64,000 nucleotides of DNA, from the NCBI RefSeq assembly GCF_025144665.1, contig NZ_CP102294.1, forward strand, positions 558,001 to 622,000. Reading direction: 5' to 3'. The DNA is from Alistipes ihumii AP11 (GTDB taxonomy: Bacteria > Bacteroidota > Bacteroidia > Bacteroidales > Rikenellaceae). Of this stretch, positions 1-64,000 are shown piece by piece. A program made the translations under genes and the position numbers. Positions within the stretch are counted from its first letter, which is position 1. The number at the start of each line of letters is the position of its first letter. Under the pieces are notes generated by a model that did not search any database, had not been told where the DNA came from, and was given only the letters and a program-made list of their open reading frames with translations.

Positions 1-607
1 ACGCGCCGCACCGCTCGGCAATCCGGTCGTCGGTCCAGCGGGGACGGGCGGGCGACAGCACGACCTTCTCCATCATCTGGCCGATCACGCCGTCCGAGAG
101 AATCATCACCGGATTGCGATATTTGAACGCCAAATCGAATCCCAGCGGCACGAAATCGTACATCTCCTGCACGGAATAGGGCGCCAGCACGATCAGATGG
201 TAATCGCCGTGCCCGCCGCCCTTGACGGCCTGAAAATAGTCGGCCTGCGAAGGCTGGATCGTACCGAGCCCCGGACCTCCCCTCGACACGTTGACCACCA
301 CGCACGGCAGCTCGGCCCCGGCCAGATAGCTCAGCCCCTCGCACATCAGACTGATGCCGGGGCTTGACGACGAGGTCATCACGCGCTTGCCGGTCGCCGC
401 TCCGCCATACACCATGTTGATCGCAGCGACCTCGCTCTCGGCCTGAATCACCGTCATGCCCGAAGTCTCCCACGGACGCATTTCCATCAGCGTTTCGAGC
501 ACTTCGGACTGGGGCGTTATCGGATAGCCGAAATAGCCGTCGCAGCCGCACCGCACGGCGGCTTCGGCGACCACCTCGTTCCCTTTCATCAATTTGATCT
601 CTTCCAT
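1..607 (-). CDS. vorB: 2-oxoacid:ferredoxin oxidoreductase alpha subunit, VorB type (partial, 3' end outside window)
   Basis: The first ~202 residues are present; the C-terminus lies beyond the left edge. The protein starts [17 protein letters not shown] and carries the family's [12 protein letters not shown] segment, the [17 protein letters not shown] stretch, [11 protein letters not shown] and [16 protein letters not shown]. These match the pyrimidine-domain subunit of 2-oxoacid oxidoreductases annotated as 3-methyl-2-oxobutanoate dehydrogenase VorB. The enzyme oxidatively decarboxylates a branched-chain or related 2-oxoacid to its CoA ester, reducing ferredoxin, in the cytoplasm. It lies 22 bp downstream of a two-cluster ferredoxin subunit on the same strand, so the two form an operon. 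Substrate (2-oxoisovalerate or 2-oxoglutarate) cannot be decided from this fragment. Confidence 0.9.
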
Positions 608-629
608 ATCGCTATGATTTTTCACGTCG

Positions 630-863
630 TCAGGGCTCCGTAAACTTCTGCCTGTACACCGTAATGCAACTATCGGGACAAACGCTCGCGCAAGAAGCGC
701 AACCCGTACAAGCCTCGGGCGAAACCATCCGCGAGAAACGATAACCCTTGCCGTTGACCTCGCCGCTCAACGCGAGAACCTTCATCGGACAAGCGACCAC
801 GCACAGCTCGCATCCCTTGCAGCGTTCGGCGTCGACTACGACCGTCCCCTTAATCTTTGCCAT
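630..863 (-). CDS. 2x[4Fe-4S] ferredoxin subunit of the 2-oxoacid oxidoreductase
   Basis: A 77-aa protein with two classic four-cysteine cluster motifs: [12 protein letters not shown] near residue 15 and [12 protein letters not shown] near residue 52. This is the delta (VorD/KorD-type) subunit that passes electrons from the thiamine-diphosphate subunits to free ferredoxin. It is the first gene of the operon and is followed after 22 bp by the alpha subunit. The ATG at 861-863 sits about 20 nt downstream of a TAAATTTG -7 element. Context supports the subunit role; alone it could only be called a bacterial-type ferredoxin. Confidence 0.9.
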
Positions 864-884
864 AGAATTTCGTTTATTTTCTTA

Positions 885-892
885 CAAATTTA
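885..892 (-). promoter_or_regulatory. -7 promoter element for the ferredoxin/vorB operon
   Basis: The minus strand reads TAAATTTG, a perfect match to the Bacteroidota -7 consensus TAnnTTTG, 21 nt upstream of the ferredoxin ATG. No clear -33 element was found. Confidence 0.55.
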
Positions 893-1264
893 TCCGCCGC
901 ATATAAAAATAGTAATAATTTTTCATTCGAAATACGATATTCAAGAAAATGTACTTTCCTTTTTCCGCCTCATTCTCACCGCATAAAAACATAAAAAACA
1001 AAAAGCGTCAGCTTTTCCTACCGTTTTCCTGCAAGCCGATGACGAAACCGTGCCTGTCGATTCTGCAAGCAATTCATTCCTGCGAAGAAAATCCCTCGCC
1101 GCTGGGAAATCACAGAAAATCGAAAGAAACAAATTGAAATTCCTCAAGCCGAAATACATCCGAATCGATCGGAATATCCCGACCCAACCGACGAATAGCA
1201 ATTTTTTATTTCATTTACCTAAAAAACCGCCACTTTGCCTATTATCTGTCAGTATATTACACGG
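893..1264. other. gene-free AT-rich intergenic region
   Basis: This stretch lies between the divergent oxidoreductase operon and the lipoprotein gene. Short open frames on both strands overlap each other and have no recognisable protein features. Nothing is seen apart from the flanking promoters. Confidence 0.5.
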
Positions 1265-1295
1265 TTGACAAATCGGATCGGAATCCTTATGTTTG
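1265..1295 (+). promoter_or_regulatory. Bacteroidota-type promoter of the lipoprotein gene
   Basis: A TTG (-33) at 1265-1267 and TATGTTTG (-7) at 1288-1295 are separated by 20 bp, the usual spacing for the primary sigma factor of this phylum. The gene's ATG follows 57 nt later. Confidence 0.65.
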
Positions 1296-1352
1296 TACTA
1301 CAAGCTCGGCTACCGAGTTTCTTAATTTACTAACTAACACGGATTTACTATC

Positions 1353-2993
1353 ATGAAGAAATTTTACCCGATCTTATTATGCATGGCGGGCCTGCTTTGG
1401 ATGAATACGGCGTGCGACGATTCCGACGAAGGCCAGGGCCAGGGACCGGAAAAAGAAAGTACGGAAACCGCCATGAAATACGTGACGGCCACATACGTCG
1501 GCGAACAAAACGCATGCGGCTTTTTCACTTTCGACTTTTGTACAGAGCCTACGGGCGAGAACGAAGCAATCCCTGCGAATGCCTCCGGACTGCACATAGA
1601 ACTTTATTCGGACGTCGTGGCGCCCGAAAATCTGCTGGATGCCAGCATCGCTCCGGGAAGGTACGCGACAGGGGAGACTCCGGGCAAATTCACGATCCAG
1701 TCCGGACAGACAGCCGAGGGAAGGGTCACCGGTTCCTACTACTACACTACGGACGTAAACGGCAATGTCACCAAGCTCCCTGTAACCGAAGGCGAGATTT
1801 ACTTCGTCATAACGGACGGCAATCAGGCGGCTTTCATCTCCGACCTGAAGATCGACCAGCAGGAAAACAAATGGGTGTCCTGCGAATACAACGGCAAGAT
1901 AGACGTCGAACCGGTCTACCATACGGTCTTCACCGCTCAGACCGGATGGTACTGGGGGGACGACGACTATGACTATCCCGGTATCGGACAATATCTAATC
2001 ACCCTATACGACGGCGAATACGACAGCCAAGGCCTGATCGAAGGAACCTCCATATCGCTCAGCTACTATGCCGAAATGGCGCCTAAGGCATGGGAAGCAC
2101 AAATTCCCGAGGGCATTTATCACAGCTCGACGGAGTACCAGAAGGGGACGATCCTCGTAGCCACTCCGGAAATCATCGAGGAACAGCCTTGGAGCATATA
2201 CGGTTATGCCATGCGTAAACAGATCGTCAATGGCGAAACAAACGAGCATTTCGCCATCGAGGTCGTTTCCAAAGTCGAAAAGATCGGGGACGGGCAATAC
2301 GTTCTCAAATTCAACATCCTGTTCAACAACGGAGAGAGGCATCTTTCAAAATACGTCGGTAACGTAAGGCAAGGCGACGAGTTCACGAAAACAACCCTGA
2401 CGCAGGATCTGACGATGGAAACGCCCGGCTTCGGCTACATCGAGTACAACGGTCCTTCGCCGATGTGGAATATCAAGGGAGTCAATCGCTGGAGTATTCG
2501 ACTCTACACCGACGGAATAGTCGTACATCCTGACCAATACTGGGGCGTCGAACTGAACGGGGAAGGCGAATATATCACAATCGAATTATTCACCGACTCG
2601 CATTATACGACCGAAATTCCGGAAGGCCGCTATGTCATATCGAAAGAAGAAGTACCTTATCATGCCAATATGGGCCAAGGCGGCTGGGGCTACAACTTCG
2701 GCACATGGTACTACGACTTGGGAGACAATCAGGCTCCGGCCGTATCCGGCGAGGTTAATGTCGGCAGAAACGGCGACGACTATACGGTCGCTTTCCAACT
2801 GATCGACGACAGGGGGAACACCATTCAAAGCGATTATACGGGTCCCCTGCAGTACTGGGACAGCTACAACACTTCCAGCGCAGCTCCCGCTCCTGCTTGG
2901 TTGTCCGCTCCTTCCTCGAGCTACGAGGCAGCAAAAGCAGCAAAAGTCACGAGCGATCTCGAACAACATAACGGAAAGCAGAACGAAAAATAA
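1353..2993 (+). CDS. large surface lipoprotein with three internal repeats, function unknown
   Basis: A 546-aa protein with a type II signal peptide ending in lipobox MNTAC (lipidated Cys21). The Asp-Asp-Ser-Asp-Glu that follows resembles the acidic signal that sends Bacteroidota lipoproteins to the cell surface. I recognise no catalytic family. The mature part appears to hold three copies of a ~130-150 residue beta-rich unit (about residues 45-185, 190-337 and 360-500). Shared landmarks are an I-x-L-Y/F strand, a turn IAPGRY, IPEGIY or IPEGRY, a Y-x-V/L-x-F strand, and a closing Y-x-G. The C-terminal ~45 residues are Ala/Ser/Lys-rich and probably disordered. It is monocistronic: own promoter upstream, terminator downstream. 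A binding or adhesin role is possible but not shown. Confidence 0.75.
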   Translation: MKKFYPILLCMAGLLWMNTACDDSDEGQGQGPEKESTETAMKYVTATYVGEQNACGFFTFDFCTEPTGENEAIPANASGLHIELYSDVVAPENLLDASIAPGRYATGETPGKFTIQSGQTAEGRVTGSYYYTTDVNGNVTKLPVTEGEIYFVITDGNQAAFISDLKIDQQENKWVSCEYNGKIDVEPVYHTVFTAQTGWYWGDDDYDYPGIGQYLITLYDGEYDSQGLIEGTSISLSYYAEMAPKAWEAQIPEGIYHSSTEYQKGTILVATPEIIEEQPWSIYGYAMRKQIVNGETNEHFAIEVVSKVEKIGDGQYVLKFNILFNNGERHLSKYVGNVRQGDEFTKTTLTQDLTMETPGFGYIEYNGPSPMWNIKGVNRWSIRLYTDGIVVHPDQYWGVELNGEGEYITIELFTDSHYTTEIPEGRYVISKEEVPYHANMGQGGWGYNFGTWYYDLGDNQAPAVSGEVNVGRNGDDYTVAFQLIDDRGNTIQSDYTGPLQYWDSYNTSSAAPAPAWLSAPSSSYEAAKAAKVTSDLEQHNGKQNEK

Positions 2994-3027
2994 GCGATCT
3001 TTTTCGGCTGTGTCGAAAACACTTTGA

Positions 3028-3070
3028 ACCGGCGCGGGAGTCCTTCGAGATTTTCCCGCGCCGGTCTTTT
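3028..3070 (+). terminator. rho-independent terminator of the lipoprotein gene
   Basis: Twelve-bp perfect GC-rich arms at 3028-3039 and 3054-3065 around a 14-nt loop, followed by CTTTT, begin 34 bp after the lipoprotein stop codon. Confidence 0.8.
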
Positions 3071-3207
3071 CCCCGCATGGCAAAACCTTCCGGCATGGGC
3101 TCTGCGACCGGCATCGCTTCTGCAAAGGCTCTCAAGCGGGAAAGCCATGTATAGGTTGGTTAAGCCCGGCCGATCAGACATGCAAAACAAGACGGCATGC
3201 CTGCAAA

Positions 3208-3238
3208 AAAACGGACGGGAACAAATTCCGTCCGTTTT
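3208..3238. terminator. bidirectional terminator between convergent genes
   Basis: Arms AAAACGGACGG (3208-3218) and CCGTCCGTTTT (3228-3238) flank a 9-nt loop. The A and T runs allow termination in both directions. It lies 38 bp past the stop of the minus-strand serine operon. Confidence 0.75.
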
Positions 3239-3275
3239 CTCTTATAAAGCGATTCGCTTCAAAACCTTCGCCACG

Positions 3276-4517
3276 TCAATCGAGCGAGTGAATGACCAGC
3301 CCCGAGCGTAGTTTCGGCTCGAACCAAGTGGTCTTCGGAGGCATGATCTGGCCCGAGTCGGCGATATCGATCAACTGTTTCATCGAAACCGGATAGAGCG
3401 CGAAAGCCACCTTCATTTCGCCGCTATCGACCCGGCGCTGCAACTCGCCGAGTCCCCGGATACCGCCGACGAAGTCGATCCGCTTGTCCGTGCGCAGGTC
3501 CTTGATGCCCAGCAACCGGTCCAGCACGCGCTCCGAAAGGACCGTCACGTCCAGTACCCCGATCGGATCGCTGTCGTCGTAGGTCCCTTCGCGTGCCGTC
3601 AGACTGTACCAGCGCCCGTCGAGATACATCGAGAAATTGTGCAGCGCGACGGGATGATAGATGCCCGTGCCCTTGTCCTCGACGATGAAATCCTTCTCGA
3701 GCGCCCGGAGCAGCTCCTCGGGCGACAAGCCGTTCAGGTCCTTCACTACGCGATTGTAGTCGATGATCTTCAACTGGCTGTCCGGAAAGATGACGGCCAA
3801 GAAATAGCAATACTCCTCATGACCTGTGTGCGCCCCGTTAGCTCGCATCTTTTCCTCGGCGACACGCGCGGCAGCGGCCGTGCGATGATGCCCGTCGGCC
3901 ACGTACAACGCCGGAATCTCGTCGAATATCTCCGTAATGCGCCGCTGAATCTCCTGATCGTCGATCACCCAGAAACGATGTCCGAAACCGTCGGCCGCCG
4001 TGAAATCGTACTCGGGCGGATTGTTCTCGACGACACCGCTAATAATCATATCCATTTCGGCATTGGCCGGATAGGAGAAAAACACGGGCTCGATATTGGC
4101 GTTCTGATTCCGCACGTGAATCATACGGTCCTCCTCCTTGTCGGGACGCGTCAGCTCGTGCTTCTTGATCCTGCCGCGGACATAATCGTCGAAATGACAG
4201 GCGGCGACCAGCCCGTACTGCGTACGGCCGTCCATCGTCTGCGCATAGACGTAGTACTTCTCCTCGTCGTCCTGCACGAGCCACCCGCGCTCGCGCCAGC
4301 GCCGGAAGTTCTCGACGGCCTTGCGGTAGACTTCCTCGCAATGCTCGTCGGCGATCGGATCGAAATCGATCTCCGGCTTGATGATGTGGAGCAGCGATTT
4401 TTCGGTAGCTTCCTTTTTAGCCTCCTGCGAATTGAGCACGTCGTACGGACGCGAGGCCACCTCGGCGGCGTATTTCCTCGGCGGGCGGATGCCCCGGAAC
4501 GGTTTGATCTTTACCAT
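3276..4517 (-). CDS. DUF1015 family protein, last gene of the serine biosynthesis operon
   Basis: A 413-aa cytoplasmic protein recognised as DUF1015 by its start (VKIKPFRGIRPP), the SRPYDVLN segment and the central ADGHHRTAAAARVAEE motif. The biochemical role is not established. The D-G-H-H-R-x-A-A motif resembles the nucleotide/phosphate-binding G-x-H-R motif of the ParB/sulfiredoxin fold, which also includes an archaeal serine kinase; that link is my inference. It is the third gene after serC and serA on the same strand, with 90 bp to serA. The repeated association with serA/serC in this phylum suggests a role in serine or phosphoserine metabolism. No serB is in the window. Confidence 0.85.
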   Translation of the reverse strand: MVKIKPFRGIRPPRKYAAEVASRPYDVLNSQEAKKEATEKSLLHIIKPEIDFDPIADEHCEEVYRKAVENFRRWRERGWLVQDDEEKYYVYAQTMDGRTQYGLVAACHFDDYVRGRIKKHELTRPDKEEDRMIHVRNQNANIEPVFFSYPANAEMDMIISGVVENNPPEYDFTAADGFGHRFWVIDDQEIQRRITEIFDEIPALYVADGHHRTAAAARVAEEKMRANGAHTGHEEYCYFLAVIFPDSQLKIIDYNRVVKDLNGLSPEELLRALEKDFIVEDKGTGIYHPVALHNFSMYLDGRWYSLTAREGTYDDSDPIGVLDVTVLSERVLDRLLGIKDLRTDKRIDFVGGIRGLGELQRRVDSGEMKVAFALYPVSMKQLIDIADSGQIMPPKTTWFEPKLRSGLVIHSLD

Positions 4518-4564
4518 ATTTCCTATTTTTTGAATGATACTATCCGGACAACCGAAGATGCAAA

Positions 4565-4589
4565 GCCCCCGGAACGATGTTCCGGGGGC
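4565..4589 (-). terminator. strong hairpin between serA and the DUF1015 gene
   Basis: Perfect 11-bp arms GCCCCCGGAAC (4565-4575) and GTTCCGGGGGC (4579-4589) surround a 3-nt loop. The minus-strand side lacks a proper U-tract, so it may only reduce transcription of the last gene or protect the serC-serA mRNA 3' end. Confidence 0.5.
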
Positions 4590-4607
4590 CCGTTCTTCGG
4601 CGAAGAA

Positions 4608-5528
4608 CTACTTGTTGACCTGAAACCTGCGATTGCCGTTTTTCAGGAAATCGACCGTCTGACGGGCAGCTGCCAAACCCGCATTCAGATTGGCCTCGGC
4701 CGTCTCGGCCCCCATCTTCTTCGGCGTAGCGAACACCCGCTTGCCGAACTTCTCCGTCAGCAAAGGTTGTGCCTCGGCAGCGATGTCGGTGATATATTTC
4801 AGGTCGGCGCGTTCTTCGAACGCCCGAATCAATCCCTGCTCGTCGATCACCTCCTTACGCGCGGTATTGATCAGTACGCCGCCCTTGGGCATACTCGACA
4901 GCAATTCGTAACCGATCGATCCCCGCGTCTGGGCCGTAGCCGGAATGTGCAGCGAAACGTAATCGGACGAGGCATACAACTCCTCGACCGTTCCGACCGC
5001 CTCGACGCCGTCGGCTTCCAGCTGCCTCGGATCGACGAACGGATCGAACGCCTTCACGCTCATGCCGAGCGCACGCCCGTAGCGCGCCACGATACGTCCC
5101 ACGTTGCCGTAGGCATGGATTCCGAGACGCTTGCCGCTTACTTCGGCTCCCGTACCCGGCGTGAACTGGTTGCGCGAGATGAAGATCATCATGCTCACGA
5201 CCAGCTCGGCCACGGCATTCGAATTCTGTCCGGGCGTGTTCATCACGACGATGCCCCTCTCGGTGCAGGCCGCCAAATCGACGTTGTCGTAGCCGGCTCC
5301 GGCCCGCACGACGATTTTCAGGTTCCGGGCCGCATCGATCACCTCGCGCGTGACCTTATCGCTGCGGACGATCAGTCCGTCGGCATCGGCCACGGCGGCC
5401 AGCAGTTCCGCCTTATCGGCGTACTTTTCGAGCAGAGCCAGCTCGTATCCGGCTCCCTCGACGATTTCTCGTATACCGTCGACCGCCGCCTTGGCAAACG
5501 GTTTCTCGGTAGCTACCAATATTTTCAT
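4608..5528 (-). CDS. serA: D-3-phosphoglycerate dehydrogenase, short type III form
   Basis: Catalyses NAD-dependent oxidation of 3-phosphoglycerate to 3-phosphohydroxypyruvate, the first step of serine synthesis. The chosen start gives MKILVATEKPF and 306 aa, with no ACT or intervening domain, hence the type III class. An in-frame Met 27 codons upstream (start at 5609) would add a non-homologous leader. Visible features are RAGAGYDNVDL, the Rossmann segment LGIHAYGNVGRIVARYG and NTARKEVIDEQGL. In the segment that is normally T-P-H, this protein has ATPKKMGAET, so Lys270 replaces the catalytic His, as reported for other type III enzymes. It lies 87 bp after serC in the same operon. Confidence 0.93.
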   Translation of the reverse strand: MKILVATEKPFAKAAVDGIREIVEGAGYELALLEKYADKAELLAAVADADGLIVRSDKVTREVIDAARNLKIVVRAGAGYDNVDLAACTERGIVVMNTPGQNSNAVAELVVSMMIFISRNQFTPGTGAEVSGKRLGIHAYGNVGRIVARYGRALGMSVKAFDPFVDPRQLEADGVEAVGTVEELYASSDYVSLHIPATAQTRGSIGYELLSSMPKGGVLINTARKEVIDEQGLIRAFEERADLKYITDIAAEAQPLLTEKFGKRVFATPKKMGAETAEANLNAGLAAARQTVDFLKNGNRRFQVNK

Positions 5529-5615
5529 AAACGTAACGTTCTCTAAGGTTTCAAACGAAATGGCTTTTTTCACCCGCGAAGGTCCGGGGTACATGACGAG
5601 GATTCCCATAAACGC

Positions 5616-6689
5616 CTATTTGGCATGGATCTTCTCGAACTCGCGCATGCAGTCGACCAGTGCCTGCACGCTCTCGATCGGCAGCGCATTGTAGATCGAC
5701 GCGCGGAAACCGCCCACCAGACGGTGCCCCTTGATGCCGACCATACCTTTGCCCTTGGCGAACTCGAGGAACTCGGGTGCCAGATCGGCATACGGCTCGC
5801 TCATCACGAAGCAGACGTTCATCAGCGAGCGGTCCTCCTTGACGGCCGTCCCGACGAACAGCGGGTTACGGTCGATTTCGGCGTAGAGCAGATCGGCTTT
5901 CGCCTTGTTGCGCTTTTGGATTTCGGGTACGCCCCCGATCGACTTGAGCCACTTGAGCGTCTCCTTCACGACATAGATCGCGAACACGGGAGGCGTATTG
6001 AACATCGACTTGCTGGCGATGTGATTGCGGTAGTCGACCATCGAGGGCAGCGGACGGGAAACCTTGCCCAGCGCGTCCTCCCGCACGATGACGAACGTCA
6101 CGCCGGCAGGACCGATGTTCTTCTGCGCGCCGCCGTAGATCATCGCGTACTTGCTCACGTCGACCGGACGGCTCAGAATGTCGGAACTCATATCGGCGAT
6201 CAGCGGAACCGGCGAATCGATGTCGGTGTGGTACTCCGTGCCGTAAATCGTATTGTTGGAGGTAATGTGCAGATAATCCAAATCCGACGGGATGGCGTAT
6301 CCTTTCGGAATATAGGTGAAGTTCTTGTCTTCCGAGGAAGCGAGCACCTCGACCTCGCCGAACAATTTGGCCTCTTTGATCGCCTTCTTGGCCCATACGC
6401 CCGTATTGACGTAACCGGCTTTCTTTTCGAGAAAATTGTAGGGCACTTCGAAAAACTGGGTGCTGGCGCCGCCGCCCAAGAAAAGAACTTTGTAGTTGTC
6501 GGGAATATGCAGCAATTCGCGGAAAAGCGCCTCGGCTTCGTCGTTCACGGCTTCGAAATCTTTCGTCCGGTGCGATATTTCCAGCAGCGACAGCCCGATG
6601 CCTTCGAAGTCCAAAATAGCCTTGGCGGCATTCTCGATGGCTACGCGCGGCAGAATCGACGGTCCTGCGTTGAAATTGTGTTTTTTCAT
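5616..6689 (-). CDS. serC: 3-phosphoserine aminotransferase
   Basis: A PLP-dependent class V aminotransferase (357 aa) that converts 3-phosphohydroxypyruvate and glutamate to phosphoserine and 2-oxoglutarate. The same enzyme family acts in pyridoxal phosphate synthesis. Recognised from the start [16 protein letters not shown], the [17 protein letters not shown] substrate-loop region, the PLP-lysine segment [13 protein letters not shown], and the C-terminal [15 protein letters not shown]. Length is typical. It is the first gene of serC-serA-DUF1015 and has a candidate promoter about 55 bp upstream. Confidence 0.97.
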
Positions 6690-6744
6690 CGTCGTAAAAG
6701 AAATTATACGGTTAATACTCTAAAAGAATCGGGAATAACAGCTT

Positions 6745-6752
6745 CAAACTTA
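6745..6752 (-). promoter_or_regulatory. -7 element for the serC operon
   Basis: The minus strand reads TAAGTTTG (TAnnTTTG), 55 nt upstream of the serC ATG. The -33 region is weak. Confidence 0.5.
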
Positions 6753-6838
6753 CCAAAAAATCTCCGAACCGCGAAAGATTTTCCCGTTTTTATACAACAA
6801 CCCGAAACCGTCCATTTTTTTTAACGCGTTTTTTGGCT

Positions 6839-6846
6839 TACTTTTG
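6839..6846 (+). promoter_or_regulatory. -7 element for the yicC operon
   Basis: TACTTTTG lies 24 nt before the yicC ATG at 6871, with a T-rich stretch upstream. Transcription would start near 6853, which rules out the in-frame Met codon at 6844. Confidence 0.6.
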
Positions 6847-6870
6847 CAAGCGTTTCCAAATGATAGCGTG

Positions 6871-7755
6871 ATGATTAAATCGATGACAGGCTACGGCAAG
6901 GCCGAAGCCGCGACGGAGCACAAGAAGATAACCGTCGAAATCCGCTCGCTCAACAGCAAGCAGCTCGATCTGGCGGTCAAGCTGCCGTCCGCATACCGCC
7001 AGTGCGAATACGAGATCCGTCAGAGAGTAGGCAAACGGCTCCAACGAGGGAAAATCGACGTCTTCGTATCGTACGAAACGGTAGGTCGGGCCACCGGCGT
7101 GACGATCGACCGGGACATTTTCGCGCACTATGCCGGGCAGCTCCGCGAACTCGCCGAGGCGAGCGGGCTGGGCTGGGGGAGCGCGGCGGCCGACGCGGCC
7201 GCGATGACGGCCATACTGAGGCTGCCCGACACCGTGCAGAACAACTCCGAAGCCGTTTCCGACGAAGAACTGACAGCACTTGGCAGCGCCGTAGCCGAAG
7301 CCCTCGACCGCATCGACGAGTTCCGCGCTCAGGAAGGAACCACGCTGATAGCCGACCTGCTCCGCCGCATCGACCGCATCGAGCAGATCAAAAACGAGAT
7401 CGAACCGTACGAGAAAGCACGCACCGAAACGATCAAGGCCCGGATTCGGGAACACGTCGAATCGCTCGGCATACCCTACGACGCGGGACGGCTCGAACAG
7501 GAAATGATCTACTACATCGAAAAACTGGACATCACCGAGGAGAAAGTCCGCCTGCAAAACCACTGCCGCTATTTCCGCGAAGTGGCGCATGCCGAGCAGG
7601 GAGCGGGCCGCAAGCTCGGGTTCATCGCGCAGGAGCTCGGGCGCGAGATCAATACGCTCGGATCGAAGTCCAACGAAGCGACGATGCAGAAAATGGTCGT
7701 CGAGATGAAGGACGAGCTCGAAAAGATCAAGGAGCAGGTGCTCAACATCTTGTAG
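6871..7755 (+). CDS. yicC: YicC family endoribonuclease
   Basis: A 294-aa member of the YicC/YloC family, which includes endoribonucleases implicated in small-RNA turnover. The diagnostic N-terminus MIKSMTGYGKAE fixes the start. The C-terminal signature REINTLGSKSNEA is followed by a charged helical tail ending LEKIKEQVLNIL. The middle is helical and rich in Glu/Arg. It is the first gene of a run with gmk (45 bp downstream) and nadD; yicC-gmk adjacency is common in bacteria. The RNA target here is unknown. Confidence 0.92.
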   Translation: MIKSMTGYGKAEAATEHKKITVEIRSLNSKQLDLAVKLPSAYRQCEYEIRQRVGKRLQRGKIDVFVSYETVGRATGVTIDRDIFAHYAGQLRELAEASGLGWGSAAADAAAMTAILRLPDTVQNNSEAVSDEELTALGSAVAEALDRIDEFRAQEGTTLIADLLRRIDRIEQIKNEIEPYEKARTETIKARIREHVESLGIPYDAGRLEQEMIYYIEKLDITEEKVRLQNHCRYFREVAHAEQGAGRKLGFIAQELGREINTLGSKSNEATMQKMVVEMKDELEKIKEQVLNIL

Positions 7756-7800
7756 AAGCACCTTTCCCGAATTAAATCCATCCGATCAAACGCTACAGCC

Positions 7801-8376
7801 ATGTCCCGAATCACCGAAGGAAAAGTCGTCATTTTCTCGGCTCCGTCCGGAGCGGGAAAGTCCACGATCATCGGCCGCCTGCTCGAAAAATTTCCCCGCC
7901 TCGAATTTTCCATATCGTGCACGAGCAGGCCGCCGCGAGGAAAAGAAGTTCACGGACGCGAGTACTATTTCCTCAGCAACGACGAGTTCAAAGCGCGCGC
8001 GGGGGCAGGGGAGTTCGTCGAATGGGAGGAGGTCTATCCCGGAACCTGCTACGGCACGCTGCGCAGCGAAGTGGACAGGATATGGGAGAAGGGGAGCGTA
8101 ATCGTTTTCGACGTGGACGTCAAGGGAGGCGTCAATCTCAAGAAAACGTTCGGCGCAAGCGCCCTGTCCGTCTTCATCATGCCGCCTTCGGTCGATGAGC
8201 TGCGGCGCCGGCTCGTCGGCCGGGGAACCGACTCGGCCGAAACGATCGAAAAGCGGGTGGCCAAGGCCGAGCAGGAGATCGCCCATGCCCCGCAGTTCGA
8301 CCGGGTGATCGTGAACGACTCGCTCGAAGAAGCCGTCGCCGAGGCAGAAAAAACCGTCGCCGAATTCATCGGATAG
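7801..8376 (+). CDS. gmk: guanylate kinase
   Basis: Phosphorylates GMP to GDP with ATP, essential for guanine nucleotide supply. The 191-aa protein has the P-loop SAPSGAGKST (residues 13-22), the GMP-binding stretch SCTSRPPRGKEVHGREYYF, and the lid-region segment RRRLVGRGTDSAETIEKR. Length is usual for bacterial enzymes. It follows yicC by 45 bp, and its stop codon is one base before the nadD ATG, so the genes are probably translationally coupled. Confidence 0.97.
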   Translation: MSRITEGKVVIFSAPSGAGKSTIIGRLLEKFPRLEFSISCTSRPPRGKEVHGREYYFLSNDEFKARAGAGEFVEWEEVYPGTCYGTLRSEVDRIWEKGSVIVFDVDVKGGVNLKKTFGASALSVFIMPPSVDELRRRLVGRGTDSAETIEKRVAKAEQEIAHAPQFDRVIVNDSLEEAVAEAEKTVAEFIG

Positions 8377-8377
8377 C

Positions 8378-8974
8378 ATGGAAGCCGAGCCGACCATCCT
8401 GCTGCCGGGATCTTTCAACCCGATTCACAAAGGTCATCTGAGTATCGCCGAGAACGTTCTGCGAGCCATGCCCGAGGCTACGCTGTGGTTCGTCGTATCG
8501 CCGCAGAATCCGCTGAAATCCCCCTCAGAGCTCGCCGAGGAGCGACACCGGCTGCAAATGGCTCGGATAGCCGTCGGCTCGTCTCCGCTCAGAGAGCGCA
8601 TGGCCGTCTGCGACGTCGAATTCACGCTGCCCAAGCCGTCGCTGACACTGCGCACGCTCGATGTACTGCAAGCGAAATATCCGTCGCGCCGGTTCGCCCT
8701 GCTGGTCGGCACGGACATTGTCGGAGAGTTCGGACGCTGGTACCGGTCCGGGGAGATTCTGGACCGCTTCGAGGTTCTGGTCTATCCGCGCGGGACGGAG
8801 CCGGACAGCGTTTCCGACGAACGCTTCACGTTTCTGAAAGACGTCCCGACCATTCCCGTCGTAGCGACCGATATTCGCGCCAGAATCCGCCGGGGAGAGA
8901 ACCCGGCCGACGACTTGCCTCCCGGCGTGTGGGAATACATCAAGGAAAACGGACTCTATGGATACGCCCGATGA
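8378..8974 (+). CDS. nadD: nicotinate-nucleotide adenylyltransferase
   Basis: Adenylates nicotinate mononucleotide to deamido-NAD in NAD synthesis. The 198-aa protein has the nucleotidylyltransferase motif GSFNPIHKGH with the catalytic HxGH at residues 17-20, and the C-terminal ATDIRARIRRG that stands for the family's ISSTxIR motif (the first Ser is Ala-Thr here). The start lies 1 bp after gmk. Its last 17 bp overlap the next small gene. Confidence 0.94.
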   Translation: MEAEPTILLPGSFNPIHKGHLSIAENVLRAMPEATLWFVVSPQNPLKSPSELAEERHRLQMARIAVGSSPLRERMAVCDVEFTLPKPSLTLRTLDVLQAKYPSRRFALLVGTDIVGEFGRWYRSGEILDRFEVLVYPRGTEPDSVSDERFTFLKDVPTIPVVATDIRARIRRGENPADDLPPGVWEYIKENGLYGYAR

Positions 8975-9206
8975 GACGATCCGCCGGATCGAAGAACTCG
9001 ACCGCGCAATCGGCCGGACGCCCGAGCAAAGCGCGCTGTATATGCGGCGGGGGCGCCTGCTGTACCGGGCAGGACTGTTCCACCGGGCGCTGAACGACTT
9101 CCGCAAGGCGCGCGAGCTGGACGGCACGAACGCCGAAGCGGACGCCTATATCGAGATGCTGCAGGAAATATTCGATTTCCGCTACACGGATTTGTACAAC
9201 CCGTAA
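8958..9206 (+). CDS. small tetratricopeptide-repeat protein
   Basis: An 82-aa soluble protein overlapping the end of nadD by 17 bp in another frame. Residues ~22-60 form one to two TPR-like helical hairpins (ALYMRRGRLLYRAGLFHRAL, then ALNDFRKARELDGTNAEA). It ends in IFDFRYTDLYNP, a tail of the type seen in small TPR proteins beside housekeeping genes in this phylum. It is probably a protein-protein interaction module. The overlap suggests translation coupled to nadD. Partner unknown. Confidence 0.75.
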   Translation: MDTPDETIRRIEELDRAIGRTPEQSALYMRRGRLLYRAGLFHRALNDFRKARELDGTNAEADAYIEMLQEIFDFRYTDLYNP

Positions 9207-9227
9207 CGTTTTTCGGAAAGGAAGCAT

Positions 9228-9235
9228 TAAATTTG
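9228..9235 (+). promoter_or_regulatory. -7 element for ddl
   Basis: TAAATTTG matches the -7 consensus and ends 21 nt before the ddl ATG at 9257. The start site would be near 9242, so an upstream in-frame Met codon at 9233 cannot be used. Confidence 0.6.
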
Positions 9236-9256
9236 CGGCCGTATATAACTCGAACC

Positions 9257-10240
9257 ATGAAGAAAAAAATCGCCCTGATCGCCGGCGGAGACTCTTCCGA
9301 ATGGAAAATCGCGCTGGAGGGCGCCGCGCTGATCGAACAGGTACTCGATACCGACAAATACGACGTATACAAAATCGTTCTTCACGACGGCCGCTGGACC
9401 TATACGGCTCCGGACGGCGCCACGACGGAGCTGGACCGCAACGACTTCACGCTGACGCTCGGCGGGCGCAGAATTCGTCTCGAATACGCCCTGATCCTGA
9501 TTCACGGCACGCCGGGCGAGGACGGACGGCTGCAAGGATATCTGGACATGATGAGAATCCCGTACTCGTCCTGCGGCTTCGTCACATCGGTCATCACGTT
9601 CGACAAGGCGGCCTGCAAACGCGCCCTGCACGGAGCGGGTCTGAACATGGCCCGCGAGATTCTGCTCGACCGTCACAGTCAGGTCGATCCCGACGAGGCG
9701 ATCGGCCGGCTGGGCCTGCCGCTGTTCGTCAAGCCGAACGCCAGCGGAAGCAGCTTCGGCGTCACGAAAGTCAAAACGCGGGAACAGCTGCTTCCCGCCG
9801 TCGAGGCCGCGTTCGCCGAGAGCGACCACGTGCTGATGGAGGAGTGCATCGACGGACGCGAAATCAGCTGCGGCGTCATGATCGCCGGGGGCAAGGAGTA
9901 TCTGTTTCCGATTACGGAGCTCGTCTGCCAGAGCGAGTTTTTCGACTACAAGGCCAAGTATCAGGGATTCTCGAAGGAAATCACCCCGGCCGATCTGGAC
10001 GAACGAACGGTAAAGAAAGTAAACGCGATGACGCTGGCGACCTACAAGAAGCTGAACTGCCGGGGCGTGGTCCGCATCGATTTCATCGTGCGCGACGGCG
10101 AGCCGTATTTCATCGAAGTGAACACGATTCCGGGCATGAGCGCGCACAGCATCATCCCGCAGCAGGCCGCCGCGATGGGCATGAGCATGTCCGAACTGTT
10201 CGACCTGATTATCGAGGAAACCTCGCAGGCGCAGCCATGA
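9257..10240 (+). CDS. ddl: D-alanine--D-alanine ligase
   Basis: An ATP-grasp enzyme that joins two D-Ala molecules for peptidoglycan precursors. The 327-aa protein shows the N-terminal IALIAGGDSSE, the central LFVKPNASGSSFGVTKV phosphate-binding loop, LMEECIDGREISCGV, and the Mg-binding C-terminal segment FIEVNTIPGMSAHSIIPQQA. It has its own -7 element, and its TGA overlaps the next gene's ATG (ATGA), so the downstream gene is coupled. Confidence 0.96.
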   Translation: MKKKIALIAGGDSSEWKIALEGAALIEQVLDTDKYDVYKIVLHDGRWTYTAPDGATTELDRNDFTLTLGGRRIRLEYALILIHGTPGEDGRLQGYLDMMRIPYSSCGFVTSVITFDKAACKRALHGAGLNMAREILLDRHSQVDPDEAIGRLGLPLFVKPNASGSSFGVTKVKTREQLLPAVEAAFAESDHVLMEECIDGREISCGVMIAGGKEYLFPITELVCQSEFFDYKAKYQGFSKEITPADLDERTVKKVNAMTLATYKKLNCRGVVRIDFIVRDGEPYFIEVNTIPGMSAHSIIPQQAAAMGMSMSELFDLIIEETSQAQP

Positions 10241-10824
10241 TGATCCAGATCGACGACAAGATCGTCAGCTCCGAGCTGCTGACCGAGCGTTTCTGCTGCG
10301 ACCTGTCGCACTGCAAGGGCATCTGCTGCGTCGAGGGCAACGCCGGAGCTCCGCTCGAAATCGACGAGGTAGAAGTGCTCGAACACGAGTGGGAAGCGTA
10401 CAGACCGTATATGAAGCCCGAAGGGATCGAGGCCGTCGAGCGGCAGGGCTTCATGGTTCTCGACGAGGACGGCGACCTTACCACACCGCTGATCGGCGAA
10501 GCCGAGTGCGCATACTCGTTCGAGGAGAACGGCGTCACGATGTGCGCGATCGAGCGGGCATGGAAGGAAGGACGCACGCCTTTTCAGAAACCGATTTCGT
10601 GCCACCTGTATCCGATCCGGCTCATTACGCTGAGCAACGGAACCGTCGGCCTCAACTACCACCGATGGGACGTTTGCGACAGCGCGAGACGATTGGGACG
10701 CAAACTCGGCACGCCGGTCTACCGCACGCTGCGCGAGCCGATCGTCCGCCGCTTCGGCGAACCGTTCTTCGCAGCGCTCGAAGAAGCGGAACACTACCTG
10801 AGCGAAACCGGACCGGACAAATGA
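10237..10824 (+). CDS. DUF3109 family cysteine-rich protein
   Basis: A 195-aa cytoplasmic protein, DUF3109 by its overall pattern. The N-terminal RFCCDLSHCKGICCVEG packs five Cys, and later Cys-containing segments are ECAYSFEENG, MCAIERAW, PISCHLYPIR and WDVCDSARR. The Cys arrangement suggests a metal or Fe-S site; no activity is established. The ATG overlaps the ddl stop by 4 bp. Two adjacent Met codons (10237, 10240) are possible; I took the first. Confidence 0.85.
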   Translation: MMIQIDDKIVSSELLTERFCCDLSHCKGICCVEGNAGAPLEIDEVEVLEHEWEAYRPYMKPEGIEAVERQGFMVLDEDGDLTTPLIGEAECAYSFEENGVTMCAIERAWKEGRTPFQKPISCHLYPIRLITLSNGTVGLNYHRWDVCDSARRLGRKLGTPVYRTLREPIVRRFGEPFFAALEEAEHYLSETGPDK

Positions 10825-11352
10825 CCCGCCTCGGCTCGCCGGAACGGCGGCTCCGGCGAAAGCATCAGGCGTTCTTTGTATCCCGAATCATCCGACCAAC
10901 CGATCGGACCGAGCCATATAGAAACCCAACGCTAACGAAGAACAGAGCATGCACCTGCTTTCCGCGACCCGACGGCAGAGAACACCGAAGCGGGCGGCGT
11001 TTTTTTCGTTTCCCGTTTCCATTACCTTTTTTCGCCGGGTGATGGTCTGTCAAAGTTTTCAAAAGCTATTAACATTCTAAAAATCCGCCCGTTTCGTTCT
11101 CATTTCGAGTCAAATACTCCACAAGCCGGCCATGCAACCCGACGGCATCCGCTTCGTCCGACCGTTGCTCGGGTGTGGCAGGAACCGACCCGCCTTGACC
11201 GCCCCCCGGACATTCGCATTCCGGGCGTTTCGTCCCGAAACGCGCTACACGACAGCGTGCCGGGCTGAACGATGAAGAACAGACAGTGCGTTTGTCCCCA
11301 CACGACACCCTTACCGAACGGAACGCCGAGGCCGAAAGTAAAAAATATTTCG
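10825..11352 (+). other. gene-free region with a short dispersed motif
   Basis: About 530 bp without a convincing gene. Position 10913-10939 holds a 27-nt segment that recurs at 30306-30332 with 23 of 27 identities. Read on the minus strand, both copies encode V-S-V-x-F-L-Y-G-S-x-R-S with mostly third-position changes. Nothing else is seen. Confidence 0.5.
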
Positions 11353-11360
11353 TACTTTTG
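11353..11360 (+). promoter_or_regulatory. -7 element for the M23 peptidase gene
   Basis: TACTTTTG lies 22 nt upstream of the ATG at 11383, which supports that start over an in-frame Met at 11272. Confidence 0.55.
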
Positions 11361-11382
11361 TTTTCGTTCTAAACCCGACCGA

Positions 11383-12450
11383 ATGCTCAAAAACCTTATA
11401 CTGACGGTCTGTCTTTTTCTTTGCCTGACCCGCGTCGACGCCCAGCGACGCAAACCGGCGGGACCGCCGGCCGCTCCCCATCTCGAAGAACTGCCCCAGC
11501 GGCCGCTCGACACGCTGCCGACAGACGACCCGGAGACGAAAGTGATCCTGTACAGCAACAACACATGGAGCTTCTACCGACCTTCCTTGCGTACGCTCGA
11601 CTCGCTGCCGGTCTATGCCCAGCACTGGGACACCTCTCAGGTCTTCGCATACAAGAGCATCGAGTATGCCGACCTGCCGCCCGTAATCGACTTGAAAATC
11701 GTCAAGGATCTGAGCGAGTTCACTCCGCCCGTCGTCGGAAACGTACTGTCGAAGTACGGTCCTCGCCGTCGTCGCAACCACAACGGGGTGGATATCCCGC
11801 TGAAAGTGGGCGAGCCGATCCGTGCCGCGTTCGACGGAAGGGTACGCTACGCCAAGTACAACACGGGCGGCTTCGGCAATCTGGTGATCGTCCGACACCC
11901 CAACGGGCTCGAAACATGGCATGCCCATCTATCGAAGCTGAACGTACAAGTCAACGAATACGTCAAGACGGGGCAGGTCATCGGATTCAGCGGCAATACG
12001 GGCCGAAGCCGGGGCCCTCATCTTCATTTCGAAATGCGCTACTGCGACCAGACTTTCGATCCGGAATTCATCATCGACTTTCCGACGGGCTGCCTCAAGT
12101 ACCAGACCTTCGCACTCGAAAAGTCGTTTTTCAACATACACTCCCGCGCATCGGAGATATTGGAGGAAGAAGACGACGACTTTCCGCTGCTCGCGTCGGC
12201 CGAAGGCGACAGCACCACCACCTCGACCGATATTCTGGCCAGAATAGCCGAAGCGCAGAACAAGGAGAAGGCCGAAAGCCAGCGCTCGACGCTGTCGCAA
12301 AGCACGGCCGTCTACCATACGATCCGCTCGGGCGACATGCTCGGCAAGCTCGCAATCAAGTACGGCGTATCGATCGACCAGATTTGCCGCCTGAACAAGA
12401 TCAGCCGCACGACGATCCTGCAGCTGGGCCGGAAGCTCCGTATCAAATAA
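11383..12450 (+). CDS. secreted M23 metallopeptidase with C-terminal LysM
   Basis: A 355-aa exported peptidoglycan hydrolase or hydrolase activator. The signal peptide (MLKNLILTVCLFLCL) ends near VDAQ. The lysostaphin-type domain (about residues 120-235) has all zinc and catalytic motifs: HNGVD, then HAHLSKL, then HLHFE. A low-complexity linker with EEEDDD follows, then a C-terminal LysM (about 310-355, SGDMLGKLAIKYGVSIDQIC) for peptidoglycan binding. The likely role is cutting peptide cross-links during growth or division. It has its own promoter and ends in a terminator shared with the convergent next gene. Confidence 0.92.
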   Translation: MLKNLILTVCLFLCLTRVDAQRRKPAGPPAAPHLEELPQRPLDTLPTDDPETKVILYSNNTWSFYRPSLRTLDSLPVYAQHWDTSQVFAYKSIEYADLPPVIDLKIVKDLSEFTPPVVGNVLSKYGPRRRRNHNGVDIPLKVGEPIRAAFDGRVRYAKYNTGGFGNLVIVRHPNGLETWHAHLSKLNVQVNEYVKTGQVIGFSGNTGRSRGPHLHFEMRYCDQTFDPEFIIDFPTGCLKYQTFALEKSFFNIHSRASEILEEEDDDFPLLASAEGDSTTTSTDILARIAEAQNKEKAESQRSTLSQSTAVYHTIRSGDMLGKLAIKYGVSIDQICRLNKISRTTILQLGRKLRIK

Positions 12451-12555
12451 ACAATGGCGAAACGAACGCCCGAGGAAAGCTTTGCATTTTTAAGTGCCGT
12501 ATCCCTCTTTCGGTTTTACAGTGCCGAAACCGGTCCGTACAAATCATAGAAGAAC

Positions 12556-12584
12556 AGAGCCGGCAGTCTGCCGGCTCTATTCTT
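12556..12584. terminator. terminator between convergent genes
   Basis: Arms AGAGCCGGCA (12556-12565) and TGCCGGCTCT (12569-12578) around a 3-nt loop, followed by ATTCTT. It lies between the M23 gene and the minus-strand gene ending at 12599. Confidence 0.75.
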
Positions 12585-12598
12585 CAAAAGACAAATCG

Positions 12599-13402
12599 TC
12601 AATCCAATTTGGGCAGATACTGTCCCCTGTTACCGCCCGGGAAAACCATACTCTGAATCCCTTTTTCTCCGATCAGACCGTAAAAATTCTGCTTCATCGT
12701 ACTGTCGGTCAAAATGATCAGATTCTTATCGCGCCACCATGTACCGGCAGAGAGAAGGAACGAATAAGCACCGATGTATAAACGGTATTTATGCATCTTG
12801 GTCAGCACCAAATAAAGGGAAGAGACATCGAAAGGATCGCCGTATGCTCCGACAAGATGATCGAGATGAACATATGGTCTGCGTTGATATGCTTCCCGTC
12901 TGTTACGTACCGTATCGAGAAGGAGTCCGCGTTGGGTCTCGCTCCACGGGTTCCGCAGATCCGGACCGGCCCCATCCCACCGAAAAGGATATTTGACAAA
13001 ATGATCAGGTCCCATAATGAAATGCAATAACGTATCCGCCATGATAGCCTTCATTCGAGTTCCTGTCGAACGGTCTGTCAATTCGATCTTTCCCTTCTCA
13101 TATTCTCGCCAGAGCCCATCTCCGAGTGGTATTTGAAGCAGTACATCCGGTGATGCATCGATGAAAAACTCAATCTTATACATCCCATTCTTGTACAACG
13201 ATAAAACACAAAAATTATCATGAGGCGTCTTAACAGAAAATACGAACCCTTCCCCCCTTGTTCGCGACGGCATGGAGGGGTGCAAAGAAAAAAGGGAGTC
13301 GGTAGAATCCAATGGCATATTCTCCGACGATATACCCACAACCTGTCCGTTTAAGGTAAACGAACAGAAAACGATAAACAATCCTATTATGACCGCTTTC
13401 AT
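12599..13402 (-). CDS. hypothetical secreted protein
   Basis: A 267-aa protein I do not recognise. It has a Sec signal peptide (MKAVIIGLFIVFCSFTLNGQ). The mature part has a hydrophobic/aromatic mix without repeats or an obvious active-site motif. It may be periplasmic or secreted. The DNA looks less GC-rich than its neighbours and uses more AT-ending codons (TTA, ATA, AAA), which hints at a recent arrival. It is monocistronic, convergent with the M23 gene, with yggS downstream on the same strand starting beyond 13518. Confidence 0.6.
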   Translation of the reverse strand: MKAVIIGLFIVFCSFTLNGQVVGISSENMPLDSTDSLFSLHPSMPSRTRGEGFVFSVKTPHDNFCVLSLYKNGMYKIEFFIDASPDVLLQIPLGDGLWREYEKGKIELTDRSTGTRMKAIMADTLLHFIMGPDHFVKYPFRWDGAGPDLRNPWSETQRGLLLDTVRNRREAYQRRPYVHLDHLVGAYGDPFDVSSLYLVLTKMHKYRLYIGAYSFLLSAGTWWRDKNLIILTDSTMKQNFYGLIGEKGIQSMVFPGGNRGQYLPKLD

Positions 13403-13517
13403 GCTTGTGCGTTAATAGGGCAACAAACGTATGGATCATAGCCCTTATCCAAACGTATTGCGGGTTAACTCACCAATTTCCTACTCCGTCCGGGCGGAAT
13501 GGCGGAAACAATCGGCT

Positions 13518-14180
13518 TTAGTACCGCCTCGCGCCGAATATCGCGCTGCCGATGCGGACCATCGTGCTGCCGCATTCGACGGCCAGAGGATAGTCGGCCG
13601 ACATGCCCATCGACAGCGTGTCGAACCGTTCGTCGAAAAATTCGCCTTTCCACCGGACGAACAAGTCGCGAAGACGCGTAAATTCCGCACGCACGATCTC
13701 TTTCTCGTCCGTATTGGTCGCCACGCCCATCAGCCCGCGGAAGCGCACGCCCTCCAACGAGCGGTGCTCGCCGGAGCGCAAATAGCGCTCCAGCTCGCCC
13801 TCGTCCCAACCGTGCTTGCTCTCTTCGCGCGCGATACGAACCTCCAGCAGTACGTCGATCACCCTATCGTTGCGACGAGCCTCCCGGTCGATGAACCGAA
13901 GCAGGCGGGCCGACTCGGCCGAGTGGATCATCGAGACGAACGGGGCGACGAGCTTCACCTTGTTCGTTTGCAGGCCGCCGATCAGATGCCACTCGATGTC
14001 GCCGGGCAGCTCGGCTTGCTTGGCCGCCAGCTCCTGCGGACGGTTTTCCCCGAAAACGCGCTGGCCGGCCTCGTAGGCCTCCATGATCGCGGACGGCGGA
14101 TAGGTTTTGGAAACGGCCACGAGCGTGACGCCCGACGGCAAGGACGCTTTCAGCGACGCTATTTTATCGGCTACGGACAT
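13518..14180 (-). CDS. yggS: YggS/PROSC-type pyridoxal phosphate homeostasis protein
   Basis: A 220-aa PLP-binding fold-type III protein that buffers pyridoxal phosphate and affects amino-acid balance; no catalysis is known. Signatures are VTLVAVSKTYPP (the PLP Lys lies in SKT), FGENRPQEL, WHLIGGLQTNKVK, LMGVATNTDE, SMGMSADYPLAVECG and MVRIGSAIFGAR. The canonical G-x-LQ-x-NK appears as GGLQTNK. The start MSVADKIASL at 14180 was chosen because the open frame upstream is only the antisense of the next gene. Confidence 0.93.
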   Translation of the reverse strand: MSVADKIASLKASLPSGVTLVAVSKTYPPSAIMEAYEAGQRVFGENRPQELAAKQAELPGDIEWHLIGGLQTNKVKLVAPFVSMIHSAESARLLRFIDREARRNDRVIDVLLEVRIAREESKHGWDEGELERYLRSGEHRSLEGVRFRGLMGVATNTDEKEIVRAEFTRLRDLFVRWKGEFFDERFDTLSMGMSADYPLAVECGSTMVRIGSAIFGARRY

Positions 14181-14222
14181 AACGAAACCCCTCGGCGGGT
14201 CATTTTTATGACTGGAAATTAC

Positions 14223-14230
14223 TACATTTG
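14223..14230 (+). promoter_or_regulatory. -7 element for the C69 dipeptidase gene
   Basis: TACATTTG lies 37 nt upstream of the ATG at 14268. Confidence 0.55.
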
Positions 14231-14242
14231 TTTTTCGACAAC

Positions 14243-14250
14243 CAAAATTA
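14243..14250 (-). promoter_or_regulatory. -7 element for yggS
   Basis: The minus strand reads TAATTTTG, 62 nt upstream of the yggS start and only 12 bp from the divergent promoter element, so the two promoters overlap. Confidence 0.45.
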
Positions 14251-14267
14251 ACGAAAAAGCGCGAAAC

Positions 14268-15950
14268 ATGAAAAGAAAACGAACGGCTATTTTCCTGCTG
14301 GCGGCGGCGCTGCTGCCTCTGCGGCAGGCCGAAGCCTGCACGAATATCCTCGTATCGAAGGGCGCGAGCCGCGACGGCTCGACGATGGTCACCTATACGG
14401 CCGACTCCCACCAGTTGTACGGATGCCTCTATTTCCGGCCGGCAGCGAAGTACGCTCCGGGGACGATGATGCCCATATACGAATGGGATACGGGCCGCTA
14501 TCTGGGCGAAATCCCGCAGGCGGCCGAGACCTATTCGGTCATCGGCAACATGAACGAGCACCAGCTCGTCATAGCCGAAAGCACGTTCGGCGGACGACAC
14601 GAGCTGGTCGACACGACCGGGCTGATCGACTACGGCACGCTGATCTACACGACGCTTCAGCGCGCCCGCACGGCCCGCGAGGCGATCGCCGTCATGAACG
14701 ATTTGGTGACCAAGTACGGCTACTGCTCGGAAGGGGAGTCGTTCTCGATAGCCGACCCGAACGAAGTGTGGCACATGGAAATGGTCGGCAAGGGAGTCGA
14801 GATGAAGGACGGAGCTAACGTAAACCGGGGCGCCGTATGGGTCGCCGTGAAAGTGCCCGACGGATACATCTCGATGCACGCCAACCAGGCCCGCATCACG
14901 CAGTTTCCGCTCGACGATCCGCAGAACTGCCTCTATTCGCCCGATCTGATCGCGTTCGCCAAATCGAAAGGGCTGTACAAAGGGCCCGACAAAGGGTTCA
15001 GTTTCGCCGAGGCTTTCGCGCCGGCCGACTTCAGCGCGCTCAGGGCCTGCGAAGCCCGCGTCTGGAGCACGTTCAACCGCGTGACGCGGGGAGCTATGGA
15101 AAAATACCTCGACTACGCGATGGGGCATAATCGCTCGAACCGGATGCCGCTGTTCGTCAAGCCGGTCGAGAAGCTGTCGGCCAAGGAAGTGATGTGGCTG
15201 ATGCGCGACCATTACGAGGATACGCCGCTGGATATGCGCAACGATATCGGAGCGGGCGGGCACAATCTGCCGTACCGCTGGCGCCCGATGACCTTCACCG
15301 TCGACGGGCAGGAGTACGTCAACGAACGGGCGATCGCCACGCAGCAGACGGGCTTCTGGTTCGTTTCCCAAAGCCGAAGCTGGCTGCCCGACGCGATCGG
15401 AGGATTGCTGTGGTTCGGAGTCGACGACTCGGGCACATCGTGCCTGACGCCGATCTATACCAGCTCGACGCGCGTGCCGGAATGCTTCCGCGAAGGCAAC
15501 GGCCATTTGACCGAGTACTCGCCCACGTCGGCTTTTTGGCTTTTCAACCGCGTGACGAATTTCGCTTATTTGCGCTACGACCTCATAAGCGAGGACATCA
15601 AACGGGTGATCCACGAAACCGAGGATCGCAACATGGCCGAGATTCCGGCCGTCGATGCGGCGGCGGAAATGCTTTACAAGCAGAATCCCGAACTGGCGGT
15701 CGACTTCCTGACGGACTATTCGGTCCGCACGGCCCAGAAAATGTTCGATCGCTGGACGGAGCTGGACCGTTATCTGCTGGTCAAGTATATGGACGGCAAC
15801 GTCAAGAAAGAGAAAGACGGACGGTTCGAGGACAACGGCAACGGACAACACATTCCGGCCATGCCCGATTTTCCGGGCTACAACGAAGCATGGCAGAGAG
15901 CGGTGGCCGCCGGAACGGGCGACCGGCTCAAGGTGGTCGAACCGAAATAA
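14268..15950 (+). CDS. secreted C69 family dipeptidase
   Basis: A 560-aa exported member of peptidase family C69, N-terminal nucleophile hydrolases that cleave dipeptides. The signal peptide (KRTAIFLLAAALLPLRQAEA) ends right before Cys-Thr-Asn-Ile. In this family the first mature Cys is the nucleophile, so cleavage at EA|C would expose it. Other markers are RDGSTMVTYTADSH, NMNEHQLVIAESTFGG, YCSEGESFSIADPNEVWHME and HANQARITQFP. It likely digests peptides in the periplasm. It is divergent from yggS and ends in a strong terminator. Confidence 0.9.
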   Translation: MKRKRTAIFLLAAALLPLRQAEACTNILVSKGASRDGSTMVTYTADSHQLYGCLYFRPAAKYAPGTMMPIYEWDTGRYLGEIPQAAETYSVIGNMNEHQLVIAESTFGGRHELVDTTGLIDYGTLIYTTLQRARTAREAIAVMNDLVTKYGYCSEGESFSIADPNEVWHMEMVGKGVEMKDGANVNRGAVWVAVKVPDGYISMHANQARITQFPLDDPQNCLYSPDLIAFAKSKGLYKGPDKGFSFAEAFAPADFSALRACEARVWSTFNRVTRGAMEKYLDYAMGHNRSNRMPLFVKPVEKLSAKEVMWLMRDHYEDTPLDMRNDIGAGGHNLPYRWRPMTFTVDGQEYVNERAIATQQTGFWFVSQSRSWLPDAIGGLLWFGVDDSGTSCLTPIYTSSTRVPECFREGNGHLTEYSPTSAFWLFNRVTNFAYLRYDLISEDIKRVIHETEDRNMAEIPAVDAAAEMLYKQNPELAVDFLTDYSVRTAQKMFDRWTELDRYLLVKYMDGNVKKEKDGRFEDNGNGQHIPAMPDFPGYNEAWQRAVAAGTGDRLKVVEPK

Positions 15951-15976
15951 AGCCTCGTCGCTTCCCCATGGCAACA

Positions 15977-16015
15977 CGAAAGCGGCAGCCCGGTCGGGCT
16001 GCCGCTTTCGCTTTT
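15977..16015 (+). terminator. rho-independent terminator of the C69 gene
   Basis: Perfect 16-bp arms at 15977-15992 and 15995-16010, rich in GC, with a very tight loop, followed by CTTTT. It starts 26 bp after the stop codon. Confidence 0.85.
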
Positions 16016-16438
16016 CACACCGCTATTCCGGACCGGGGCCGTGCGGACCGTCTCGGCGACCTCTCCCCGCAAAGAACCATCTGCAACCGAACCATACGAC
16101 ACGAGTCCATTCCCGATTCCATACTTTATACCAGCTTCCGGGTTCTCCTTGGTTTCCGGCTTTTTGGTACGGGGCCCCCTCCGGCGAAAGCGATTCAGGG
16201 CAAGGAACCGACCGGTCGTGCGGCCTGCGTTCGCCGACCGCGATCGGCGAACAGAAAAAATCCGGGTGCGAACATACTCGATACATGGAAATACAATTGC
16301 TCTCCATTATCTGTCAATGCTAACTCTTTTCCACGAGCGCATGCTTTCTCACGGCGTTCCGGTAAGTCACCGTCCCGGTAAAAAGCGCAAAAGGGAACGA
16401 ACCGAACCGCCGAGAGTAAAAAATTCCACCGATTTGAC
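16016..16438. other. gene-free intergenic region
   Basis: About 420 bp between a terminator and the next promoter. Only short overlapping open frames of biased composition are present. No repeats or RNA structure stood out. Confidence 0.5.
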
Positions 16439-16446
16439 TAAATTTG
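16439..16446 (+). promoter_or_regulatory. -7 element almost abutting the start codon
   Basis: TAAATTTG ends only 7 nt before the ATG at 16454. With the usual 6-8 nt from -7 to the start site, the transcript would begin at or next to the ATG, so it would be leaderless or nearly so. Confidence 0.5.
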
Positions 16447-16453
16447 CGACGGA

Positions 16454-16804
16454 ATGAAAGACTGGACGCGCAAAATAATCGGACTGTCGCTCGTCGCGCT
16501 CTTTGCAGGGTATTACGGCGGAACGACGCTCTTTTACCATGCGCACGAGATCGACGGCGTCAAGATCGTCCATTCGCATCCGTATACCGGCGACGCCCAG
16601 CACCACGCGCATTCGGCAGCCTCGTGCCGGACCATCCAACTACTGTCCGGACTGACTTTCCTCACTTCGGCGCTCGCGCTTCTCCCGAGAGTTTTCCGGC
16701 AGCTTTCCGCCCGACAGCAAGAACATCTCGTCGCCGCAAGGCAACAATGGGAGAATCACCCCTTTTTCCTGCGCGGCCCTCCCCGGCCGGCTTTCCTTTC
16801 CTAA
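16454..16804 (+). CDS. small His-rich membrane protein beside a TonB receptor
   Basis: A 116-aa protein with an N-terminal hydrophobic segment (about residues 8-27) that may be a signal anchor. A short His-rich region follows (H29, H31, H40, H42, H50, H51, H53) with Cys58, then a second hydrophobic stretch at 60-80 and a basic/Pro-rich tail. The His cluster between two membrane segments suggests a metal-binding periplasmic loop. It is followed 130 bp later by a TonB receptor that also has His residues at its mature N-terminus. No named family is recognised; the metal role is inferred. Confidence 0.65.
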   Translation: MKDWTRKIIGLSLVALFAGYYGGTTLFYHAHEIDGVKIVHSHPYTGDAQHHAHSAASCRTIQLLSGLTFLTSALALLPRVFRQLSARQQEHLVAARQQWENHPFFLRGPPRPAFLS

Positions 16805-16860
16805 CCGGCATCCGAACGAAGACTTCGCCCGGCTTTCAAGCGGCCGCTCGAATCCGAAGA

Positions 16861-16880
16861 CCGTATGCGATCGCATACGG
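16861..16880. promoter_or_regulatory. perfect 20-bp palindrome, candidate operator
   Basis: The 20-bp site CCGTATGCGATCGCATACGG is its own reverse complement with no loop. It lies 53 bp before the TonB receptor ATG, in the position expected for a dimeric repressor site. With no loop and no U-tract it is a poor terminator. Confidence 0.5.
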
Positions 16881-16933
16881 CCGATAGGACGTGTCGCTAT
16901 CGTTACACAATACTCACGCAAACGAAAAAGAAC

Positions 16934-19234
16934 ATGAAACATACGTTACAGGTCATGCTCCTGCTGGCCTCTTGTCTGTCTTCGGAACACATGCGCGCGC
17001 ACGGTCCCGAACACGGTACGAACCAACTTTCGGGACGGATCGTCGATGCCGAAACGAATCAAGGAATCGCCTATGCGGTCATCCAGATCGAAGGAACCAC
17101 GCTGGGAACGGCGACCGACACAGCCGGATTCTATTCCCTCTCGCGTCTGCCCGAAAGCAGACCGATTACGGCCGTCGCCTCGGCCGTCGGTTACGACCGG
17201 CAAAAACAAACCGTCGCCATCATCGCCGGACAGCAGACCCGGCTCGACTTCAAGCTGCGCTCCACGGCGATCATGGAACAGATCGTCGTCACGGCAGACC
17301 GTCAGGCCACCAAGCGTACCGAAGCGCCTACCGTCGTCAACGTACTCTCGTCGAAACTGTTCGATCAAACCTCCTCGGGCAACATAGCCGACGCGCTCGG
17401 ATACGTTTCCGGCCTGCGCATGGAATATACCTGCTCGAATTGCGGAACTTCGCAGATCCGGATCAACGGGCTGGAAGGCCAGTATTCGCAGATTCTGCTC
17501 GACAGCCGCCCCGTATTCAGCTCGCTGGCAGCGGTCTACGGTCTCGAACAACTGCCGGCCGGCATGGTCGACCGGGTCGAGGTGATCCGCGGCGGCGGCT
17601 CGGCCCTGTACGGATCGAACGCAATCGCCGGCGTCGTGAACATCATCACCAAGGAACCGCACCGCAACTCGGTCTCGCTGGCCAACACGACGGGATTCAC
17701 GGAGTCGGGCACGGCCGACGTCAATACCTCCCTCAACGCTTCCATGCTGTCGGACGACCGCCGGGCGGGAGCCTACCTGTTCGCATCGGTCCGCAACCGC
17801 GACAACTACGACCGCAACGACGACGGTTTCTCGGATATTCCGAAGGTCGCCTCGCAGATTGCCGGCTTCCGCGCCTATTACAAGACAGGAGCCTATTCCA
17901 AACTGACTTTCGAATACCACCATATCAACGATTTCCGCCGGGGAGGAGACCACCTCGAACGGCCGCCCCACGAATCGGATATCACCGAGCAGGCCCGCCA
18001 CTCGATCAACGGAGGCGGCCTTCAATTCGACCTCTACACGCCGAACCAACGCCACAAAATAGGAGTGTACGCCTCTTATCAGGACGTGCGGAGGGAAAGC
18101 TACTACGGAACGGACAAAAATCCGGACGCCTACGGCAAAACATCCGACAACACGCTTGTGGCGGGCGCGCAGTATACCTACCGGATGCACAAGTTCCTGT
18201 TCCTGCCGGCCCACCTGACATTCGGCATGGAATACAATCGCAACAACCTGCACGACCGGATGCTCGGTTACGACCGCGACATGCGGCAGATGAGCTGCAC
18301 CTACGGAGGCTACGTGCAGAACGAGTGGGAGAGCGAACGGCTCAATTTCGTGATCGGCGCGCGCATCGACAAGAACAACCGGATCGGCAATCCGGTGTTC
18401 AGTCCCCGGGCTAACATCCGCTATACGCCCGTAAGGAACGTGATTCTCCGAGCGGGATACACGTCGGGATACCGGGCTCCGCAGGCCTACGACGAGGACC
18501 TGCACGTCAACGCCGTAGGCGGCAACGTATCGCTGATCGTTCTTGATCCCGACCTCAAGCCGGAGTACTCGAACAGCTTCACGCTGTCGGCCGATCTCTA
18601 CCGCAACACGGGCAAGGTGCAGCTCAACCTGCTGGCCGAAGGATTCTACACGAGCCTCGACGACGTATTCTTTCTCGAAGAGCGGGCGCCCGACGCGGAA
18701 GGCAACCTGATCTTCATGCGGACGAACGCCCGAGGAGCGACGGTGCGGGGCATCAACTTCGAGGCGAAAGCGGCGCTCGATCCCGACAATTATATCCAGG
18801 CAGGATATACCTATCAGCGAAGCACATACAAGGAGGCGATGAGCTGGAGTACCGGCGCGTCGCAAGCCAAGGAGAAGCGGATGCTCCGCTCGCCCGACCA
18901 TTACGGATACGTTTCGCTGAACGGATCGCCGGCGAAAAGCCTGAGCGCATCGGTCTACGGAACCTTCAGCGGCAGCATGCTCGTACCGCACTATTTCGAG
19001 AACCCGGACGACGACCGACTCAAGGAAACGCCGTGCTTCTTCGATCTCGGAATCAAGCTGTCGTACGACATCGCGCTGACGCGCCGCGTCACGATGCAGG
19101 TCAGCGGAGGGGTCAAGAACGTGCTCGACAGCTTCCAGAAAGACATCGACCGGGGCAAGACCAAGGATGCCGGCTACATATACGGCCCGGCTTTCCCTCG
19201 CACGTTCCATTTCGGAGTACGCTTCACGATGTAG
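16934..19234 (+). CDS. TonB-dependent outer membrane receptor with a Cys-x-x-Cys plug
   Basis: A 766-aa receptor (start MKHTLQVMLLLASC, chosen over an in-frame upstream Met without signal features). The order is signal peptide; HGPEHG just after it; a carboxypeptidase-regulatory-like beta domain (about 35-110, LSGRIVDAETNQGIAYAVIQ); a plug (about 115-240, including RINGLEGQYSQILLDSRPVF and VEVIRGGGSALYGSNAIAG); and a 22-strand barrel ending in FHFGVRFTM with the terminal aromatic expected for BAM insertion. The plug has Cys167-Ser-Asn-Cys170. It is not a SusC: it has no SusD partner and belongs to the siderophore/vitamin/metal type. With the His-rich neighbour, metal or metal-complex uptake is the likely role. 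Confidence 0.88.
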   Translation: MKHTLQVMLLLASCLSSEHMRAHGPEHGTNQLSGRIVDAETNQGIAYAVIQIEGTTLGTATDTAGFYSLSRLPESRPITAVASAVGYDRQKQTVAIIAGQQTRLDFKLRSTAIMEQIVVTADRQATKRTEAPTVVNVLSSKLFDQTSSGNIADALGYVSGLRMEYTCSNCGTSQIRINGLEGQYSQILLDSRPVFSSLAAVYGLEQLPAGMVDRVEVIRGGGSALYGSNAIAGVVNIITKEPHRNSVSLANTTGFTESGTADVNTSLNASMLSDDRRAGAYLFASVRNRDNYDRNDDGFSDIPKVASQIAGFRAYYKTGAYSKLTFEYHHINDFRRGGDHLERPPHESDITEQARHSINGGGLQFDLYTPNQRHKIGVYASYQDVRRESYYGTDKNPDAYGKTSDNTLVAGAQYTYRMHKFLFLPAHLTFGMEYNRNNLHDRMLGYDRDMRQMSCTYGGYVQNEWESERLNFVIGARIDKNNRIGNPVFSPRANIRYTPVRNVILRAGYTSGYRAPQAYDEDLHVNAVGGNVSLIVLDPDLKPEYSNSFTLSADLYRNTGKVQLNLLAEGFYTSLDDVFFLEERAPDAEGNLIFMRTNARGATVRGINFEAKAALDPDNYIQAGYTYQRSTYKEAMSWSTGASQAKEKRMLRSPDHYGYVSLNGSPAKSLSASVYGTFSGSMLVPHYFENPDDDRLKETPCFFDLGIKLSYDIALTRRVTMQVSGGVKNVLDSFQKDIDRGKTKDAGYIYGPAFPRTFHFGVRFTM

Positions 19235-19260
19235 GCGGGCCGCGCTGACGCGCAAGCATG

Positions 19261-19298
19261 CATCCGGGCCCGTGAAACGGGGTCCGGATGTTGTTTTT
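19261..19298 (+). terminator. terminator of the TonB receptor gene, sharing bases with the next promoter
   Basis: Arms at 19261-19271 and 19280-19290 (CATCCGG/CCGGATG plus CCC/GGG with one G-T pair) are followed by TTGTTTTT. The TTG of this U-tract is also the best -33 element of the next gene. Confidence 0.65.
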
Positions 19299-19321
19299 CC
19301 CGTCCGGCTTCCGTACTTTTA
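19291..19321 (+). promoter_or_regulatory. promoter of the P1 peptidase gene
   Basis: TTG at 19291-19293 and TACTTTTA at 19314-19321 (one mismatch to TAnnTTTG) are 20 bp apart. The ATG is at 19345. Confidence 0.5.
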
Positions 19322-19344
19322 CGAAAAAACCAGACCAACAACGC

Positions 19345-20454
19345 ATGAAAGCATTTCTTCTGTCGCTCGGCCTTCTCATGGCGGCGGGCACGCTTGCCGG
19401 CCAAAGCCGGATGCGCGACTACGGAATCGAGTACGGTATTTTCAGAACCGGACCGCTCAACGCGATCACGGACGTGAAGGGCGTCCGGGTCGGCCACACC
19501 ACGCTGATCGAAGGCGACTCGGTACGCACGGGCGTCACGGCCGTCATTCCCCATCCCGGCAATATTTTCCGGCACAAGCTGCCGGCAGCCGTCTGCATCG
19601 GCAACGGTTACGGCAAAATGGCCGGTTACACGCAGATCAGGGAATTGGGAAACATCGAAACCCCGATCGTGCTGACCAACACGCTCGGCGTGGCGGCCGG
19701 TCTGGACGCGCTGATCGACTACACGCTCTCGAATCCCGAGAACGGCGACGTCAAGTCGGTCAACGGGGTGGTGGGAGAGACCAACGACGGAACGCTGAAC
19801 GACATTCGCGGACGGCACGTCACCAAAGAACATGTGCTCGCGGCCCTGCGCAACGCCAAGGAAGGCCCCGTAGCGGAAGGCAACGTGGGAGCCGGCACCG
19901 GAACGATCTGCTTCGGCTTCAAGGGCGGTATCGGCACTTCGTCCCGGGTGCTGCCCGCACGGTACGGAGGCTACACGGTAGGCGTACTGACGCAGACCAA
20001 CTACGGCGGCGTGCTCGAGATCGCGGGAATACCTGTCGGGCGATATCTGGAGAACTATCCGTACCGCGATGCCGTGCTGCAGGATACGGACGGATCGTGC
20101 ATAATCGTGATCGTCACGGACGCGCCGCTGGATGCCCGAAATCTCGAACGGCTGGCCAAACGGGGCATGATGGGACTGTCTCGAACCGGGGGGATAGCCA
20201 GTAACGGCAGCGGCGACTACGTGATCGCCGTATCGACCGCTTCGGAAAACCTGATCGACGATCGGAACGCGTACTACACCCCCAAGCTTCTGCATAACGA
20301 AGCGGTATCTCCGCTATTCGAGGCGGCCATCGAGGCGACGGCCGAAGCGCTGTGGAACTCGCTGTTCGCCGCCGAAACGATGACCGGCTCCGGAATCACC
20401 GTCGAAGCCTTGCCCGTCGAACGGATTCTCCCCCTGTTCAACAAAAAGCGGTAG
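19345..20454 (+). CDS. P1 family (DmpA-type) aminopeptidase, secreted
   Basis: A 369-aa self-processing N-terminal nucleophile peptidase. DmpA-like enzymes release N-terminal residues such as D-Ala or beta-amino acids after autocleavage at a Gly-Ser bond. A signal peptide (MKAFLLSLGLLMAAGTLAGQ) predicts export. Family landmarks are AITDVKGVRVGHTT, NGVVGETNDG, EGNVGAGTGT and the cleavage region DGSCIIVIVTDAPL. The expected nucleophile is Ser251, as the first residue of the C-terminal subunit. The start was chosen for the signal peptide; an upstream Met at 19288 lies before the promoter. Confidence 0.92.
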   Translation: MKAFLLSLGLLMAAGTLAGQSRMRDYGIEYGIFRTGPLNAITDVKGVRVGHTTLIEGDSVRTGVTAVIPHPGNIFRHKLPAAVCIGNGYGKMAGYTQIRELGNIETPIVLTNTLGVAAGLDALIDYTLSNPENGDVKSVNGVVGETNDGTLNDIRGRHVTKEHVLAALRNAKEGPVAEGNVGAGTGTICFGFKGGIGTSSRVLPARYGGYTVGVLTQTNYGGVLEIAGIPVGRYLENYPYRDAVLQDTDGSCIIVIVTDAPLDARNLERLAKRGMMGLSRTGGIASNGSGDYVIAVSTASENLIDDRNAYYTPKLLHNEAVSPLFEAAIEATAEALWNSLFAAETMTGSGITVEALPVERILPLFNKKR

Positions 20455-20912
20455 CGAGCGACGGACGGATCCGGAAAGGATTTCATACGACGAAACCGGA
20501 AATATCGGGAACTCGAAAGCCGATACGGCAAAGGGGCGAAATTCACTCGGAGCCGATTCCGTCGCTCCGCTCGTCCCGATTCCCGAAGATTCGTATTATA
20601 TCGCACCGGAAAGGCGAGCGCTTGCCGGTAGAAAGCCCCGTCCCGCAAGCCCACCGTTAACGGACAGACATATCCCGGAGCGGACTTGCTACGGTTTTCG
20701 GAACGACAGCCGGGCCCGAACGACGAAATCCGAGGATACGAGGTCCTATCATGCCGCCGGGGAAAAGCGAGGCGAGAAATTATTCATTCGGATCGGCAAA
20801 AATGCCATAAAACCGGACGACTGAACCGACAATCGAAAGCGGACAGTCCGTCCTTCTCCCGGGAAACTCGCGGTCGGAAAGGTCGGCGCACTGGGATACA
20901 TACGGACACAAA
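20455..20912. other. gene-free region between convergent genes
   Basis: About 460 bp between the P1 peptidase and galK. Open frames here are short and compositionally biased. I see no gene and only the galK-side hairpin at its end. Confidence 0.5.
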
Positions 20913-20937
20913 CCGCCGCCCCTTCACGAGGCGGCGG
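20913..20937 (-). terminator. probable terminator of the truA-galK operon
   Basis: Arms CCGCCGCC (20913-20920) and GGCGGCGG (20930-20937). On the minus strand the stem is followed by TTTGTGT. It lies 28 bp past the galK stop. Confidence 0.55.
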
Positions 20938-20965
20938 CCCATTGAGATACGGTTTGCGCCGGAGG

Positions 20966-22111
20966 CTACCCGATGCGTCGGGCCCCTTGAGAAATGTTGA
21001 CCTCGATCACGCGCGGAGCATGCCCGAAACGATGCGCGAACCGGTCCGTAGCCTCGGCCAGATAGCCGTCGTAAGCCTCGGCGCGAACCAGATTGATCGT
21101 GCAGCCGCCGAAACCGCCGCCCATCATCCGCGCGCCCAGCACGCCGTCGGTCCGATGACCGATATCGGCCAAGAAATCGAGCTCGTCGCAGCTCACCTCG
21201 TACTGCCTGCTCAGCCCCTCGTGCGATCCGTTCATTTTCTGTCCGAACGTGACGTAGTCGCCTTTCTCGAGCGCCGCGCAGGCATCAAGCAAACGCTGGT
21301 TCTCGTCGACGACATAGCGGCAGCGGCGGTAGACGACCTCGTCCATTTCGCCTTTATAGGTATCGAGCATGTCGGCCGTCACGTCGCGCAGCGATTCGAC
21401 GCCTCCCACATGCCGGAGCACGACGGCCACACCGGCCTCGCACTGAGCGCGGCGGACATTGTACTCCGACGAGGCGAGCGTATGCTTGACTTGGGTGTCG
21501 AACAGCACGACGCGGCAGCCCTGCGGATCGAACGGTTCGAGCTTGTACTCGAGCGACCGGCAGTCGAGGCGAATCACATGGCCCGCCTCGCCGAACAGCG
21601 ACGCGAACTGGTCCATGATACCGCAGCGGACGCCGACGTAGTTATGCTCGGTCATCTGTCCGATCTTGGCCAGTTGTTCCCGGTCGAACCCGAGACCGTA
21701 TGTCTCGTTGAGCGCGAATCCGACGGCGCTCTCGAGCGCGGCCGAGGACGAGAGGCCGGCGCCGAGAGGCACGTCGCCGCCGAACGCCATGTCGAACGGC
21801 AGAATCAGCGCCCCGCGCTTCTCCATCTCCTGGCACACGCCGTACACGTAACAAGCCCACTGCTGCAAAGGTTTTTCGCCGTGCAGGTCCAGTTCGACCG
21901 TCTCGTCGTAATCGAGCGAGTGCACCCGACAGACCGTACCGTCATTGGGTTTCAAGGCCACGTAGATCGCCTTGTCGATCGCCCCGGGCAGCACGAAGCC
22001 GAGATTGTAATCGGTATGCTCGCCGATCAGGTTGACCCGACCGGGCGAGGCGAACAGCGAGGCTCCGTCGCCGAACATCGCTTTGAATTTCTCCTGAATC
22101 TTGGTTTTCAT
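20966..22111 (-). CDS. galK: galactokinase
   Basis: A GHMP-family kinase of 381 aa that phosphorylates galactose to galactose-1-phosphate (Leloir pathway). All three GHMP motifs are clear: the galactokinase signature GRVNLIGEHTDYNLGFVLP near residue 24, the ATP loop VPLGAGLSSSAALESAVG, and the C-terminal RMMGGGFGGCTINLV. It follows truA by 12 bp and appears co-transcribed with it, which is an unusual pairing. No galT or galE is in the window. Confidence 0.96.
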   Translation of the reverse strand: MKTKIQEKFKAMFGDGASLFASPGRVNLIGEHTDYNLGFVLPGAIDKAIYVALKPNDGTVCRVHSLDYDETVELDLHGEKPLQQWACYVYGVCQEMEKRGALILPFDMAFGGDVPLGAGLSSSAALESAVGFALNETYGLGFDREQLAKIGQMTEHNYVGVRCGIMDQFASLFGEAGHVIRLDCRSLEYKLEPFDPQGCRVVLFDTQVKHTLASSEYNVRRAQCEAGVAVVLRHVGGVESLRDVTADMLDTYKGEMDEVVYRRCRYVVDENQRLLDACAALEKGDYVTFGQKMNGSHEGLSRQYEVSCDELDFLADIGHRTDGVLGARMMGGGFGGCTINLVRAEAYDGYLAEATDRFAHRFGHAPRVIEVNISQGARRIG

Positions 22112-22123
22112 AGGTCGTATGAT

Positions 22124-22882
22124 TTAGTTCGTAGTGTCGACATAGATCCCGTCCGGATACTTCACATCCGTCAGAAACAGCCCGTGAGCCGGCGCCGAGC
22201 ATCCGGACAGGGAACGGCTCCGTCCGTCGATTACGGCCCGCATGTCCTCCGGACTCATCTTGCCGCGCCCGACGTCGAGCAGGGTTCCCACGATGGCCCG
22301 CACCATATTGCGCAGAAAACGGTCGGCAGCAATCGTGAACACGAGCAGATCGTCCTCTCGGTCCCACCGGGCCCGATCGACGCGGCACACGTTCGTCTTG
22401 TTGTTGGAATGCAGCTTGGCGAAGCTCGTAAAGTCGCCGCAGCCTATCAGCAACGCAGCCGCCTCGTTCATTCGCTCCGCATCGAGCGGCAAAGCGTAGC
22501 GGAAGGCCGTATCGCGCCGGAACGGGTCTTTGCGCAGCGCGACGTAATACTTATACTCGCGCTGTACGGCGTCGAAACGGGCATGCGCGTCGTCGCGGAC
22601 CCTTCTCAGAGCGCTCACGGCAATGTCGTCGGGCAGCACGGCATTCAAATGGTAGCAGAACCGGGCCGGATCGTCCACCGCCCGCTCCGCGTCGAAATGG
22701 GCCACATAGAACGAGGCATGCACGCCCGTATCGGTCCGGCCGGCCCCGACGACGGGAGTCTCGTGCCGGAGCAATGTGGAGAGCGCCTGCTGCACGGCCT
22801 GCTGCACGGACGGATCGCCGGGCTGCACCTGCCACCCGCAATAGGCTTTGCCCGAATAGGAAAGTTCCAGAAAATAACGCAC
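22124..22882 (-). CDS. truA: tRNA pseudouridine(38-40) synthase
   Basis: Converts uridines 38-40 in the anticodon arm of many tRNAs to pseudouridine. The 252-aa protein (from GTG) shows RYFLELSYSGKAYCGWQVQ, the catalytic Asp motif AGRTDTGVHA and FLRNMVRAIVGTLLDVGRG. The GTG start at 22880-22882 is preferred. The only upstream ATG (22945) lies before the -7 element at 22902-22909, and its extra residues do not match the family. It is the first gene of a truA-galK operon. Confidence 0.93.
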   Translation of the reverse strand: MRYFLELSYSGKAYCGWQVQPGDPSVQQAVQQALSTLLRHETPVVGAGRTDTGVHASFYVAHFDAERAVDDPARFCYHLNAVLPDDIAVSALRRVRDDAHARFDAVQREYKYYVALRKDPFRRDTAFRYALPLDAERMNEAAALLIGCGDFTSFAKLHSNNKTNVCRVDRARWDREDDLLVFTIAADRFLRNMVRAIVGTLLDVGRGKMSPEDMRAVIDGRSRSLSGCSAPAHGLFLTDVKYPDGIYVDTTN

Positions 22883-22901
22883 CTTATTATCGGTTTGAGA
22901 A

Positions 22902-22909
22902 CAAAGATA
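22902..22909 (-). promoter_or_regulatory. -7 element for truA-galK
   Basis: The minus strand reads TATCTTTG, 19 nt upstream of the proposed truA GTG start. It decides the start codon choice. Confidence 0.6.
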
Positions 22910-23013
22910 GCATTTTCGCCGAGAGAATGAAACCCTGCCGCCCAAAACGGCGAATCCCGCCGCTGCCGAAAATCGCAGCGACGGGATCCGACTCGTCCCC
23001 GAATACGCAAAGG

Positions 23014-23550
23014 CTACTTTTTCAATTCTTCGAGCAGCCGGGGCATCATCGTCCAGATCGTGCCCTCGTCACGAGCCGTCCAGAAATTCCCATCGACGGC
23101 GAAAGGCTCGTCGACGGCCTGGCCCTGAACGATCGCGGCTTTGGCCAGCGGATGCACGGAAAGCTTACGGCCCGACGCTACGCCCGCCTTCTCGAACATC
23201 ATACCGGCAGCGCAATGGCCGATCACGATCTTATCCCGACCGGCGAACTCCCTGATCACTTCCATCAGATCGAGATTGTACGGCTCGCCGGCATGCCGGG
23301 CGAACACGGGCACGGCATCGCCGCAGCTGAACACGAGCGCATCGTAATCGTCCGCATGTCCCTTCAGAGCTGCCACCGTATCGTCTGCCGTGAGCCGTAT
23401 GCCGGAGTTGGTTCCGATCTCCCGACGGTCCGCCACGGCATATACCCGATACGGGATTCCGTTCTCGTAAAACGCTTCCAAATACTGGAAAAGGCCCATT
23501 CCGTTCACCGGATCGACGGCCAAGACAGCTACTTTCTTCGCCATAACCAT
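23014..23550 (-). CDS. DJ-1/PfpI family protein
   Basis: A 178-aa DJ-1/PfpI superfamily protein; members act as chaperones, deglycase-like enzymes or stress proteins. The fold is shown by VAVLAVDPVNGMG at the start, DYDALVFSCGDAVP in the middle and the nucleophile elbow IVIGHCAAGMMFEKAGV with the reactive Cys113. Met1 or Met3 could start the protein. It is transcribed divergently from an HxlR-type regulator that has its own N-terminal Cys, and the two promoters overlap, so it is probably that regulator's target. The exact activity is unknown. Confidence 0.88.
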   Translation of the reverse strand: MVMAKKVAVLAVDPVNGMGLFQYLEAFYENGIPYRVYAVADRREIGTNSGIRLTADDTVAALKGHADDYDALVFSCGDAVPVFARHAGEPYNLDLMEVIREFAGRDKIVIGHCAAGMMFEKAGVASGRKLSVHPLAKAAIVQGQAVDEPFAVDGNFWTARDEGTIWTMMPRLLEELKK

Positions 23551-23591
23551 AATTTTTTAAATGAAACGATAGTTCTTATTAGTAAGTCTGT

Positions 23592-23599
23592 TATATTTG
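23592..23599 (+). promoter_or_regulatory. -7 element for the HxlR regulator gene
   Basis: TATATTTG fits the -7 consensus. It implies a leader of ~105 nt to the ATG at 23713. Confidence 0.45.
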
Positions 23600-23606
23600 T
23601 ATATGG

Positions 23607-23637
23607 CAAATGTAGGCTTCCTCCGGTACAAATACAA
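23607..23637 (-). promoter_or_regulatory. promoter for the DJ-1/PfpI gene
   Basis: The minus strand has TACATTTG (23607-23614) and TTG (23635-23637) with 20-bp spacing. The element lies 7 bp from the divergent -7 box, so one bound regulator could affect both directions. Confidence 0.55.
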
Positions 23638-23712
23638 GAACGCACCTCGGAATAAGCCGATTACACGGCTGTAACGATTACTGGTTGTCAAATCATTCGG
23701 AGATCGAAAAAA

Positions 23713-24060
23713 ATGCAAAATTTTCACCGCGACGGAGTCTGTCCGGTCAGAGACGTGCTGTGCAGACTGGGCGACAAATGGACGACGCTCGTGCTGGTCA
23801 CCCTGCATGCGAACGGTATCATGCGCTTCAGCGACATCCAGCGGACGATCGGCGATATCTCGCAGCGCATGCTGACGGTCACCCTCCGCTCTCTGGAAAC
23901 GGACGGCATGCTCGAGCGAAAGGTTTATGCTCAGGTACCTCCCAAGGTAGAATACCGCCTGACCGAACGCGGCCGCAGCCTGATGCCGCACATTGAGGGA
24001 CTGGTCGAATGGGCGCTGGCGAACAAAGACGGCATTCTGAATGACCGGAACCGTACATAG
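23713..24060 (+). CDS. HxlR family winged-helix regulator
   Basis: A 115-aa MarR-like DNA-binding protein of the HxlR family. Typical features are GVCPVRDVLCRLGDKWT (Cys10 and Cys17), the recognition region IMRFSDIQRTIGDISQRML, RSLETDGMLERK and the wing VEYRLTERGRSL. Several HxlR proteins sense electrophiles or oxidants through an N-terminal Cys, and Cys10 sits in that position. It is divergent from the DJ-1 gene, a likely target together with itself. Confidence 0.92.
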   Translation: MQNFHRDGVCPVRDVLCRLGDKWTTLVLVTLHANGIMRFSDIQRTIGDISQRMLTVTLRSLETDGMLERKVYAQVPPKVEYRLTERGRSLMPHIEGLVEWALANKDGILNDRNRT

Positions 24061-24335
24061 AACCCGTAACGGCATATGTAGCCTAATCGCCCCATGTCCA
24101 AACCTGTTCTTGCGCTTCCGTGCCGATCGCCGCGAGGCATCGGCCCGGAAACGAACAGAGGAAAAAGCTCCGGTTCCGGAGTACGCTGAGGGCCGCTATG
24201 ATCCGCGCAATGGCAAACCGGCCATCCGCTCCACCCGACATAAGGTTCCATCGCGAAACGAAGCCGTCAGACGATTTTCCCGCACAGGCGGCATGTTATC
24301 CGACCGGCACGGAGCGAATCTTTTAAAAATTAGTG
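24061..24335. other. intergenic region, no gene seen
   Basis: About 275 bp between the HxlR gene and the dapB promoter. No hairpin with a U-tract, repeat or plausible gene was noticed. Confidence 0.4.
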
Positions 24336-24343
24336 TAAATTTG
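24336..24343 (+). promoter_or_regulatory. -7 element for dapB
   Basis: TAAATTTG lies 20 nt upstream of the dapB ATG. Confidence 0.6.
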
Positions 24344-24363
24344 CAGGGACAAAACCGCCGATT

Positions 24364-25083
24364 ATGAAAATTGCACTGATAGGATACGGCAAAATGGGAC
24401 GCGAGATCGAGCGGATTCTCGTCGAGCGCGGCCACAGCATAGCCCTGATCGTCGACCGGGACAATACGGACGATCTGACGCCCGAGAACCTGCACGGAGT
24501 CGACGCGGCGATCGAGTTCACGACTCCCTCGACGGCGTTCGACAACCTGCGTATCTGCTTCGAGGCGGGCGTACCGGTCGTATGCGGCACGACGGGCTGG
24601 ACCGAGCGGCTCCACGAGGCGGAAGCCTTGTGCCGTCAGCACGGCGGAGCCTTTTTCTACGCATCGAACTACAGCATCGGGGTCAACGTCTTCTTCGAGG
24701 TGAACCGCAAGCTGGCCGAACTGATGAATCGTTTCGGAGCCTACGACGTAACGGTCGAAGAAACGCACCATACGCAGAAAAAGGACGCTCCCAGCGGCAC
24801 GGCCATTACGCTGGCCGGAGATATTCTCGACCGAATAGACCGCAAGACGCGCTGGACGAGCGGCACGACGACCGAGCCCGACGCGCTGGAAATCGCTTCC
24901 GTACGCCGCAGCGTCGTGCCGGGCATCCACACGGTTACCTACGAGTCGGAAGCGGACGTGCTGTCGATCACGCACTGCGCGAAAAATCGGTGCGGGTTCG
25001 CTACGGGCGCAGTGATGGCAGCCGAGTTCGTCGCCGGCAAAAAGGGAATATTCTCGATGAAGGACCTGCTGGGACTGGAATAA
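24364..25083 (+). CDS. dapB: 4-hydroxy-tetrahydrodipicolinate reductase
   Basis: NAD(P)H-dependent reductase of the lysine/diaminopimelate pathway, making tetrahydrodipicolinate. The 239-aa protein has the nucleotide-binding MKIALIGYGKMGREIER, the VCGTTGWTE region, and the catalytic/substrate signature EETHHTQKKDAPSGTA with its His-His pair and Lys. It is slightly shorter than proteobacterial DapB, as usual in this phylum. It heads a cluster with lepB (97 bp downstream). Confidence 0.96.
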   Translation: MKIALIGYGKMGREIERILVERGHSIALIVDRDNTDDLTPENLHGVDAAIEFTTPSTAFDNLRICFEAGVPVVCGTTGWTERLHEAEALCRQHGGAFFYASNYSIGVNVFFEVNRKLAELMNRFGAYDVTVEETHHTQKKDAPSGTAITLAGDILDRIDRKTRWTSGTTTEPDALEIASVRRSVVPGIHTVTYESEADVLSITHCAKNRCGFATGAVMAAEFVAGKKGIFSMKDLLGLE

Positions 25084-25180
25084 GAGCCGGCCGAGCCCAT
25101 AAAAACGATACGAAAACCGACCGAAACGCCGTTTGTCGTCCGAACGGCCGCAGGGCCAATAAAAACACACAAGAATAGAA

Positions 25181-26545
25181 GTGAGCAAACTGAAGAAAAT
25201 ATGGAGCAACCGCTGGGTCAAGTTCGGCGTCGTTTCGCTCCTTTACACGCTGTGGTTCGTCGTATGGACCGGCAACCCGTGGCTGCTGCCGGGCATAGCC
25301 GTCATCTACGACATCTACATATCGAAATACATGTATCGCCTGTTCTGGCGCAAACACAAGGAGCGCAAGCAAACCAACAGAACCTACCGCAAAGTATCGG
25401 AATGGGTCGAGGCGATCGTGTTCGCTACGGTCGTGGCGACGCTGATCCGCATCTATGTGTTCGCTATGTTCGTCATTCCGACTCCGTCGATGGAAAAAAG
25501 CCTGCTCGTGGGCGACTATCTGCTCGTGAGCAAACTGGCATACGGTCCGGTGATGCCCAATACGCCGCTGTCGTTCCCGCTCGTACACAACACGCTGCCT
25601 CTGTCGCAAACGAAAAAGTCGTTCGTCGAATGGATCAAGTGGCCCTACCACCGGCTATCGGGGTGGGGGCGCGTCAAGCGCAACGATCCGGTCGTGTTCA
25701 ATTTTCCGGCCGGCGACACGGTGGCGCTGATGGAGCCCTCGGCCAGCTACTACGACCTGCTGCGGCAGTTTCAGCAGGCCTACGGCGAGAAAGCCGGACG
25801 CGACATGCTGTTGCAGCGGACCGAGGTCGTGTACCGTCCGGTCGACAAGCGCGACAACTACGTGAAGCGCTGCATCGCTCTGCCCGGCGACACGATCCGG
25901 ATCGAGCACTCGGAAGTATGGGTCAACGGCGAGCCGCAGCGCGAGATACCCGGCAGGCAGTACAACTATTACGTGCGGACCGACGGCACGACGATCAATC
26001 CGGAACTGTTCGGCCAAATGGGAATTGCGCAGAGCGACATACTGTACGACGCGGGAACTTACTTTCTGCCGCTGACCGACGAGAACGTCGAGCGCCTGCG
26101 GAGCCTGCGCAACGTGCGGGAAATCGTCCGCTACGAGGCGACCGGAGCCGATCCCGATATCTTCCCGAACAGCGAGTCGTACCCGTGGAACGTCGATAAT
26201 TTCGGCCCGCTGTGGGTTCCCCGAAAGGGAGCGACCGTCGCGCTGACCGAAGCGAACCTGCCCCTGTACCGCCGCATCATCGAGACGTACGAGGGCAACC
26301 GGCTGGAAGTATCCGACGGGCAGATACGGATCAACGGAGAGCCTGCCGACAGCTATACGTTCGCCATGGACTACTATTTCATGATGGGCGACAACCGGCA
26401 TAACTCGCTCGACTCGCGCTACTGGGGATTCGTGCCCGAGGACCATATCGTCGGCAAGCCGTCGTTCGTATGGCTGTCGCTGGACAAGGAAAAGAGCTTC
26501 CCCGCGAACATCCGGTGGAACCGGATTTTCCGGGGCGTAAAATAA
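25181..26545 (+). CDS. lepB: signal peptidase I, long Bacteroidota form
   Basis: A membrane serine/lysine protease that removes signal peptides from exported proteins. The 454-aa protein uses a GTG start. Hydrophobic segments lie at about 15-50 (likely two spans) and 75-97. The catalytic Ser103 is in PTPSMEKSLL and the general base Lys229 in NYVKRCIALPGD. The C-terminal signature MMGDNRHNSLDSRYWGF is present. A long insertion between the Ser and Lys boxes, and another after it, explain the extra length. It follows dapB by 97 bp; yigZ starts 5 bp after its stop. Confidence 0.93.
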   Translation: MSKLKKIWSNRWVKFGVVSLLYTLWFVVWTGNPWLLPGIAVIYDIYISKYMYRLFWRKHKERKQTNRTYRKVSEWVEAIVFATVVATLIRIYVFAMFVIPTPSMEKSLLVGDYLLVSKLAYGPVMPNTPLSFPLVHNTLPLSQTKKSFVEWIKWPYHRLSGWGRVKRNDPVVFNFPAGDTVALMEPSASYYDLLRQFQQAYGEKAGRDMLLQRTEVVYRPVDKRDNYVKRCIALPGDTIRIEHSEVWVNGEPQREIPGRQYNYYVRTDGTTINPELFGQMGIAQSDILYDAGTYFLPLTDENVERLRSLRNVREIVRYEATGADPDIFPNSESYPWNVDNFGPLWVPRKGATVALTEANLPLYRRIIETYEGNRLEVSDGQIRINGEPADSYTFAMDYYFMMGDNRHNSLDSRYWGFVPEDHIVGKPSFVWLSLDKEKSFPANIRWNRIFRGVK

Positions 26546-26550
26546 AGTCC

Positions 26551-27168
26551 ATGGAAACTCCGTCCGACAGCTACCTGACGATCGAGGCTCCGGCCGAAGC
26601 GCTGTATAAGGACAAAGGCAGCCGGTTCCTCGCTTTCGCCTATCCGGTAGCGAACGAGGAGCAGATACGCGAGCGGGTGGACGCGCTGCGAAAGAAATAC
26701 TTCGACGCTACGCACCATTGCTACGCGTGGCGCCTCGGTCCTTCGGGCGACAGTTTCCGGGCCGTGGACGACGGCGAGCCCTCCTCGACGGCCGGCCGGC
26801 CGATCCTCGGGCAGATGCTTTCGCGCAACGTGACCAACGCGCTGATCGTCGTCGTCCGATACTTCGGCGGAACGAAGCTGGGCGTACCGGGCCTGATCGC
26901 CGCCTATCGGGAATCGGCCGCCGCCGCGCTGGACGCCTCATCGGTCGTCGAGCGGACGGTCGATGCAGTGCTGGAAATAGGCTTCGGCTATCTGGTGCTG
27001 AACGACGTGATGCGGATCGTCAAGGAAATGCAGCCGCAAGTGCTTGCGCAGCGGTTCGACAACGCCTGCACGATGACGCTGGCAATCCGGAGCTCCGCCG
27101 AGGAACCGCTCCGAGAAAGGCTCGCGGGCGTGGAAGGCTTGCGGATCGATCCGAAAGGCTATGTGTAA
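26551..27168 (+). CDS. YigZ/IMPACT family protein
   Basis: A 205-aa protein of the YigZ/IMPACT (UPF0029) family, found near translation factors; its biochemical function is uncertain. Landmarks are [39 protein letters not shown] and [17 protein letters not shown]. The N-terminal domain (residues 1-120) is the conserved one; the C-terminal ~80 residues form the DUF1949-like ferredoxin fold. The ATG at 26551 is 5 bp after lepB, so it was chosen over a Met inside lepB. Confidence 0.92.
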
Positions 27169-27305
27169 CGGGAACCGACGCGTCGGAAACGCACGAGCGG
27201 AATTGCCGATACGCTCCCGGCAGGGAAATATCCGCTTACGGACGGGAGCGCAGCCTCAGGGGAGAGGGGATTCTTTCGACAAAAGACTACTATAAAGACC
27301 TGCAT

Positions 27306-28217
27306 ATGGGAAAGAAAAATCTGATCTCGATCACCGATTTCTCGCAAGAGGAGATTCTGAAGATCATGGAGCTGGCCGCGCGGTTCGAGGCCGATCCTCA
27401 CCGCCAGGTGCTCGCCGGAAAAGTAATCGCCTCGCTTTTCTTCGAGCCTTCGACCCGCACGCGCCTCAGCTTCGAGAGCGCGATCAATCACCTCGGGGGA
27501 CGGGTCATCGGATTCTCCGAGACCGCCAACACGAGCGTATCGAAAGGCGAGACCTTCCATGACACGATCATGGTCATATCGAACTATTGCGACCTGATCG
27601 TCATGCGCCACTCGATCGAGGGAGCGGCCCGCTACGCGAGCGAGATATCGAAGGTTCCGGTAGTCAACGCCGGCGACGGGGCCAACCAGCACCCGAGCCA
27701 AACGTTGCTCGACCTCTATTCGATCCAGAAGACGCAGGGCACGCTCGACGGCCTCCATATCGCCATGGTCGGAGACCTGAAATACGGCCGGACCGTTCAC
27801 TCGCTGCTGCAGGCGATGTCGTTTTTCAACCCGACGTTCACGTTCGTCGCACCCGACGAACTGAAGATGCCGGACGAGTACAAGCTGTTTCTCGACGAAA
27901 AAGGCATTCCGTACACCGAAACGCGCAACATGGAAGAAGCGATCGACTCGGCCGACATCGTCTACATGACGCGGGTTCAGCGCGAGCGGTTCTCCGACCC
28001 GATGGAATACGAGCGGGTCAAGAACGTCTACGTTCTGAGGAACAGCATGCTCGAACGCACCAAGCCCAATATGCGCATCCTGCATCCGTTGCCGAGGGTG
28101 GGAGAGATCGACCCGGACGTCGACCGCAACCCCAAAGCCTACTATTTCCAACAGACCGAAAACGGCGTATACACCCGCATGGCCATCATCAGCTACCTGC
28201 TGGGCGTCGCCGAATAA
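27306..28217 (+). CDS. pyrB: aspartate carbamoyltransferase catalytic subunit
   Basis: Condenses carbamoyl phosphate and aspartate, the committed step of pyrimidine synthesis. The 303-aa protein has the carbamoyl-phosphate signature [15 protein letters not shown] (about residues 46-60), the SVSKGE loop, the [10 protein letters not shown] segment and [13 protein letters not shown]. The start [12 protein letters not shown] follows a 137-bp gap after yigZ. It pairs with pyrI 31 bp downstream, so it assembles as an allosteric holoenzyme. Confidence 0.97.
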
Positions 28218-28248
28218 ACGGAACAAACCGCACAACACACGCCATACC

Positions 28249-28719
28249 ATGACCGATCACACGGAAGGAAAACTGGAAGTCAGGGCCATCGAGAACGGCA
28301 CGGTCATCGACCATATCCCGTCCGACTGCCTGTTCAAAATCATCAAGATTCTCGATCTGGAGCACGATACGCACCGGATCACGTTCGGAACGAACCTCGA
28401 GAGCAAGCGGATGGGCTCGAAAGCGATCATCAAGATCAACGACCGCTTCTGCAAGCAGGATGAGCTGAACCGCATCGCGATCGTCGCACCTATGGCCAAG
28501 GTCAACATCATCGAGAATTTCAGGGTCACCGAAAAGCGCAACGTGACGATACCCGAGACGGTCCGGGGTTTCGTGCGCTGCGTCAATCCGAAATGCATCA
28601 CGAACAACGAGCCGGTCGAGACCTCGTTCACCGTGATCCGGGAAGGAGAGCAGATCGCCCTTCGCTGCAAATATTGCGAAAAGATCACGCACCGGCAGCA
28701 GATCGAGATTCTGAAATAA
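28249..28719 (+). CDS. pyrI: aspartate carbamoyltransferase regulatory subunit
   Basis: The 156-aa allosteric chain that binds CTP/ATP and holds the catalytic trimers together. The N-terminal nucleotide-binding domain includes AIENGTVIDHIPSDC. The C-terminal zinc domain has its four Cys ligands in CVNPKCITNN and LRCKYCEK. It is co-transcribed with pyrB. Confidence 0.96.
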   Translation: MTDHTEGKLEVRAIENGTVIDHIPSDCLFKIIKILDLEHDTHRITFGTNLESKRMGSKAIIKINDRFCKQDELNRIAIVAPMAKVNIIENFRVTEKRNVTIPETVRGFVRCVNPKCITNNEPVETSFTVIREGEQIALRCKYCEKITHRQQIEILK

Positions 28720-28971
28720 GCCGCCCGGCCGTTTCTCCGGAAAATACCGCCCGCAGGAAATTCCGAGCTAACGTTCCTTTGCCGGTTTTCCGTTATCCGG
28801 TCCGGCGATACCAGCCGAAGCGATGCGCTGCCACCAGCCTGCCGGCAGTGCAATATCGGAAGAACGGACGGAACAAGAAAGAAGCCGCATTAAAGAAACC
28901 GCATTTTCGTAGGAGGGAACGAACGTTCTCCGACCGAAAATTTCGAGCGCCGGCTTCTCCGGGACGATCCC
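28720..28971. other. intergenic region, no gene seen
   Basis: Part of a ~390-bp gap between pyrI and the convergent catalase gene. It contains no convincing gene; the only strong structure is the palindromic terminator that follows. Confidence 0.4.
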
Positions 28972-28973
28972 CG

Positions 28974-29009
28974 AAAAAACCGTCCCGCACATTAATGTGC
29001 GGGACGGTT
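28974..29009 (-). terminator. 32-bp perfect palindrome acting as terminator
   Basis: A perfect palindrome spans 28978-29009 (14-bp arms, 4-nt TTAA loop). On the minus strand the stem is followed by TTTTTT, so it terminates the catalase transcript about 100 bp past its stop. It may also stop pyrBI transcription from the other side. Confidence 0.75.
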
Positions 29010-29112
29010 ACTGTGTCGCCGATCGGAATTCGGGCTAGACGATTATCATTTCGTTTTAACCGATCTCCTTTTCACGGTCCCGAAACCGTCAGAGACAATC
29101 GATTCCATGCCG

Positions 29113-30066
29113 TCAGCCGATCTCTTCGGCCATTTCGGCATAGCGGCTCCACTGAATATCCTCGAGGGGCGTCGCCGAATCGATCTCTGCGCTACGTTTC
29201 TTGCCGAGTTGCTTGTCGGCCTTCTCGACAGACGCCAGCGTGCGATCGGTTCCGGTCGGCTCCGTATCGAGCAGCCCGTTCGTCCGGTCGACCTGCCGCT
29301 TCGGGTCATCGACATACTGCCATGTCTCATTGAAGCCGACGCTCTTGCCCTCGTTCCACGGCCCGCGGCTATCCTCGCCCTCGGACATATTGTAATAGAG
29401 GTTGCTGTAACGCGGATCGCTCTGAAGCACGCCGGGAGGAAAATTCGGCCGGATCGTGTCGAGCGCCGCCTCGAACTGCTGGAAATGGGCTACCTCGCGG
29501 GTCATCAGAAAGTTCAGCGTCTCGAGCACATACGGATCCTCGGTAAACTGCATCAGGTATTCGTAAACGATCTTGGCGCGCGACTCGGCAGCGATGTCCG
29601 AACGCAGATCGACCGTCAGATCGCCGTTCGCATTGACGTACGAGCCCTGCCAGGGTACGCCGTTGCTGTCGGTGAGGCGCGGACCGCCTCCGGTCAGCAC
29701 GCCGAACTGCGGATTCAGCGTCGCCTCATGGATAAATTCCTCCCGATTGCCCTTGCTGCCGAACATCCGGGCAAAATCGGCCCTGTCGGCCGCGTCCTTC
29801 AACTCGCCGTTGATTCCCGACAACAGCATCTGAATCGTAGCCCCGACGATCTCCAGATGTCCCAGTTCCTCGGTCGCGATATCCATCAGCATATCGTACT
29901 TGTCGGGATAGGGATTCCGGCACGCGAAAGCCTGAACGAAATATTGCATGGAGGCTTTCAACTCTCCGTTACCTCCGCCGAACTGCTCGAGCAGCAGGCG
30001 GGCAAAGCGCGGATCGGGCTTCGAAACGCGCGCATTGAACTGAAGTTCTTTGACATGATGAAACAT
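29113..30066 (-). CDS. manganese catalase
   Basis: A 317-aa non-heme, dimanganese catalase that destroys hydrogen peroxide. The four-helix-bundle metal ligands are visible: Glu35 (GELKASMQYF), Glu67 and His70 (TEELGHLE), a Glu in the RAKIVYEYL region, and the His of TREVAHFQQFEAAL. The C-terminal tail EGEDSRGPWNEGKSVGFNE is typical of the KatN-type family. The gene is monocistronic and flanked by a strong terminator. It gives an apparently anaerobic organism peroxide protection. Confidence 0.95.
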   Translation of the reverse strand: MFHHVKELQFNARVSKPDPRFARLLLEQFGGGNGELKASMQYFVQAFACRNPYPDKYDMLMDIATEELGHLEIVGATIQMLLSGINGELKDAADRADFARMFGSKGNREEFIHEATLNPQFGVLTGGGPRLTDSNGVPWQGSYVNANGDLTVDLRSDIAAESRAKIVYEYLMQFTEDPYVLETLNFLMTREVAHFQQFEAALDTIRPNFPPGVLQSDPRYSNLYYNMSEGEDSRGPWNEGKSVGFNETWQYVDDPKRQVDRTNGLLDTEPTGTDRTLASVEKADKQLGKKRSAEIDSATPLEDIQWSRYAEMAEEIG

Positions 30067-30732
30067 AAGCTGTACTTTTAAAGGTTTTTATTATATTGAT
30101 TATCAACCTGAACAAACCGTATAAAAAATCCTGCTTCGCCCGACCGGCACCACCCGATACGTATCCGGCATACAGACGCCTATCTCCCGCATAATCAACG
30201 TTTCGATTCTGCTTTCAACGGCCGGACAATGCATCGATCGGAATTTCCCGATACTCCGCAAATCGCAAATCGTCTGCCAAACCGATAAATCGCATGACCG
30301 AATAGAGCCGTACAGAAACGCAACGCTAACGGAATGAGAAACAGCCTGCTGCCTTCGAACCGGAAAAACAGTCCGAAATCCGCATGCCGTCCGGAACGAA
30401 TCGGAGCCGGAATAAGCACTCCGGTTATAGTCAAGCCCTCGGAACCGACGCACCGGACTCTTTCAAAAATGAAAACGGCCCGAATACATGCGGCCAACCC
30501 GTGCCCGAACAGCACGAACACGAATCCGAACAGCCTACGCCGATTGACAGGCCATCCATATTCCCGTCTTTTTGCACTCCGGACAGGCGGGGCGAGCAGC
30601 CGGACGCCGGAACGGTTTCATGTCCGGAACCGGAAGTTCGGCCAAGGAAGCGACGACCGGTCCGGCCGCGCCGACTACGGAGGCGTCCGTAAACGGACCG
30701 GTCGTTTGTCGAAACGCTCCGTGCGCGGATAA
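30067..30732 (+). other. gene-free region with a short dispersed motif
   Basis: About 670 bp between divergent catalase and uvrA genes. The 27-nt segment at 30306-30332 recurs at 10913-10939 (23/27 identical). An open frame on the minus strand covers part of the region but has no recognisable features outside the shared peptide. No other structure is seen. Confidence 0.5.
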
Positions 30733-30740
30733 TAGTTTTG
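30733..30740 (+). promoter_or_regulatory. -7 element for uvrA
   Basis: TAGTTTTG matches TAnnTTTG, 42 nt upstream of the uvrA ATG. A TTTG lies upstream at 30705-30708, with a spacing slightly longer than usual. Confidence 0.45.
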
Positions 30741-30782
30741 AGAGAAATTCGTTATCTTTAGCGGTCTATTTGGAATTGAGGC

Positions 30783-33602
30783 ATGAACGACTCGAAAGAA
30801 CGGAAATACATCCACGTCAAAGGCGCCCGGGTACATAATCTCAAGAACATAGAGGTCAAGATACCCCATAACCAACTGGTCGTCGTAACCGGACTGTCGG
30901 GCTCGGGCAAGTCGACGCTCGCGTTCGACACCATCTTCGCCGAGGGCCAGCGACGCTACGTCGAAAGCCTGTCGGCCTACGCCCGCCAGTTTCTGGGCAA
31001 GATCAACAAGCCCGACGTCGACCTGATTACCGGAATCGCTCCGGCCATCGCGATCGAGCAGAAGGTCAACACGCGGAATCCGCGCTCGACCGTCGGCACG
31101 TCGACCGAAATCTACGACTACCTGAAACTGCTCTTCGCGCGCATCGGACGCACCTATTCGCCCGTATCGGGCCGGGAGGTCCGCCGCTACACGGTGGCCG
31201 ACGTCGTGAACCGGATCGCCTCGCTGCCCGAACGGACACGCATACTGGTAACGGCTCCGCTGAAGCTGGCCGAAGGGCAGGGGCTGATCGAGAAGCTGAC
31301 GCTGCTCGTCGGCGAGGGAATGCAGCGTATCTATACCCGAGGCGAAACGCTTTTCATCGAGGAGATGATCCCCCGCGCGGACGACTACGCCGGACGAGAC
31401 GATCTGGCCATCGTCGTCGACCGGGCCCGGGCTACGTCCGACGAGGAAACGCTGAGCCGGTTGGGAGACTCGGTCGAGAACGCGTTTCGGCACGGAGACG
31501 GCATCTGCGAGATCGTCGTCCTGCAAGAGGGGGCAGATCGCGTCGAGCGTTTCTCGTCGCGTTTCGAGCTGGACGGCATCGCGTTCGAGCAGCCGACCGA
31601 GCATATGTTCAGTTTCAACAATCCGGTGGGAGCCTGCCCCCGGTGCGAAGGTTACGGCAAAGTGATCGGCATCGACGAGGACCTGGTCGTGCCCGACAAG
31701 ACCAAAAGCATCTATCAGGACGCTATCGCCTGCTGGCGGGGCGAAACGATGAAATGGTGGAAGGAGCAGCTGATTCTGAACGCCCCGAAATTCGACTTCC
31801 CCGTCCACCGGCCGTTCTACGAGCTCACGCGCCAGCAGCGGCATCTGCTGTGGAAAGGGAACGAGCATTTTCACGGACTGGACGAGTTCTTCAAATACCT
31901 CGAAAGCGAACGCTACAAGATACAGTACCGCGTCATGCTGTCGCGCTACACCGGAAAAACCGTCTGCCCCGACTGCGAGGGAACGCGGCTCCGCAAGGAA
32001 GCGCTGTACGTGCGGGTAGGGGGCAAGAACATCGCCGAACTGGTTACCATGCCGGTCGAAGAGCTCGCATCCTTTTTCGACGGATTGCAGCTCGACGAAC
32101 GGGACGGCGAGACGGCCCGGCGCGTGCTGACCGAAATCCGCAACCGGCTGCAGTACCTCAACGAGGTGGGTCTCGGTTACCTGACGCTCGACCGGCTCTC
32201 CTCGACGCTGTCCGGAGGCGAGAGCCAGCGGATCAATCTGGCCACGTCGCTGGGCAGCAGCCTGGTCGGATCGCTCTACATTCTCGACGAGCCGAGCATC
32301 GGACTGCATCCGAGGGACACGGCACGGCTGATCGGCGTGCTGAAAAAGCTGCGCGATCTGGGCAACACGGTGATCGTCGTCGAGCATGAAGAGGAGATCA
32401 TCCGGGCAGCCGACACGATCGTCGACATCGGGCCGCTGGCCGGCTATCAGGGCGGCGAGGTGATGTTCTGCGGCGGCATCGACGAGTTGCTGAAAAGCGA
32501 ACGCAGCCTGACTGCCCGCTACCTGACCGGCCGCGAGCGGATCGACCCGCCCCGGCGCGTCCGGCCGTGGAACCGATACATCGAAGTCGTCGGCGCCAGA
32601 GAGAACAACCTGAAGGGAATCGACGTCAAATTTCCGCTCGGCGTGATGACCTGCGTAACGGGAGTCAGCGGCAGCGGCAAGTCGTCGCTCGTACGCGACA
32701 TCCTCTACCCGGCCGTCCGCCGTGTCCTGTACGATACGGGAAGCAAGCCCGGCAGCTTCGAGCGGCTCGGCGGCGATCTGAACCAGATCAAGTCGATCGA
32801 GATCGTCGACCAGAACCCGATCGGCAAGTCGTCTCGCTCGAATCCGGTCACCTACATCAAGGCATACGACGATATCCGCAAGCTGTTTGCCGACCAGCCG
32901 TACGCCCGTCACAACAACCTGACCGCATCGCATTTCTCGTTCAACATAGCCGGCGGCCGCTGCGAAGAGTGTCAGGGCGAAGGAGTCATCAAGGTCGGCA
33001 TGCAGTTCATGGCCGACGTCGAACTCACGTGCGAGAGCTGCGGAGGCAAACGCTTCAAGGACGAAATTCTGGAAGTGCGCTACCACGGCTACTCGATCTA
33101 CGACATACTGGAGCTGACCGTCGACGCGGCGATCGAGCTGTTCGCCGCGCATCAGAACGAAGATCCGGTCAACCGCCGGATCATCGAGAAGCTCAGAACG
33201 CTGCAGGACGTGGGACTGGGCTACATCAAGCTCGGGCAGTCGTCGTCCACGCTGTCGGGAGGCGAAAGCCAGCGGGTCAAGCTCGCATCGTTCCTGACGA
33301 AGGAAAACGCGCCGGACCCGATTCTGTTCCTGTTCGACGAGCCGACGACCGGACTCCACTTCCACGACATCCGCAAGCTGCTCGATTCGTTCGACGCGCT
33401 GCTTGCCAAGGGGCATACCGTCGTGATCGTCGAGCACAACATGGACGTCATCAAATGCGCCGACTGGGTGATCGACCTCGGCCCGGAAGCGGGCGAAAGG
33501 GGAGGGCGGCTCGTTTTCGAGGGAACGCCCGACGAACTGGCCCGCTGCCCGCAGAGTTATACGGGAAAATACCTATCTTTGACCCGCAAAACCGGCCGGT
33601 AA
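30783..33602 (+). CDS. uvrA: excinuclease ABC subunit A
   Basis: The damage-recognition ATPase of nucleotide excision repair (939 aa). Both ABC ATPase modules are present: first Walker [15 protein letters not shown] (about residue 37), second [12 protein letters not shown], and ABC signatures [14 protein letters not shown] and [14 protein letters not shown]. Zinc Cys pairs are seen in CPRCEGYGK and CPDCEGTR, and in CEECQGEG and CESCGGKR. Length is standard. It leads a cluster with an M16 peptidase 24 bp downstream and a methyltransferase. Confidence 0.98.
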
Positions 33603-33626
33603 CGGCCTCCGCTCAAACCCGTTCCG

Positions 33627-34847
33627 ATGGAATTTACCCGATATACGCTCCGCAACGGCATTCGCTGCATTCACAAGCAGGTCCGCTCGGCGGCAGTCCA
33701 TTGCGCGCTGACGGTCGGCACCGGAAGCCGCGACGAACAGCCTGCCGAACACGGCATGGCTCATTTGCTCGAACACGCTTTCTTCAAGGGGACCGAGCGA
33801 CGGCGCGCGTATCATATCAACTGCCGCCTCGAAAACCTCGGAGGCGAGCTGAACGCCTACACGACCAAGGAGGAAACCGTGATCCATACGACGACGCTGC
33901 GGGCCGACCTGTCCAAAGCGGCCGAGCTGATCGCGGACATCGTCTTCCACTCCACATTCCCGGCCAAGGAGCTGGAAAAGGAGAAGGACATCATCGTCGA
34001 CGAGATCAACTCCTACAAGGACTCGCCCTCGGAACGCATTTTCGACGATTTCGAGGACCTCGTGTTCAAGGGCTCGTCCTTGGGACACAACATACTGGGC
34101 AGCAAAGCCTCGCTGATGAAATACACGCGCGACGACTTGAAGCGCTTCGTGGCGAGAACATACAACACGGACCAGATGGTCTTCTCGGTGATCGGAAACG
34201 TATCGCCCAAGCGCTTCCGCGAAATATGCGACCGATATTTCGCCTCGCAAACGGCTTCGGCGCGAACGTTCTCGCGCGAACGGACCGCCCCGTACGAACC
34301 TTTCTCGAAAACGCTGCACCGCAACTGTCACCAAGCCCACTGCCTGCTCGGCGGCCGGGCCTACAGCCTCCGGGACGACCGGCGCGTCGCGCTGTCTCTG
34401 TTGAGCAATCTGCTCGGAGGGCCGTCGGCCAATTCGTTACTGAACCTGGCCGTCCGCGAGCGCAACGGACTGTCGTACAGCATCGAATCAAGCTTCACGC
34501 CGCTGAGCGACACCGGCATAGCGACGATCTATTTCGGCACGGACAAGGATCGGACGGACGAATGTCTCTCGATCGTTCGGCACGAACTGGAGCGCATATG
34601 CCGGGGCGAACTGAAGGAGCGGCAGCTCGGTATAGCGAAAAAGCAATACATCGGTCAGATCACCCTGGCCATGGAAAGCAACGAGAGCTACATGCTCAGT
34701 GCGGCCCGCAGCTGCCTGATCTACGACAGCGTGGACGGTCTGGACGAGCTGCATGCCAAAATCCGCTCGATCACCGCCGCGCAGATCGCCGAGGTAGCCG
34801 AGGAGATATTCTCCGAGCGGAATCTGTCGATGCTGCTGTACAAATGA
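33627..34847 (+). CDS. M16 family zinc peptidase
   Basis: A 406-aa insulinase/processing-peptidase-like protease. The inverted zinc motif is intact (His46-Leu-Leu-Glu49-His50 in HGMAHLLEHAFF), and the distal Glu lies in KDIIVDEINSYKDSP. The single polypeptide has the usual two-lobed length of ~400 aa. No signal peptide is seen, so it is probably cytoplasmic and acts on peptides. It sits 24 bp after uvrA, and its TGA overlaps the next ATG. Confidence 0.93.
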   Translation: MEFTRYTLRNGIRCIHKQVRSAAVHCALTVGTGSRDEQPAEHGMAHLLEHAFFKGTERRRAYHINCRLENLGGELNAYTTKEETVIHTTTLRADLSKAAELIADIVFHSTFPAKELEKEKDIIVDEINSYKDSPSERIFDDFEDLVFKGSSLGHNILGSKASLMKYTRDDLKRFVARTYNTDQMVFSVIGNVSPKRFREICDRYFASQTASARTFSRERTAPYEPFSKTLHRNCHQAHCLLGGRAYSLRDDRRVALSLLSNLLGGPSANSLLNLAVRERNGLSYSIESSFTPLSDTGIATIYFGTDKDRTDECLSIVRHELERICRGELKERQLGIAKKQYIGQITLAMESNESYMLSAARSCLIYDSVDGLDELHAKIRSITAAQIAEVAEEIFSERNLSMLLYK

Positions 34848-35479
34848 CGATGAACGATCTGGAACGATATATCGAGGCGCACATCACGCCCGAGGACGAG
34901 CTTCTGAGGGAACTCGACCGCGAGACGCACCTGAGCGTCGTACAGCCGCGCATGCTCTCGGGACACATGCAGGGCCGGCTGCTCGAAATGCTCGTGCGGA
35001 TGCTCGCGCCCAAACGCATACTCGAAATCGGCACGTTCACCGGCTACTCGGCCATTTGCATGGCCCGGGGCCTGCCTGTCGGCGGCGAGCTGCATACGAT
35101 CGAAGTGGACGACGAGCTGGAAGCGATCGCCGCGCGGTATTTCGCCCGCAGCGGCCTCGGCGACCGGATTTTCGCACATATCGGCTCGGCGCTCGATCTG
35201 GCTCCGGCGCTCGGCCTATTCGACCTGATCTTTATCGACGGAGACAAGCGCGAATATCCGGACTACTACCGGATGGCCATGCGGACGCTCGTCCGCAGCG
35301 GAAGCTATCTGCTGGCCGACAACATCCTGTGGTACGGCAAGGTAACGGAACCCGCCGCGCACAACGACCGCCACACGAAAGCGATTCAGGAATTCAACGA
35401 CCTGGTTGCGGCGGACGACCGGGTCGAAAACGTCATCCTGCCGATCCGCGACGGGCTGAACCTGATCCGGGTTAAGTAA
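34844..35479 (+). CDS. class I SAM-dependent O-methyltransferase
   Basis: A 211-aa protein of the catechol/caffeoyl-CoA O-methyltransferase family. The SAM site is ILEIGTFTGYSAICMARG (about residues 60-78), followed by LHTIEVDDELEAIA, the metal-binding LIFIDGDKREYPDYY and LLADNILWYGKV. The substrate is unknown. The start overlaps the M16 stop (ATGA), and a second Met lies 2 codons later. It is the last gene of uvrA-M16-OMT. Confidence 0.92.
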   Translation: MTMNDLERYIEAHITPEDELLRELDRETHLSVVQPRMLSGHMQGRLLEMLVRMLAPKRILEIGTFTGYSAICMARGLPVGGELHTIEVDDELEAIAARYFARSGLGDRIFAHIGSALDLAPALGLFDLIFIDGDKREYPDYYRMAMRTLVRSGSYLLADNILWYGKVTEPAAHNDRHTKAIQEFNDLVAADDRVENVILPIRDGLNLIRVK

Positions 35480-35579
35480 AAAGACGGGCATTGCCTTACC
35501 GCATGTCCTTGATCCCCGGTTCGCTCCGGTTTATCGGGACGCCAGCCACGACGACGCGCCCTCGAACGAGCTCATTTGC

Positions 35580-35595
35580 GGAATCCAAGAACAAA
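35580..35595 (+). repeat. short intergenic repeat, copy 1
   Basis: The 16-nt GGAATCCAAGAACAAA occurs again at 45750-45765. Weaker similarity (AAAA, TCC, AGAAAA and CTTTTC-like blocks) continues ~60 nt downstream in both places. Confidence 0.4.
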
Positions 35596-35733
35596 GCGTT
35601 AAAAAGGGAACCCGTCCATGCAGAGAAAACCGCTTTCCGGCCTCGTATCGCTCCGAATCGATCGTCGCGCTTCTCAGACAATCGGGGGGAAGAGCCGGGG
35701 AGACGACCGTCCGATCCGAAATCGGGCTCCGTT

Positions 35734-36111
35734 CTATTCGGTCGCATTTGCTTTCGGTTTCGCGAACATGATCTCATACGCTCTTTGATCGGGTTTCTTC
35801 ATAGCTCCCGTAGCGGCATCGATTCCCCATCCGAGCAAATCGAACAGATTGATGACGGAAACGGCGTTGAACGTTTTGAAGATCGTAAAGCGCACAGGAT
35901 CGTATCCCTCCGATTCGACTTTGACTTCCGTATCCGTAAATCCCCGCTTTACTCTCGTTTCATAGGGGAAAGCGTTCACTTGGTGTTTTTTGCCGTCGAT
36001 AGTCAATGTCGCCGATTCAACGGGAACGTTCGTATCGAACGTGACCTTGGCCCGAGAACCGCAAAAAACCGTGGCGCACGACGAGAACAAGACAACGGCC
36101 GCTACATTCAA
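35734..36111 (-). CDS. small PEGA-like lipoprotein, 5' end uncertain
   Basis: About 125 aa with a lipobox-like FSSCATVFCG followed by a beta-rich domain (AKVTFDTNVPVESATLTIDG) of the PEGA type, common in small envelope proteins. The only in-frame start is TTG at 36109-36111. It gives an 11-residue n/h-region without positive charges, which is poor for a signal peptide. An ATG just upstream is out of frame by one base in a run of five T; with four T it would read MFSLNVAAVVLFSSC. So the 5' end may hold a frameshift or assembly error. It is the last of a run with the preceding small membrane protein, rsh and recA. Confidence 0.6.
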   Translation of the reverse strand: MNVAAVVLFSSCATVFCGSRAKVTFDTNVPVESATLTIDGKKHQVNAFPYETRVKRGFTDTEVKVESEGYDPVRFTIFKTFNAVSVINLFDLLGWGIDAATGAMKKPDQRAYEIMFAKPKANATE

Positions 36112-36159
36112 AGAAAAACATCGTCTCGGACGCCGATTTTCTCAGCAGCGAAGATACCC

Positions 36160-36666
36160 TCAATACTCCTGAAACTTGGGACGCATCACTTCGGCGTACA
36201 GCACGGCCATCTTCGGATCGAATCCGTCCGCGAAAATTCCGCGCGCCGGCGCCGGCTTTTCCGACTCCTCGGAACCGCCCGCACCGGAAAGAACCGGAGC
36301 GGCCACGGGAGCGGCCGTCCGGTCGGCAAGCGACTGCTCGTCATAGGAAAAAGGAACGTCCGTGCGATTTCCGTCCAGCTCGTCGATCGCCTGTTCGTCG
36401 TAAGAATAATAGGCGGGAGCCGCCGCTTCGGTCGCCGGCTCCGCCGGAACCTCGGCGGCATATTCTCCGCGATCGCCGCCGGACGCAGCTTCGCCTCCCT
36501 TCGGGGAAGCGTCGCTCCGGCCCGATTGTATCTCCCGGATCAGATCGTCCCAAGGCGAGGAGGGCAGGGTAGTCTTCTCCTCGGGCAAAGCCGCCCCCCG
36601 GTCTTTCTTTTTCTTTGAGAGAAGGGCCGCGACAACGACGATTATCAGTGTGATCAGAGTTTCCAT
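36160..36666 (-). CDS. small membrane-anchored protein with acidic linker
   Basis: A 168-aa protein I cannot place in a named family. Residues 2-17 are a transmembrane anchor followed by a Lys-rich stop (SKKKKDR). The middle is Ala/Glu/Pro-rich and probably disordered, with a duplicated SYDEQ element (near residues 87 and 106). The C-terminal FDPKMAVLYAEVMRPKF resembles the conserved end of hypothetical proteins in this phylum. It lies 6 bp after rsh, so it is in the same operon. Confidence 0.7.
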   Translation of the reverse strand: METLITLIIVVVAALLSKKKKDRGAALPEEKTTLPSSPWDDLIREIQSGRSDASPKGGEAASGGDRGEYAAEVPAEPATEAAAPAYYSYDEQAIDELDGNRTDVPFSYDEQSLADRTAAPVAAPVLSGAGGSEESEKPAPARGIFADGFDPKMAVLYAEVMRPKFQEY

Positions 36667-36672
36667 AGCGCG

Positions 36673-38901
36673 CTATTCTTGATTGTTCTCCACACGGTTG
36701 ACTTTTTCGATCCCGCGGATCTTGCCCACTTTTTCCATGATGACTTTCAGGTCCTGAATGTTCTTGACATACAAACTGACACGACCCTCGAAAATCCCGT
36801 CATGGCTCTGAATATGCAACTCGCGGATATTGGTGTTCAGTTCGCCGGCCACGACCTGCGAAAGCTCCATCAGGATACCGATCCGGTCGATGCCGCGCAA
36901 CTCCAGCACCGACAGGTACGACATCGCCTTGTGACTCGACCATTTGACCGGAGTCAGGTTGTTGCCGTGCTGCGCCGCCAGCTTGATCAGTTCGTTGCAG
37001 CTCTTCTTATGAACGTCGATCTTGTGCGTATCCGGATTGTCGTAGCCGACTACCTCGTCGCCCGGTATCGGATTGCAGCACGGAGCGATTACGAACTGCG
37101 GGGCCTCGGGGTCGTCCCCATCGGGCAAAGCGGTCGCTTTCCGATTCTTTTTCTTGTCGTCCCCGCCCAGAAACTTGAAGGGATTGGGTATCTGCAACGA
37201 CCAGAATTTCAGTATTTTGCTGGCCGAATTTTCGCGGAGCACCTTGCCCAGATTGTCCAAGCGGACGATTCCCGCACCGAGCTTGCTGTAAAACTCGTCC
37301 TTGTTCGCGCATTCGTAGGCCGGCAGCACCTTGCGGAACACGCGGGCGCTCGGCGTCACCCCGAAATCCTTCAGGCGCGCCTCGAACAGCACGATTCCGT
37401 TGGCGATGTTGTTCAGCTTGTCTTTCTTCAGGCGGTTCATGATCGCCTGCTTGGCCTTCGTCGTAATGACGTGCTCGAGCCACTCGGGCTTGGGCGAAAC
37501 GTTTTTCGAAGTGATGATCTCGATCTGGTCGCCGCTGCTGATCGGCGCGAAAATGGACTCGATCTTATGGTTGATCTTGGCCCCCATGGCGCTGTGACCG
37601 ATCTTCGAGTGAATGTCGTAGGCGAAATCGAGCGCCGTAGCCCCCTGAGGCAACGTGCGCGAGTCGCCCTTGGGCGTGAACACGACGATCTCGGACGTGT
37701 AGAGACTAAGCTTGAAATTGTCCAAAAACTCGACGGCATCCTCCGTCGGACTGTTCAGCGCCTCGCGGACCTGCTTCATCCAGCGGTCGAACTCTCCTTC
37801 CTCCTTCGACAGCGTGTCGGACTTGTACTTCCAGTGCGCGGCGAATCCCCGCTCGGCGATCTCCTCCATGCGCTGCGAGCGGATCTGCACCTCGGCCCAA
37901 ATACCGTCGGGCCCCATGACCGTCGAGTGGAGCGCCTCGTACCCGTTCGCCTTCGGAATGTTGACCCAGTCGCGGATACGGTCGGGCTTCGGCTTGTAGA
38001 TGTCCGTCACGAGCGAATAGATGTGCCAGCACTGCGATTTCTCGGGAATCAGCGGAGAGGGCTTGAACACGATACGGATCGCGAATATATCGTAGATCTC
38101 CTCGAACGGAATGTGCTTGCGCTGCATCTTCGACCAGATCGAGTAGATCGACTTGACGCGGCCCGATATCTCGAAATCGATGTCGTTCGCCCGAAGCTTC
38201 TCGATGATCGGGGCGTTGAACTTCTCGATGAAACGCGACCGCTTGGCTTCCGTTTCCCGTATCTTGTTCTCGATCTGACGGTAATCTTCCGGAAAGCGGT
38301 ACTTCAGCGTCAGATCCTCCAACTCGCTCTTGATCGCGAACAGACCGAGACGATAGGCCAGGGGTGCGAACAGATAGATCGTCTCGCTGGTGATCTTCAT
38401 CTGTTTGTGAGGCGGCATCGAGCCGAGCGTTCGCATGTTGTGCAGCCGGTCGGCGATCTTGATCAGAATCACGCGTACGTCGTCGGAGAGCGTAAGCAGC
38501 ACCTTGCGGAAATTCTCGGCCTGTTCCGACGCGCTGGTCTTGAAAACCCCCGACATCTTGGTCAGTCCGTCGACCATCAACGCGATCTTCGGGCCGAAAC
38601 GGCTCTCGATATCCTCTACCGTATAGTCGGTATCCTCGACTACGTCGTGCAGCAGCGCGGCGACGACCGACTTGACTCCGAGCCCGATCTCGTCCACGAC
38701 GATCCGAGCGACGGCCAGCGGATGCAGGATATAGGGCTCCCCCGAGCGACGGCGCACGCCCTCGTGGGCTTCCTTCGCCAGAAAAAAAGCCCGCTTGATC
38801 AAATCCGTGTCGTAGTCGTTCTTGCATATCTTCGAGCAGGAAGACATCAGCTTGTCGAACTGCTCGCCTATGATACGCTCGTCTTCGTCAGAATATCCCA
38901 T
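36673..38901 (-). CDS. bifunctional (p)ppGpp synthetase/hydrolase (Rel/SpoT)
   Basis: The stringent-response enzyme that makes and degrades (p)ppGpp (742 aa). The N-terminal HD hydrolase domain has ALLHDVVEDTDYTVEDI, with the HDxxED motif intact. The synthetase domain has EEIYDIFAIRIVF and NGYEALHSTVMGP. The TGS domain starts VFTPKGDSRTLPQGATALDF, and a C-terminal ACT-like domain ends MEKVGKIRGIEKVNRVEN. Both activities look complete. It lies 50 bp after recA and is followed by two small envelope genes. Confidence 0.95.
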   Translation of the reverse strand: MGYSDEDERIIGEQFDKLMSSCSKICKNDYDTDLIKRAFFLAKEAHEGVRRRSGEPYILHPLAVARIVVDEIGLGVKSVVAALLHDVVEDTDYTVEDIESRFGPKIALMVDGLTKMSGVFKTSASEQAENFRKVLLTLSDDVRVILIKIADRLHNMRTLGSMPPHKQMKITSETIYLFAPLAYRLGLFAIKSELEDLTLKYRFPEDYRQIENKIRETEAKRSRFIEKFNAPIIEKLRANDIDFEISGRVKSIYSIWSKMQRKHIPFEEIYDIFAIRIVFKPSPLIPEKSQCWHIYSLVTDIYKPKPDRIRDWVNIPKANGYEALHSTVMGPDGIWAEVQIRSQRMEEIAERGFAAHWKYKSDTLSKEEGEFDRWMKQVREALNSPTEDAVEFLDNFKLSLYTSEIVVFTPKGDSRTLPQGATALDFAYDIHSKIGHSAMGAKINHKIESIFAPISSGDQIEIITSKNVSPKPEWLEHVITTKAKQAIMNRLKKDKLNNIANGIVLFEARLKDFGVTPSARVFRKVLPAYECANKDEFYSKLGAGIVRLDNLGKVLRENSASKILKFWSLQIPNPFKFLGGDDKKKNRKATALPDGDDPEAPQFVIAPCCNPIPGDEVVGYDNPDTHKIDVHKKSCNELIKLAAQHGNNLTPVKWSSHKAMSYLSVLELRGIDRIGILMELSQVVAGELNTNIRELHIQSHDGIFEGRVSLYVKNIQDLKVIMEKVGKIRGIEKVNRVENNQE

Positions 38902-38951
38902 TCACGCCCTTTTATATCAACAATCGCCCGTTCCGGACCTCGCCCGGCCGA

Positions 38952-39962
38952 TCAGTCGGCAGCCGCGAGCCCCGCGCGTACCTTGGCTTCGATTTCGTCC
39001 CGAAGCGCCTCGTCGCTCTTGAGCAGTTCCTTCACCGAATCACGCCCCTGACCGATCTTGCGCTCGCCGTAGGAAAACCACGAGCCGCTTTTCTTGAGAA
39101 TACCCAGATCGACGCCCAGATCGATGATCTCGCCGATCTTGGAAATGCCTTCTCCGTACATGATGTCGAACTCGGCCCGGCGGAACGGAGGCGCGAGCTT
39201 GTTCTTGACGATCTTGACCTTCGCGCGGGCTCCGAGCTGCTCCTCGCCGTCCTTGATGACCGACGCCTTGCGGATATCGATCCGGACGCTGGCATAGAAC
39301 TTCAGCGCGTTTCCGCCCGTCGTCGTCTCGGGATTGCCGTACACGACTCCGATCTTGTCGCGCAGCTGATTGATAAAGATGCAGACCGTGCGGGTCTTGC
39401 TGATACTGGCGGTCAGCTTGCGCAGCGCCTGAGACATCAGCCGGGCCTGAAGCCCCATTTTCGACTCGCCCATCTCGCCCTCGATCTCGGCCTTGGGCGT
39501 CAGCGCGGCTACGGAGTCGATCACGACGATATCGATCGCGCTCGAACGGATCAAATGGTCGGCGATCTCGAGCGCCTGCTCGCCGTTATCGGGCTGCGAA
39601 ATAAGCAACTCATCGATGTCTACGCCCAGTTTCCGGGCATACGCGCTGTCGAACGCATGCTCGGCATCGATGAAGGCAGCGATGCCGCCCGCTTTCTGCG
39701 CCTCGGCGATCGCATGAATCGCGAGCGTCGTCTTGCCCGAAGACTCGGGACCGAATATCTCGATCACCCGGCCCTTGGGGTAGCCTCCGATGCCGAGCGC
39801 CTGATCGATCGTAATCGATCCCGACGGAATAACCGGGACCTCGTCGACCTTCTTGCTGCTCATCTTCATGATCGCACCCTTGCCGAAGTCCTTTTCGATC
39901 TTGTCCATTACGGCGCTCAGCACTTTGAGCTTCTCCGGATTAATCTGTGCTTTTTCTGTCAT
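38952..39962 (-). CDS. recA: recombinase A
   Basis: The DNA strand-exchange ATPase of homologous recombination and SOS control (336 aa). Walker A is [19 protein letters not shown] (about residue 70), Walker B is [13 protein letters not shown], and the DNA-binding loop region follows ([19 protein letters not shown]). The C-terminal tail is short and mixed-charge. It is the first gene of a run with rsh. The start is the ATG at 39960-39962 ([15 protein letters not shown]). Confidence 0.98.
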
Positions 39963-40098
39963 AGCTATAGCGTTCTTTATTTATTCAGTTATGTGTCAGT
40001 ATTCCGATCGAAGGAGCGTCCTCCCGCTTCCGCAAACGCCTTCCTCCGCTCCTCCTGCCCGTTTTCAGCCGAACGTAGCCGGCAAGCGCCTTTTTCGG

Positions 40099-40126
40099 GT
40101 TCGGGACAAGCGCGCCGGTCCCGAAC
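40099..40126 (-). terminator. possible terminator of the bcp gene
   Basis: Arms GTTCGGGAC (40099-40107) and GTCCCGAAC (40118-40126), 4 bp past the bcp stop. The expected minus-strand U-tract is absent, so efficiency is doubtful. Confidence 0.4.
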
Positions 40127-40130
40127 ATTC

Positions 40131-40592
40131 TCATTTATAAGCCTCGACGATCTGCTCGAAATGGTCCTTGGTCCGAACCTTATCGAGCACCCTCTCGATC
40201 ATGCCCTTCTCGTCGATGACGAACGTCGTGCGCAAAATACCCATGAACGTACGCCCCATGAACTTCTTTTCGCCCCAAACGCCGTAGGCTTTCGCAACGA
40301 CCTTGTCGGGATCGGAAAGCAGCGTGAAGTTCAGCCCCTGCTTTTCGATAAATCCCCGATGCGATTTCTCGCTGTCGGGACTTACGCCCACGACTTCGAA
40401 GCCCATCTCGCGCAACTCGTCGCGGCCGTCGCGCAGACTGCATGCCTCGGCCGTACAGCCCGGCGTATTGTCTTTCGGATAAAAATAAAGAATCAGCTTA
40501 CGGCCGGCGTAATCGGCCAGCGTCCTTTTGTTTCCGTCCTGATCCGTCGCCTCGAACGCAGGCGCCGGACTCCCCGCTTTGAGCTTTTCCAT
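40131..40592 (-). CDS. bcp: thioredoxin-dependent peroxiredoxin, BCP/PrxQ type
   Basis: Reduces hydrogen peroxide and alkyl hydroperoxides with thioredoxin (153 aa). The peroxidatic Cys is in DNTPGCTAEACSLRDG, with the resolving Cys five residues on, as in two-Cys PrxQ. FYPKDNTPGC and VVGVSPDSEKSHRGF are also typical. The start MEKLKAGSPAPAFEA was chosen because the open frame upstream is non-homologous. A hairpin lies in its leader. Confidence 0.95.
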   Translation of the reverse strand: MEKLKAGSPAPAFEATDQDGNKRTLADYAGRKLILYFYPKDNTPGCTAEACSLRDGRDELREMGFEVVGVSPDSEKSHRGFIEKQGLNFTLLSDPDKVVAKAYGVWGEKKFMGRTFMGILRTTFVIDEKGMIERVLDKVRTKDHFEQIVEAYK

Positions 40593-40617
40593 AAATCGTC
40601 GCTTGGTTACATGGTTG

Positions 40618-40641
40618 CCGCCGGAAAAAGGATTCCGGCGG
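40618..40641 (-). promoter_or_regulatory. leader hairpin upstream of bcp
   Basis: Perfect 9-bp arms CCGCCGGAA and TTCCGGCGG around a 6-nt loop, inside the predicted bcp leader. It could be a leftover structure or a post-transcriptional control element. Confidence 0.4.
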
Positions 40642-40691
40642 ACAAGAGGTAAATATACGCTTTTTACCAAAACTTAAAAAGTTTTCCCGGT

Positions 40692-40699
40692 CAAATATA
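40692..40699 (-). promoter_or_regulatory. -7 element for bcp
   Basis: The minus strand reads TATATTTG, 99 nt upstream of the bcp ATG. It implies a leader of ~90 nt that includes the hairpin. Confidence 0.5.
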
Positions 40700-40773
40700 A
40701 CGCCAGAAAAACTTTTCCGTTTTCGTGAAATTCCACCGCCTCCCCGCAGGAAAGAACATGCACGCATACCGCG

Positions 40774-42186
40774 CTACCGAGCGAGCACTTTCTTCTCGAT
40801 CTCCTCGACCTGATAGCGGAAAAGCTTGTCGGTCTCCATCAGATTGGAAATGGCCTTGCAGGCATGAAGCACCGTCGCGTGATTCTTGCCTCCGATCGCC
40901 GCTCCGATCGCCGTCAGAGGAGCCTTGGTGTGTTGCTTGCTCAGATACATCGCGATCTGGCGCGCCTGCGCGATTTCGCGCGTCCGCTTCGGCGAGTTGA
41001 ACGTCTCCGCATCGAGTCCCATATGCTCGCAGACCACCTTCTTAATATGATCGATCGTAATCTCGCGCCGGTTGAACTGCACATACACCTTCAGAATCTC
41101 CTTGGCCAACGTGATCGTAATCTTCTTGCCGAGAAACGAGGCGTTCGCCACCAGCGACGACAGCGCGCCTTCGATTTCCCGCACATTGGCATTGATATTC
41201 TCCGCCAAGAACTCGATTACCTCCTGAGGCACCTCGGCCCCCAGCTTCCGGGCCTTGCCCTGTACGATCTTGACCTTCGTCTCGAAATCCGGCAACAGCA
41301 ACTGCGTCGAAAGCCCCCACTTGAAGCGAGTGATCAGCCGCTGCTCGATGTCTTTCAGTTCGACGGGCGGCTTGTCGGAGGTCATTACGAGCTGCTTGTT
41401 CGACAGGTGCAGATGATTGAATATGTTAAAAAAGGCGTTTTGCGTCTTGTCCTTACCGGCCAACTCCTGTATATCGTCGATAATCAGCACGTCGAGCATC
41501 TGATAGAAATGGATGAAATCGTTCAGCTCGCCCTTGATCGCCGCATTCTGAAACTGCGCCTGAAACTTGTTCATCGACACGTACAGCACCTGCAGCTGCG
41601 GCTTACGCTGCTTGACCTCCATGCCGATAGCCTGCGCGATATGCGTTTTCCCGAGGCCCGAATCGCCGTATATATATAAGGGATTGAAAGGCGTCCGCCC
41701 CGGATCGACGGCCACGGCCAGCCCGGCCGAACGGCAAAGACGGTTGCACGCGCCTTCGACAAAGGTATCGAACGTATAATTGGGATTGAGCTGAGGATCG
41801 ATCACCAAACGCCGTATGCCCGGAATGACAAACGGATTCTTTATATTCGTCGTATCGGACTGCGCGACGAACTTGTTGATCGCCGTCATATCGGCATCGC
41901 CCACGACCGTGACGGCGGCCGGCTCCGTCTTGGGCACGGCGTATCGCAACTTGGTCTTGAGCCCGAAAAGCTGATGAATAATGGGTTTGAGCAGCGGGAT
42001 GAAGTGCTTTTCGATATGATATACGTAACTCTCGTTGGGCACTTTGAGCTTCAGCGTCACTCCGTCGAAATCGAGCGGAACGATCGGCTTGAACCACTTG
42101 GCGAACTCCTCGTCCGAGGTATGCTCGCGAATGCGGCTCAGACAGCTTTGCCACACATCTCCATATGTTTGGTTATTGATTATCAT
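40774..42186 (-). CDS. dnaA: chromosomal replication initiator DnaA
   Basis: The AAA+ initiator of chromosome replication (470 aa from MIINNQTYGDVW; a second in-frame Met lies 7 codons upstream at 42207). Domain I is at ~1-85, domain III from YTFDTFVEGACNR with Walker A YIYGDSGLGKTHIAQAIG and Walker B VLIIDDIQ, and domain IV has the DnaA-box binding motif GGKNHATVLHACK. Recognition is unambiguous. No DnaA-box cluster was found on either side, so this is not shown to mark the origin. Confidence 0.97.
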   Translation of the reverse strand: MIINNQTYGDVWQSCLSRIREHTSDEEFAKWFKPIVPLDFDGVTLKLKVPNESYVYHIEKHFIPLLKPIIHQLFGLKTKLRYAVPKTEPAAVTVVGDADMTAINKFVAQSDTTNIKNPFVIPGIRRLVIDPQLNPNYTFDTFVEGACNRLCRSAGLAVAVDPGRTPFNPLYIYGDSGLGKTHIAQAIGMEVKQRKPQLQVLYVSMNKFQAQFQNAAIKGELNDFIHFYQMLDVLIIDDIQELAGKDKTQNAFFNIFNHLHLSNKQLVMTSDKPPVELKDIEQRLITRFKWGLSTQLLLPDFETKVKIVQGKARKLGAEVPQEVIEFLAENINANVREIEGALSSLVANASFLGKKITITLAKEILKVYVQFNRREITIDHIKKVVCEHMGLDAETFNSPKRTREIAQARQIAMYLSKQHTKAPLTAIGAAIGGKNHATVLHACKAISNLMETDKLFRYQVEEIEKKVLAR

Positions 42187-42344
42187 GAATTTCTTACTGT
42201 TTCGCAAGACAAAATTGTAAATAAAATTACAAAAAAAACATCGCCCCGAGGTTGTTTGTTTGGCAAATATTTATATAGAAGAATAAGGGTTCCGAATAGG
42301 TCCGATTTTAACCTTTTGATATAGAGTATTCAAAAAATTAGCAT

Positions 42345-42352
42345 TATCTTTG
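42345..42352 (+). promoter_or_regulatory. -7 element for the phosphohexomutase gene
   Basis: TATCTTTG fits TAnnTTTG, 55 nt upstream of the ATG. The surrounding 220 bp are AT-rich and shared with the divergent dnaA promoter region. Confidence 0.55.
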
Positions 42353-42407
42353 TTTATAGTTTTTTTCAACCAAGCGGAAGTTCGGTATAAATAAAACAAA
42401 TGAAATC

Positions 42408-44153
42408 ATGAGCGAGAATCTGGATTTAATTGTCAAAGAAAGAGCCGAAAAATGGCTGTCCGACAGTTATGACGAAGAAACAAGAAAAAAAGTTAAACAA
42501 CTGATAGACAACGACCCTAAAGAGCTTACCGAAAGTTTTTATAAAGATCTGGAGTTCGGCACGGGCGGCCTGCGGGGAATCATGGGAGTCGGCACGAACC
42601 GGATGAACGTCTACACGGTCGGCATGGCCACTCAGGGATTGTCGAACTACTTGAAAAAGGCTTTCCCCGACGAACCGATCCGCGTGGCCGTCGGCCATGA
42701 CAGCCGCAACAACAGCCGCCTTTTCGCCGAACGGGTGGCGGACATTTTCGCGGCCAACGGCTTCAAGGTTTACCTGTTCGACTCGCTGAGGCCGACCCCG
42801 GAGCTGAGCTTCGCGATACGTCATCTCCATTGCCACAGCGGCGTAGTGGTCACCGCTTCGCACAATCCGAAAGAGTACAACGGATACAAGGCCTACTGGT
42901 CGGACGGCGCTCAGGTCGTTGCGCCGCACGACCGCAACATCATCGCCGAAGTGCAGAAAATCACGTCGCCCGACCAAGTCATGATATGGAAAGGCGACCG
43001 AAGCGAAAACATCGAAATTCTGGACGAGACGTTCGACCAAATTTATCTGGAAGCCGTTCACGGACTGTCGCTGTCGCCCGATGCCGTCGAACGCTACCAC
43101 GACATGAAGATCGTCTATACGCCGCTGCACGGAACCGGAGTGATTCTTGTCCCCGAGTCGCTACGGAAATACGGTTTTACGAATATCCTGACCGTCAAGG
43201 AACAGAATATCCCGGACGGCAATTTCCCGACAGTCGAGTCCCCGAATCCGGAGGAACGCTCGGCCATGAAAATGGCGATCGAGCTGGCCGAGAGCGAAAA
43301 GGCCGAAGTCGTGCTGGCGACCGACCCCGATGCCGACCGCATCGGCATGGCGCTCCGGGACGAGAACGGTCAGTACGTGTTGCTGAACGGCAACCAGACC
43401 TGTTCGCTGCTGGTCTATTACATCGTCAAGCGCTGGAGCGAGCTGGGACGGCTCCGAGGCAAAGAATACATCGTCAAAACGATCGTAACCACCGAGCTGG
43501 TCGCCCGCATCGCCGAATCGTTCGGAGTAAGGCACTTCGATTGCCTCACGGGCTTCAAATACATCGCTACCGTCATGCGCAACCACGAGCAGACGATGCA
43601 ATACATCTGCGGAGGAGAGGAGAGCTTCGGCTTTCTGGCCGAGGATTTCGTACGAGACAAGGACGCGGTCAGCGCCTGCTCACTGGCCGCCGAAGCCGCC
43701 GCATGGGCTAAGTCGCAGGACATGACGCTGTACGAACTGCTCAAAGAGATGTATGTGCGCTACGGCTTTTTCCGCGAGGCTTTGGTCTCGGTAGTCCGCA
43801 AGGGAAAGGAAGGACAGGAGGAAATCGCTAAAATGATGAGCGACTACCGGTCGGATCCTCCTCGGAGCCTCGGAGGCTCTCCGATAGTCGTCATCAAAGA
43901 CTATCTGAACGGCGAGGCGCTCGATCTCACCAACGGCAGCAAAACACCGATCGACATGGAACGGTCGAACGTACTCCAATTCACGACGGCCGATTCGACG
44001 GTCGTATCGATCCGGCCATCGGGTACGGAACCGAAAATAAAGTTCTATTTCGGCGTGCGTGCCGAATTGAACGATACGGCCCGATTCAACGAAGTACAGG
44101 CCGAACTCGACGGCAAGATCGAATCGATCAAAAAGGAAATGGGATTGGTTTGA
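42408..44153 (+). CDS. alpha-D-phosphohexomutase (phosphoglucomutase/phosphomannomutase)
   Basis: A 581-aa enzyme that moves phosphate between C1 and C6 of hexoses for glycogen, cell-wall and surface sugar synthesis. The phosphoserine loop is VVVTASHNPKEYNGYKAYW, the Mg loop ATDPDADRIGMA, the sugar loop GGEESFGFLAEDF, and the phosphate-binding loop RPSGTEPKIKFYF. It is the large, single-chain form typical of Bacteroidota and Firmicutes pgcA-like genes. A HIT gene follows 35 bp later. Confidence 0.95.
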   Translation: MSENLDLIVKERAEKWLSDSYDEETRKKVKQLIDNDPKELTESFYKDLEFGTGGLRGIMGVGTNRMNVYTVGMATQGLSNYLKKAFPDEPIRVAVGHDSRNNSRLFAERVADIFAANGFKVYLFDSLRPTPELSFAIRHLHCHSGVVVTASHNPKEYNGYKAYWSDGAQVVAPHDRNIIAEVQKITSPDQVMIWKGDRSENIEILDETFDQIYLEAVHGLSLSPDAVERYHDMKIVYTPLHGTGVILVPESLRKYGFTNILTVKEQNIPDGNFPTVESPNPEERSAMKMAIELAESEKAEVVLATDPDADRIGMALRDENGQYVLLNGNQTCSLLVYYIVKRWSELGRLRGKEYIVKTIVTTELVARIAESFGVRHFDCLTGFKYIATVMRNHEQTMQYICGGEESFGFLAEDFVRDKDAVSACSLAAEAAAWAKSQDMTLYELLKEMYVRYGFFREALVSVVRKGKEGQEEIAKMMSDYRSDPPRSLGGSPIVVIKDYLNGEALDLTNGSKTPIDMERSNVLQFTTADSTVVSIRPSGTEPKIKFYFGVRAELNDTARFNEVQAELDGKIESIKKEMGLV

Positions 44154-44188
44154 TCCCTCGAAGAATATAAAACTACCGCTACGAAACC

Positions 44189-44575
44189 ATGGCAACCATC
44201 TTTACCCGAATCGTCCGAGGAGAAATCCCGAGCTACAAGGTAGCCGAGGATGAAAGGTTCTTCGCCTTTCTGGACATCAATCCGCTAACCAAGGGGCACA
44301 CGCTGGTCGTTCCCAAGCAAGAGACGGACTACCTGTTCGATCTGGACGACCGCACGCTGGCCGATATGATCGTCTTTGCCAAGCGAATTGCGCGAAAACT
44401 GAAAGAGAAAATAGAATGCAAAAGGGTGGCGGTCGTCGTACTCGGACTCGAAGTTCCGCATGCCCACATCCACCTAATCCCGATTCAAGACGAAAAAGAC
44501 GTGGATTTCCGCAAAGAAAAGCTCAAACTATCCCCCGACGAATTTCGAGCGATAGCCGATACAATCAGCTTATAA
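44189..44575 (+). CDS. HIT family nucleotide hydrolase/transferase
   Basis: A 128-aa histidine-triad protein that hydrolyses aminoacyl or other AMP-linked nucleotides (Hint-like). The triad is His91, His93 and His95 in VPHAHIHLIP. The start FTRIVRGEIPSYKVAEDE is family-typical. It lies 35 bp after the phosphohexomutase gene and ends in a perfect terminator. Confidence 0.95.
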   Translation: MATIFTRIVRGEIPSYKVAEDERFFAFLDINPLTKGHTLVVPKQETDYLFDLDDRTLADMIVFAKRIARKLKEKIECKRVAVVVLGLEVPHAHIHLIPIQDEKDVDFRKEKLKLSPDEFRAIADTISL

Positions 44576-44594
44576 TCAAATAACTATAATACAT

Positions 44595-44622
44595 AAAAAA
44601 GGCGCTTTGGGCGCCTTTTTTT
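44595..44622 (+). terminator. rho-independent terminator of the mutase-HIT operon
   Basis: AAAAAAGGCGC and GCGCCTTTTTTT surround a 5-nt loop, beginning ~20 bp after the HIT stop. The U-tract is ideal, and the reverse side has an A-run. Confidence 0.85.
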
Positions 44623-44731
44623 ATTTAACATAATTGATGCGCGCGGAAAAACCGCCGAATCGCTCAAGCGAAGGAGGGTAGGAGATAACGCAAAATAATT
44701 ACATCCGAACGATTTACCCAATCTCATATAT

Positions 44732-44739
44732 TACATTTG
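44732..44739 (+). promoter_or_regulatory. -7 element upstream of the 35-aa ORF
   Basis: TACATTTG ends 28 nt before the ATG at 44768, the usual distance for a gene here. Confidence 0.4.
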
Positions 44740-44767
44740 TATACATTACACATGTAACTCTGTTTTT

Positions 44768-44875
44768 ATGATTACAAAACTATTAAAAAAAATGTGGTTA
44801 TTGTATTTGCTTATGTCTATTTACATTTGTACTATCCGCTTTCAAGAAAAGAAAATACCGCTGTACAACGAGTGA
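44768..44875 (+). CDS. possible 35-aa membrane peptide
   Basis: An ATG-to-TGA frame reading MITKLLKKMWLLYLLMSIYI at the start and ending PLYNE. Lys-rich residues precede a ~14-residue hydrophobic stretch, then a polar tail, like a small single-span membrane protein or toxin. It lies in the AT-rich island, with a -7 element at the right distance. Short AT-rich frames arise by chance, so confidence is limited. No homologue is known to me. Confidence 0.3.
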   Translation: MITKLLKKMWLLYLLMSIYICTIRFQEKKIPLYNE

Positions 44876-45195
44876 TAAACGATTTGACATTTAAATACAA
44901 AATACTATAAATAAGATATATATATCGTATTAATTAAAGTTAAACACATATTGAAATATCGGGATTATCGGATAAGGCCAAAAATTCATACCAAAACGAC
45001 TTCGGTTTACAATATTTAACATTGATAATCAGACATATAATATACGTAATCTAAAGTATTGAAACATGTGTTTCCCTTTTTTGATTATCGATCTGTATCA
45101 ATATTTCATTGACTTATTACAATTGTAAAAAGCTATTTTTGATTTTCGTCGTGTATTTTTGTAATCCGCATGCGGGGAATTCGAGCAAATTTATT

Positions 45196-45203
45196 TAACT
45201 TTG
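45196..45203 (+). promoter_or_regulatory. -7 element close to the XRE gene
   Basis: TAACTTTG ends 14 nt before the ATG at 45218. It supports that start over the Met at 45170. Confidence 0.45.
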
Positions 45204-45217
45204 TAAAAAACCGAAAA

Positions 45218-45700
45218 ATGCGCGAAAGGCTGTCGAAATTCATCGAAATGGAAAGGCTGACTTCTTCCAGACTGGCGGAAATTCTGGGTGTTCAGCCGTC
45301 GAATATTTCCCATATTCTCGGAGGCAGAAACAAACCCAGTTTCGAATTCATCGAAAAGTTATTGCTGCGTTTTCCGAAACTCAACCCGGATTGGATTATT
45401 CTCGGCAAAGGACCGGTTTATCGTCCCGAGATACCTTCTGTCGTTCGGCCGACAGAAATTCCTGAACCGGAAACCGATCTGAATCTTTTCTCGGATACTA
45501 CGACCGCGATCCGTTCGCAACAACATGACGCTCCCGAAAAATTCCTCCCGGCCTCTGATGTCCAAGATCCGGCAAAGGAAAATTACACGGCCTCGGAACC
45601 ATCCGTTCATGCGGATATCGATGAAGTCCCGGAATCGGAAATAGATCGAATCATCCTTCTCATGAAGGATAAAAGCTGCATATGCTATCGTCCGAAATGA
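45218..45700 (+). CDS. XRE family transcriptional regulator
   Basis: A 160-aa protein with an N-terminal Cro/CI-type helix-turn-helix (about residues 1-65: LSKFIEMERLTSSRLAEI, then VQPSNISHILGGRNKPS). A proline/acidic linker follows, and the C-terminal tail is short and helical with two Cys. No peptidase S24 or metabolite-binding domain is seen, so it is a small DNA-binding protein of unknown target. An in-frame Met at 45170 would add 16 residues but lies upstream of the best promoter. The coding DNA is less GC-rich than average. Confidence 0.8.
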   Translation: MRERLSKFIEMERLTSSRLAEILGVQPSNISHILGGRNKPSFEFIEKLLLRFPKLNPDWIILGKGPVYRPEIPSVVRPTEIPEPETDLNLFSDTTTAIRSQQHDAPEKFLPASDVQDPAKENYTASEPSVHADIDEVPESEIDRIILLMKDKSCICYRPK

Positions 45701-46168
45701 TTCGTATGAATTTAACATAATAGCAAGAGGCGTTGTCGATTTTACGGAAGGAATCCAAGAACAAAATTGCTAAAAGTCATATCTCCGTAAAGAAAATACC
45801 TTTTCTCTACGACCGTCGTTCAGTGCTTTCATTAAGAAAGCTTCAAGACTAAAAGAAATCACAGAAACAGGCAAACTAAGATTCATACAATAGTCCTATT
45901 TACAGCGTATTATAATTTGAATCCTGCAAGTTTACATATGAATTATAATTAGCATTATGTTAAATAATAGTGCTTTTCGCTTCTCCTATAACAAGCAATT
46001 GCCTGCAAACATTCTCAACCAAAACAGAATTTCAGATCGACGAGGTCTACACTACTATCTCAAATCATGATAATAATGCTCGCACTCCGACGCACTGCAA
46101 CAATAGAAACCTTGAATCGAACGATATTTCAATTCAGACTGCTCCGAGGAGACGCAGCTCATACCCGA
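45701..46168. other. gene-free flank of the tandem array with short intergenic repeat, copy 2
   Basis: The 16-nt GGAATCCAAGAACAAA at 45750-45765 matches 35580-35595 exactly. The rest is AT-rich with no hairpin terminator after the XRE gene. Small frames here have no recognisable features. Confidence 0.4.
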
Positions 46169-46880
46169 CATCGATGCGTTCGGCTTGCGGCATTGAGCGA
46201 GCTGACAGATCATTTCCCGTTCGATTCGCGGGCAAGAATGGACAAGGCCGACACAAACATCGATGCGTTCGGCTTACGGCATTGAGCGAGCTGACAAATC
46301 GTTTCCCGTTCGATTCGCGGGCAAGAATGGACAAGGCCGACACAAACATCGATGCGTTCGGCTTACGGCATTGAGCGAGCTGACAAATCGTTTCCCGTTC
46401 GATTCGCGGGCAAGAATGGACAAGGCCGACACAAACATCGATGCGTTCGGCTTACGGCATTGAGCGAGCTGACAAATCGTTTCCCGTTCGATTCGCGGGC
46501 AAGAATGGACAAGGCCGACACAAACATCGATGCGTTCGGCTTACGGCATTGAGCGAGCTGACAAATCGTTTCCCGTTCGATTCGCGGGCAAGAATGGACA
46601 AGGCCGACACAAACATCGATGCGTTCGGCTTACGGCATTGAGCGAGCTGACAAATCGTTTCCCGTTCGATTCGCGGGCAAGAATGGACAAGGCCGACACA
46701 AACATCGATGCGTTCGGCTTACGGCATTGAGCGAGCTGACAAATCGTTTCCCGTTCGATTCGCGGGCAAGAATGGACAAGGCCGACACAAACATCGATGC
46801 GTTCGGCTTACGGCATTGAGCGAGCTGACAAATCGTTTCCCGTTCGATTCGCGGGCAAGAATGGACAAGGCCGACACAAA
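46169..46880. repeat. eight tandem copies of an 89-bp repeat
   Basis: The unit starts ATGCGTTCGGCTTACGGCAT and recurs at 46174, 46263, 46352, 46441, 46530, 46619, 46708 and 46797, exactly 89 bp apart. Copies 2-8 look essentially identical. Copy 1 differs at a few bases (for example TTGCGG for TTACGG), and the last copy changes after its CACAAAC. Because 89 is not a multiple of three, each frame shifts at every unit and stops in the third copy, so the array is not one long protein. Each unit holds small inverted repeats (CCCG...CGGG around TTCGATTCG; GGCCGA...TTCGGC across the junction). There are no unique spacers. Confidence 0.95.
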
Positions 46881-47021
46881 CGGGTATAACGAATCGCCTC
46901 ATACGCTGCGCTGCAAACGGTCGTTACAGGGATTTACGACGGAGCCGATAGCTTGCCCTGTCGAAGAAACGCCGGACGAATTTCCAATAAAAGCACGTAG
47001 CTCGTCCTACGAGCAGCGAAA

Positions 47022-47048
47022 CCCTATTTACCCTATTTACCCTATTCG
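47022..47048. repeat. three 9-bp tandem units
   Basis: CCCTATTTA at 47022-47030 and 47031-47039, followed by the variant CCCTATTCG at 47040-47048. Confidence 0.7.
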
Positions 47049-47423
47049 AAATGCCGATCGTTGTCGCCGAGCACGATCTCATCCGCCGAACAGGACGAAC
47101 ACCACGAATATTCGGCCCGTTCTCCCGGCTCCCATTTTCCGCCGCACCCGACAGCCCCCATGTGCCGCCGCAGTTCTCGAACCCGAAAACCGACACGACC
47201 CGATTTCGCAGCACGAACAGTCCCTCGATTCAGTGAGGGCCCGACCAGACAAGCGAGCCTTAGGAGCATTATTGGCTGCATTTACCGGTCATCATACCAT
47301 GCACGGGGGAGATACGGGAGTCCCCGAAAGCCGATTTATCCTATCCCATTTTTTATCGGACGACAGCCCAAAACAAACATATGTCGCCTGTATCGTGCGG
47401 TTTCCGGCGAGCACCCGGCAAAC

Positions 47424-47452
47424 AAGAAGGACGCCCGACGGACGTCCTTCTT
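47424..47452. terminator. strong hairpin, probable terminator
   Basis: Perfect 10-bp arms AAGAAGGACG and CGTCCTTCTT with an inner CCG/CGG pairing. It lies ~115 bp beyond the stop of the minus-strand lipoprotein gene and could end its transcript, though U-tracts are short. Confidence 0.45.
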
Positions 47453-47566
47453 ACTTACTCTCGCGAGACCGTTACCCGATCCCGGACTATCGAAACGCCT
47501 CGCTTATGTCAAGCTGAAGCGCTGATAACATAACTTTCATATCGAGAATAACCGGTTACCCTCGAT

Positions 47567-50416
47567 CTACAATTCGGAAAGAATCCGCTTTTTCAAGGTA
47601 TTCATATCCGCATCGGTCACATACACTTTGCCCCGGACATGGTAACGCTTTTTCGTAGGAGCATCGACAGGCTTCAAAATCAGTCCCATGCTCTCTCCCC
47701 TATGGAAAGCTCCTTCGGCATTGAGGAAAACCAAGGCCAAAGCATGCTTTCCGTCGGACGAACGGACCGCCACAGCCCTTACGGAACCGGCCAAGCTATC
47801 CTCCACTTCGGCCCATTCTCCGTCGACCAAAGCCTCCGGACGAGCACCTTCGAACGCCGTTCCGCTCAAGTCGATCGTATACTCCGGCGAAGAATGGCTG
47901 TAATCCGGCTCGTAGTTCTGCCACCAATATTCCAGATCGATGTCGTCTTCGTTGGGGCTTAGGCGGCCGCCTCTCTCCCACTCTGCAAATTGCTGCTTGA
48001 ACCACAGCGAGTTGCCTTCGCTGAGGCTCCATTTCGGCGTGAAACGCTCGTCTCCGACAGCATACATCGTAGGTTGCGGGATCGTCAGTACGACATCTCC
48101 TGCGGACGTCGCGATCTGCACGGCGCTTCCGACGGGAGCACCCTCATACTCGATCTGGCTCAACTCGATCTTACCCGGCATACGGAGGCTCTCCCCTACC
48201 GTCACTTTCAACTGTTGCGGCTCCTCAGAGGCCGAAACGAGGAAAACGGCTCCGAACGTTCCGTCCTCGTCGCAGAATACCTGATAGCCATCCAGAGCGT
48301 TGTTGCGCGAATGATAGAGAGGTCTCCACGCGTCTCCCTCACGAACGAATATGCGAGGCATGCGCCATTGGGTCAACCCTTTGACCACGACGGGAATCAG
48401 GTTCTTGCCACCGGCCACGGTGAACAACGCTCCGTTGTTCTCGGCCCTGACCACAATCGGCAGATCGCTCACCTTCTCGCCCTGCTCGACCGACACCACG
48501 TGCATAGCTCCCTCTGCATCGTAACGCACGACCATTTCGGGGCTCTTCGTGTCGAACGTAGCTCCATAGGGCAACCAATAGCCCTCGATCTCGATAACGT
48601 CGCCCGCTTTCAGCTTCAGGTCGTCCGTATCGGGCACCAGACACATGCGCGTGTCTTTCGCAGCATCCTGCTCGAAGACATTCTTATAACCACCCAACTG
48701 AACCGTAGCGGCCGGCTTGAGTCCCCCTGCGCTGAATCTCTTTACGATAATCGCATTCGATCCTCTTTTGTTCAGCGAATCGCCGTACTCCGCGATAAAG
48801 AAATTTTCCTCGGGCAATGCGACTCCTTTCACGGGGAAAGGCTTTTTGCTCGGATCGAGCCTGATCTCGTCGACACCGGTCGCCGCAAAGCGGTCGAAAC
48901 GCAGCCCCTGAATAATCGACGCGATAGTCAAGAAGCGGCAATTCGCGCGAGCATCGGCGATTTCCAGCGGCTGGAGCACCTCGTAGCGAACCTTGAAATA
49001 ACTGCGGAGCTCGTCGTTCTGAGGCGTCTCGAAAATGTCGGCCGTCACTTTGATCTTGCCGTCGGAAGTCAGATAGCGCAGACCTATATCGTACCAGTTG
49101 GGCCCCGTACTGCGATAAACGGTTCCCGTATAGACCGGATGAATCCAGTCCTTGCCGTCGTAATAGGACAGGAAGCTGTGTCCGGCCAGATTGTCGTGCT
49201 GAGGCTGGTCTACCCAAAAGCATTCCTGACTCATGGCGCGGAAATCGGCGATCGTCACACCTCCTAATCCGGCAAACTTGAACGGCACGTAACAGGTCGT
49301 CTCGGTCACGCCGGTCGAGCTGTGAAAATAGTCCATCCATGCTCCGAGCGACGACCAATGCTTGGTCATGTGCCGTCCCCAGTTCTGGAACAGGTGCAGG
49401 CTCGTCAGCGTATGGCTCTCGCCCGGCTCGAGATAAAGCGGAAAAATCGTTTCGCTGAACGGCTGGTCGGTCGGATTATAGAAAGCCTCCTCTTTCTCGC
49501 CGGCAAAGTTCTTTGAAACCTGCACGACGATCGGCATCGGATGCCCTTCGCGATCGAGCAGCATACCTCCCTCGGTGATTTCTCCTCCGTCGGACGACTC
49601 GTGGCAGACATAGATTTTACGCTTCACGCTGTCGTTGTTCACACGGAAAGTAACCGTCTCGTAAAAATTCGGCTCGTCGTAAAGTTTCTTTTGGAAGCCG
49701 CCGTCCGTGTGACTGCCCAGAATATAGCAGCCGCGCTTGCGGTCATACCGCACCGGATTACGTCCCGCCAACAGGCGGAAAGCATCGGCCGGCAACGGTT
49801 CCGACTCTCCGAATATCGGGAACGAGTAGCTCTGGATCGTACCTTTAGCAAAAGGTTTGAAGCCGTCGTATTTCTGCTCGACGAGACCTTTGACCTCCAT
49901 CGAGGCGGGAACGAAGCGACCCGATCCGTGCCAGGTAATGTCAGCCAGTATCTTCTCGGGATAGCAATACAGCGTCAGGTCGCCGCGCAGCGCAGCCGTA
50001 TCCTTCTTATCCGTAGCCAAATGCACGTCGAACCAGTGTATCTCGCAATAGTACGGTCCCCGGCGATAGAGATTGATGCGCGTCTCACCTCGATAGTTCC
50101 GCGTCGAATATCGAGTGCCGGACGCGTCCTCCATCTCGAACCAAAGCCAAGGAGTTCCGTCGGCCTTGTTCTGCAGCAAATGAGGCGCGCGCAACTGTCC
50201 TATCAGATGATACTCTTCGGCAAGTATTTCAAAAGCCGTGCGCGAGGAATCGGTATAGGCCACTTCGAGCTGAGGCCTCGCCGCAACAGGCTGATAACGG
50301 AAATCTTCCTGCCACAGAGCCGCATCGGGCTCCCGGCCGGCAGAATCGGAACATGACGTCAGCCCCGCCGTCAAAAGAGCGGTCGACGCGCAAATTACCA
50401 ACAGGTTTCTTTTCAT
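47567..50416 (-). CDS. 949-aa outer-membrane lipoprotein, unknown family
   Basis: A large protein with a lipoprotein signal peptide (lipobox GLTSC, lipidated Cys22, next Ser-Asp-Ser). I recognise no enzyme or binding family. It is rich in Trp/Tyr and beta strands. Aromatic segments such as WYDIGLRYLTSDGKIKV and FWVDQPQHDNLAGHSFLSYY suggest a carbohydrate-handling beta-sandwich fold, but no catalytic motif is evident. It lies downstream of the SusC/SusD locus on the same strand, separated by a very strong terminator at 50648-50690, so it has its own promoter or depends on readthrough. A surface enzyme or large glycan-binding protein of that locus is plausible; this is inference. Confidence 0.7.
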   Translation of the reverse strand: MKRNLLVICASTALLTAGLTSCSDSAGREPDAALWQEDFRYQPVAARPQLEVAYTDSSRTAFEILAEEYHLIGQLRAPHLLQNKADGTPWLWFEMEDASGTRYSTRNYRGETRINLYRRGPYYCEIHWFDVHLATDKKDTAALRGDLTLYCYPEKILADITWHGSGRFVPASMEVKGLVEQKYDGFKPFAKGTIQSYSFPIFGESEPLPADAFRLLAGRNPVRYDRKRGCYILGSHTDGGFQKKLYDEPNFYETVTFRVNNDSVKRKIYVCHESSDGGEITEGGMLLDREGHPMPIVVQVSKNFAGEKEEAFYNPTDQPFSETIFPLYLEPGESHTLTSLHLFQNWGRHMTKHWSSLGAWMDYFHSSTGVTETTCYVPFKFAGLGGVTIADFRAMSQECFWVDQPQHDNLAGHSFLSYYDGKDWIHPVYTGTVYRSTGPNWYDIGLRYLTSDGKIKVTADIFETPQNDELRSYFKVRYEVLQPLEIADARANCRFLTIASIIQGLRFDRFAATGVDEIRLDPSKKPFPVKGVALPEENFFIAEYGDSLNKRGSNAIIVKRFSAGGLKPAATVQLGGYKNVFEQDAAKDTRMCLVPDTDDLKLKAGDVIEIEGYWLPYGATFDTKSPEMVVRYDAEGAMHVVSVEQGEKVSDLPIVVRAENNGALFTVAGGKNLIPVVVKGLTQWRMPRIFVREGDAWRPLYHSRNNALDGYQVFCDEDGTFGAVFLVSASEEPQQLKVTVGESLRMPGKIELSQIEYEGAPVGSAVQIATSAGDVVLTIPQPTMYAVGDERFTPKWSLSEGNSLWFKQQFAEWERGGRLSPNEDDIDLEYWWQNYEPDYSHSSPEYTIDLSGTAFEGARPEALVDGEWAEVEDSLAGSVRAVAVRSSDGKHALALVFLNAEGAFHRGESMGLILKPVDAPTKKRYHVRGKVYVTDADMNTLKKRILSEL

Positions 50417-50431
50417 AACAGGTTCGTGTTA

Positions 50432-50485
50432 AAGGTTAGTGTCAAAAGGTCGGTGATAGTACCGGCGATATCAAGGTTAGTGTCA
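50432..50485. repeat. direct repeats upstream of the 949-aa gene
   Basis: AAGGTTAGTGTCA occurs at 50432-50444 and 50473-50485, a 41-bp period (about four helical turns). Both lie within 70 bp upstream of the ATG at 50416. They could be paired operator sites. Confidence 0.5.
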
Positions 50486-50647
50486 GCATATGGCAGCCGG
50501 TTTCCGTCGTCTGCCCGGAACAAAGGAAAGAATCGTAAACCTCCGACGCCGATGTTCCGAACCGAAACGGTCCCGGCAAGAGCGTTCCCCTCGATCGAAC
50601 AATCGGAAAGCTCCCCTACTCCGACCGGACCTCCTCGTCCGGTCATT

Positions 50648-50690
50648 GCAAAAAACGTCACGGTCCGAAACGGAACGTGACGTTTTTTGC
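50648..50690. terminator. very strong terminator of the SusC/SusD operon
   Basis: Perfect 15-bp arms at 50648-50662 and 50676-50690 containing A6 and T6 runs, plus an inner TCCG/CGGA pairing. It starts 18 bp past the stop of the last operon gene. It is symmetrical, so it works from both sides. Confidence 0.85.
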
Positions 50691-50708
50691 TAAAGAAAGC
50701 CGTAAGGC

Positions 50709-51731
50709 TTATCTGGAAAGACCGAATCCGCGGAGATAGATTGGAGATCCGTCACCATGCCCATCAATATCAAGACGCATAACCTGACCTTCCTTGCCAG
50801 CGCCGGGGCCAGTAGGAGCCCCATTTTGATATTTGTCAAAAATACCTGGAACGCTTGCTGAAAAATCAAATGTCACTCTCTTCCATTCATCGGAAGGATC
50901 GCAGGTAGGAGTAGTAATCGTATCATCACCGATTACCACGAAGAAAATCTGCAACTGAAAAGCAGATGTCGCCTTGTATTCAAAAGTCAACTTATTGTAA
51001 TCCGCAGTAATTTGCTTGCTACAAAGAAACTGAAGCCATGCATCACCGGAATTCGCCTCATTCTGGAATTCGTAAATCGGATAGATTCCATATCCTTTAA
51101 CCGCACCATCATTCTGTGACTCAAATTCCATCTGATTGGCAGGCATACTTGCAGTGAAATTGAAATAAAGCATATCTGCTAAATTCGCTTCCTCGGAAGT
51201 ACGCCCGCGACCAGCCAGATTGCGAATCGTCAGCGTCACGCCGGCCTTGTCTCCCAAACCGATCTTCATGGAAGAGCCGATACTCCCCCACGTGCTGGAC
51301 AACAGACCCATGTCGAAAGAATAGGTCTGCCAGTCGTCAGAAGCAACCAGATCGGGCAAAACCGTGTAGGAATCGCTGTTGCTCTGATCCAACTGAACGC
51401 TCGGGGTAATCGTTTCCGAAACCTTGTACTCGAACGTCAGCACCTGTCCCTTCGTCGCAGCCAAAGCCTTGTTCGTAAAGAAGTAGGCATCCGCCCCTGT
51501 CGTCTTGACTTCGAAAACGACGTCGTCGCTCTCTTCCTCCGTGAGATCCGTTAGTTCGACGTTGTTCTGCTTCGTTTCATCGAACGTGAAATAATTCGCA
51601 TTGACACCGGTATCCCATCCTGGGCGACCGTACACATCCTCGAAAGAAAGCTGCGTAGGATCGTCGTCGCTGCAGGAGGAAAAGCCTACACCGGCCGCAA
51701 AAAGAAAAAATATCAATCCAATCTTTTTCAT
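50709..51731 (-). CDS. surface lipoprotein, candidate glycan-binding protein
   Basis: A 340-aa lipoprotein (lipobox GFSSC, Cys20, followed by the acidic surface-export stretch SDDDP). Two beta-sandwich-like halves (about 40-165 and 175-335) carry aromatic and Asp/Gly-rich loops, and both contain a LTFEYK strand with similar context, so they look like duplicated carbohydrate-binding-module-like domains. Its place at the end of a SusC/SusD operon fits a surface glycan-binding protein (DUF4979-like). The ligand is unknown. Confidence 0.7.
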   Translation of the reverse strand: MKKIGLIFFLFAAGVGFSSCSDDDPTQLSFEDVYGRPGWDTGVNANYFTFDETKQNNVELTDLTEEESDDVVFEVKTTGADAYFFTNKALAATKGQVLTFEYKVSETITPSVQLDQSNSDSYTVLPDLVASDDWQTYSFDMGLLSSTWGSIGSSMKIGLGDKAGVTLTIRNLAGRGRTSEEANLADMLYFNFTASMPANQMEFESQNDGAVKGYGIYPIYEFQNEANSGDAWLQFLCSKQITADYNKLTFEYKATSAFQLQIFFVVIGDDTITTPTCDPSDEWKRVTFDFSASVPGIFDKYQNGAPTGPGAGKEGQVMRLDIDGHGDGSPIYLRGFGLSR

Positions 51732-51815
51732 ATTTTCAACTTTTCATGCATTCGGCCGTCCGGAGACTTCCCTCGGAGGGAGCCTCCGGACATCCGAATT
51801 CCATTTCAAACTCGA

Positions 51816-52253
51816 TTACTGCACATAAAAGGTAAAGCCGTTCGAAACCTCGTTGTGGTCCCAATCCTCCACCACCAGCCGAATCTCGGTATCATCCTTC
51901 GCATCGATCGTACCGGAAACCGTTACGTTCAGATCGTCGGGAAGACCGGCAACCAGCCTTTCGGTAGGCACCTTGACCTCATCGCTGAGAACCTGATAGC
52001 GAATCTCCTTTACGGTAGCGATTCCCGTATGGGCGAAGACCTCGAAACTATAGCTGATCCTCTCTCCGGTAGCCACAGTGAACCGTTCGGTCGACGAAGC
52101 GTCGTACTCGGCCCCGTTCACATACACCTTGATCACGGGCGGATCGGCCAAATCGTCCTTGCAGCCGAACATGACCACGGCAATCAACAGCAGCGCCAAC
52201 CGACTCATCACCTTTTGCAAACCATTGAATTTGACATTCATTATTCGTATCAT
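51816..52253 (-). CDS. small Ig-like lipoprotein of the SusC/SusD operon
   Basis: A 145-aa lipoprotein with lipobox VVMFGC (Cys31 from the first Met, followed by KDDLADPP). The mature ~115 residues form one Ig/bacterial Ig-like beta domain (VIKVYVNGAEYDASSTERFT, LRLVVEDWDHNE-type end). The start is uncertain; Met16 or Met5 of the frame would give a normal signal peptide. It sits between two other lipoprotein genes and may serve as an accessory part of the SusC/SusD complex. No enzyme motif. Confidence 0.65.
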   Translation of the reverse strand: MIRIMNVKFNGLQKVMSRLALLLIAVVMFGCKDDLADPPVIKVYVNGAEYDASSTERFTVATGERISYSFEVFAHTGIATVKEIRYQVLSDEVKVPTERLVAGLPDDLNVTVSGTIDAKDDTEIRLVVEDWDHNEVSNGFTFYVQ

Positions 52254-52274
52254 AACAGTATCTGCATTAATAAG

Positions 52275-53213
52275 TTAGTTTTTCTCAACGACCACATCGA
52301 GACTGATCGTCTGGTTGTTCGAGACGTCTTCGTTCTTACGGTCGATCTCTTTCACCTTCATCAGGCCGTAGCGGCCGTCTTCGGTCCGGAAAGCGATCAT
52401 ATCCTCCTCTTCCAAAGCCGGAGCGATCTTGCCCGCGGTATAGTCGAGAACCGTAGGATAATCTTTCGCCCGATCGAAGATATCCTTCAGCTCGGAAGCC
52501 TTGTTGACCTGGTCGAACACGCTCTCCGTGGTCACCAAATCCGTCGCATCCTTGAAGATCACCTCCGGATTCAGATCGTTGACCACCATCGCGTAATTAC
52601 CGGTCTTGTAATACTCGTCGAGAGAAACCAGACAGGCCTTGTTGTCATTGCCCTCGTAATAGGTAAATCCGAGGTCGATTCCCTTGGGATCGTTGGCGAT
52701 ATTGGCAACGAAGAAAGTACGTCCCGTCTCAAGGCACAGGAACGTCTTCGACGTAGCCGCAGGCATTCCGTCCGTCAGTTCGACATTGTACTTGGTTACG
52801 TCCATAAAGAGATTCACCCGGGCCGACGAGAAATTCCGATTGACGTCCTCGACATAAACCGAGTACGAGCAATCCTCGCTCAAGATCAGCGTATCGGAAA
52901 CGACGTACTCGTTGTACACGTTCAACTCTGCGCTCAGGTCGATCGTTTTCTCCTCCATCGGGGCATCCATATTCGCCCCCAAACCGGACCGGTACCATAC
53001 TTCGATCTTGGCAATCGGCGCGGCCGACTTGATGTCGAAGCGGTAAACCACCTCGGTTCCGTCGGGAACTCTCAGCTCTGCCGTACCCGGTTCGGAACCG
53101 GCGACGAAAGTCGTCGCGGAAATCTCGGGTCCTTCCGGATCGTTGTCATCGCATCCGACCAGTCCGAGCCCTCCGAGCACCAGCATTATCATGAACAATT
53201 TCAATTTTTCCAT
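52275..53213 (-). CDS. surface lipoprotein of the SusC/SusD operon
   Basis: A 312-aa lipoprotein (lipobox GLVGC, Cys21, then DDNDPEGPE, an acidic surface-export signal). It begins with an Ig-like domain (about 30-130, VVYRFDIKSAAPIAKIEVWY) and continues with a mixed domain (VVEKN at the end) of unknown type. Its position directly after susD suggests a ligand-binding accessory lipoprotein, as is usual for such loci. No catalytic motif is visible. Confidence 0.65.
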   Translation of the reverse strand: MEKLKLFMIMLVLGGLGLVGCDDNDPEGPEISATTFVAGSEPGTAELRVPDGTEVVYRFDIKSAAPIAKIEVWYRSGLGANMDAPMEEKTIDLSAELNVYNEYVVSDTLILSEDCSYSVYVEDVNRNFSSARVNLFMDVTKYNVELTDGMPAATSKTFLCLETGRTFFVANIANDPKGIDLGFTYYEGNDNKACLVSLDEYYKTGNYAMVVNDLNPEVIFKDATDLVTTESVFDQVNKASELKDIFDRAKDYPTVLDYTAGKIAPALEEEDMIAFRTEDGRYGLMKVKEIDRKNEDVSNNQTISLDVVVEKN

Positions 53214-53249
53214 AATACCATGTATTTACATTTAATATAAGACGAAATT

Positions 53250-54971
53250 CTACCAACCTTCATTTTGTTCCCATGACGGATAACGCATCTTCTCGGCAAA
53301 CGGAATCGGGTAACGATACATCGCCGGTCTGAACGTACGATCCTCGACCTTGACGACATTGTAGTCGAAACGCTCTCCGATCTTGATGATCCGCATACCC
53401 ATCAGCGGCTGATTCTCGGTCGTTTCAGCGATTTTCCAGCGACGGACATCCCAGAATCGATGCCCCTCGAAGGCCAGCTCGATCCGACGCTCGTTACGCA
53501 GCTTGGTTTCGTTCAGCGAGGCCAAAGGAGGCATATCGACTCCGGCGCGCGCACGGACCTGATTGACCGCCTCCAAAGCCGACAGGTCGCCGCCGTTGGT
53601 CACATATCCCATCTTGGCGTTAGCGCCGTGAGCGTAGAACATGGCCTCGGCATAGTTGAGCAGGATTTCGCCGTAACGGAACAGGTACCATACGTGCGGC
53701 ACGGACACACCCTGCGGCAACTGCACCTTGTCCTGAACGAACTTCTTCAGGTAGTAACCCGTCGTCGTACAGTTCGTATTGTTGATGCCGGCAAGGCCGC
53801 CCACGAACGATTCGACGGTAGCATCGTTGAACGTATCGCCGTTGCAGAGAATCGTCTCATAGAAACGGGGGTCGCGGTTCGCATAAGGATCGTCCGGGTC
53901 CACAGCCGAACCGTCTACCGTCTCGTAAGCGTCAACCAGATTCTGCGACGGGCAGGTGGCATTACCGCCGACCGAAGTCGTCACGTACTGGTCGGAACCG
54001 CCTTTGGGATAATTCCACGACTCCATGTGATTGAAGTTGCCGAAATTGGGACGATTGTCCAGAATATTCTCGGGATTGCTGCTCGAACGGTCGAACTGCA
54101 TATTGCGATAAGAGATATTCGTCGAATAAAGCCCCAGATTGATCACATCGGCAGCGGCACGCGCAGCGCGATCGCACAACTCGACATCGTACTGTCCCGA
54201 AGGCGAGTTCAGCGGGCTGGCGGCATACAGCAGCACGCGGGCCTTGAGAGCCAGCACGGCGCCCTTGGTTATGCGGCCGTACTGGTTGTCGATCCACTTG
54301 CCGTTCGTGTACTGCGTATTCTTCATCGTCTCCAAAGCGTCGTACATCGGAGCCAGACTGTCCAAAGTGCGAACGATATACTCGACCACTTCCTGTCCCG
54401 GAGTGCGCTCCAGCGCAAGAGCTTCGCTTTCGGTCAGCAGCTTGTCGGCAATGGCGATATCGCCGTAGCGCTTCCAGAGTTCGAAATGATAGTAAGCCTT
54501 CAGAAAGCTGGCATCCAAACGATATGCATGCCAGTTGAACACTTTGGTAGCATACTTCTCGGGCTCGCCTTTCTCGTACTCACGGAAAGTGTACTGCGGG
54601 TTGTTCACCGTATCGGAAAGACGCAGGAAGTCGTTAGCAGAACGGATCGCCTGATAGAACCGGGCATAAAGGTCATCCGGATTACTCTGCGCATTCCAGC
54701 TACCCGTATTGAACTTCTGAACGCTGGAACTCTGCTGATTGTTGTCGGCCTCGTCGCACGCACTGGCATAGCCGCCGTTGCCGACTGCCGTGAAGCCGTT
54801 CTCCATCGCCCAGTACAGGCCGGCCCACAACTTCGCCAAGTAATCTTCGTTATTGACTACCTTCTCTTCGTCCATCTGCCCCTTCAGGTCGACCTCGAAA
54901 AACTTGTCGCAGGAATAAAGCAGTCCGCAAACGGAGAGGACGAGCAGAATTTTTGATATCTTGATTTTCAT
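53250..54971 (-). CDS. SusD/RagB-like lipoprotein (pair 2)
   Basis: A 573-aa SusD-family lipoprotein that forms the lid on the partner SusC barrel and binds the glycan or peptide at the surface. The lipobox is GLLYSC (Cys21) followed by DKFFEVDLKG. The N-terminal SusD-like region shows LWAGLYWAMENGF and YQAIRSANDFLRL, the TPR part shows HAYRLDASFLKAYYHFELWK, and the C-terminal end has RNERRIELAFEGHRFWDVRRWK. It follows its SusC gene by 20 bp. Confidence 0.93.
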   Translation of the reverse strand: MKIKISKILLVLSVCGLLYSCDKFFEVDLKGQMDEEKVVNNEDYLAKLWAGLYWAMENGFTAVGNGGYASACDEADNNQQSSSVQKFNTGSWNAQSNPDDLYARFYQAIRSANDFLRLSDTVNNPQYTFREYEKGEPEKYATKVFNWHAYRLDASFLKAYYHFELWKRYGDIAIADKLLTESEALALERTPGQEVVEYIVRTLDSLAPMYDALETMKNTQYTNGKWIDNQYGRITKGAVLALKARVLLYAASPLNSPSGQYDVELCDRAARAAADVINLGLYSTNISYRNMQFDRSSSNPENILDNRPNFGNFNHMESWNYPKGGSDQYVTTSVGGNATCPSQNLVDAYETVDGSAVDPDDPYANRDPRFYETILCNGDTFNDATVESFVGGLAGINNTNCTTTGYYLKKFVQDKVQLPQGVSVPHVWYLFRYGEILLNYAEAMFYAHGANAKMGYVTNGGDLSALEAVNQVRARAGVDMPPLASLNETKLRNERRIELAFEGHRFWDVRRWKIAETTENQPLMGMRIIKIGERFDYNVVKVEDRTFRPAMYRYPIPFAEKMRYPSWEQNEGW

Positions 54972-54991
54972 AATATCCTGTTTTCAATTGG

Positions 54992-57874
54992 TTAGAATGT
55001 CAGACTGAGTCCAATACTGTACGAACGAGTGGCAGGATAACCAGTGAAGGTTTCCGGATCGATGAAATCCATCTCGCGACTGATCGTAAACAGATTCTGT
55101 CCCCTGAAATACACCTTGGCTCCACGGAAACCGATCTCCTTCATCCATTTCTGCGGGAATTCGTAACCGATCTCCAGGTTGCGAAGCTTGAAATAGTCGT
55201 TCGACCGCAGCCATACCGTGCTGGCCTGCGAGTTGTTCGGGTTATTCAGCGTAGACAACCGCGGCAGTACGGCCGTAGCGGCCGTCTCGGGCGTCCAGCT
55301 TTGCTTGGCATACTGGAACGCATTGTTATTGTTCCAGAACGGCAAGAAAGTATCGGCAGCATTGGTCAGCATGATCGAGCTGTTGATCGTTCCTTGTCCC
55401 ATAGCGTACAGATAGACGTTCTTATACTTCAGGTTCAGGCTGAAAGTATAGGTATACTGGGGAAGGTCCTGATACCCCATAGGAACGACATCGAAACTGT
55501 CGATCATACCGTCATTATTCACATCGACATAGCGCGCATCGCCTTCCTGTACGGAACCGTAGGAAGGAATGGCCGTCATGTTGTCGAGATCCTCGGCCGT
55601 ATAGAAGCCGTCGCACAAAAGGCCCCACTTCTGTCCTACGGCCTTGCCGATCCAAGAGAGATACTTCTGCGTATTGAGGTCGTAAAGATTCGCATCCGGC
55701 CGCTTGTTGATGATGTTGTGATTGTACCAGATGCCGCCCTGAACCGAGTACTCGAAATCGCCGGCATGGCCGAACACCTCGAGCGTAGCCTCGTAACCGC
55801 GATTGGTCACTTCGCCGCCGTTACCCCAGCTGGCTCGCTCTATACCCATCGTGAGAGGCTGCGAGCCCGTGTTCCGGGTAAGGATATCCTTACGCACATC
55901 GTGGAAATAATCGAACATCAGGTTGACGTGGTTGAAGAAAGTACCTTCGATCGAGATATCGGTCTTATACGACTTGTCCCAAGTAATGAAAGGGTTAGCC
56001 AGCATATCCTCGAACGTACCTCCGATTGAGGTCGTCGTGCCCGGCACACCGAAAGTGTAAGTGCCCGAATTGTAATAGAACTGCTGATAGAAGATACGAT
56101 CGGTGGCAGAACCTCCGGTGAAAGCCGAACCGCCCACCTTGCCGTACGAAGCGCGCAGTTTCAGGTAGTTGACCACCTTACTGTCCTTCAGGAAGTTCTC
56201 CTTGGAAATCACCCAAGCCAACGCTCCGGCGGGGAAGAAGCCGAAACGGCGCCCCGGCATATACTGTTCCTCGCCATAGTAGCTGGCTGCGAACTCGGCG
56301 AAGTAACGATCCTTGAATCCGTAGTGCGCACGGAATCCGAAACCGGCCGTATTGAACTTATAGTAGCTTCCGCTCTGCTGATAACGGTCCATGTGATACA
56401 TCAGCATGGCGTCGACCGAGTGGTCGCCGAAAGTCCGGTTGTACGCAGCGAAAGCCTCGAAGTTGAGACGCTGATACTGGTAGTTCACGGAGCTCTGCCA
56501 AGAGAGGTCCGTATCGTCGTTGTACTGGCGGTACGCATACTCGCCCGCGCCGGTCACGGGATCCGGAGCCCCCGTAATATCGAATACCGCAAAGTTGCGC
56601 AACTTGTCGTCGGCCACAAGCATCGCATTCATCGCCGAACCGCCGATGCCGACCGAAAGTCCCTTGACCGTTTCGCCGAAATCGTACTTCAGTTTCAGCG
56701 TCATATCCAAGTTGCGGTAGAGCCTGGTTTGGTAACCCTTGTGCGCGACCAGACCCAGCGGGTTGTTCGTATAGCGGGACGTGCCGCCCAGCGAGCCGTC
56801 CGGGTTCACCAACGGATACTCTTGAGGCGGAGTACGCATGGTAGCGTCGAGAATGCTCGCGGTGGTGCTACCGGGGAAACGACGGCTGTCGACACGGCCT
56901 CCCATATCGATCTGCGCAGAGAGGTTCTTGGTGATGTTGACGTCCAAGTTACTCCGCAGATTGAAACGGTTCATCCGCACCTGAGTGGTATAGTCGTTCA
57001 GGTCGGTATGATTGAACATACCGCCGTTGTGCATGTAGCCGGCCGTCACCATGTACCGCACGGCTTTCGTACCGCCGCCGATATTGATGCCGACGTTCGA
57101 GATCAGAGTCGACTTCTTGAATATCTCGTCGAAGTAGTTGTTGTCGGGATGCGTGTACTGGTACACTCCGCCCTTGCCGTAGTTCGGGAGGTCGGTGATC
57201 GGGTCGTACAAGACAGGCAGACCGTCGTTGGTACGCGCCTGATTGTGCAGCACGGCGTACTCGTACGCATTCAGCATATCGGGCTTGTTGGCGAATTCCT
57301 GCCACCCGACGTTGACGTTCACGTCGATCGTCGTCTTTCCGACAAAACCGCGCTTGGTCGTTACCAACAGGACTCCGTTGGCAGCCTGCTGTCCGTACAG
57401 AGCGACCGCAGCCGCGTCCTTCAGAACCGAGATGCTTTCGATCTCATACAGGGAAAGCTGGTTGTACTCCGTCCTGAAACCATCGACGATCACCAGCGGC
57501 GTATTCGCGCCACCGTAGGTATTGAGTCCCCGGATGTAGATGCTCGGTTCGTCTCCTCCCGGCTCGTACGAGCCTTTTTTAACGATCAGACCGGGCAGAC
57601 GGCCGATCAGGGCCTCGCCTATCGACGTAGCCGTCGACTTTCTCAGCTCGTCGGCATGGACCGTGCTCATCGACGAAGTCACTGCGTCGTATTTTTGCTT
57701 GCCGTAAGCCACGTCCACCATCCTTTCGGATGCGCGAAGCGTGTCTCCCAAAGTCGGAATCTCTGCGAAAGCTCCCGTTTTAGGTCCTTCGGCCTTGACG
57801 GTCGTCGCGGACACAAACAAGATCAGGAACGATGCAAAGCAACTTTTCACCTTGTCATTTATATGTTTTTTCAT
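54992..57874 (-). CDS. SusC/RagA-like TonB-dependent transporter (pair 2), without N-terminal extension domain
   Basis: A 960-aa outer membrane transporter. The plug begins soon after a signal peptide (MKKHINDKVKSCFASFLILF) with VAYGKQKYDAVTSSMSTV, then IGEALIGRLPGLIVKKG, SIYIRGLNTYGGANTPLVIV and the SusC signature SVLKDAAAVALYGQQAANGV. The barrel ends SYSIGLSLTF. The N-terminal carboxypeptidase-regulatory-like domain found in most SusC proteins is absent; only ~40 residues separate signal peptide and plug. It pairs with the following SusD gene. Confidence 0.93.
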   Translation of the reverse strand: MKKHINDKVKSCFASFLILFVSATTVKAEGPKTGAFAEIPTLGDTLRASERMVDVAYGKQKYDAVTSSMSTVHADELRKSTATSIGEALIGRLPGLIVKKGSYEPGGDEPSIYIRGLNTYGGANTPLVIVDGFRTEYNQLSLYEIESISVLKDAAAVALYGQQAANGVLLVTTKRGFVGKTTIDVNVNVGWQEFANKPDMLNAYEYAVLHNQARTNDGLPVLYDPITDLPNYGKGGVYQYTHPDNNYFDEIFKKSTLISNVGINIGGGTKAVRYMVTAGYMHNGGMFNHTDLNDYTTQVRMNRFNLRSNLDVNITKNLSAQIDMGGRVDSRRFPGSTTASILDATMRTPPQEYPLVNPDGSLGGTSRYTNNPLGLVAHKGYQTRLYRNLDMTLKLKYDFGETVKGLSVGIGGSAMNAMLVADDKLRNFAVFDITGAPDPVTGAGEYAYRQYNDDTDLSWQSSVNYQYQRLNFEAFAAYNRTFGDHSVDAMLMYHMDRYQQSGSYYKFNTAGFGFRAHYGFKDRYFAEFAASYYGEEQYMPGRRFGFFPAGALAWVISKENFLKDSKVVNYLKLRASYGKVGGSAFTGGSATDRIFYQQFYYNSGTYTFGVPGTTTSIGGTFEDMLANPFITWDKSYKTDISIEGTFFNHVNLMFDYFHDVRKDILTRNTGSQPLTMGIERASWGNGGEVTNRGYEATLEVFGHAGDFEYSVQGGIWYNHNIINKRPDANLYDLNTQKYLSWIGKAVGQKWGLLCDGFYTAEDLDNMTAIPSYGSVQEGDARYVDVNNDGMIDSFDVVPMGYQDLPQYTYTFSLNLKYKNVYLYAMGQGTINSSIMLTNAADTFLPFWNNNNAFQYAKQSWTPETAATAVLPRLSTLNNPNNSQASTVWLRSNDYFKLRNLEIGYEFPQKWMKEIGFRGAKVYFRGQNLFTISREMDFIDPETFTGYPATRSYSIGLSLTF

Positions 57875-57902
57875 ATCGTAGTCTCGATTTAGAAATTAAT
57901 TA

Positions 57903-59735
57903 CTACCATCCCGGGTTCTGTGCCAATACACCGTTCGTTGTCAGAACGTCCGTCTGATAGAGCGGGAACAGATACCACTTCGACGACCATACGCGCGTCT
58001 CGTAAAGGAATTTCGAGAAAGTCGGATTTTCCATGTCGCCGGTAATCTTCATACCGTACATATTGCCTCCGATGTACTTGTCGCCCACTTTCCAGCGCTT
58101 GTAGTCAAAATAAATCTGATCCTCATAGCAAAGCTCGACGATACGCTCTTTGCGGATGCATTCGCGAACGTAAGCCTGATTGGCTTGGAAGCCGGGCTTA
58201 TTCTCCAGCTTGGGCTGGCCGGCACGCTCGCGGACCATGTTCACGTACCGAAGAATTTCCGTCGAGTTGCTGGCATAATCCACCTCGTTGAGCGCCTCGG
58301 CGTACATCAGGTAAAGATCGGACAAACGCATGTAAGGCCAGAAAGCCTGCGGATAGTTGCCCAAACCTGCGATGTAATCGTCATCGAAGAACTTGGCGAG
58401 ATAGTAGCCGGTGAAAGCCTGCTTACCTTCAGGATACTGGTCTCCGGCAGGCTCCATTCTCATGTCGAGGATGAAAGGACCTATGTTCTTGCCCAAACTG
58501 TAGCCATGATGATAGATAGTCGCGTTGAACCGGCGGTCCAGGTTATTGTAAGGATCGCTGACATTCTGCCAATAGTCGGAAGGCTGGTCGCTACCGTCGC
58601 GCAGCTCGTATTTGTCGACCATATTCTGCAACGGAATCAGATAGGTGCCGACCGTTCCTCTCAACTTCTTAAGCGTAGACCAGATGGTCACGCGCGATCC
58701 GGACTGGTAAGCCTCGCTGGCGTAAGAGTCGGCCGGGCGGGTACCCCAGATGATTTCGGGATTGCCTTTCGCCTTTCCGCTGGCGTCGATGTCGGGGAAT
58801 TCGGTCACGGCAGCCTTGTAGTCTTTCACCGGATCGCCATATTTAGTATAGAGCGCATATCCGGCTCCGTGAGCCGCATTGATCGCCTCGAGGCAAGCAT
58901 CAGCCGCTTCCTGCCAACGATTCTTGTCGTAGGTCTCGTGCTTGATCAGCTCCTGCTTGCTAAAGCTCGGATAGTACGACTGGTTGTTCTCGGGATTGAA
59001 CAGCGGGCTGGCCGACCACAGCAGGACGCGGGCCTTCAGCATACGCAGAGCCACCTTGTTCACACGGCCGAACTCATTCACTGCGTTACGCTCGGGGAGC
59101 TCGGGCATAGCGATCGCCCGGTCGAGCAGGCTGCATATCGAATCGACCGTCCGCGAAATCGACATACGGGACATATCGACCGATTCGCCCATCGTAACGT
59201 AATGGTCGATCCAAGGCAGACCGCCGTAGCGCTTGAACATTTCGTAATAGCGCTGAGCGACCAGCCCCAAAGCCTCGGCCTTACGCTGATTGATATAACT
59301 CTGAGGCGTACCGTCGTTCACCATATCCACCTTGTCGTAGAAGTACCATGCGTTACGAATGGCAAACCAGTCGTAATCCCATTTGTCTTCACGATAGGGA
59401 TTGATCGTACCGGCAGTCAGCAGACCTTCGTGGTACTGAGGATGTACGAAGTTATAACCGCCCTCCAAAGCCGTATCGGCCTCGTCGGAAGCGCACGAAA
59501 TCGGAGCGAAGTAGATCAGGATACCCTGACTCCAAGGACCGTTACCGTTCAAGCAGGGCCAGCCCCACGGAAGCGACGAGTAAGGCGCGGCCAGCACTTT
59601 TTCGGCATTCTCGATGGTAGAGAACACCACCGCTTCCGTCTGTCCGGACACGTCGCTCGGTTCCTCCAAGAAGTCCTGACAAGACCACATCAACGAAGAT
59701 GCCGACAATAATAATAATGCTATTTTTGTTTTCAT
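57903..59735 (-). CDS. SusD/RagB-like lipoprotein (pair 1)
   Basis: A 610-aa SusD-family lipoprotein (lipobox SLMWSC, Cys19, then QDFLEEPSD). Characteristic parts are NAWYFYDKVDMV, a TPR-like core (ALGLVAQRYYEMFKRYGGLP), ALRMLKARVLLWSASPLFNP, and the C-terminal RKERIVELCYEDQIYFDYKR. The gene itself is intact although its upstream partner SusC is frame-broken. It follows that SusC by 19 bp; the second SusC starts 28 bp after it. Confidence 0.93.
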   Translation of the reverse strand: MKTKIALLLLSASSLMWSCQDFLEEPSDVSGQTEAVVFSTIENAEKVLAAPYSSLPWGWPCLNGNGPWSQGILIYFAPISCASDEADTALEGGYNFVHPQYHEGLLTAGTINPYREDKWDYDWFAIRNAWYFYDKVDMVNDGTPQSYINQRKAEALGLVAQRYYEMFKRYGGLPWIDHYVTMGESVDMSRMSISRTVDSICSLLDRAIAMPELPERNAVNEFGRVNKVALRMLKARVLLWSASPLFNPENNQSYYPSFSKQELIKHETYDKNRWQEAADACLEAINAAHGAGYALYTKYGDPVKDYKAAVTEFPDIDASGKAKGNPEIIWGTRPADSYASEAYQSGSRVTIWSTLKKLRGTVGTYLIPLQNMVDKYELRDGSDQPSDYWQNVSDPYNNLDRRFNATIYHHGYSLGKNIGPFILDMRMEPAGDQYPEGKQAFTGYYLAKFFDDDYIAGLGNYPQAFWPYMRLSDLYLMYAEALNEVDYASNSTEILRYVNMVRERAGQPKLENKPGFQANQAYVRECIRKERIVELCYEDQIYFDYKRWKVGDKYIGGNMYGMKITGDMENPTFSKFLYETRVWSSKWYLFPLYQTDVLTTNGVLAQNPGW

Positions 59736-59754
59736 CGTTGTATTATCTTTTTAA

Positions 59755-62700
59755 TTAAAAGGTAATGGAAACACCTACGTTATAGATCTGCATAAGCGGA
59801 TAGAACAAAGTACGGTGCTGAATACTTTCAGGATCGAAGTTCTTCATCTGGTGGGTAGGAGTCCATGTCCATACGTTCTGAGCCGTCAGGAACACCCGAA
59901 GGTTGTCGATGCCGATCGACTTCATCCACTTCTGAGGCAGGTTATAGCCCAGCTCGACATTCTTCAACCGGAGGTAAGTCGCGTCGTAAGCCCAGAAGCT
60001 CGAGTTCACGAAGTTACCGCTCTGCTGGTTGTTCGTCGTGTGCAGGATCGGATACCACTTGCTGCGTCCCGTCGGAGTCCAGCGCTCTTCCACACCGCCG
60101 AAAGCGGCACCGCCCTCGAAGAAGTGTACCCGGTTCTCCTGCTGAGGCATATAGTAGAAGCCGGCGCCTCCCTGAAACAGCATCGAAAAGTCCAAACCCT
60201 TGTAGTTGAATCCCAGCGAAGCCGTAAACGTCGAACGGGGCATATTCGAGTTACCGAAATAAACGCCGTCCTTGTCGTCGATCTTCATGTCGCCGTTCAC
60301 GTCCTTGAACTTCAGGTCGCCCGGCACGGGATTCGGATTATAGATTATAGGTGTTGTACGGATTGTTCGGATCGTTGATCTCTTCGTAGCTGTCGAAAAT
60401 ACCCTCGCAGATCAGACCGGATATTTCATCCAGCATATGGCCCGTCGCATACTGATAGGGATAATCCTTCGAGCTTTCGGAAAGTTGCAAAGTCTTATTG
60501 ATCGTGTAAGCATAGGACCCCTTTACGAAATAGGAGAAATTCTTGCCGATCGTACCGTCCCATCCGAGTTCGACCTCGAATCCCTGGTTCCGTACCTTAG
60601 CGTAGTTTTCCTTGTTCGTCAGATAAAGAGTATGGTAGCCGTTGGCCTGAGCATTCGTCTGGAAATCGGGGAATACGAAAGACGGATAGGTCACCATATC
60701 GGTCAGAATGTCCGAACGCATCTCCTTGTAAATATCGAACACGAAGCTGAGACGGTCGTCGAAGAACTTGGCGTCGATACCGAGATTGTACTTCTTAGCC
60801 GTTTCCCACGTCACATTGTAGTTCGGAGCCTTACCCTCCTGAATAGGTCTCAGCGTAGTGTGCTGCGGGTTACTCTGGTCTCCGACATAGTACACGGTAC
60901 CTCCGGGAAGACCGCCGAACGTCGTAGGCAGATAGAGGAAGCGCGAGTTCGTCCGGTCGTTACCTACCTCACCGTAGGAACCGCGGATCTTCAGGAAGCT
61001 GACCGTCTTGCGGATGCTTTCCATGAAAGGCTCTTCCGAAATAGCCCAGCCCACAGCCACTGCGGGGAACGTACCGAAGCGCTGCCCTTTCGGGAAGTTC
61101 TCGGAACCGTTGATACCGATGCTGAAGTCGAGGAAGTAGCGGCTCTTATAATTATAGGTAGCACGTCCTACGAAGCCCAGATAGGCATGCGGGACATCGG
61201 CGAAAGAAGACTCGTAGTAGCGGCTTTTCTCCATGTTGTACATCGCCAAAGCGGTTACGCTATGATCGCCGAACGAGCGAGCGTAATTCAACGATACCTC
61301 GGCGTACTCCTTGCGGCGCTTCTGGGAACCAACAGCACTCGAAGTCAGCGGACCGTCGTTGCCGCTCTTCTGCATATAGATCGTTCCGTCCTCCAGCTCG
61401 ATCGGACGATAGGTGGCATACTGACGCTGGCGGTTATAACCTGCATCGCTGAAACTGTCGAACGAATACTTACCCTGAGCGGGAAGTCCCTTGGTAATGA
61501 AATCGAGGTCGTACTTCAGCGAGAAGACCGTATTGGCGGTCACCTGATTGCGGGTGTAGTTACCTCCGGCGAACAGCATCGTGATGATCGTCGGATTGGG
61601 GTCCGTTCCGGTAACGATGTAACGGTTGTCCGCGTCGAAACCGGCCGTCGACCAAGGCTTGGCCTGATAGAGCTTCCAGAAGAACTGGTTGTCGCCCGGC
61701 GAGTTGTTACCCTGACGGCGCTCGAAACGTCCGTCGATATTGATGCTGGCGGACAGCCTCTTGGTGAACTGGAAGTCGAGGTTGGTTCTCAGAGACAAAC
61801 GGCGGTATTCGTTATTCGGGTTGAAACCATAACCCGCTTTTTTCTTCACCAGACCGTCCTCGCTGTAATAACCTACCGAAGCGTAATACTTAACGAAGTC
61901 GTTACCGCCCCGGACGCTCACGTTGTGCTCGGTCTTGGGCGAATACTTCTTCAGTACATAGTCCGCATAGTCCATGCTCGGATAGAGGTAGTCGTTGAAA
62001 TGGTAGCGGTATTTCATCAGGTCCTCGAAACTGGTCGTAGCGCCCGTACCGTCGTTATAACCCATTTCGTTCTGATAATAGAGATATGCATAAGAGCCGA
62101 TATTGTGACGCAGACGAGTCGGCACCGACAGACCGAAGCTACCCGAATAGGTAACGGTCGCCTTGCCGCTCAAACCTTTCTTCGTCGTGATGATCAGTAC
62201 GCCGTTGGCGCCCTTCACACCGTACACGGCGGTCGCGGAAGCGTCCTTCAGAATCGTCACGGACTCGATATCGTTCGGGTTGATCGTTTCCCAGCCCGAC
62301 ATATATCCTTTCATCAGGTCGGCATTCGCGCTTTCCTGAATACGTCCGCCCGACGAACGTTCGACACCGTCGACGATAACCAACGGGTCCGCATTGTTCA
62401 GCGTAGCCTTTCCTCGGATTCGGATCGTCGGAGCCTCCGCACCCGGCTGACCCGAGTTCTGCATCGTGGTCAGACCGGTCAAACGTCCGGTCAGAGCCGA
62501 TCCGACGTTGCCGACGGGCGCCTTCATGATGTCCTTGGCCGTCGCCGAAGAAAGAGAAGCGACCACGGACGCCTTTTTCTGCGTACCGTAAGCGATCACG
62601 ACCGTCTCGTCGAGCGCCTGCTGTTCGGTCTCCAGCTCAATCCTCAGATCCTTGACAGGACCTTTGACAGTTTGGTTTTGAGGAACATAACCGAGAAAAC

Positions 62701-62914
62701 TGATCGCCAGCTCGGCCGGAAACTTATCGACGTCAATCGAGAAAAGTCCCCCCGGGCCCGTCATAACACCCTTCGTTGTGCCTTTCAGGAGAACGGTCGC
62801 GCCGATAACCCCATTCCCGGATTCATCGACCACCGTTCCCGATACCATATTTTGCCCCATACCGTAAAGGGTGCAAAAGCAAAATAAACACAAGATTAGT
62901 AATTTTTTCATCAT
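59755..62914 (-). pseudogene. SusC/RagA-like transporter (pair 1), split by a 7-bp tandem duplication
   Basis: The gene reads 858 codons from ATG 62914, with signal peptide (MMKKLLILCLFCFCTLYGMG), carboxypeptidase-regulatory-like domain (about 22-100), plug (GSALTGRLTGLTTMQNSGQP, VTILKDASATAVYGVKGANG) and most of the barrel, then stops at 60338. The barrel continues in another frame, ending 59755 (GDLKFKDVNGDMKIDDKDG...). At the break the sequence has ATTATAG twice in tandem (60337-60350). Taking out one 7-bp copy restores PYNTYNPNPVPGDLKF and one frame of 3153 bp (1050 aa plus stop). Slippage between the copies could switch it, so it may be phase-variable rather than dead. Confidence 0.9.
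60337..60350. repeat. 7-bp tandem duplication at the SusC frame break
   Basis: Two adjacent copies of ATTATAG (plus strand). One copy gives a continuous SusC reading frame; two copies shift it. Confidence 0.9.
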
Positions 62915-63519
62915 AAGTTAGTTCATTAAAATGGTAGTTTTCAAGTTTAAAATCCGATCTCTCATTCTCATCTGCATTTTGTCATACACTCTATTTTGAA
63001 GTTTAAGTTAATAATGTTTGAAACAGTAGGTCATACGGACATTTTCATCCCGCATTTTTGCTTATACAATATTACATAATAGCTAATAATCGTTCTTGTC
63101 AATCCATACCAAAATATATCGCAAACGTTCAATATTCGCCAATAATTATTACATTTGTTTCAAAAGTATTCCCTTTGTCTCTTTTCCGACCCGCAAACGG
63201 ACTTTTTAAGAAAAAGGTGCCGCCCACGTCGAGAACGGAGTGAAGAATACACGGTCAACAAAGAAGTCGTTTGAATCAAAACAACATAAAACAATAAAAA
63301 TCAACATGTTAAAACACAACAAAACATCCGACAAACAGCATTGCCCCGCTCTTATCCGGCACGAATTCAAAAAACAAGCATCCGTTCCGCCGCATTCGCC
63401 ATCTCAAAAATAGCAAGAATGTTCAATATAAACGAACGATTGGAGTAAATTGATATCCTATCCCGGCAAAATAAGCGCTACACGCCGGCAAGCGTCATCA
63501 GAACCAAAAGAACCTCTTC
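62915..63519. other. AT-rich divergent promoter region between the SusC locus and the kinase-like gene
   Basis: About 600 bp without a gene. Candidate -7 elements are TACATTTG at 63150-63157 on the plus strand and TACTTTTG at 63161-63168 on the minus strand, which overlap in divergent orientation. A weaker TAAACTTG (62942-62949, minus) lies near the SusC start. If the distal elements are used, leaders of ~240 and ~360 nt result. Confidence 0.45.
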
Positions 63520-64000
63520 ATGGAAACCGACATGTGGATACTGGCCACCTCTTCTTCCTTAGCGGACGCCGACCTGCCATGGATCAACCCGATAGCAATC
63601 GCGGTTGCCGTCTTACTTATCATCACGGCCGCTTATTTCGTCGTCAAGGCCCATATAGATAAAAAACTGGCGAAAGAAAGGGAGGCCATGATCCGATCGC
63701 AGCAGGAACAGGAACTGAAAACGGCCCAAAACAAAATCCGATTCCTGACCAACGTGTCTCAGCAACTGTTCACTCCGCTGACGCTCATATACGCCCCCGT
63801 CAACGAACTGCTGCGACGGACCAGAGACAGCAGGGATCCCGTCCCGACTCACGATGCCTACTGCCTCTCCGAAATCGAGCGCAACAGCCTCCGCCTCATC
63901 CGATTGATCGAGCAGCAGCTCGACTATGAGAAACTGGACCAGGGACAACTGACACTTCAGATCGGTCCGTCCGACATCATACCGCGTATCCGGAACGTGA
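63520..64000 (+). CDS. degenerate histidine-kinase-like protein (partial, cut by window end)
   Basis: The first 160 residues are in the window. One transmembrane segment (about 23-42) follows a ~20-residue N-terminus, then a helical linker (HIDKKLAKEREAM) and a HisKA-type region. In kinases of the Bacteroidota hybrid two-component class this region reads N-x-S-H-E-x-R-T-P-L-T-L; here it is NVSQQLFTPLTLIYAPVNEL, so Gln81 replaces the phospho-accepting His, and the Glu and Arg are also changed. An in-frame stop lies at 63472, so no periplasmic sensor domain precedes it. It is divergent from the SusC/SusD locus and probably regulates it. ATPase and receiver parts lie outside the window. Confidence 0.75.
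   Translation, partial: METDMWILATSSSLADADLPWINPIAIAVAVLLIITAAYFVVKAHIDKKLAKEREAMIRSQQEQELKTAQNKIRFLTNVSQQLFTPLTLIYAPVNELLRRTRDSRDPVPTHDAYCLSEIERNSLRLIRLIEQQLDYEKLDQGQLTLQIGPSDIIPRIRNV

Follow-up and report, generated by a model that had tools for sequence, protein, structure and literature searches.

A probable 89-bp minisatellite without encoded product beside the likely dif site of Alistipes ihumii AP11

A stretch of 64,000 nucleotides of the Alistipes ihumii AP11 chromosome (contig NZ_CP102294.1, positions 558,001 to 622,000, hereafter the window) contains an array of near-identical 89-bp repeats next to an XRE gene. A preliminary description of the locus had offered three roles for the array, namely a protein-binding array, a repetitive small RNA and a recombination hot spot. 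The question addressed here is whether the array has any such function, or is an ordinary kind of repeat. Its features are as follows (positions are those of the window).

46168-46881, no strand: tandem array, non-coding, eight copies of an 89-bp unit (ACATCGATGC...CCGACACAA) plus two bases (AC) of a ninth
46168-46256: copy 1, the sole diverged copy in the copy-by-copy comparison, with three A/G transitions
46257-46879: copies 2-8, identical to one another
46161-46167 (left arm) and 46881-46887 (right arm): 7-bp inverted repeat ATACCCG / CGGGTAT at the array edges

The observation itself was confirmed. TRF reported a period of 89, 8.0 copies, 99% matches and 0% indels (score 1407), in agreement with the eight near-identical repeats of exact period described before, whereas the other three TRF rows in the window had scores of only 50-53. 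The array was found where it had been placed (46169-46880), with true edges one base further out on each side. Copies 2-8 were indeed identical (0 differences) and copy 1 slightly diverged (three differences, at unit positions 20, 41 and 45, each an A/G transition). All copies are arranged head-to-tail, in the same orientation and without spacers, and the GC content of the array is 54%. Head-to-tail, spacer-free copies of a unit longer than about 10 bp characterize a minisatellite or VNTR. A CRISPR array was rejected, as there are no unique spacers between the repeats and the units follow each other exactly head-to-tail. The inverted repeat at the edges may be a chance occurrence: for random 714-bp spans of the window, the probability of an edge inverted repeat of at least 7 bp was P = 0.0045 (one test).

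A protein-coding or repeat-protein role can be ruled out because the period of 89 is not a multiple of three, stops are present in all six frames, as had been noted for both strands, the codon score over the array is negative in six of six frames, and the three chance ORFs in or beside the array had no Pfam match at E <= 0.1. The surroundings of the array consist of the following genes.

40774-42207, minus strand: dnaA (named by eye), about 4 kb from the array
45218-45700, plus strand: XRE/HTH_19 gene, which the genus conserves close to dif; nothing found links it to the array
47002-47256, minus strand: decayed DUF2867 fragment with an in-frame stop, right of the array
47567-50416, minus strand: 949-aa gene, the gene of the SusC/SusD region closest to the array, its 3' end facing the array

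The gene order is dnaA (-), a PMM-like gene (+), HIT (+), XRE (+), the array, the DUF2867 fragment (-) and the 949-aa gene (-), beyond which the genes on the same strand include SusD- and SusC-like ones. Since XRE (+) lies to the left and the 949-aa gene (-) to the right, the two genes converge and the array has a 3' end on either side, downstream of XRE in a gap of 1.87 kb. The product of the 949-aa gene has a lipoprotein-like N-terminus (by eye), and no Pfam match above the cut-off was found for it. The AT-rich island mentioned in the preliminary description was found between 44601 and 45400 (GC 0.28-0.35 in 400-base windows), and dnaA was found at the distance given there. Part of an intact DUF2867 gene located at 1337429-1338061 of the genome matches the right flank of the array (47046-47250) with 79% identity; this identity and the stop in frame identify 47002-47256 as a decayed copy of that gene. 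A 9-bp tandem repeat (ACCCTATTT, 2.9 copies) is present at 47021-47046 within the fragment. Two weaker pieces of the right flank occur elsewhere in the genome (36 bp, E 0.0018; 32 bp, E 0.012), and TRF detected no long-unit array around the 36-bp match. The left flank had short weak matches only in the genome.

The association with the XRE gene proved to be positional only. An XRE match was detected in eight of nine genus genomes (A. ihumii included; G008 is the one without), and in all seven other genomes that have it the gene lies downstream of the PMM-like gene, in the same place as in the window. TRF found no such array in these seven XRE stretches, two of which are short (L047, 3.8 kb; L050, 7 kb). 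As XRE is conserved in relatives without the array, it is hardly the partner of the array.

When the whole A. ihumii genome (2,780,015 bases, one contig) was searched with the unit, eight matches were obtained at E <= 0.001, and all of them were the array itself; a low-stringency search of sampled DNA of the same genome gave matches with E >= 0.61. The search of Alistipes genomes with one unit, proposed earlier as a check, was carried out in nine genomes of this Alistipes-related genus, A. ihumii included (E <= 0.1), and the only match outside A. ihumii was a 24-bp piece in G005. In the family (268 genomes including A. ihumii, E <= 0.01, at most three first-look candidates per genome being scored among the matches listed) the only other match was a 19-bp piece in G137, and in the order (393 genomes including A. 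ihumii, E <= 0.001, at most two such candidates per genome being scored among the matches listed) A. ihumii alone matched. Both short pieces are weak and were taken as chance matches. Thus, the full-length unit was not found in 8 other genomes of the genus, 267 of the family and 392 of the order, these sets overlapping with each other. The unit was also absent from the plasmids, phages and viral contigs searched, collections that may omit records of the A. ihumii genome; the viral contigs were scanned with two unit patterns, with 0 matches. Seven identical copies, and no full unit in the eight other genus genomes, bear out the earlier proposal of a recent expansion or homogenisation.

In a sample of 390.5 kb of the A. 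ihumii genome (32 pieces, the window included) the array was the only non-coding array with at least three copies of a unit of at least 20 bp, which indicates that non-coding long-unit arrays are not common in this genome. The nearest comparable array has a 109-bp unit in 2.1 copies with 97% matches (L066:1361-1589). Neither the 100 kb examined in G001 nor the 80 kb in G002 contained such an array. In the literature, searches on tandem repeats in Alistipes, on 89-bp repeats and on intergenic repeats in Bacteroidetes gave no title on the array among the matches listed.

A block of DNA common to the window and to the post-XRE region of three relatives led to a further feature of the locus.

45938-45965, plus strand: likely dif site, XerC arm ATGAATTATAA, centre TTAGCA, XerD arm TTATGTTAAAT; the array lies 202 bp to its right

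Judged from its sequence, this 28-bp intergenic site (11+6+11) is likely the chromosomal dif site, where replicated chromosomes are separated. Its XerD arm is identical to that of E. coli K12 dif as tabulated by Carnoy and Roten (PMC2731167). It differs from the E. coli site in the XerC arm, where 4 of 11 letters are common (by eye), and in lying 3.7 kb from dnaA. A dif pattern derived from the A. ihumii site and the sites of the relatives, used with up to 3 mismatches, had one match in the window and 0 in 100 shuffles; viral contigs scanned with the pattern gave 0 matches. A full site was present once in each of eight of the nine genus genomes and was not found in G008 (79% complete), in a search that sought exact XerD arms only and would miss a mismatched second site. 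In G007 the full site is on another contig, C52, alongside an NnrD-like gene. Among 32 loci with XRE relatives, two (L071 and L072, both from genus members) have a full dif-like site, and two more (L085 and L094) have weak candidates. As dif sites were predicted earlier in Bacteroidetes strains (PMC3025954), a dif site at this place is expected and not new in kind. In a literature search on Alistipes with dif, terminus or dnaA, the word Alistipes occurred in none of the matches listed.

The exact XerD arm occurs three times in the whole A. ihumii genome, always between 44623 and 45965, the backward control once. The three copies (44623-44633, minus strand; 45710-45720, minus strand; 45955-45965, plus strand) are within 1.35 kb around XRE, and a reverse-strand copy upstream of XRE was seen in eight of eight loci (the window and seven relatives), its XerC side not being conserved. 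These motifs may be bound by the XRE protein or by XerD. Away from the locus the exact arm was also found in G002 (1), G003 (1), G004 (2), G005 (1), G007 (3) and G008 (1), in no case with a XerC arm; backward controls in the other genus genomes numbered 0 to 3 in total per genome.

In samples of the A. ihumii genome, GC skew is for the most part positive between 1.9 Mb and, across position 0, 0.29 Mb, and for the most part negative between 0.42 and 1.83 Mb; the samples at 0.70, 1.04, 1.68, 2.10 and 2.74 Mb are exceptions. If the leading strand is G-rich, as is generally the case, this pattern places the origin near 1.83-1.9 Mb and the terminus near 0.29-0.42 Mb. The dif site at 0.604 Mb is closer to the terminus than to the origin, yet, as far as the sparse samples tell, 7-11% of the genome away from the skew shift, and dif outliers in Proteobacteria and Firmicutes were reported not to exceed 3% (PMC3025954). 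With similarly sparse samples, the fit was good in G001 (dif at 3.016 of 3.020 Mb, skew shift between dif and 0.3 Mb) and off in G002 (dif at 0.084 Mb, skew shift after 0.32 Mb).

Some 1.25 Mb separate the dnaA gene from the skew shift that marks the origin. Because dif lies so close by, dnaA, and with it the region 4 kb from the array, is probably on the terminus side rather than at the origin. The reading of the dnaA neighbourhood as oriC was rejected on two grounds: it is near 1.83-1.9 Mb that the sampled skew turns from negative to positive, and the sole exact TTATNCACA of the window is at 55515, with two one-mismatch matches (44940 and 42216) between 40 and 47.6 kb. The G001 record has its break next to the PMM-like gene, apparently at dnaA, in which case its start is not at the GC-skew origin.

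What follows dif varies strongly between species. In the six genomes that have dif and ZnuA on one stretch, the interval between them is 53, 139, 141, 1518, 4571 and 19398 bp, the last being that of A. ihumii (ZnuA was identified by Pfam in A. ihumii and G005 and by tblastn in the others; in G001 and G006 the interval was measured from the first aligned ZnuA residue). The array is at the dif end of this 19.4-kb stretch, where three relatives have 53-141 bp. The stretch begins at 45966, ends 1.36 kb past the window (L150:1364) and carries the array, the decayed DUF2867 fragment and the SusC/SusD region with a sensor-kinase/regulator gene. Between dif and ZnuA of G001 (L044, oriented 5651-8214) there is a tandem series of four small secreted-protein ORFs that look alike (by eye). 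Integration by Xer was considered for the 19.4-kb stretch because dif-like sites flank Microviridae proviruses in Bacteroidetes (PMC3091885). A second dif-like site was not found between 44 kb and a point 6.5 kb past the end of the window within the limits used (XerC arm with at most 1 mismatch, or both arms with at most 7; a more degenerate site would be missed), so there is no support for an IMEX, i.e. a Xer-integrated element. The two ends of the stretch share a 16-bp match, which was taken as chance.

How do these observations bear on the possible roles of the array? An array of operator, nucleoid or dif-linked sites, to which the XRE protein, for instance, would bind or which FtsK would read, would suit the identical copies in the same orientation 202 bp from dif. 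Such a protein-binding array is nevertheless very unlikely: XRE occurs where the array is absent, the array is located downstream of XRE between 3' ends, and there is no full unit elsewhere in the genome. In addition, the 7- and 8-mers of the unit did not rank with the k-mers of strongest strand bias toward dif: their best z values were 3.2 and 3.4, compared with 5.3 and 4.4 for all k-mers (a rough, uncorrected test on part of the genome, which was uninformative on KOPS-like reading). The position inside a convergent 1.87-kb gap would favour a repetitive small RNA, or a terminator or insulator between the convergent genes, but the array showed none of the signs sought. RNA folding of two units (z -0.22 and +0.96) and DNA folding of one unit (z +0.77) were no better than those of shuffles, and CATCGATG with its core is the only palindrome of at least 6 bp in the unit, which means that the small inverted repeats ascribed to each unit had been overstated. 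TAnnTTTG, the consensus of the Bacteroides -7 box, is absent from both strands of the array, a simple sigma-70-type scan revealed no promoter-like or terminator-like site inside it, and the window had no Rfam match at gathering score and nothing in a tRNA scan. Taken together, these results make an RNA or terminator role extremely unlikely. Neither of these two proposals thus gained support.

A MITE-type element with an internal minisatellite, consisting of leader, repeats, tail and short terminal inverted repeats and mobilized by a transposase encoded elsewhere, is suggested by the 7-bp inverted repeat at both array edges and by BrickBuilt, an intergenic spacer-free array with small inverted-repeat ends in a Bacteroidales genome (PMC4596501). 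The genome, however, lacks a second full copy of the unit, the left flank has short weak matches only, the one strong second match of the right flank is an intact DUF2867 gene and no tail, no target-site duplication was seen by eye, and the edge repeat is weak (P 0.0045), so that such an element is quite improbable. Assemblies are known to be error-prone where tandem copies are identical, and the copy number could have been inflated or collapsed. This is hardly to be expected in a genome that forms one 2.78-Mb contig, and at least two copies exist because copy 1 differs from the rest. A small chance is also left to the array being a by-product, linked to dif, or a working part of terminus processing, in which Xer, FtsK or fork-fusion recombination would amplify dif-adjacent DNA, and the XRE gene and the XerD-arm motifs clustered on both sides of it would form an unrecognised terminus control region in the genus.

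By far the most probable reading of the sequence data is that the array is a species-specific intergenic minisatellite without encoded product, which grew in decayed DNA by duplication followed by slippage or RecA crossover, a course well established for tandem repeats. We infer that the array began with the tandem duplication of an 89-bp piece of decayed non-coding DNA, perhaps at the 2-bp AC with which the unit opens and which also trails the last copy. With two copies present, more would have been added by slippage during replication or by unequal, RecA-dependent crossing-over of sister chromosomes; the newest copies (2-8) would still be identical, and copy 1 at the edge would have drifted. 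The place appears permissive, with convergent 3' ends, a broken DUF2867 gene and a species-variable interval beside dif. The expansion was presumably neutral and may have been helped by recombination in the terminus region, but with a single array a causal link between dif and the array is indistinguishable from chance placement. Counter to plain slippage, the 7-bp inverted repeat fits both array edges, which this model does not predict. A function beyond that of a non-coding minisatellite is not supported, and the earlier interpretation is supported in part: the hot-spot proposal agrees with the site (202 bp from dif, in an interval ranging from 53 bp to 19.4 kb in six genomes) rather than with the unit itself.

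Similar arrays are known from other systems. MIRU of mycobacteria have units of 46-101 bp distributed throughout the genome (PMC2845136); the array resembles them in unit length and in its near-identical head-to-tail copies at the locus, and differs in having its unit at one locus only. Borg repeats are near-perfect, were described as recently formed, are virtually all unique within a genome, and most intergenic ones have unit lengths not divisible by three (PMC9879509). The array shares the near-perfect units and their uniqueness, but Borg arrays make up 460 regions in ten genomes, are A-rich and often have flanking partial repeats (PMC9879509), whereas here there is one array with 54% GC, whose partial copy is just 2 bp long. 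BrickBuilt, a MITE minisatellite of Porphyromonas gingivalis with 19 loci in one strain, a shared leader and tail and IS5-like ends (PMC4596501), is the nearest structural analogue in the order among the systems seen, being likewise intergenic and spacer-free; its short terminal inverted repeats have a possible counterpart in the 7-bp repeat at the array edges. The dispersed copies and shared flanks that it has were sought in the A. ihumii genome and not found.

As a repeat the array is therefore of an ordinary kind; its location is what makes it interesting. It is a candidate marker for strain typing (VNTR). More is gained from the neighbourhood, in which a likely dif site can be placed for the genus, followed by an interval that is strongly species-variable, with dnaA near dif and probably on the terminus side.
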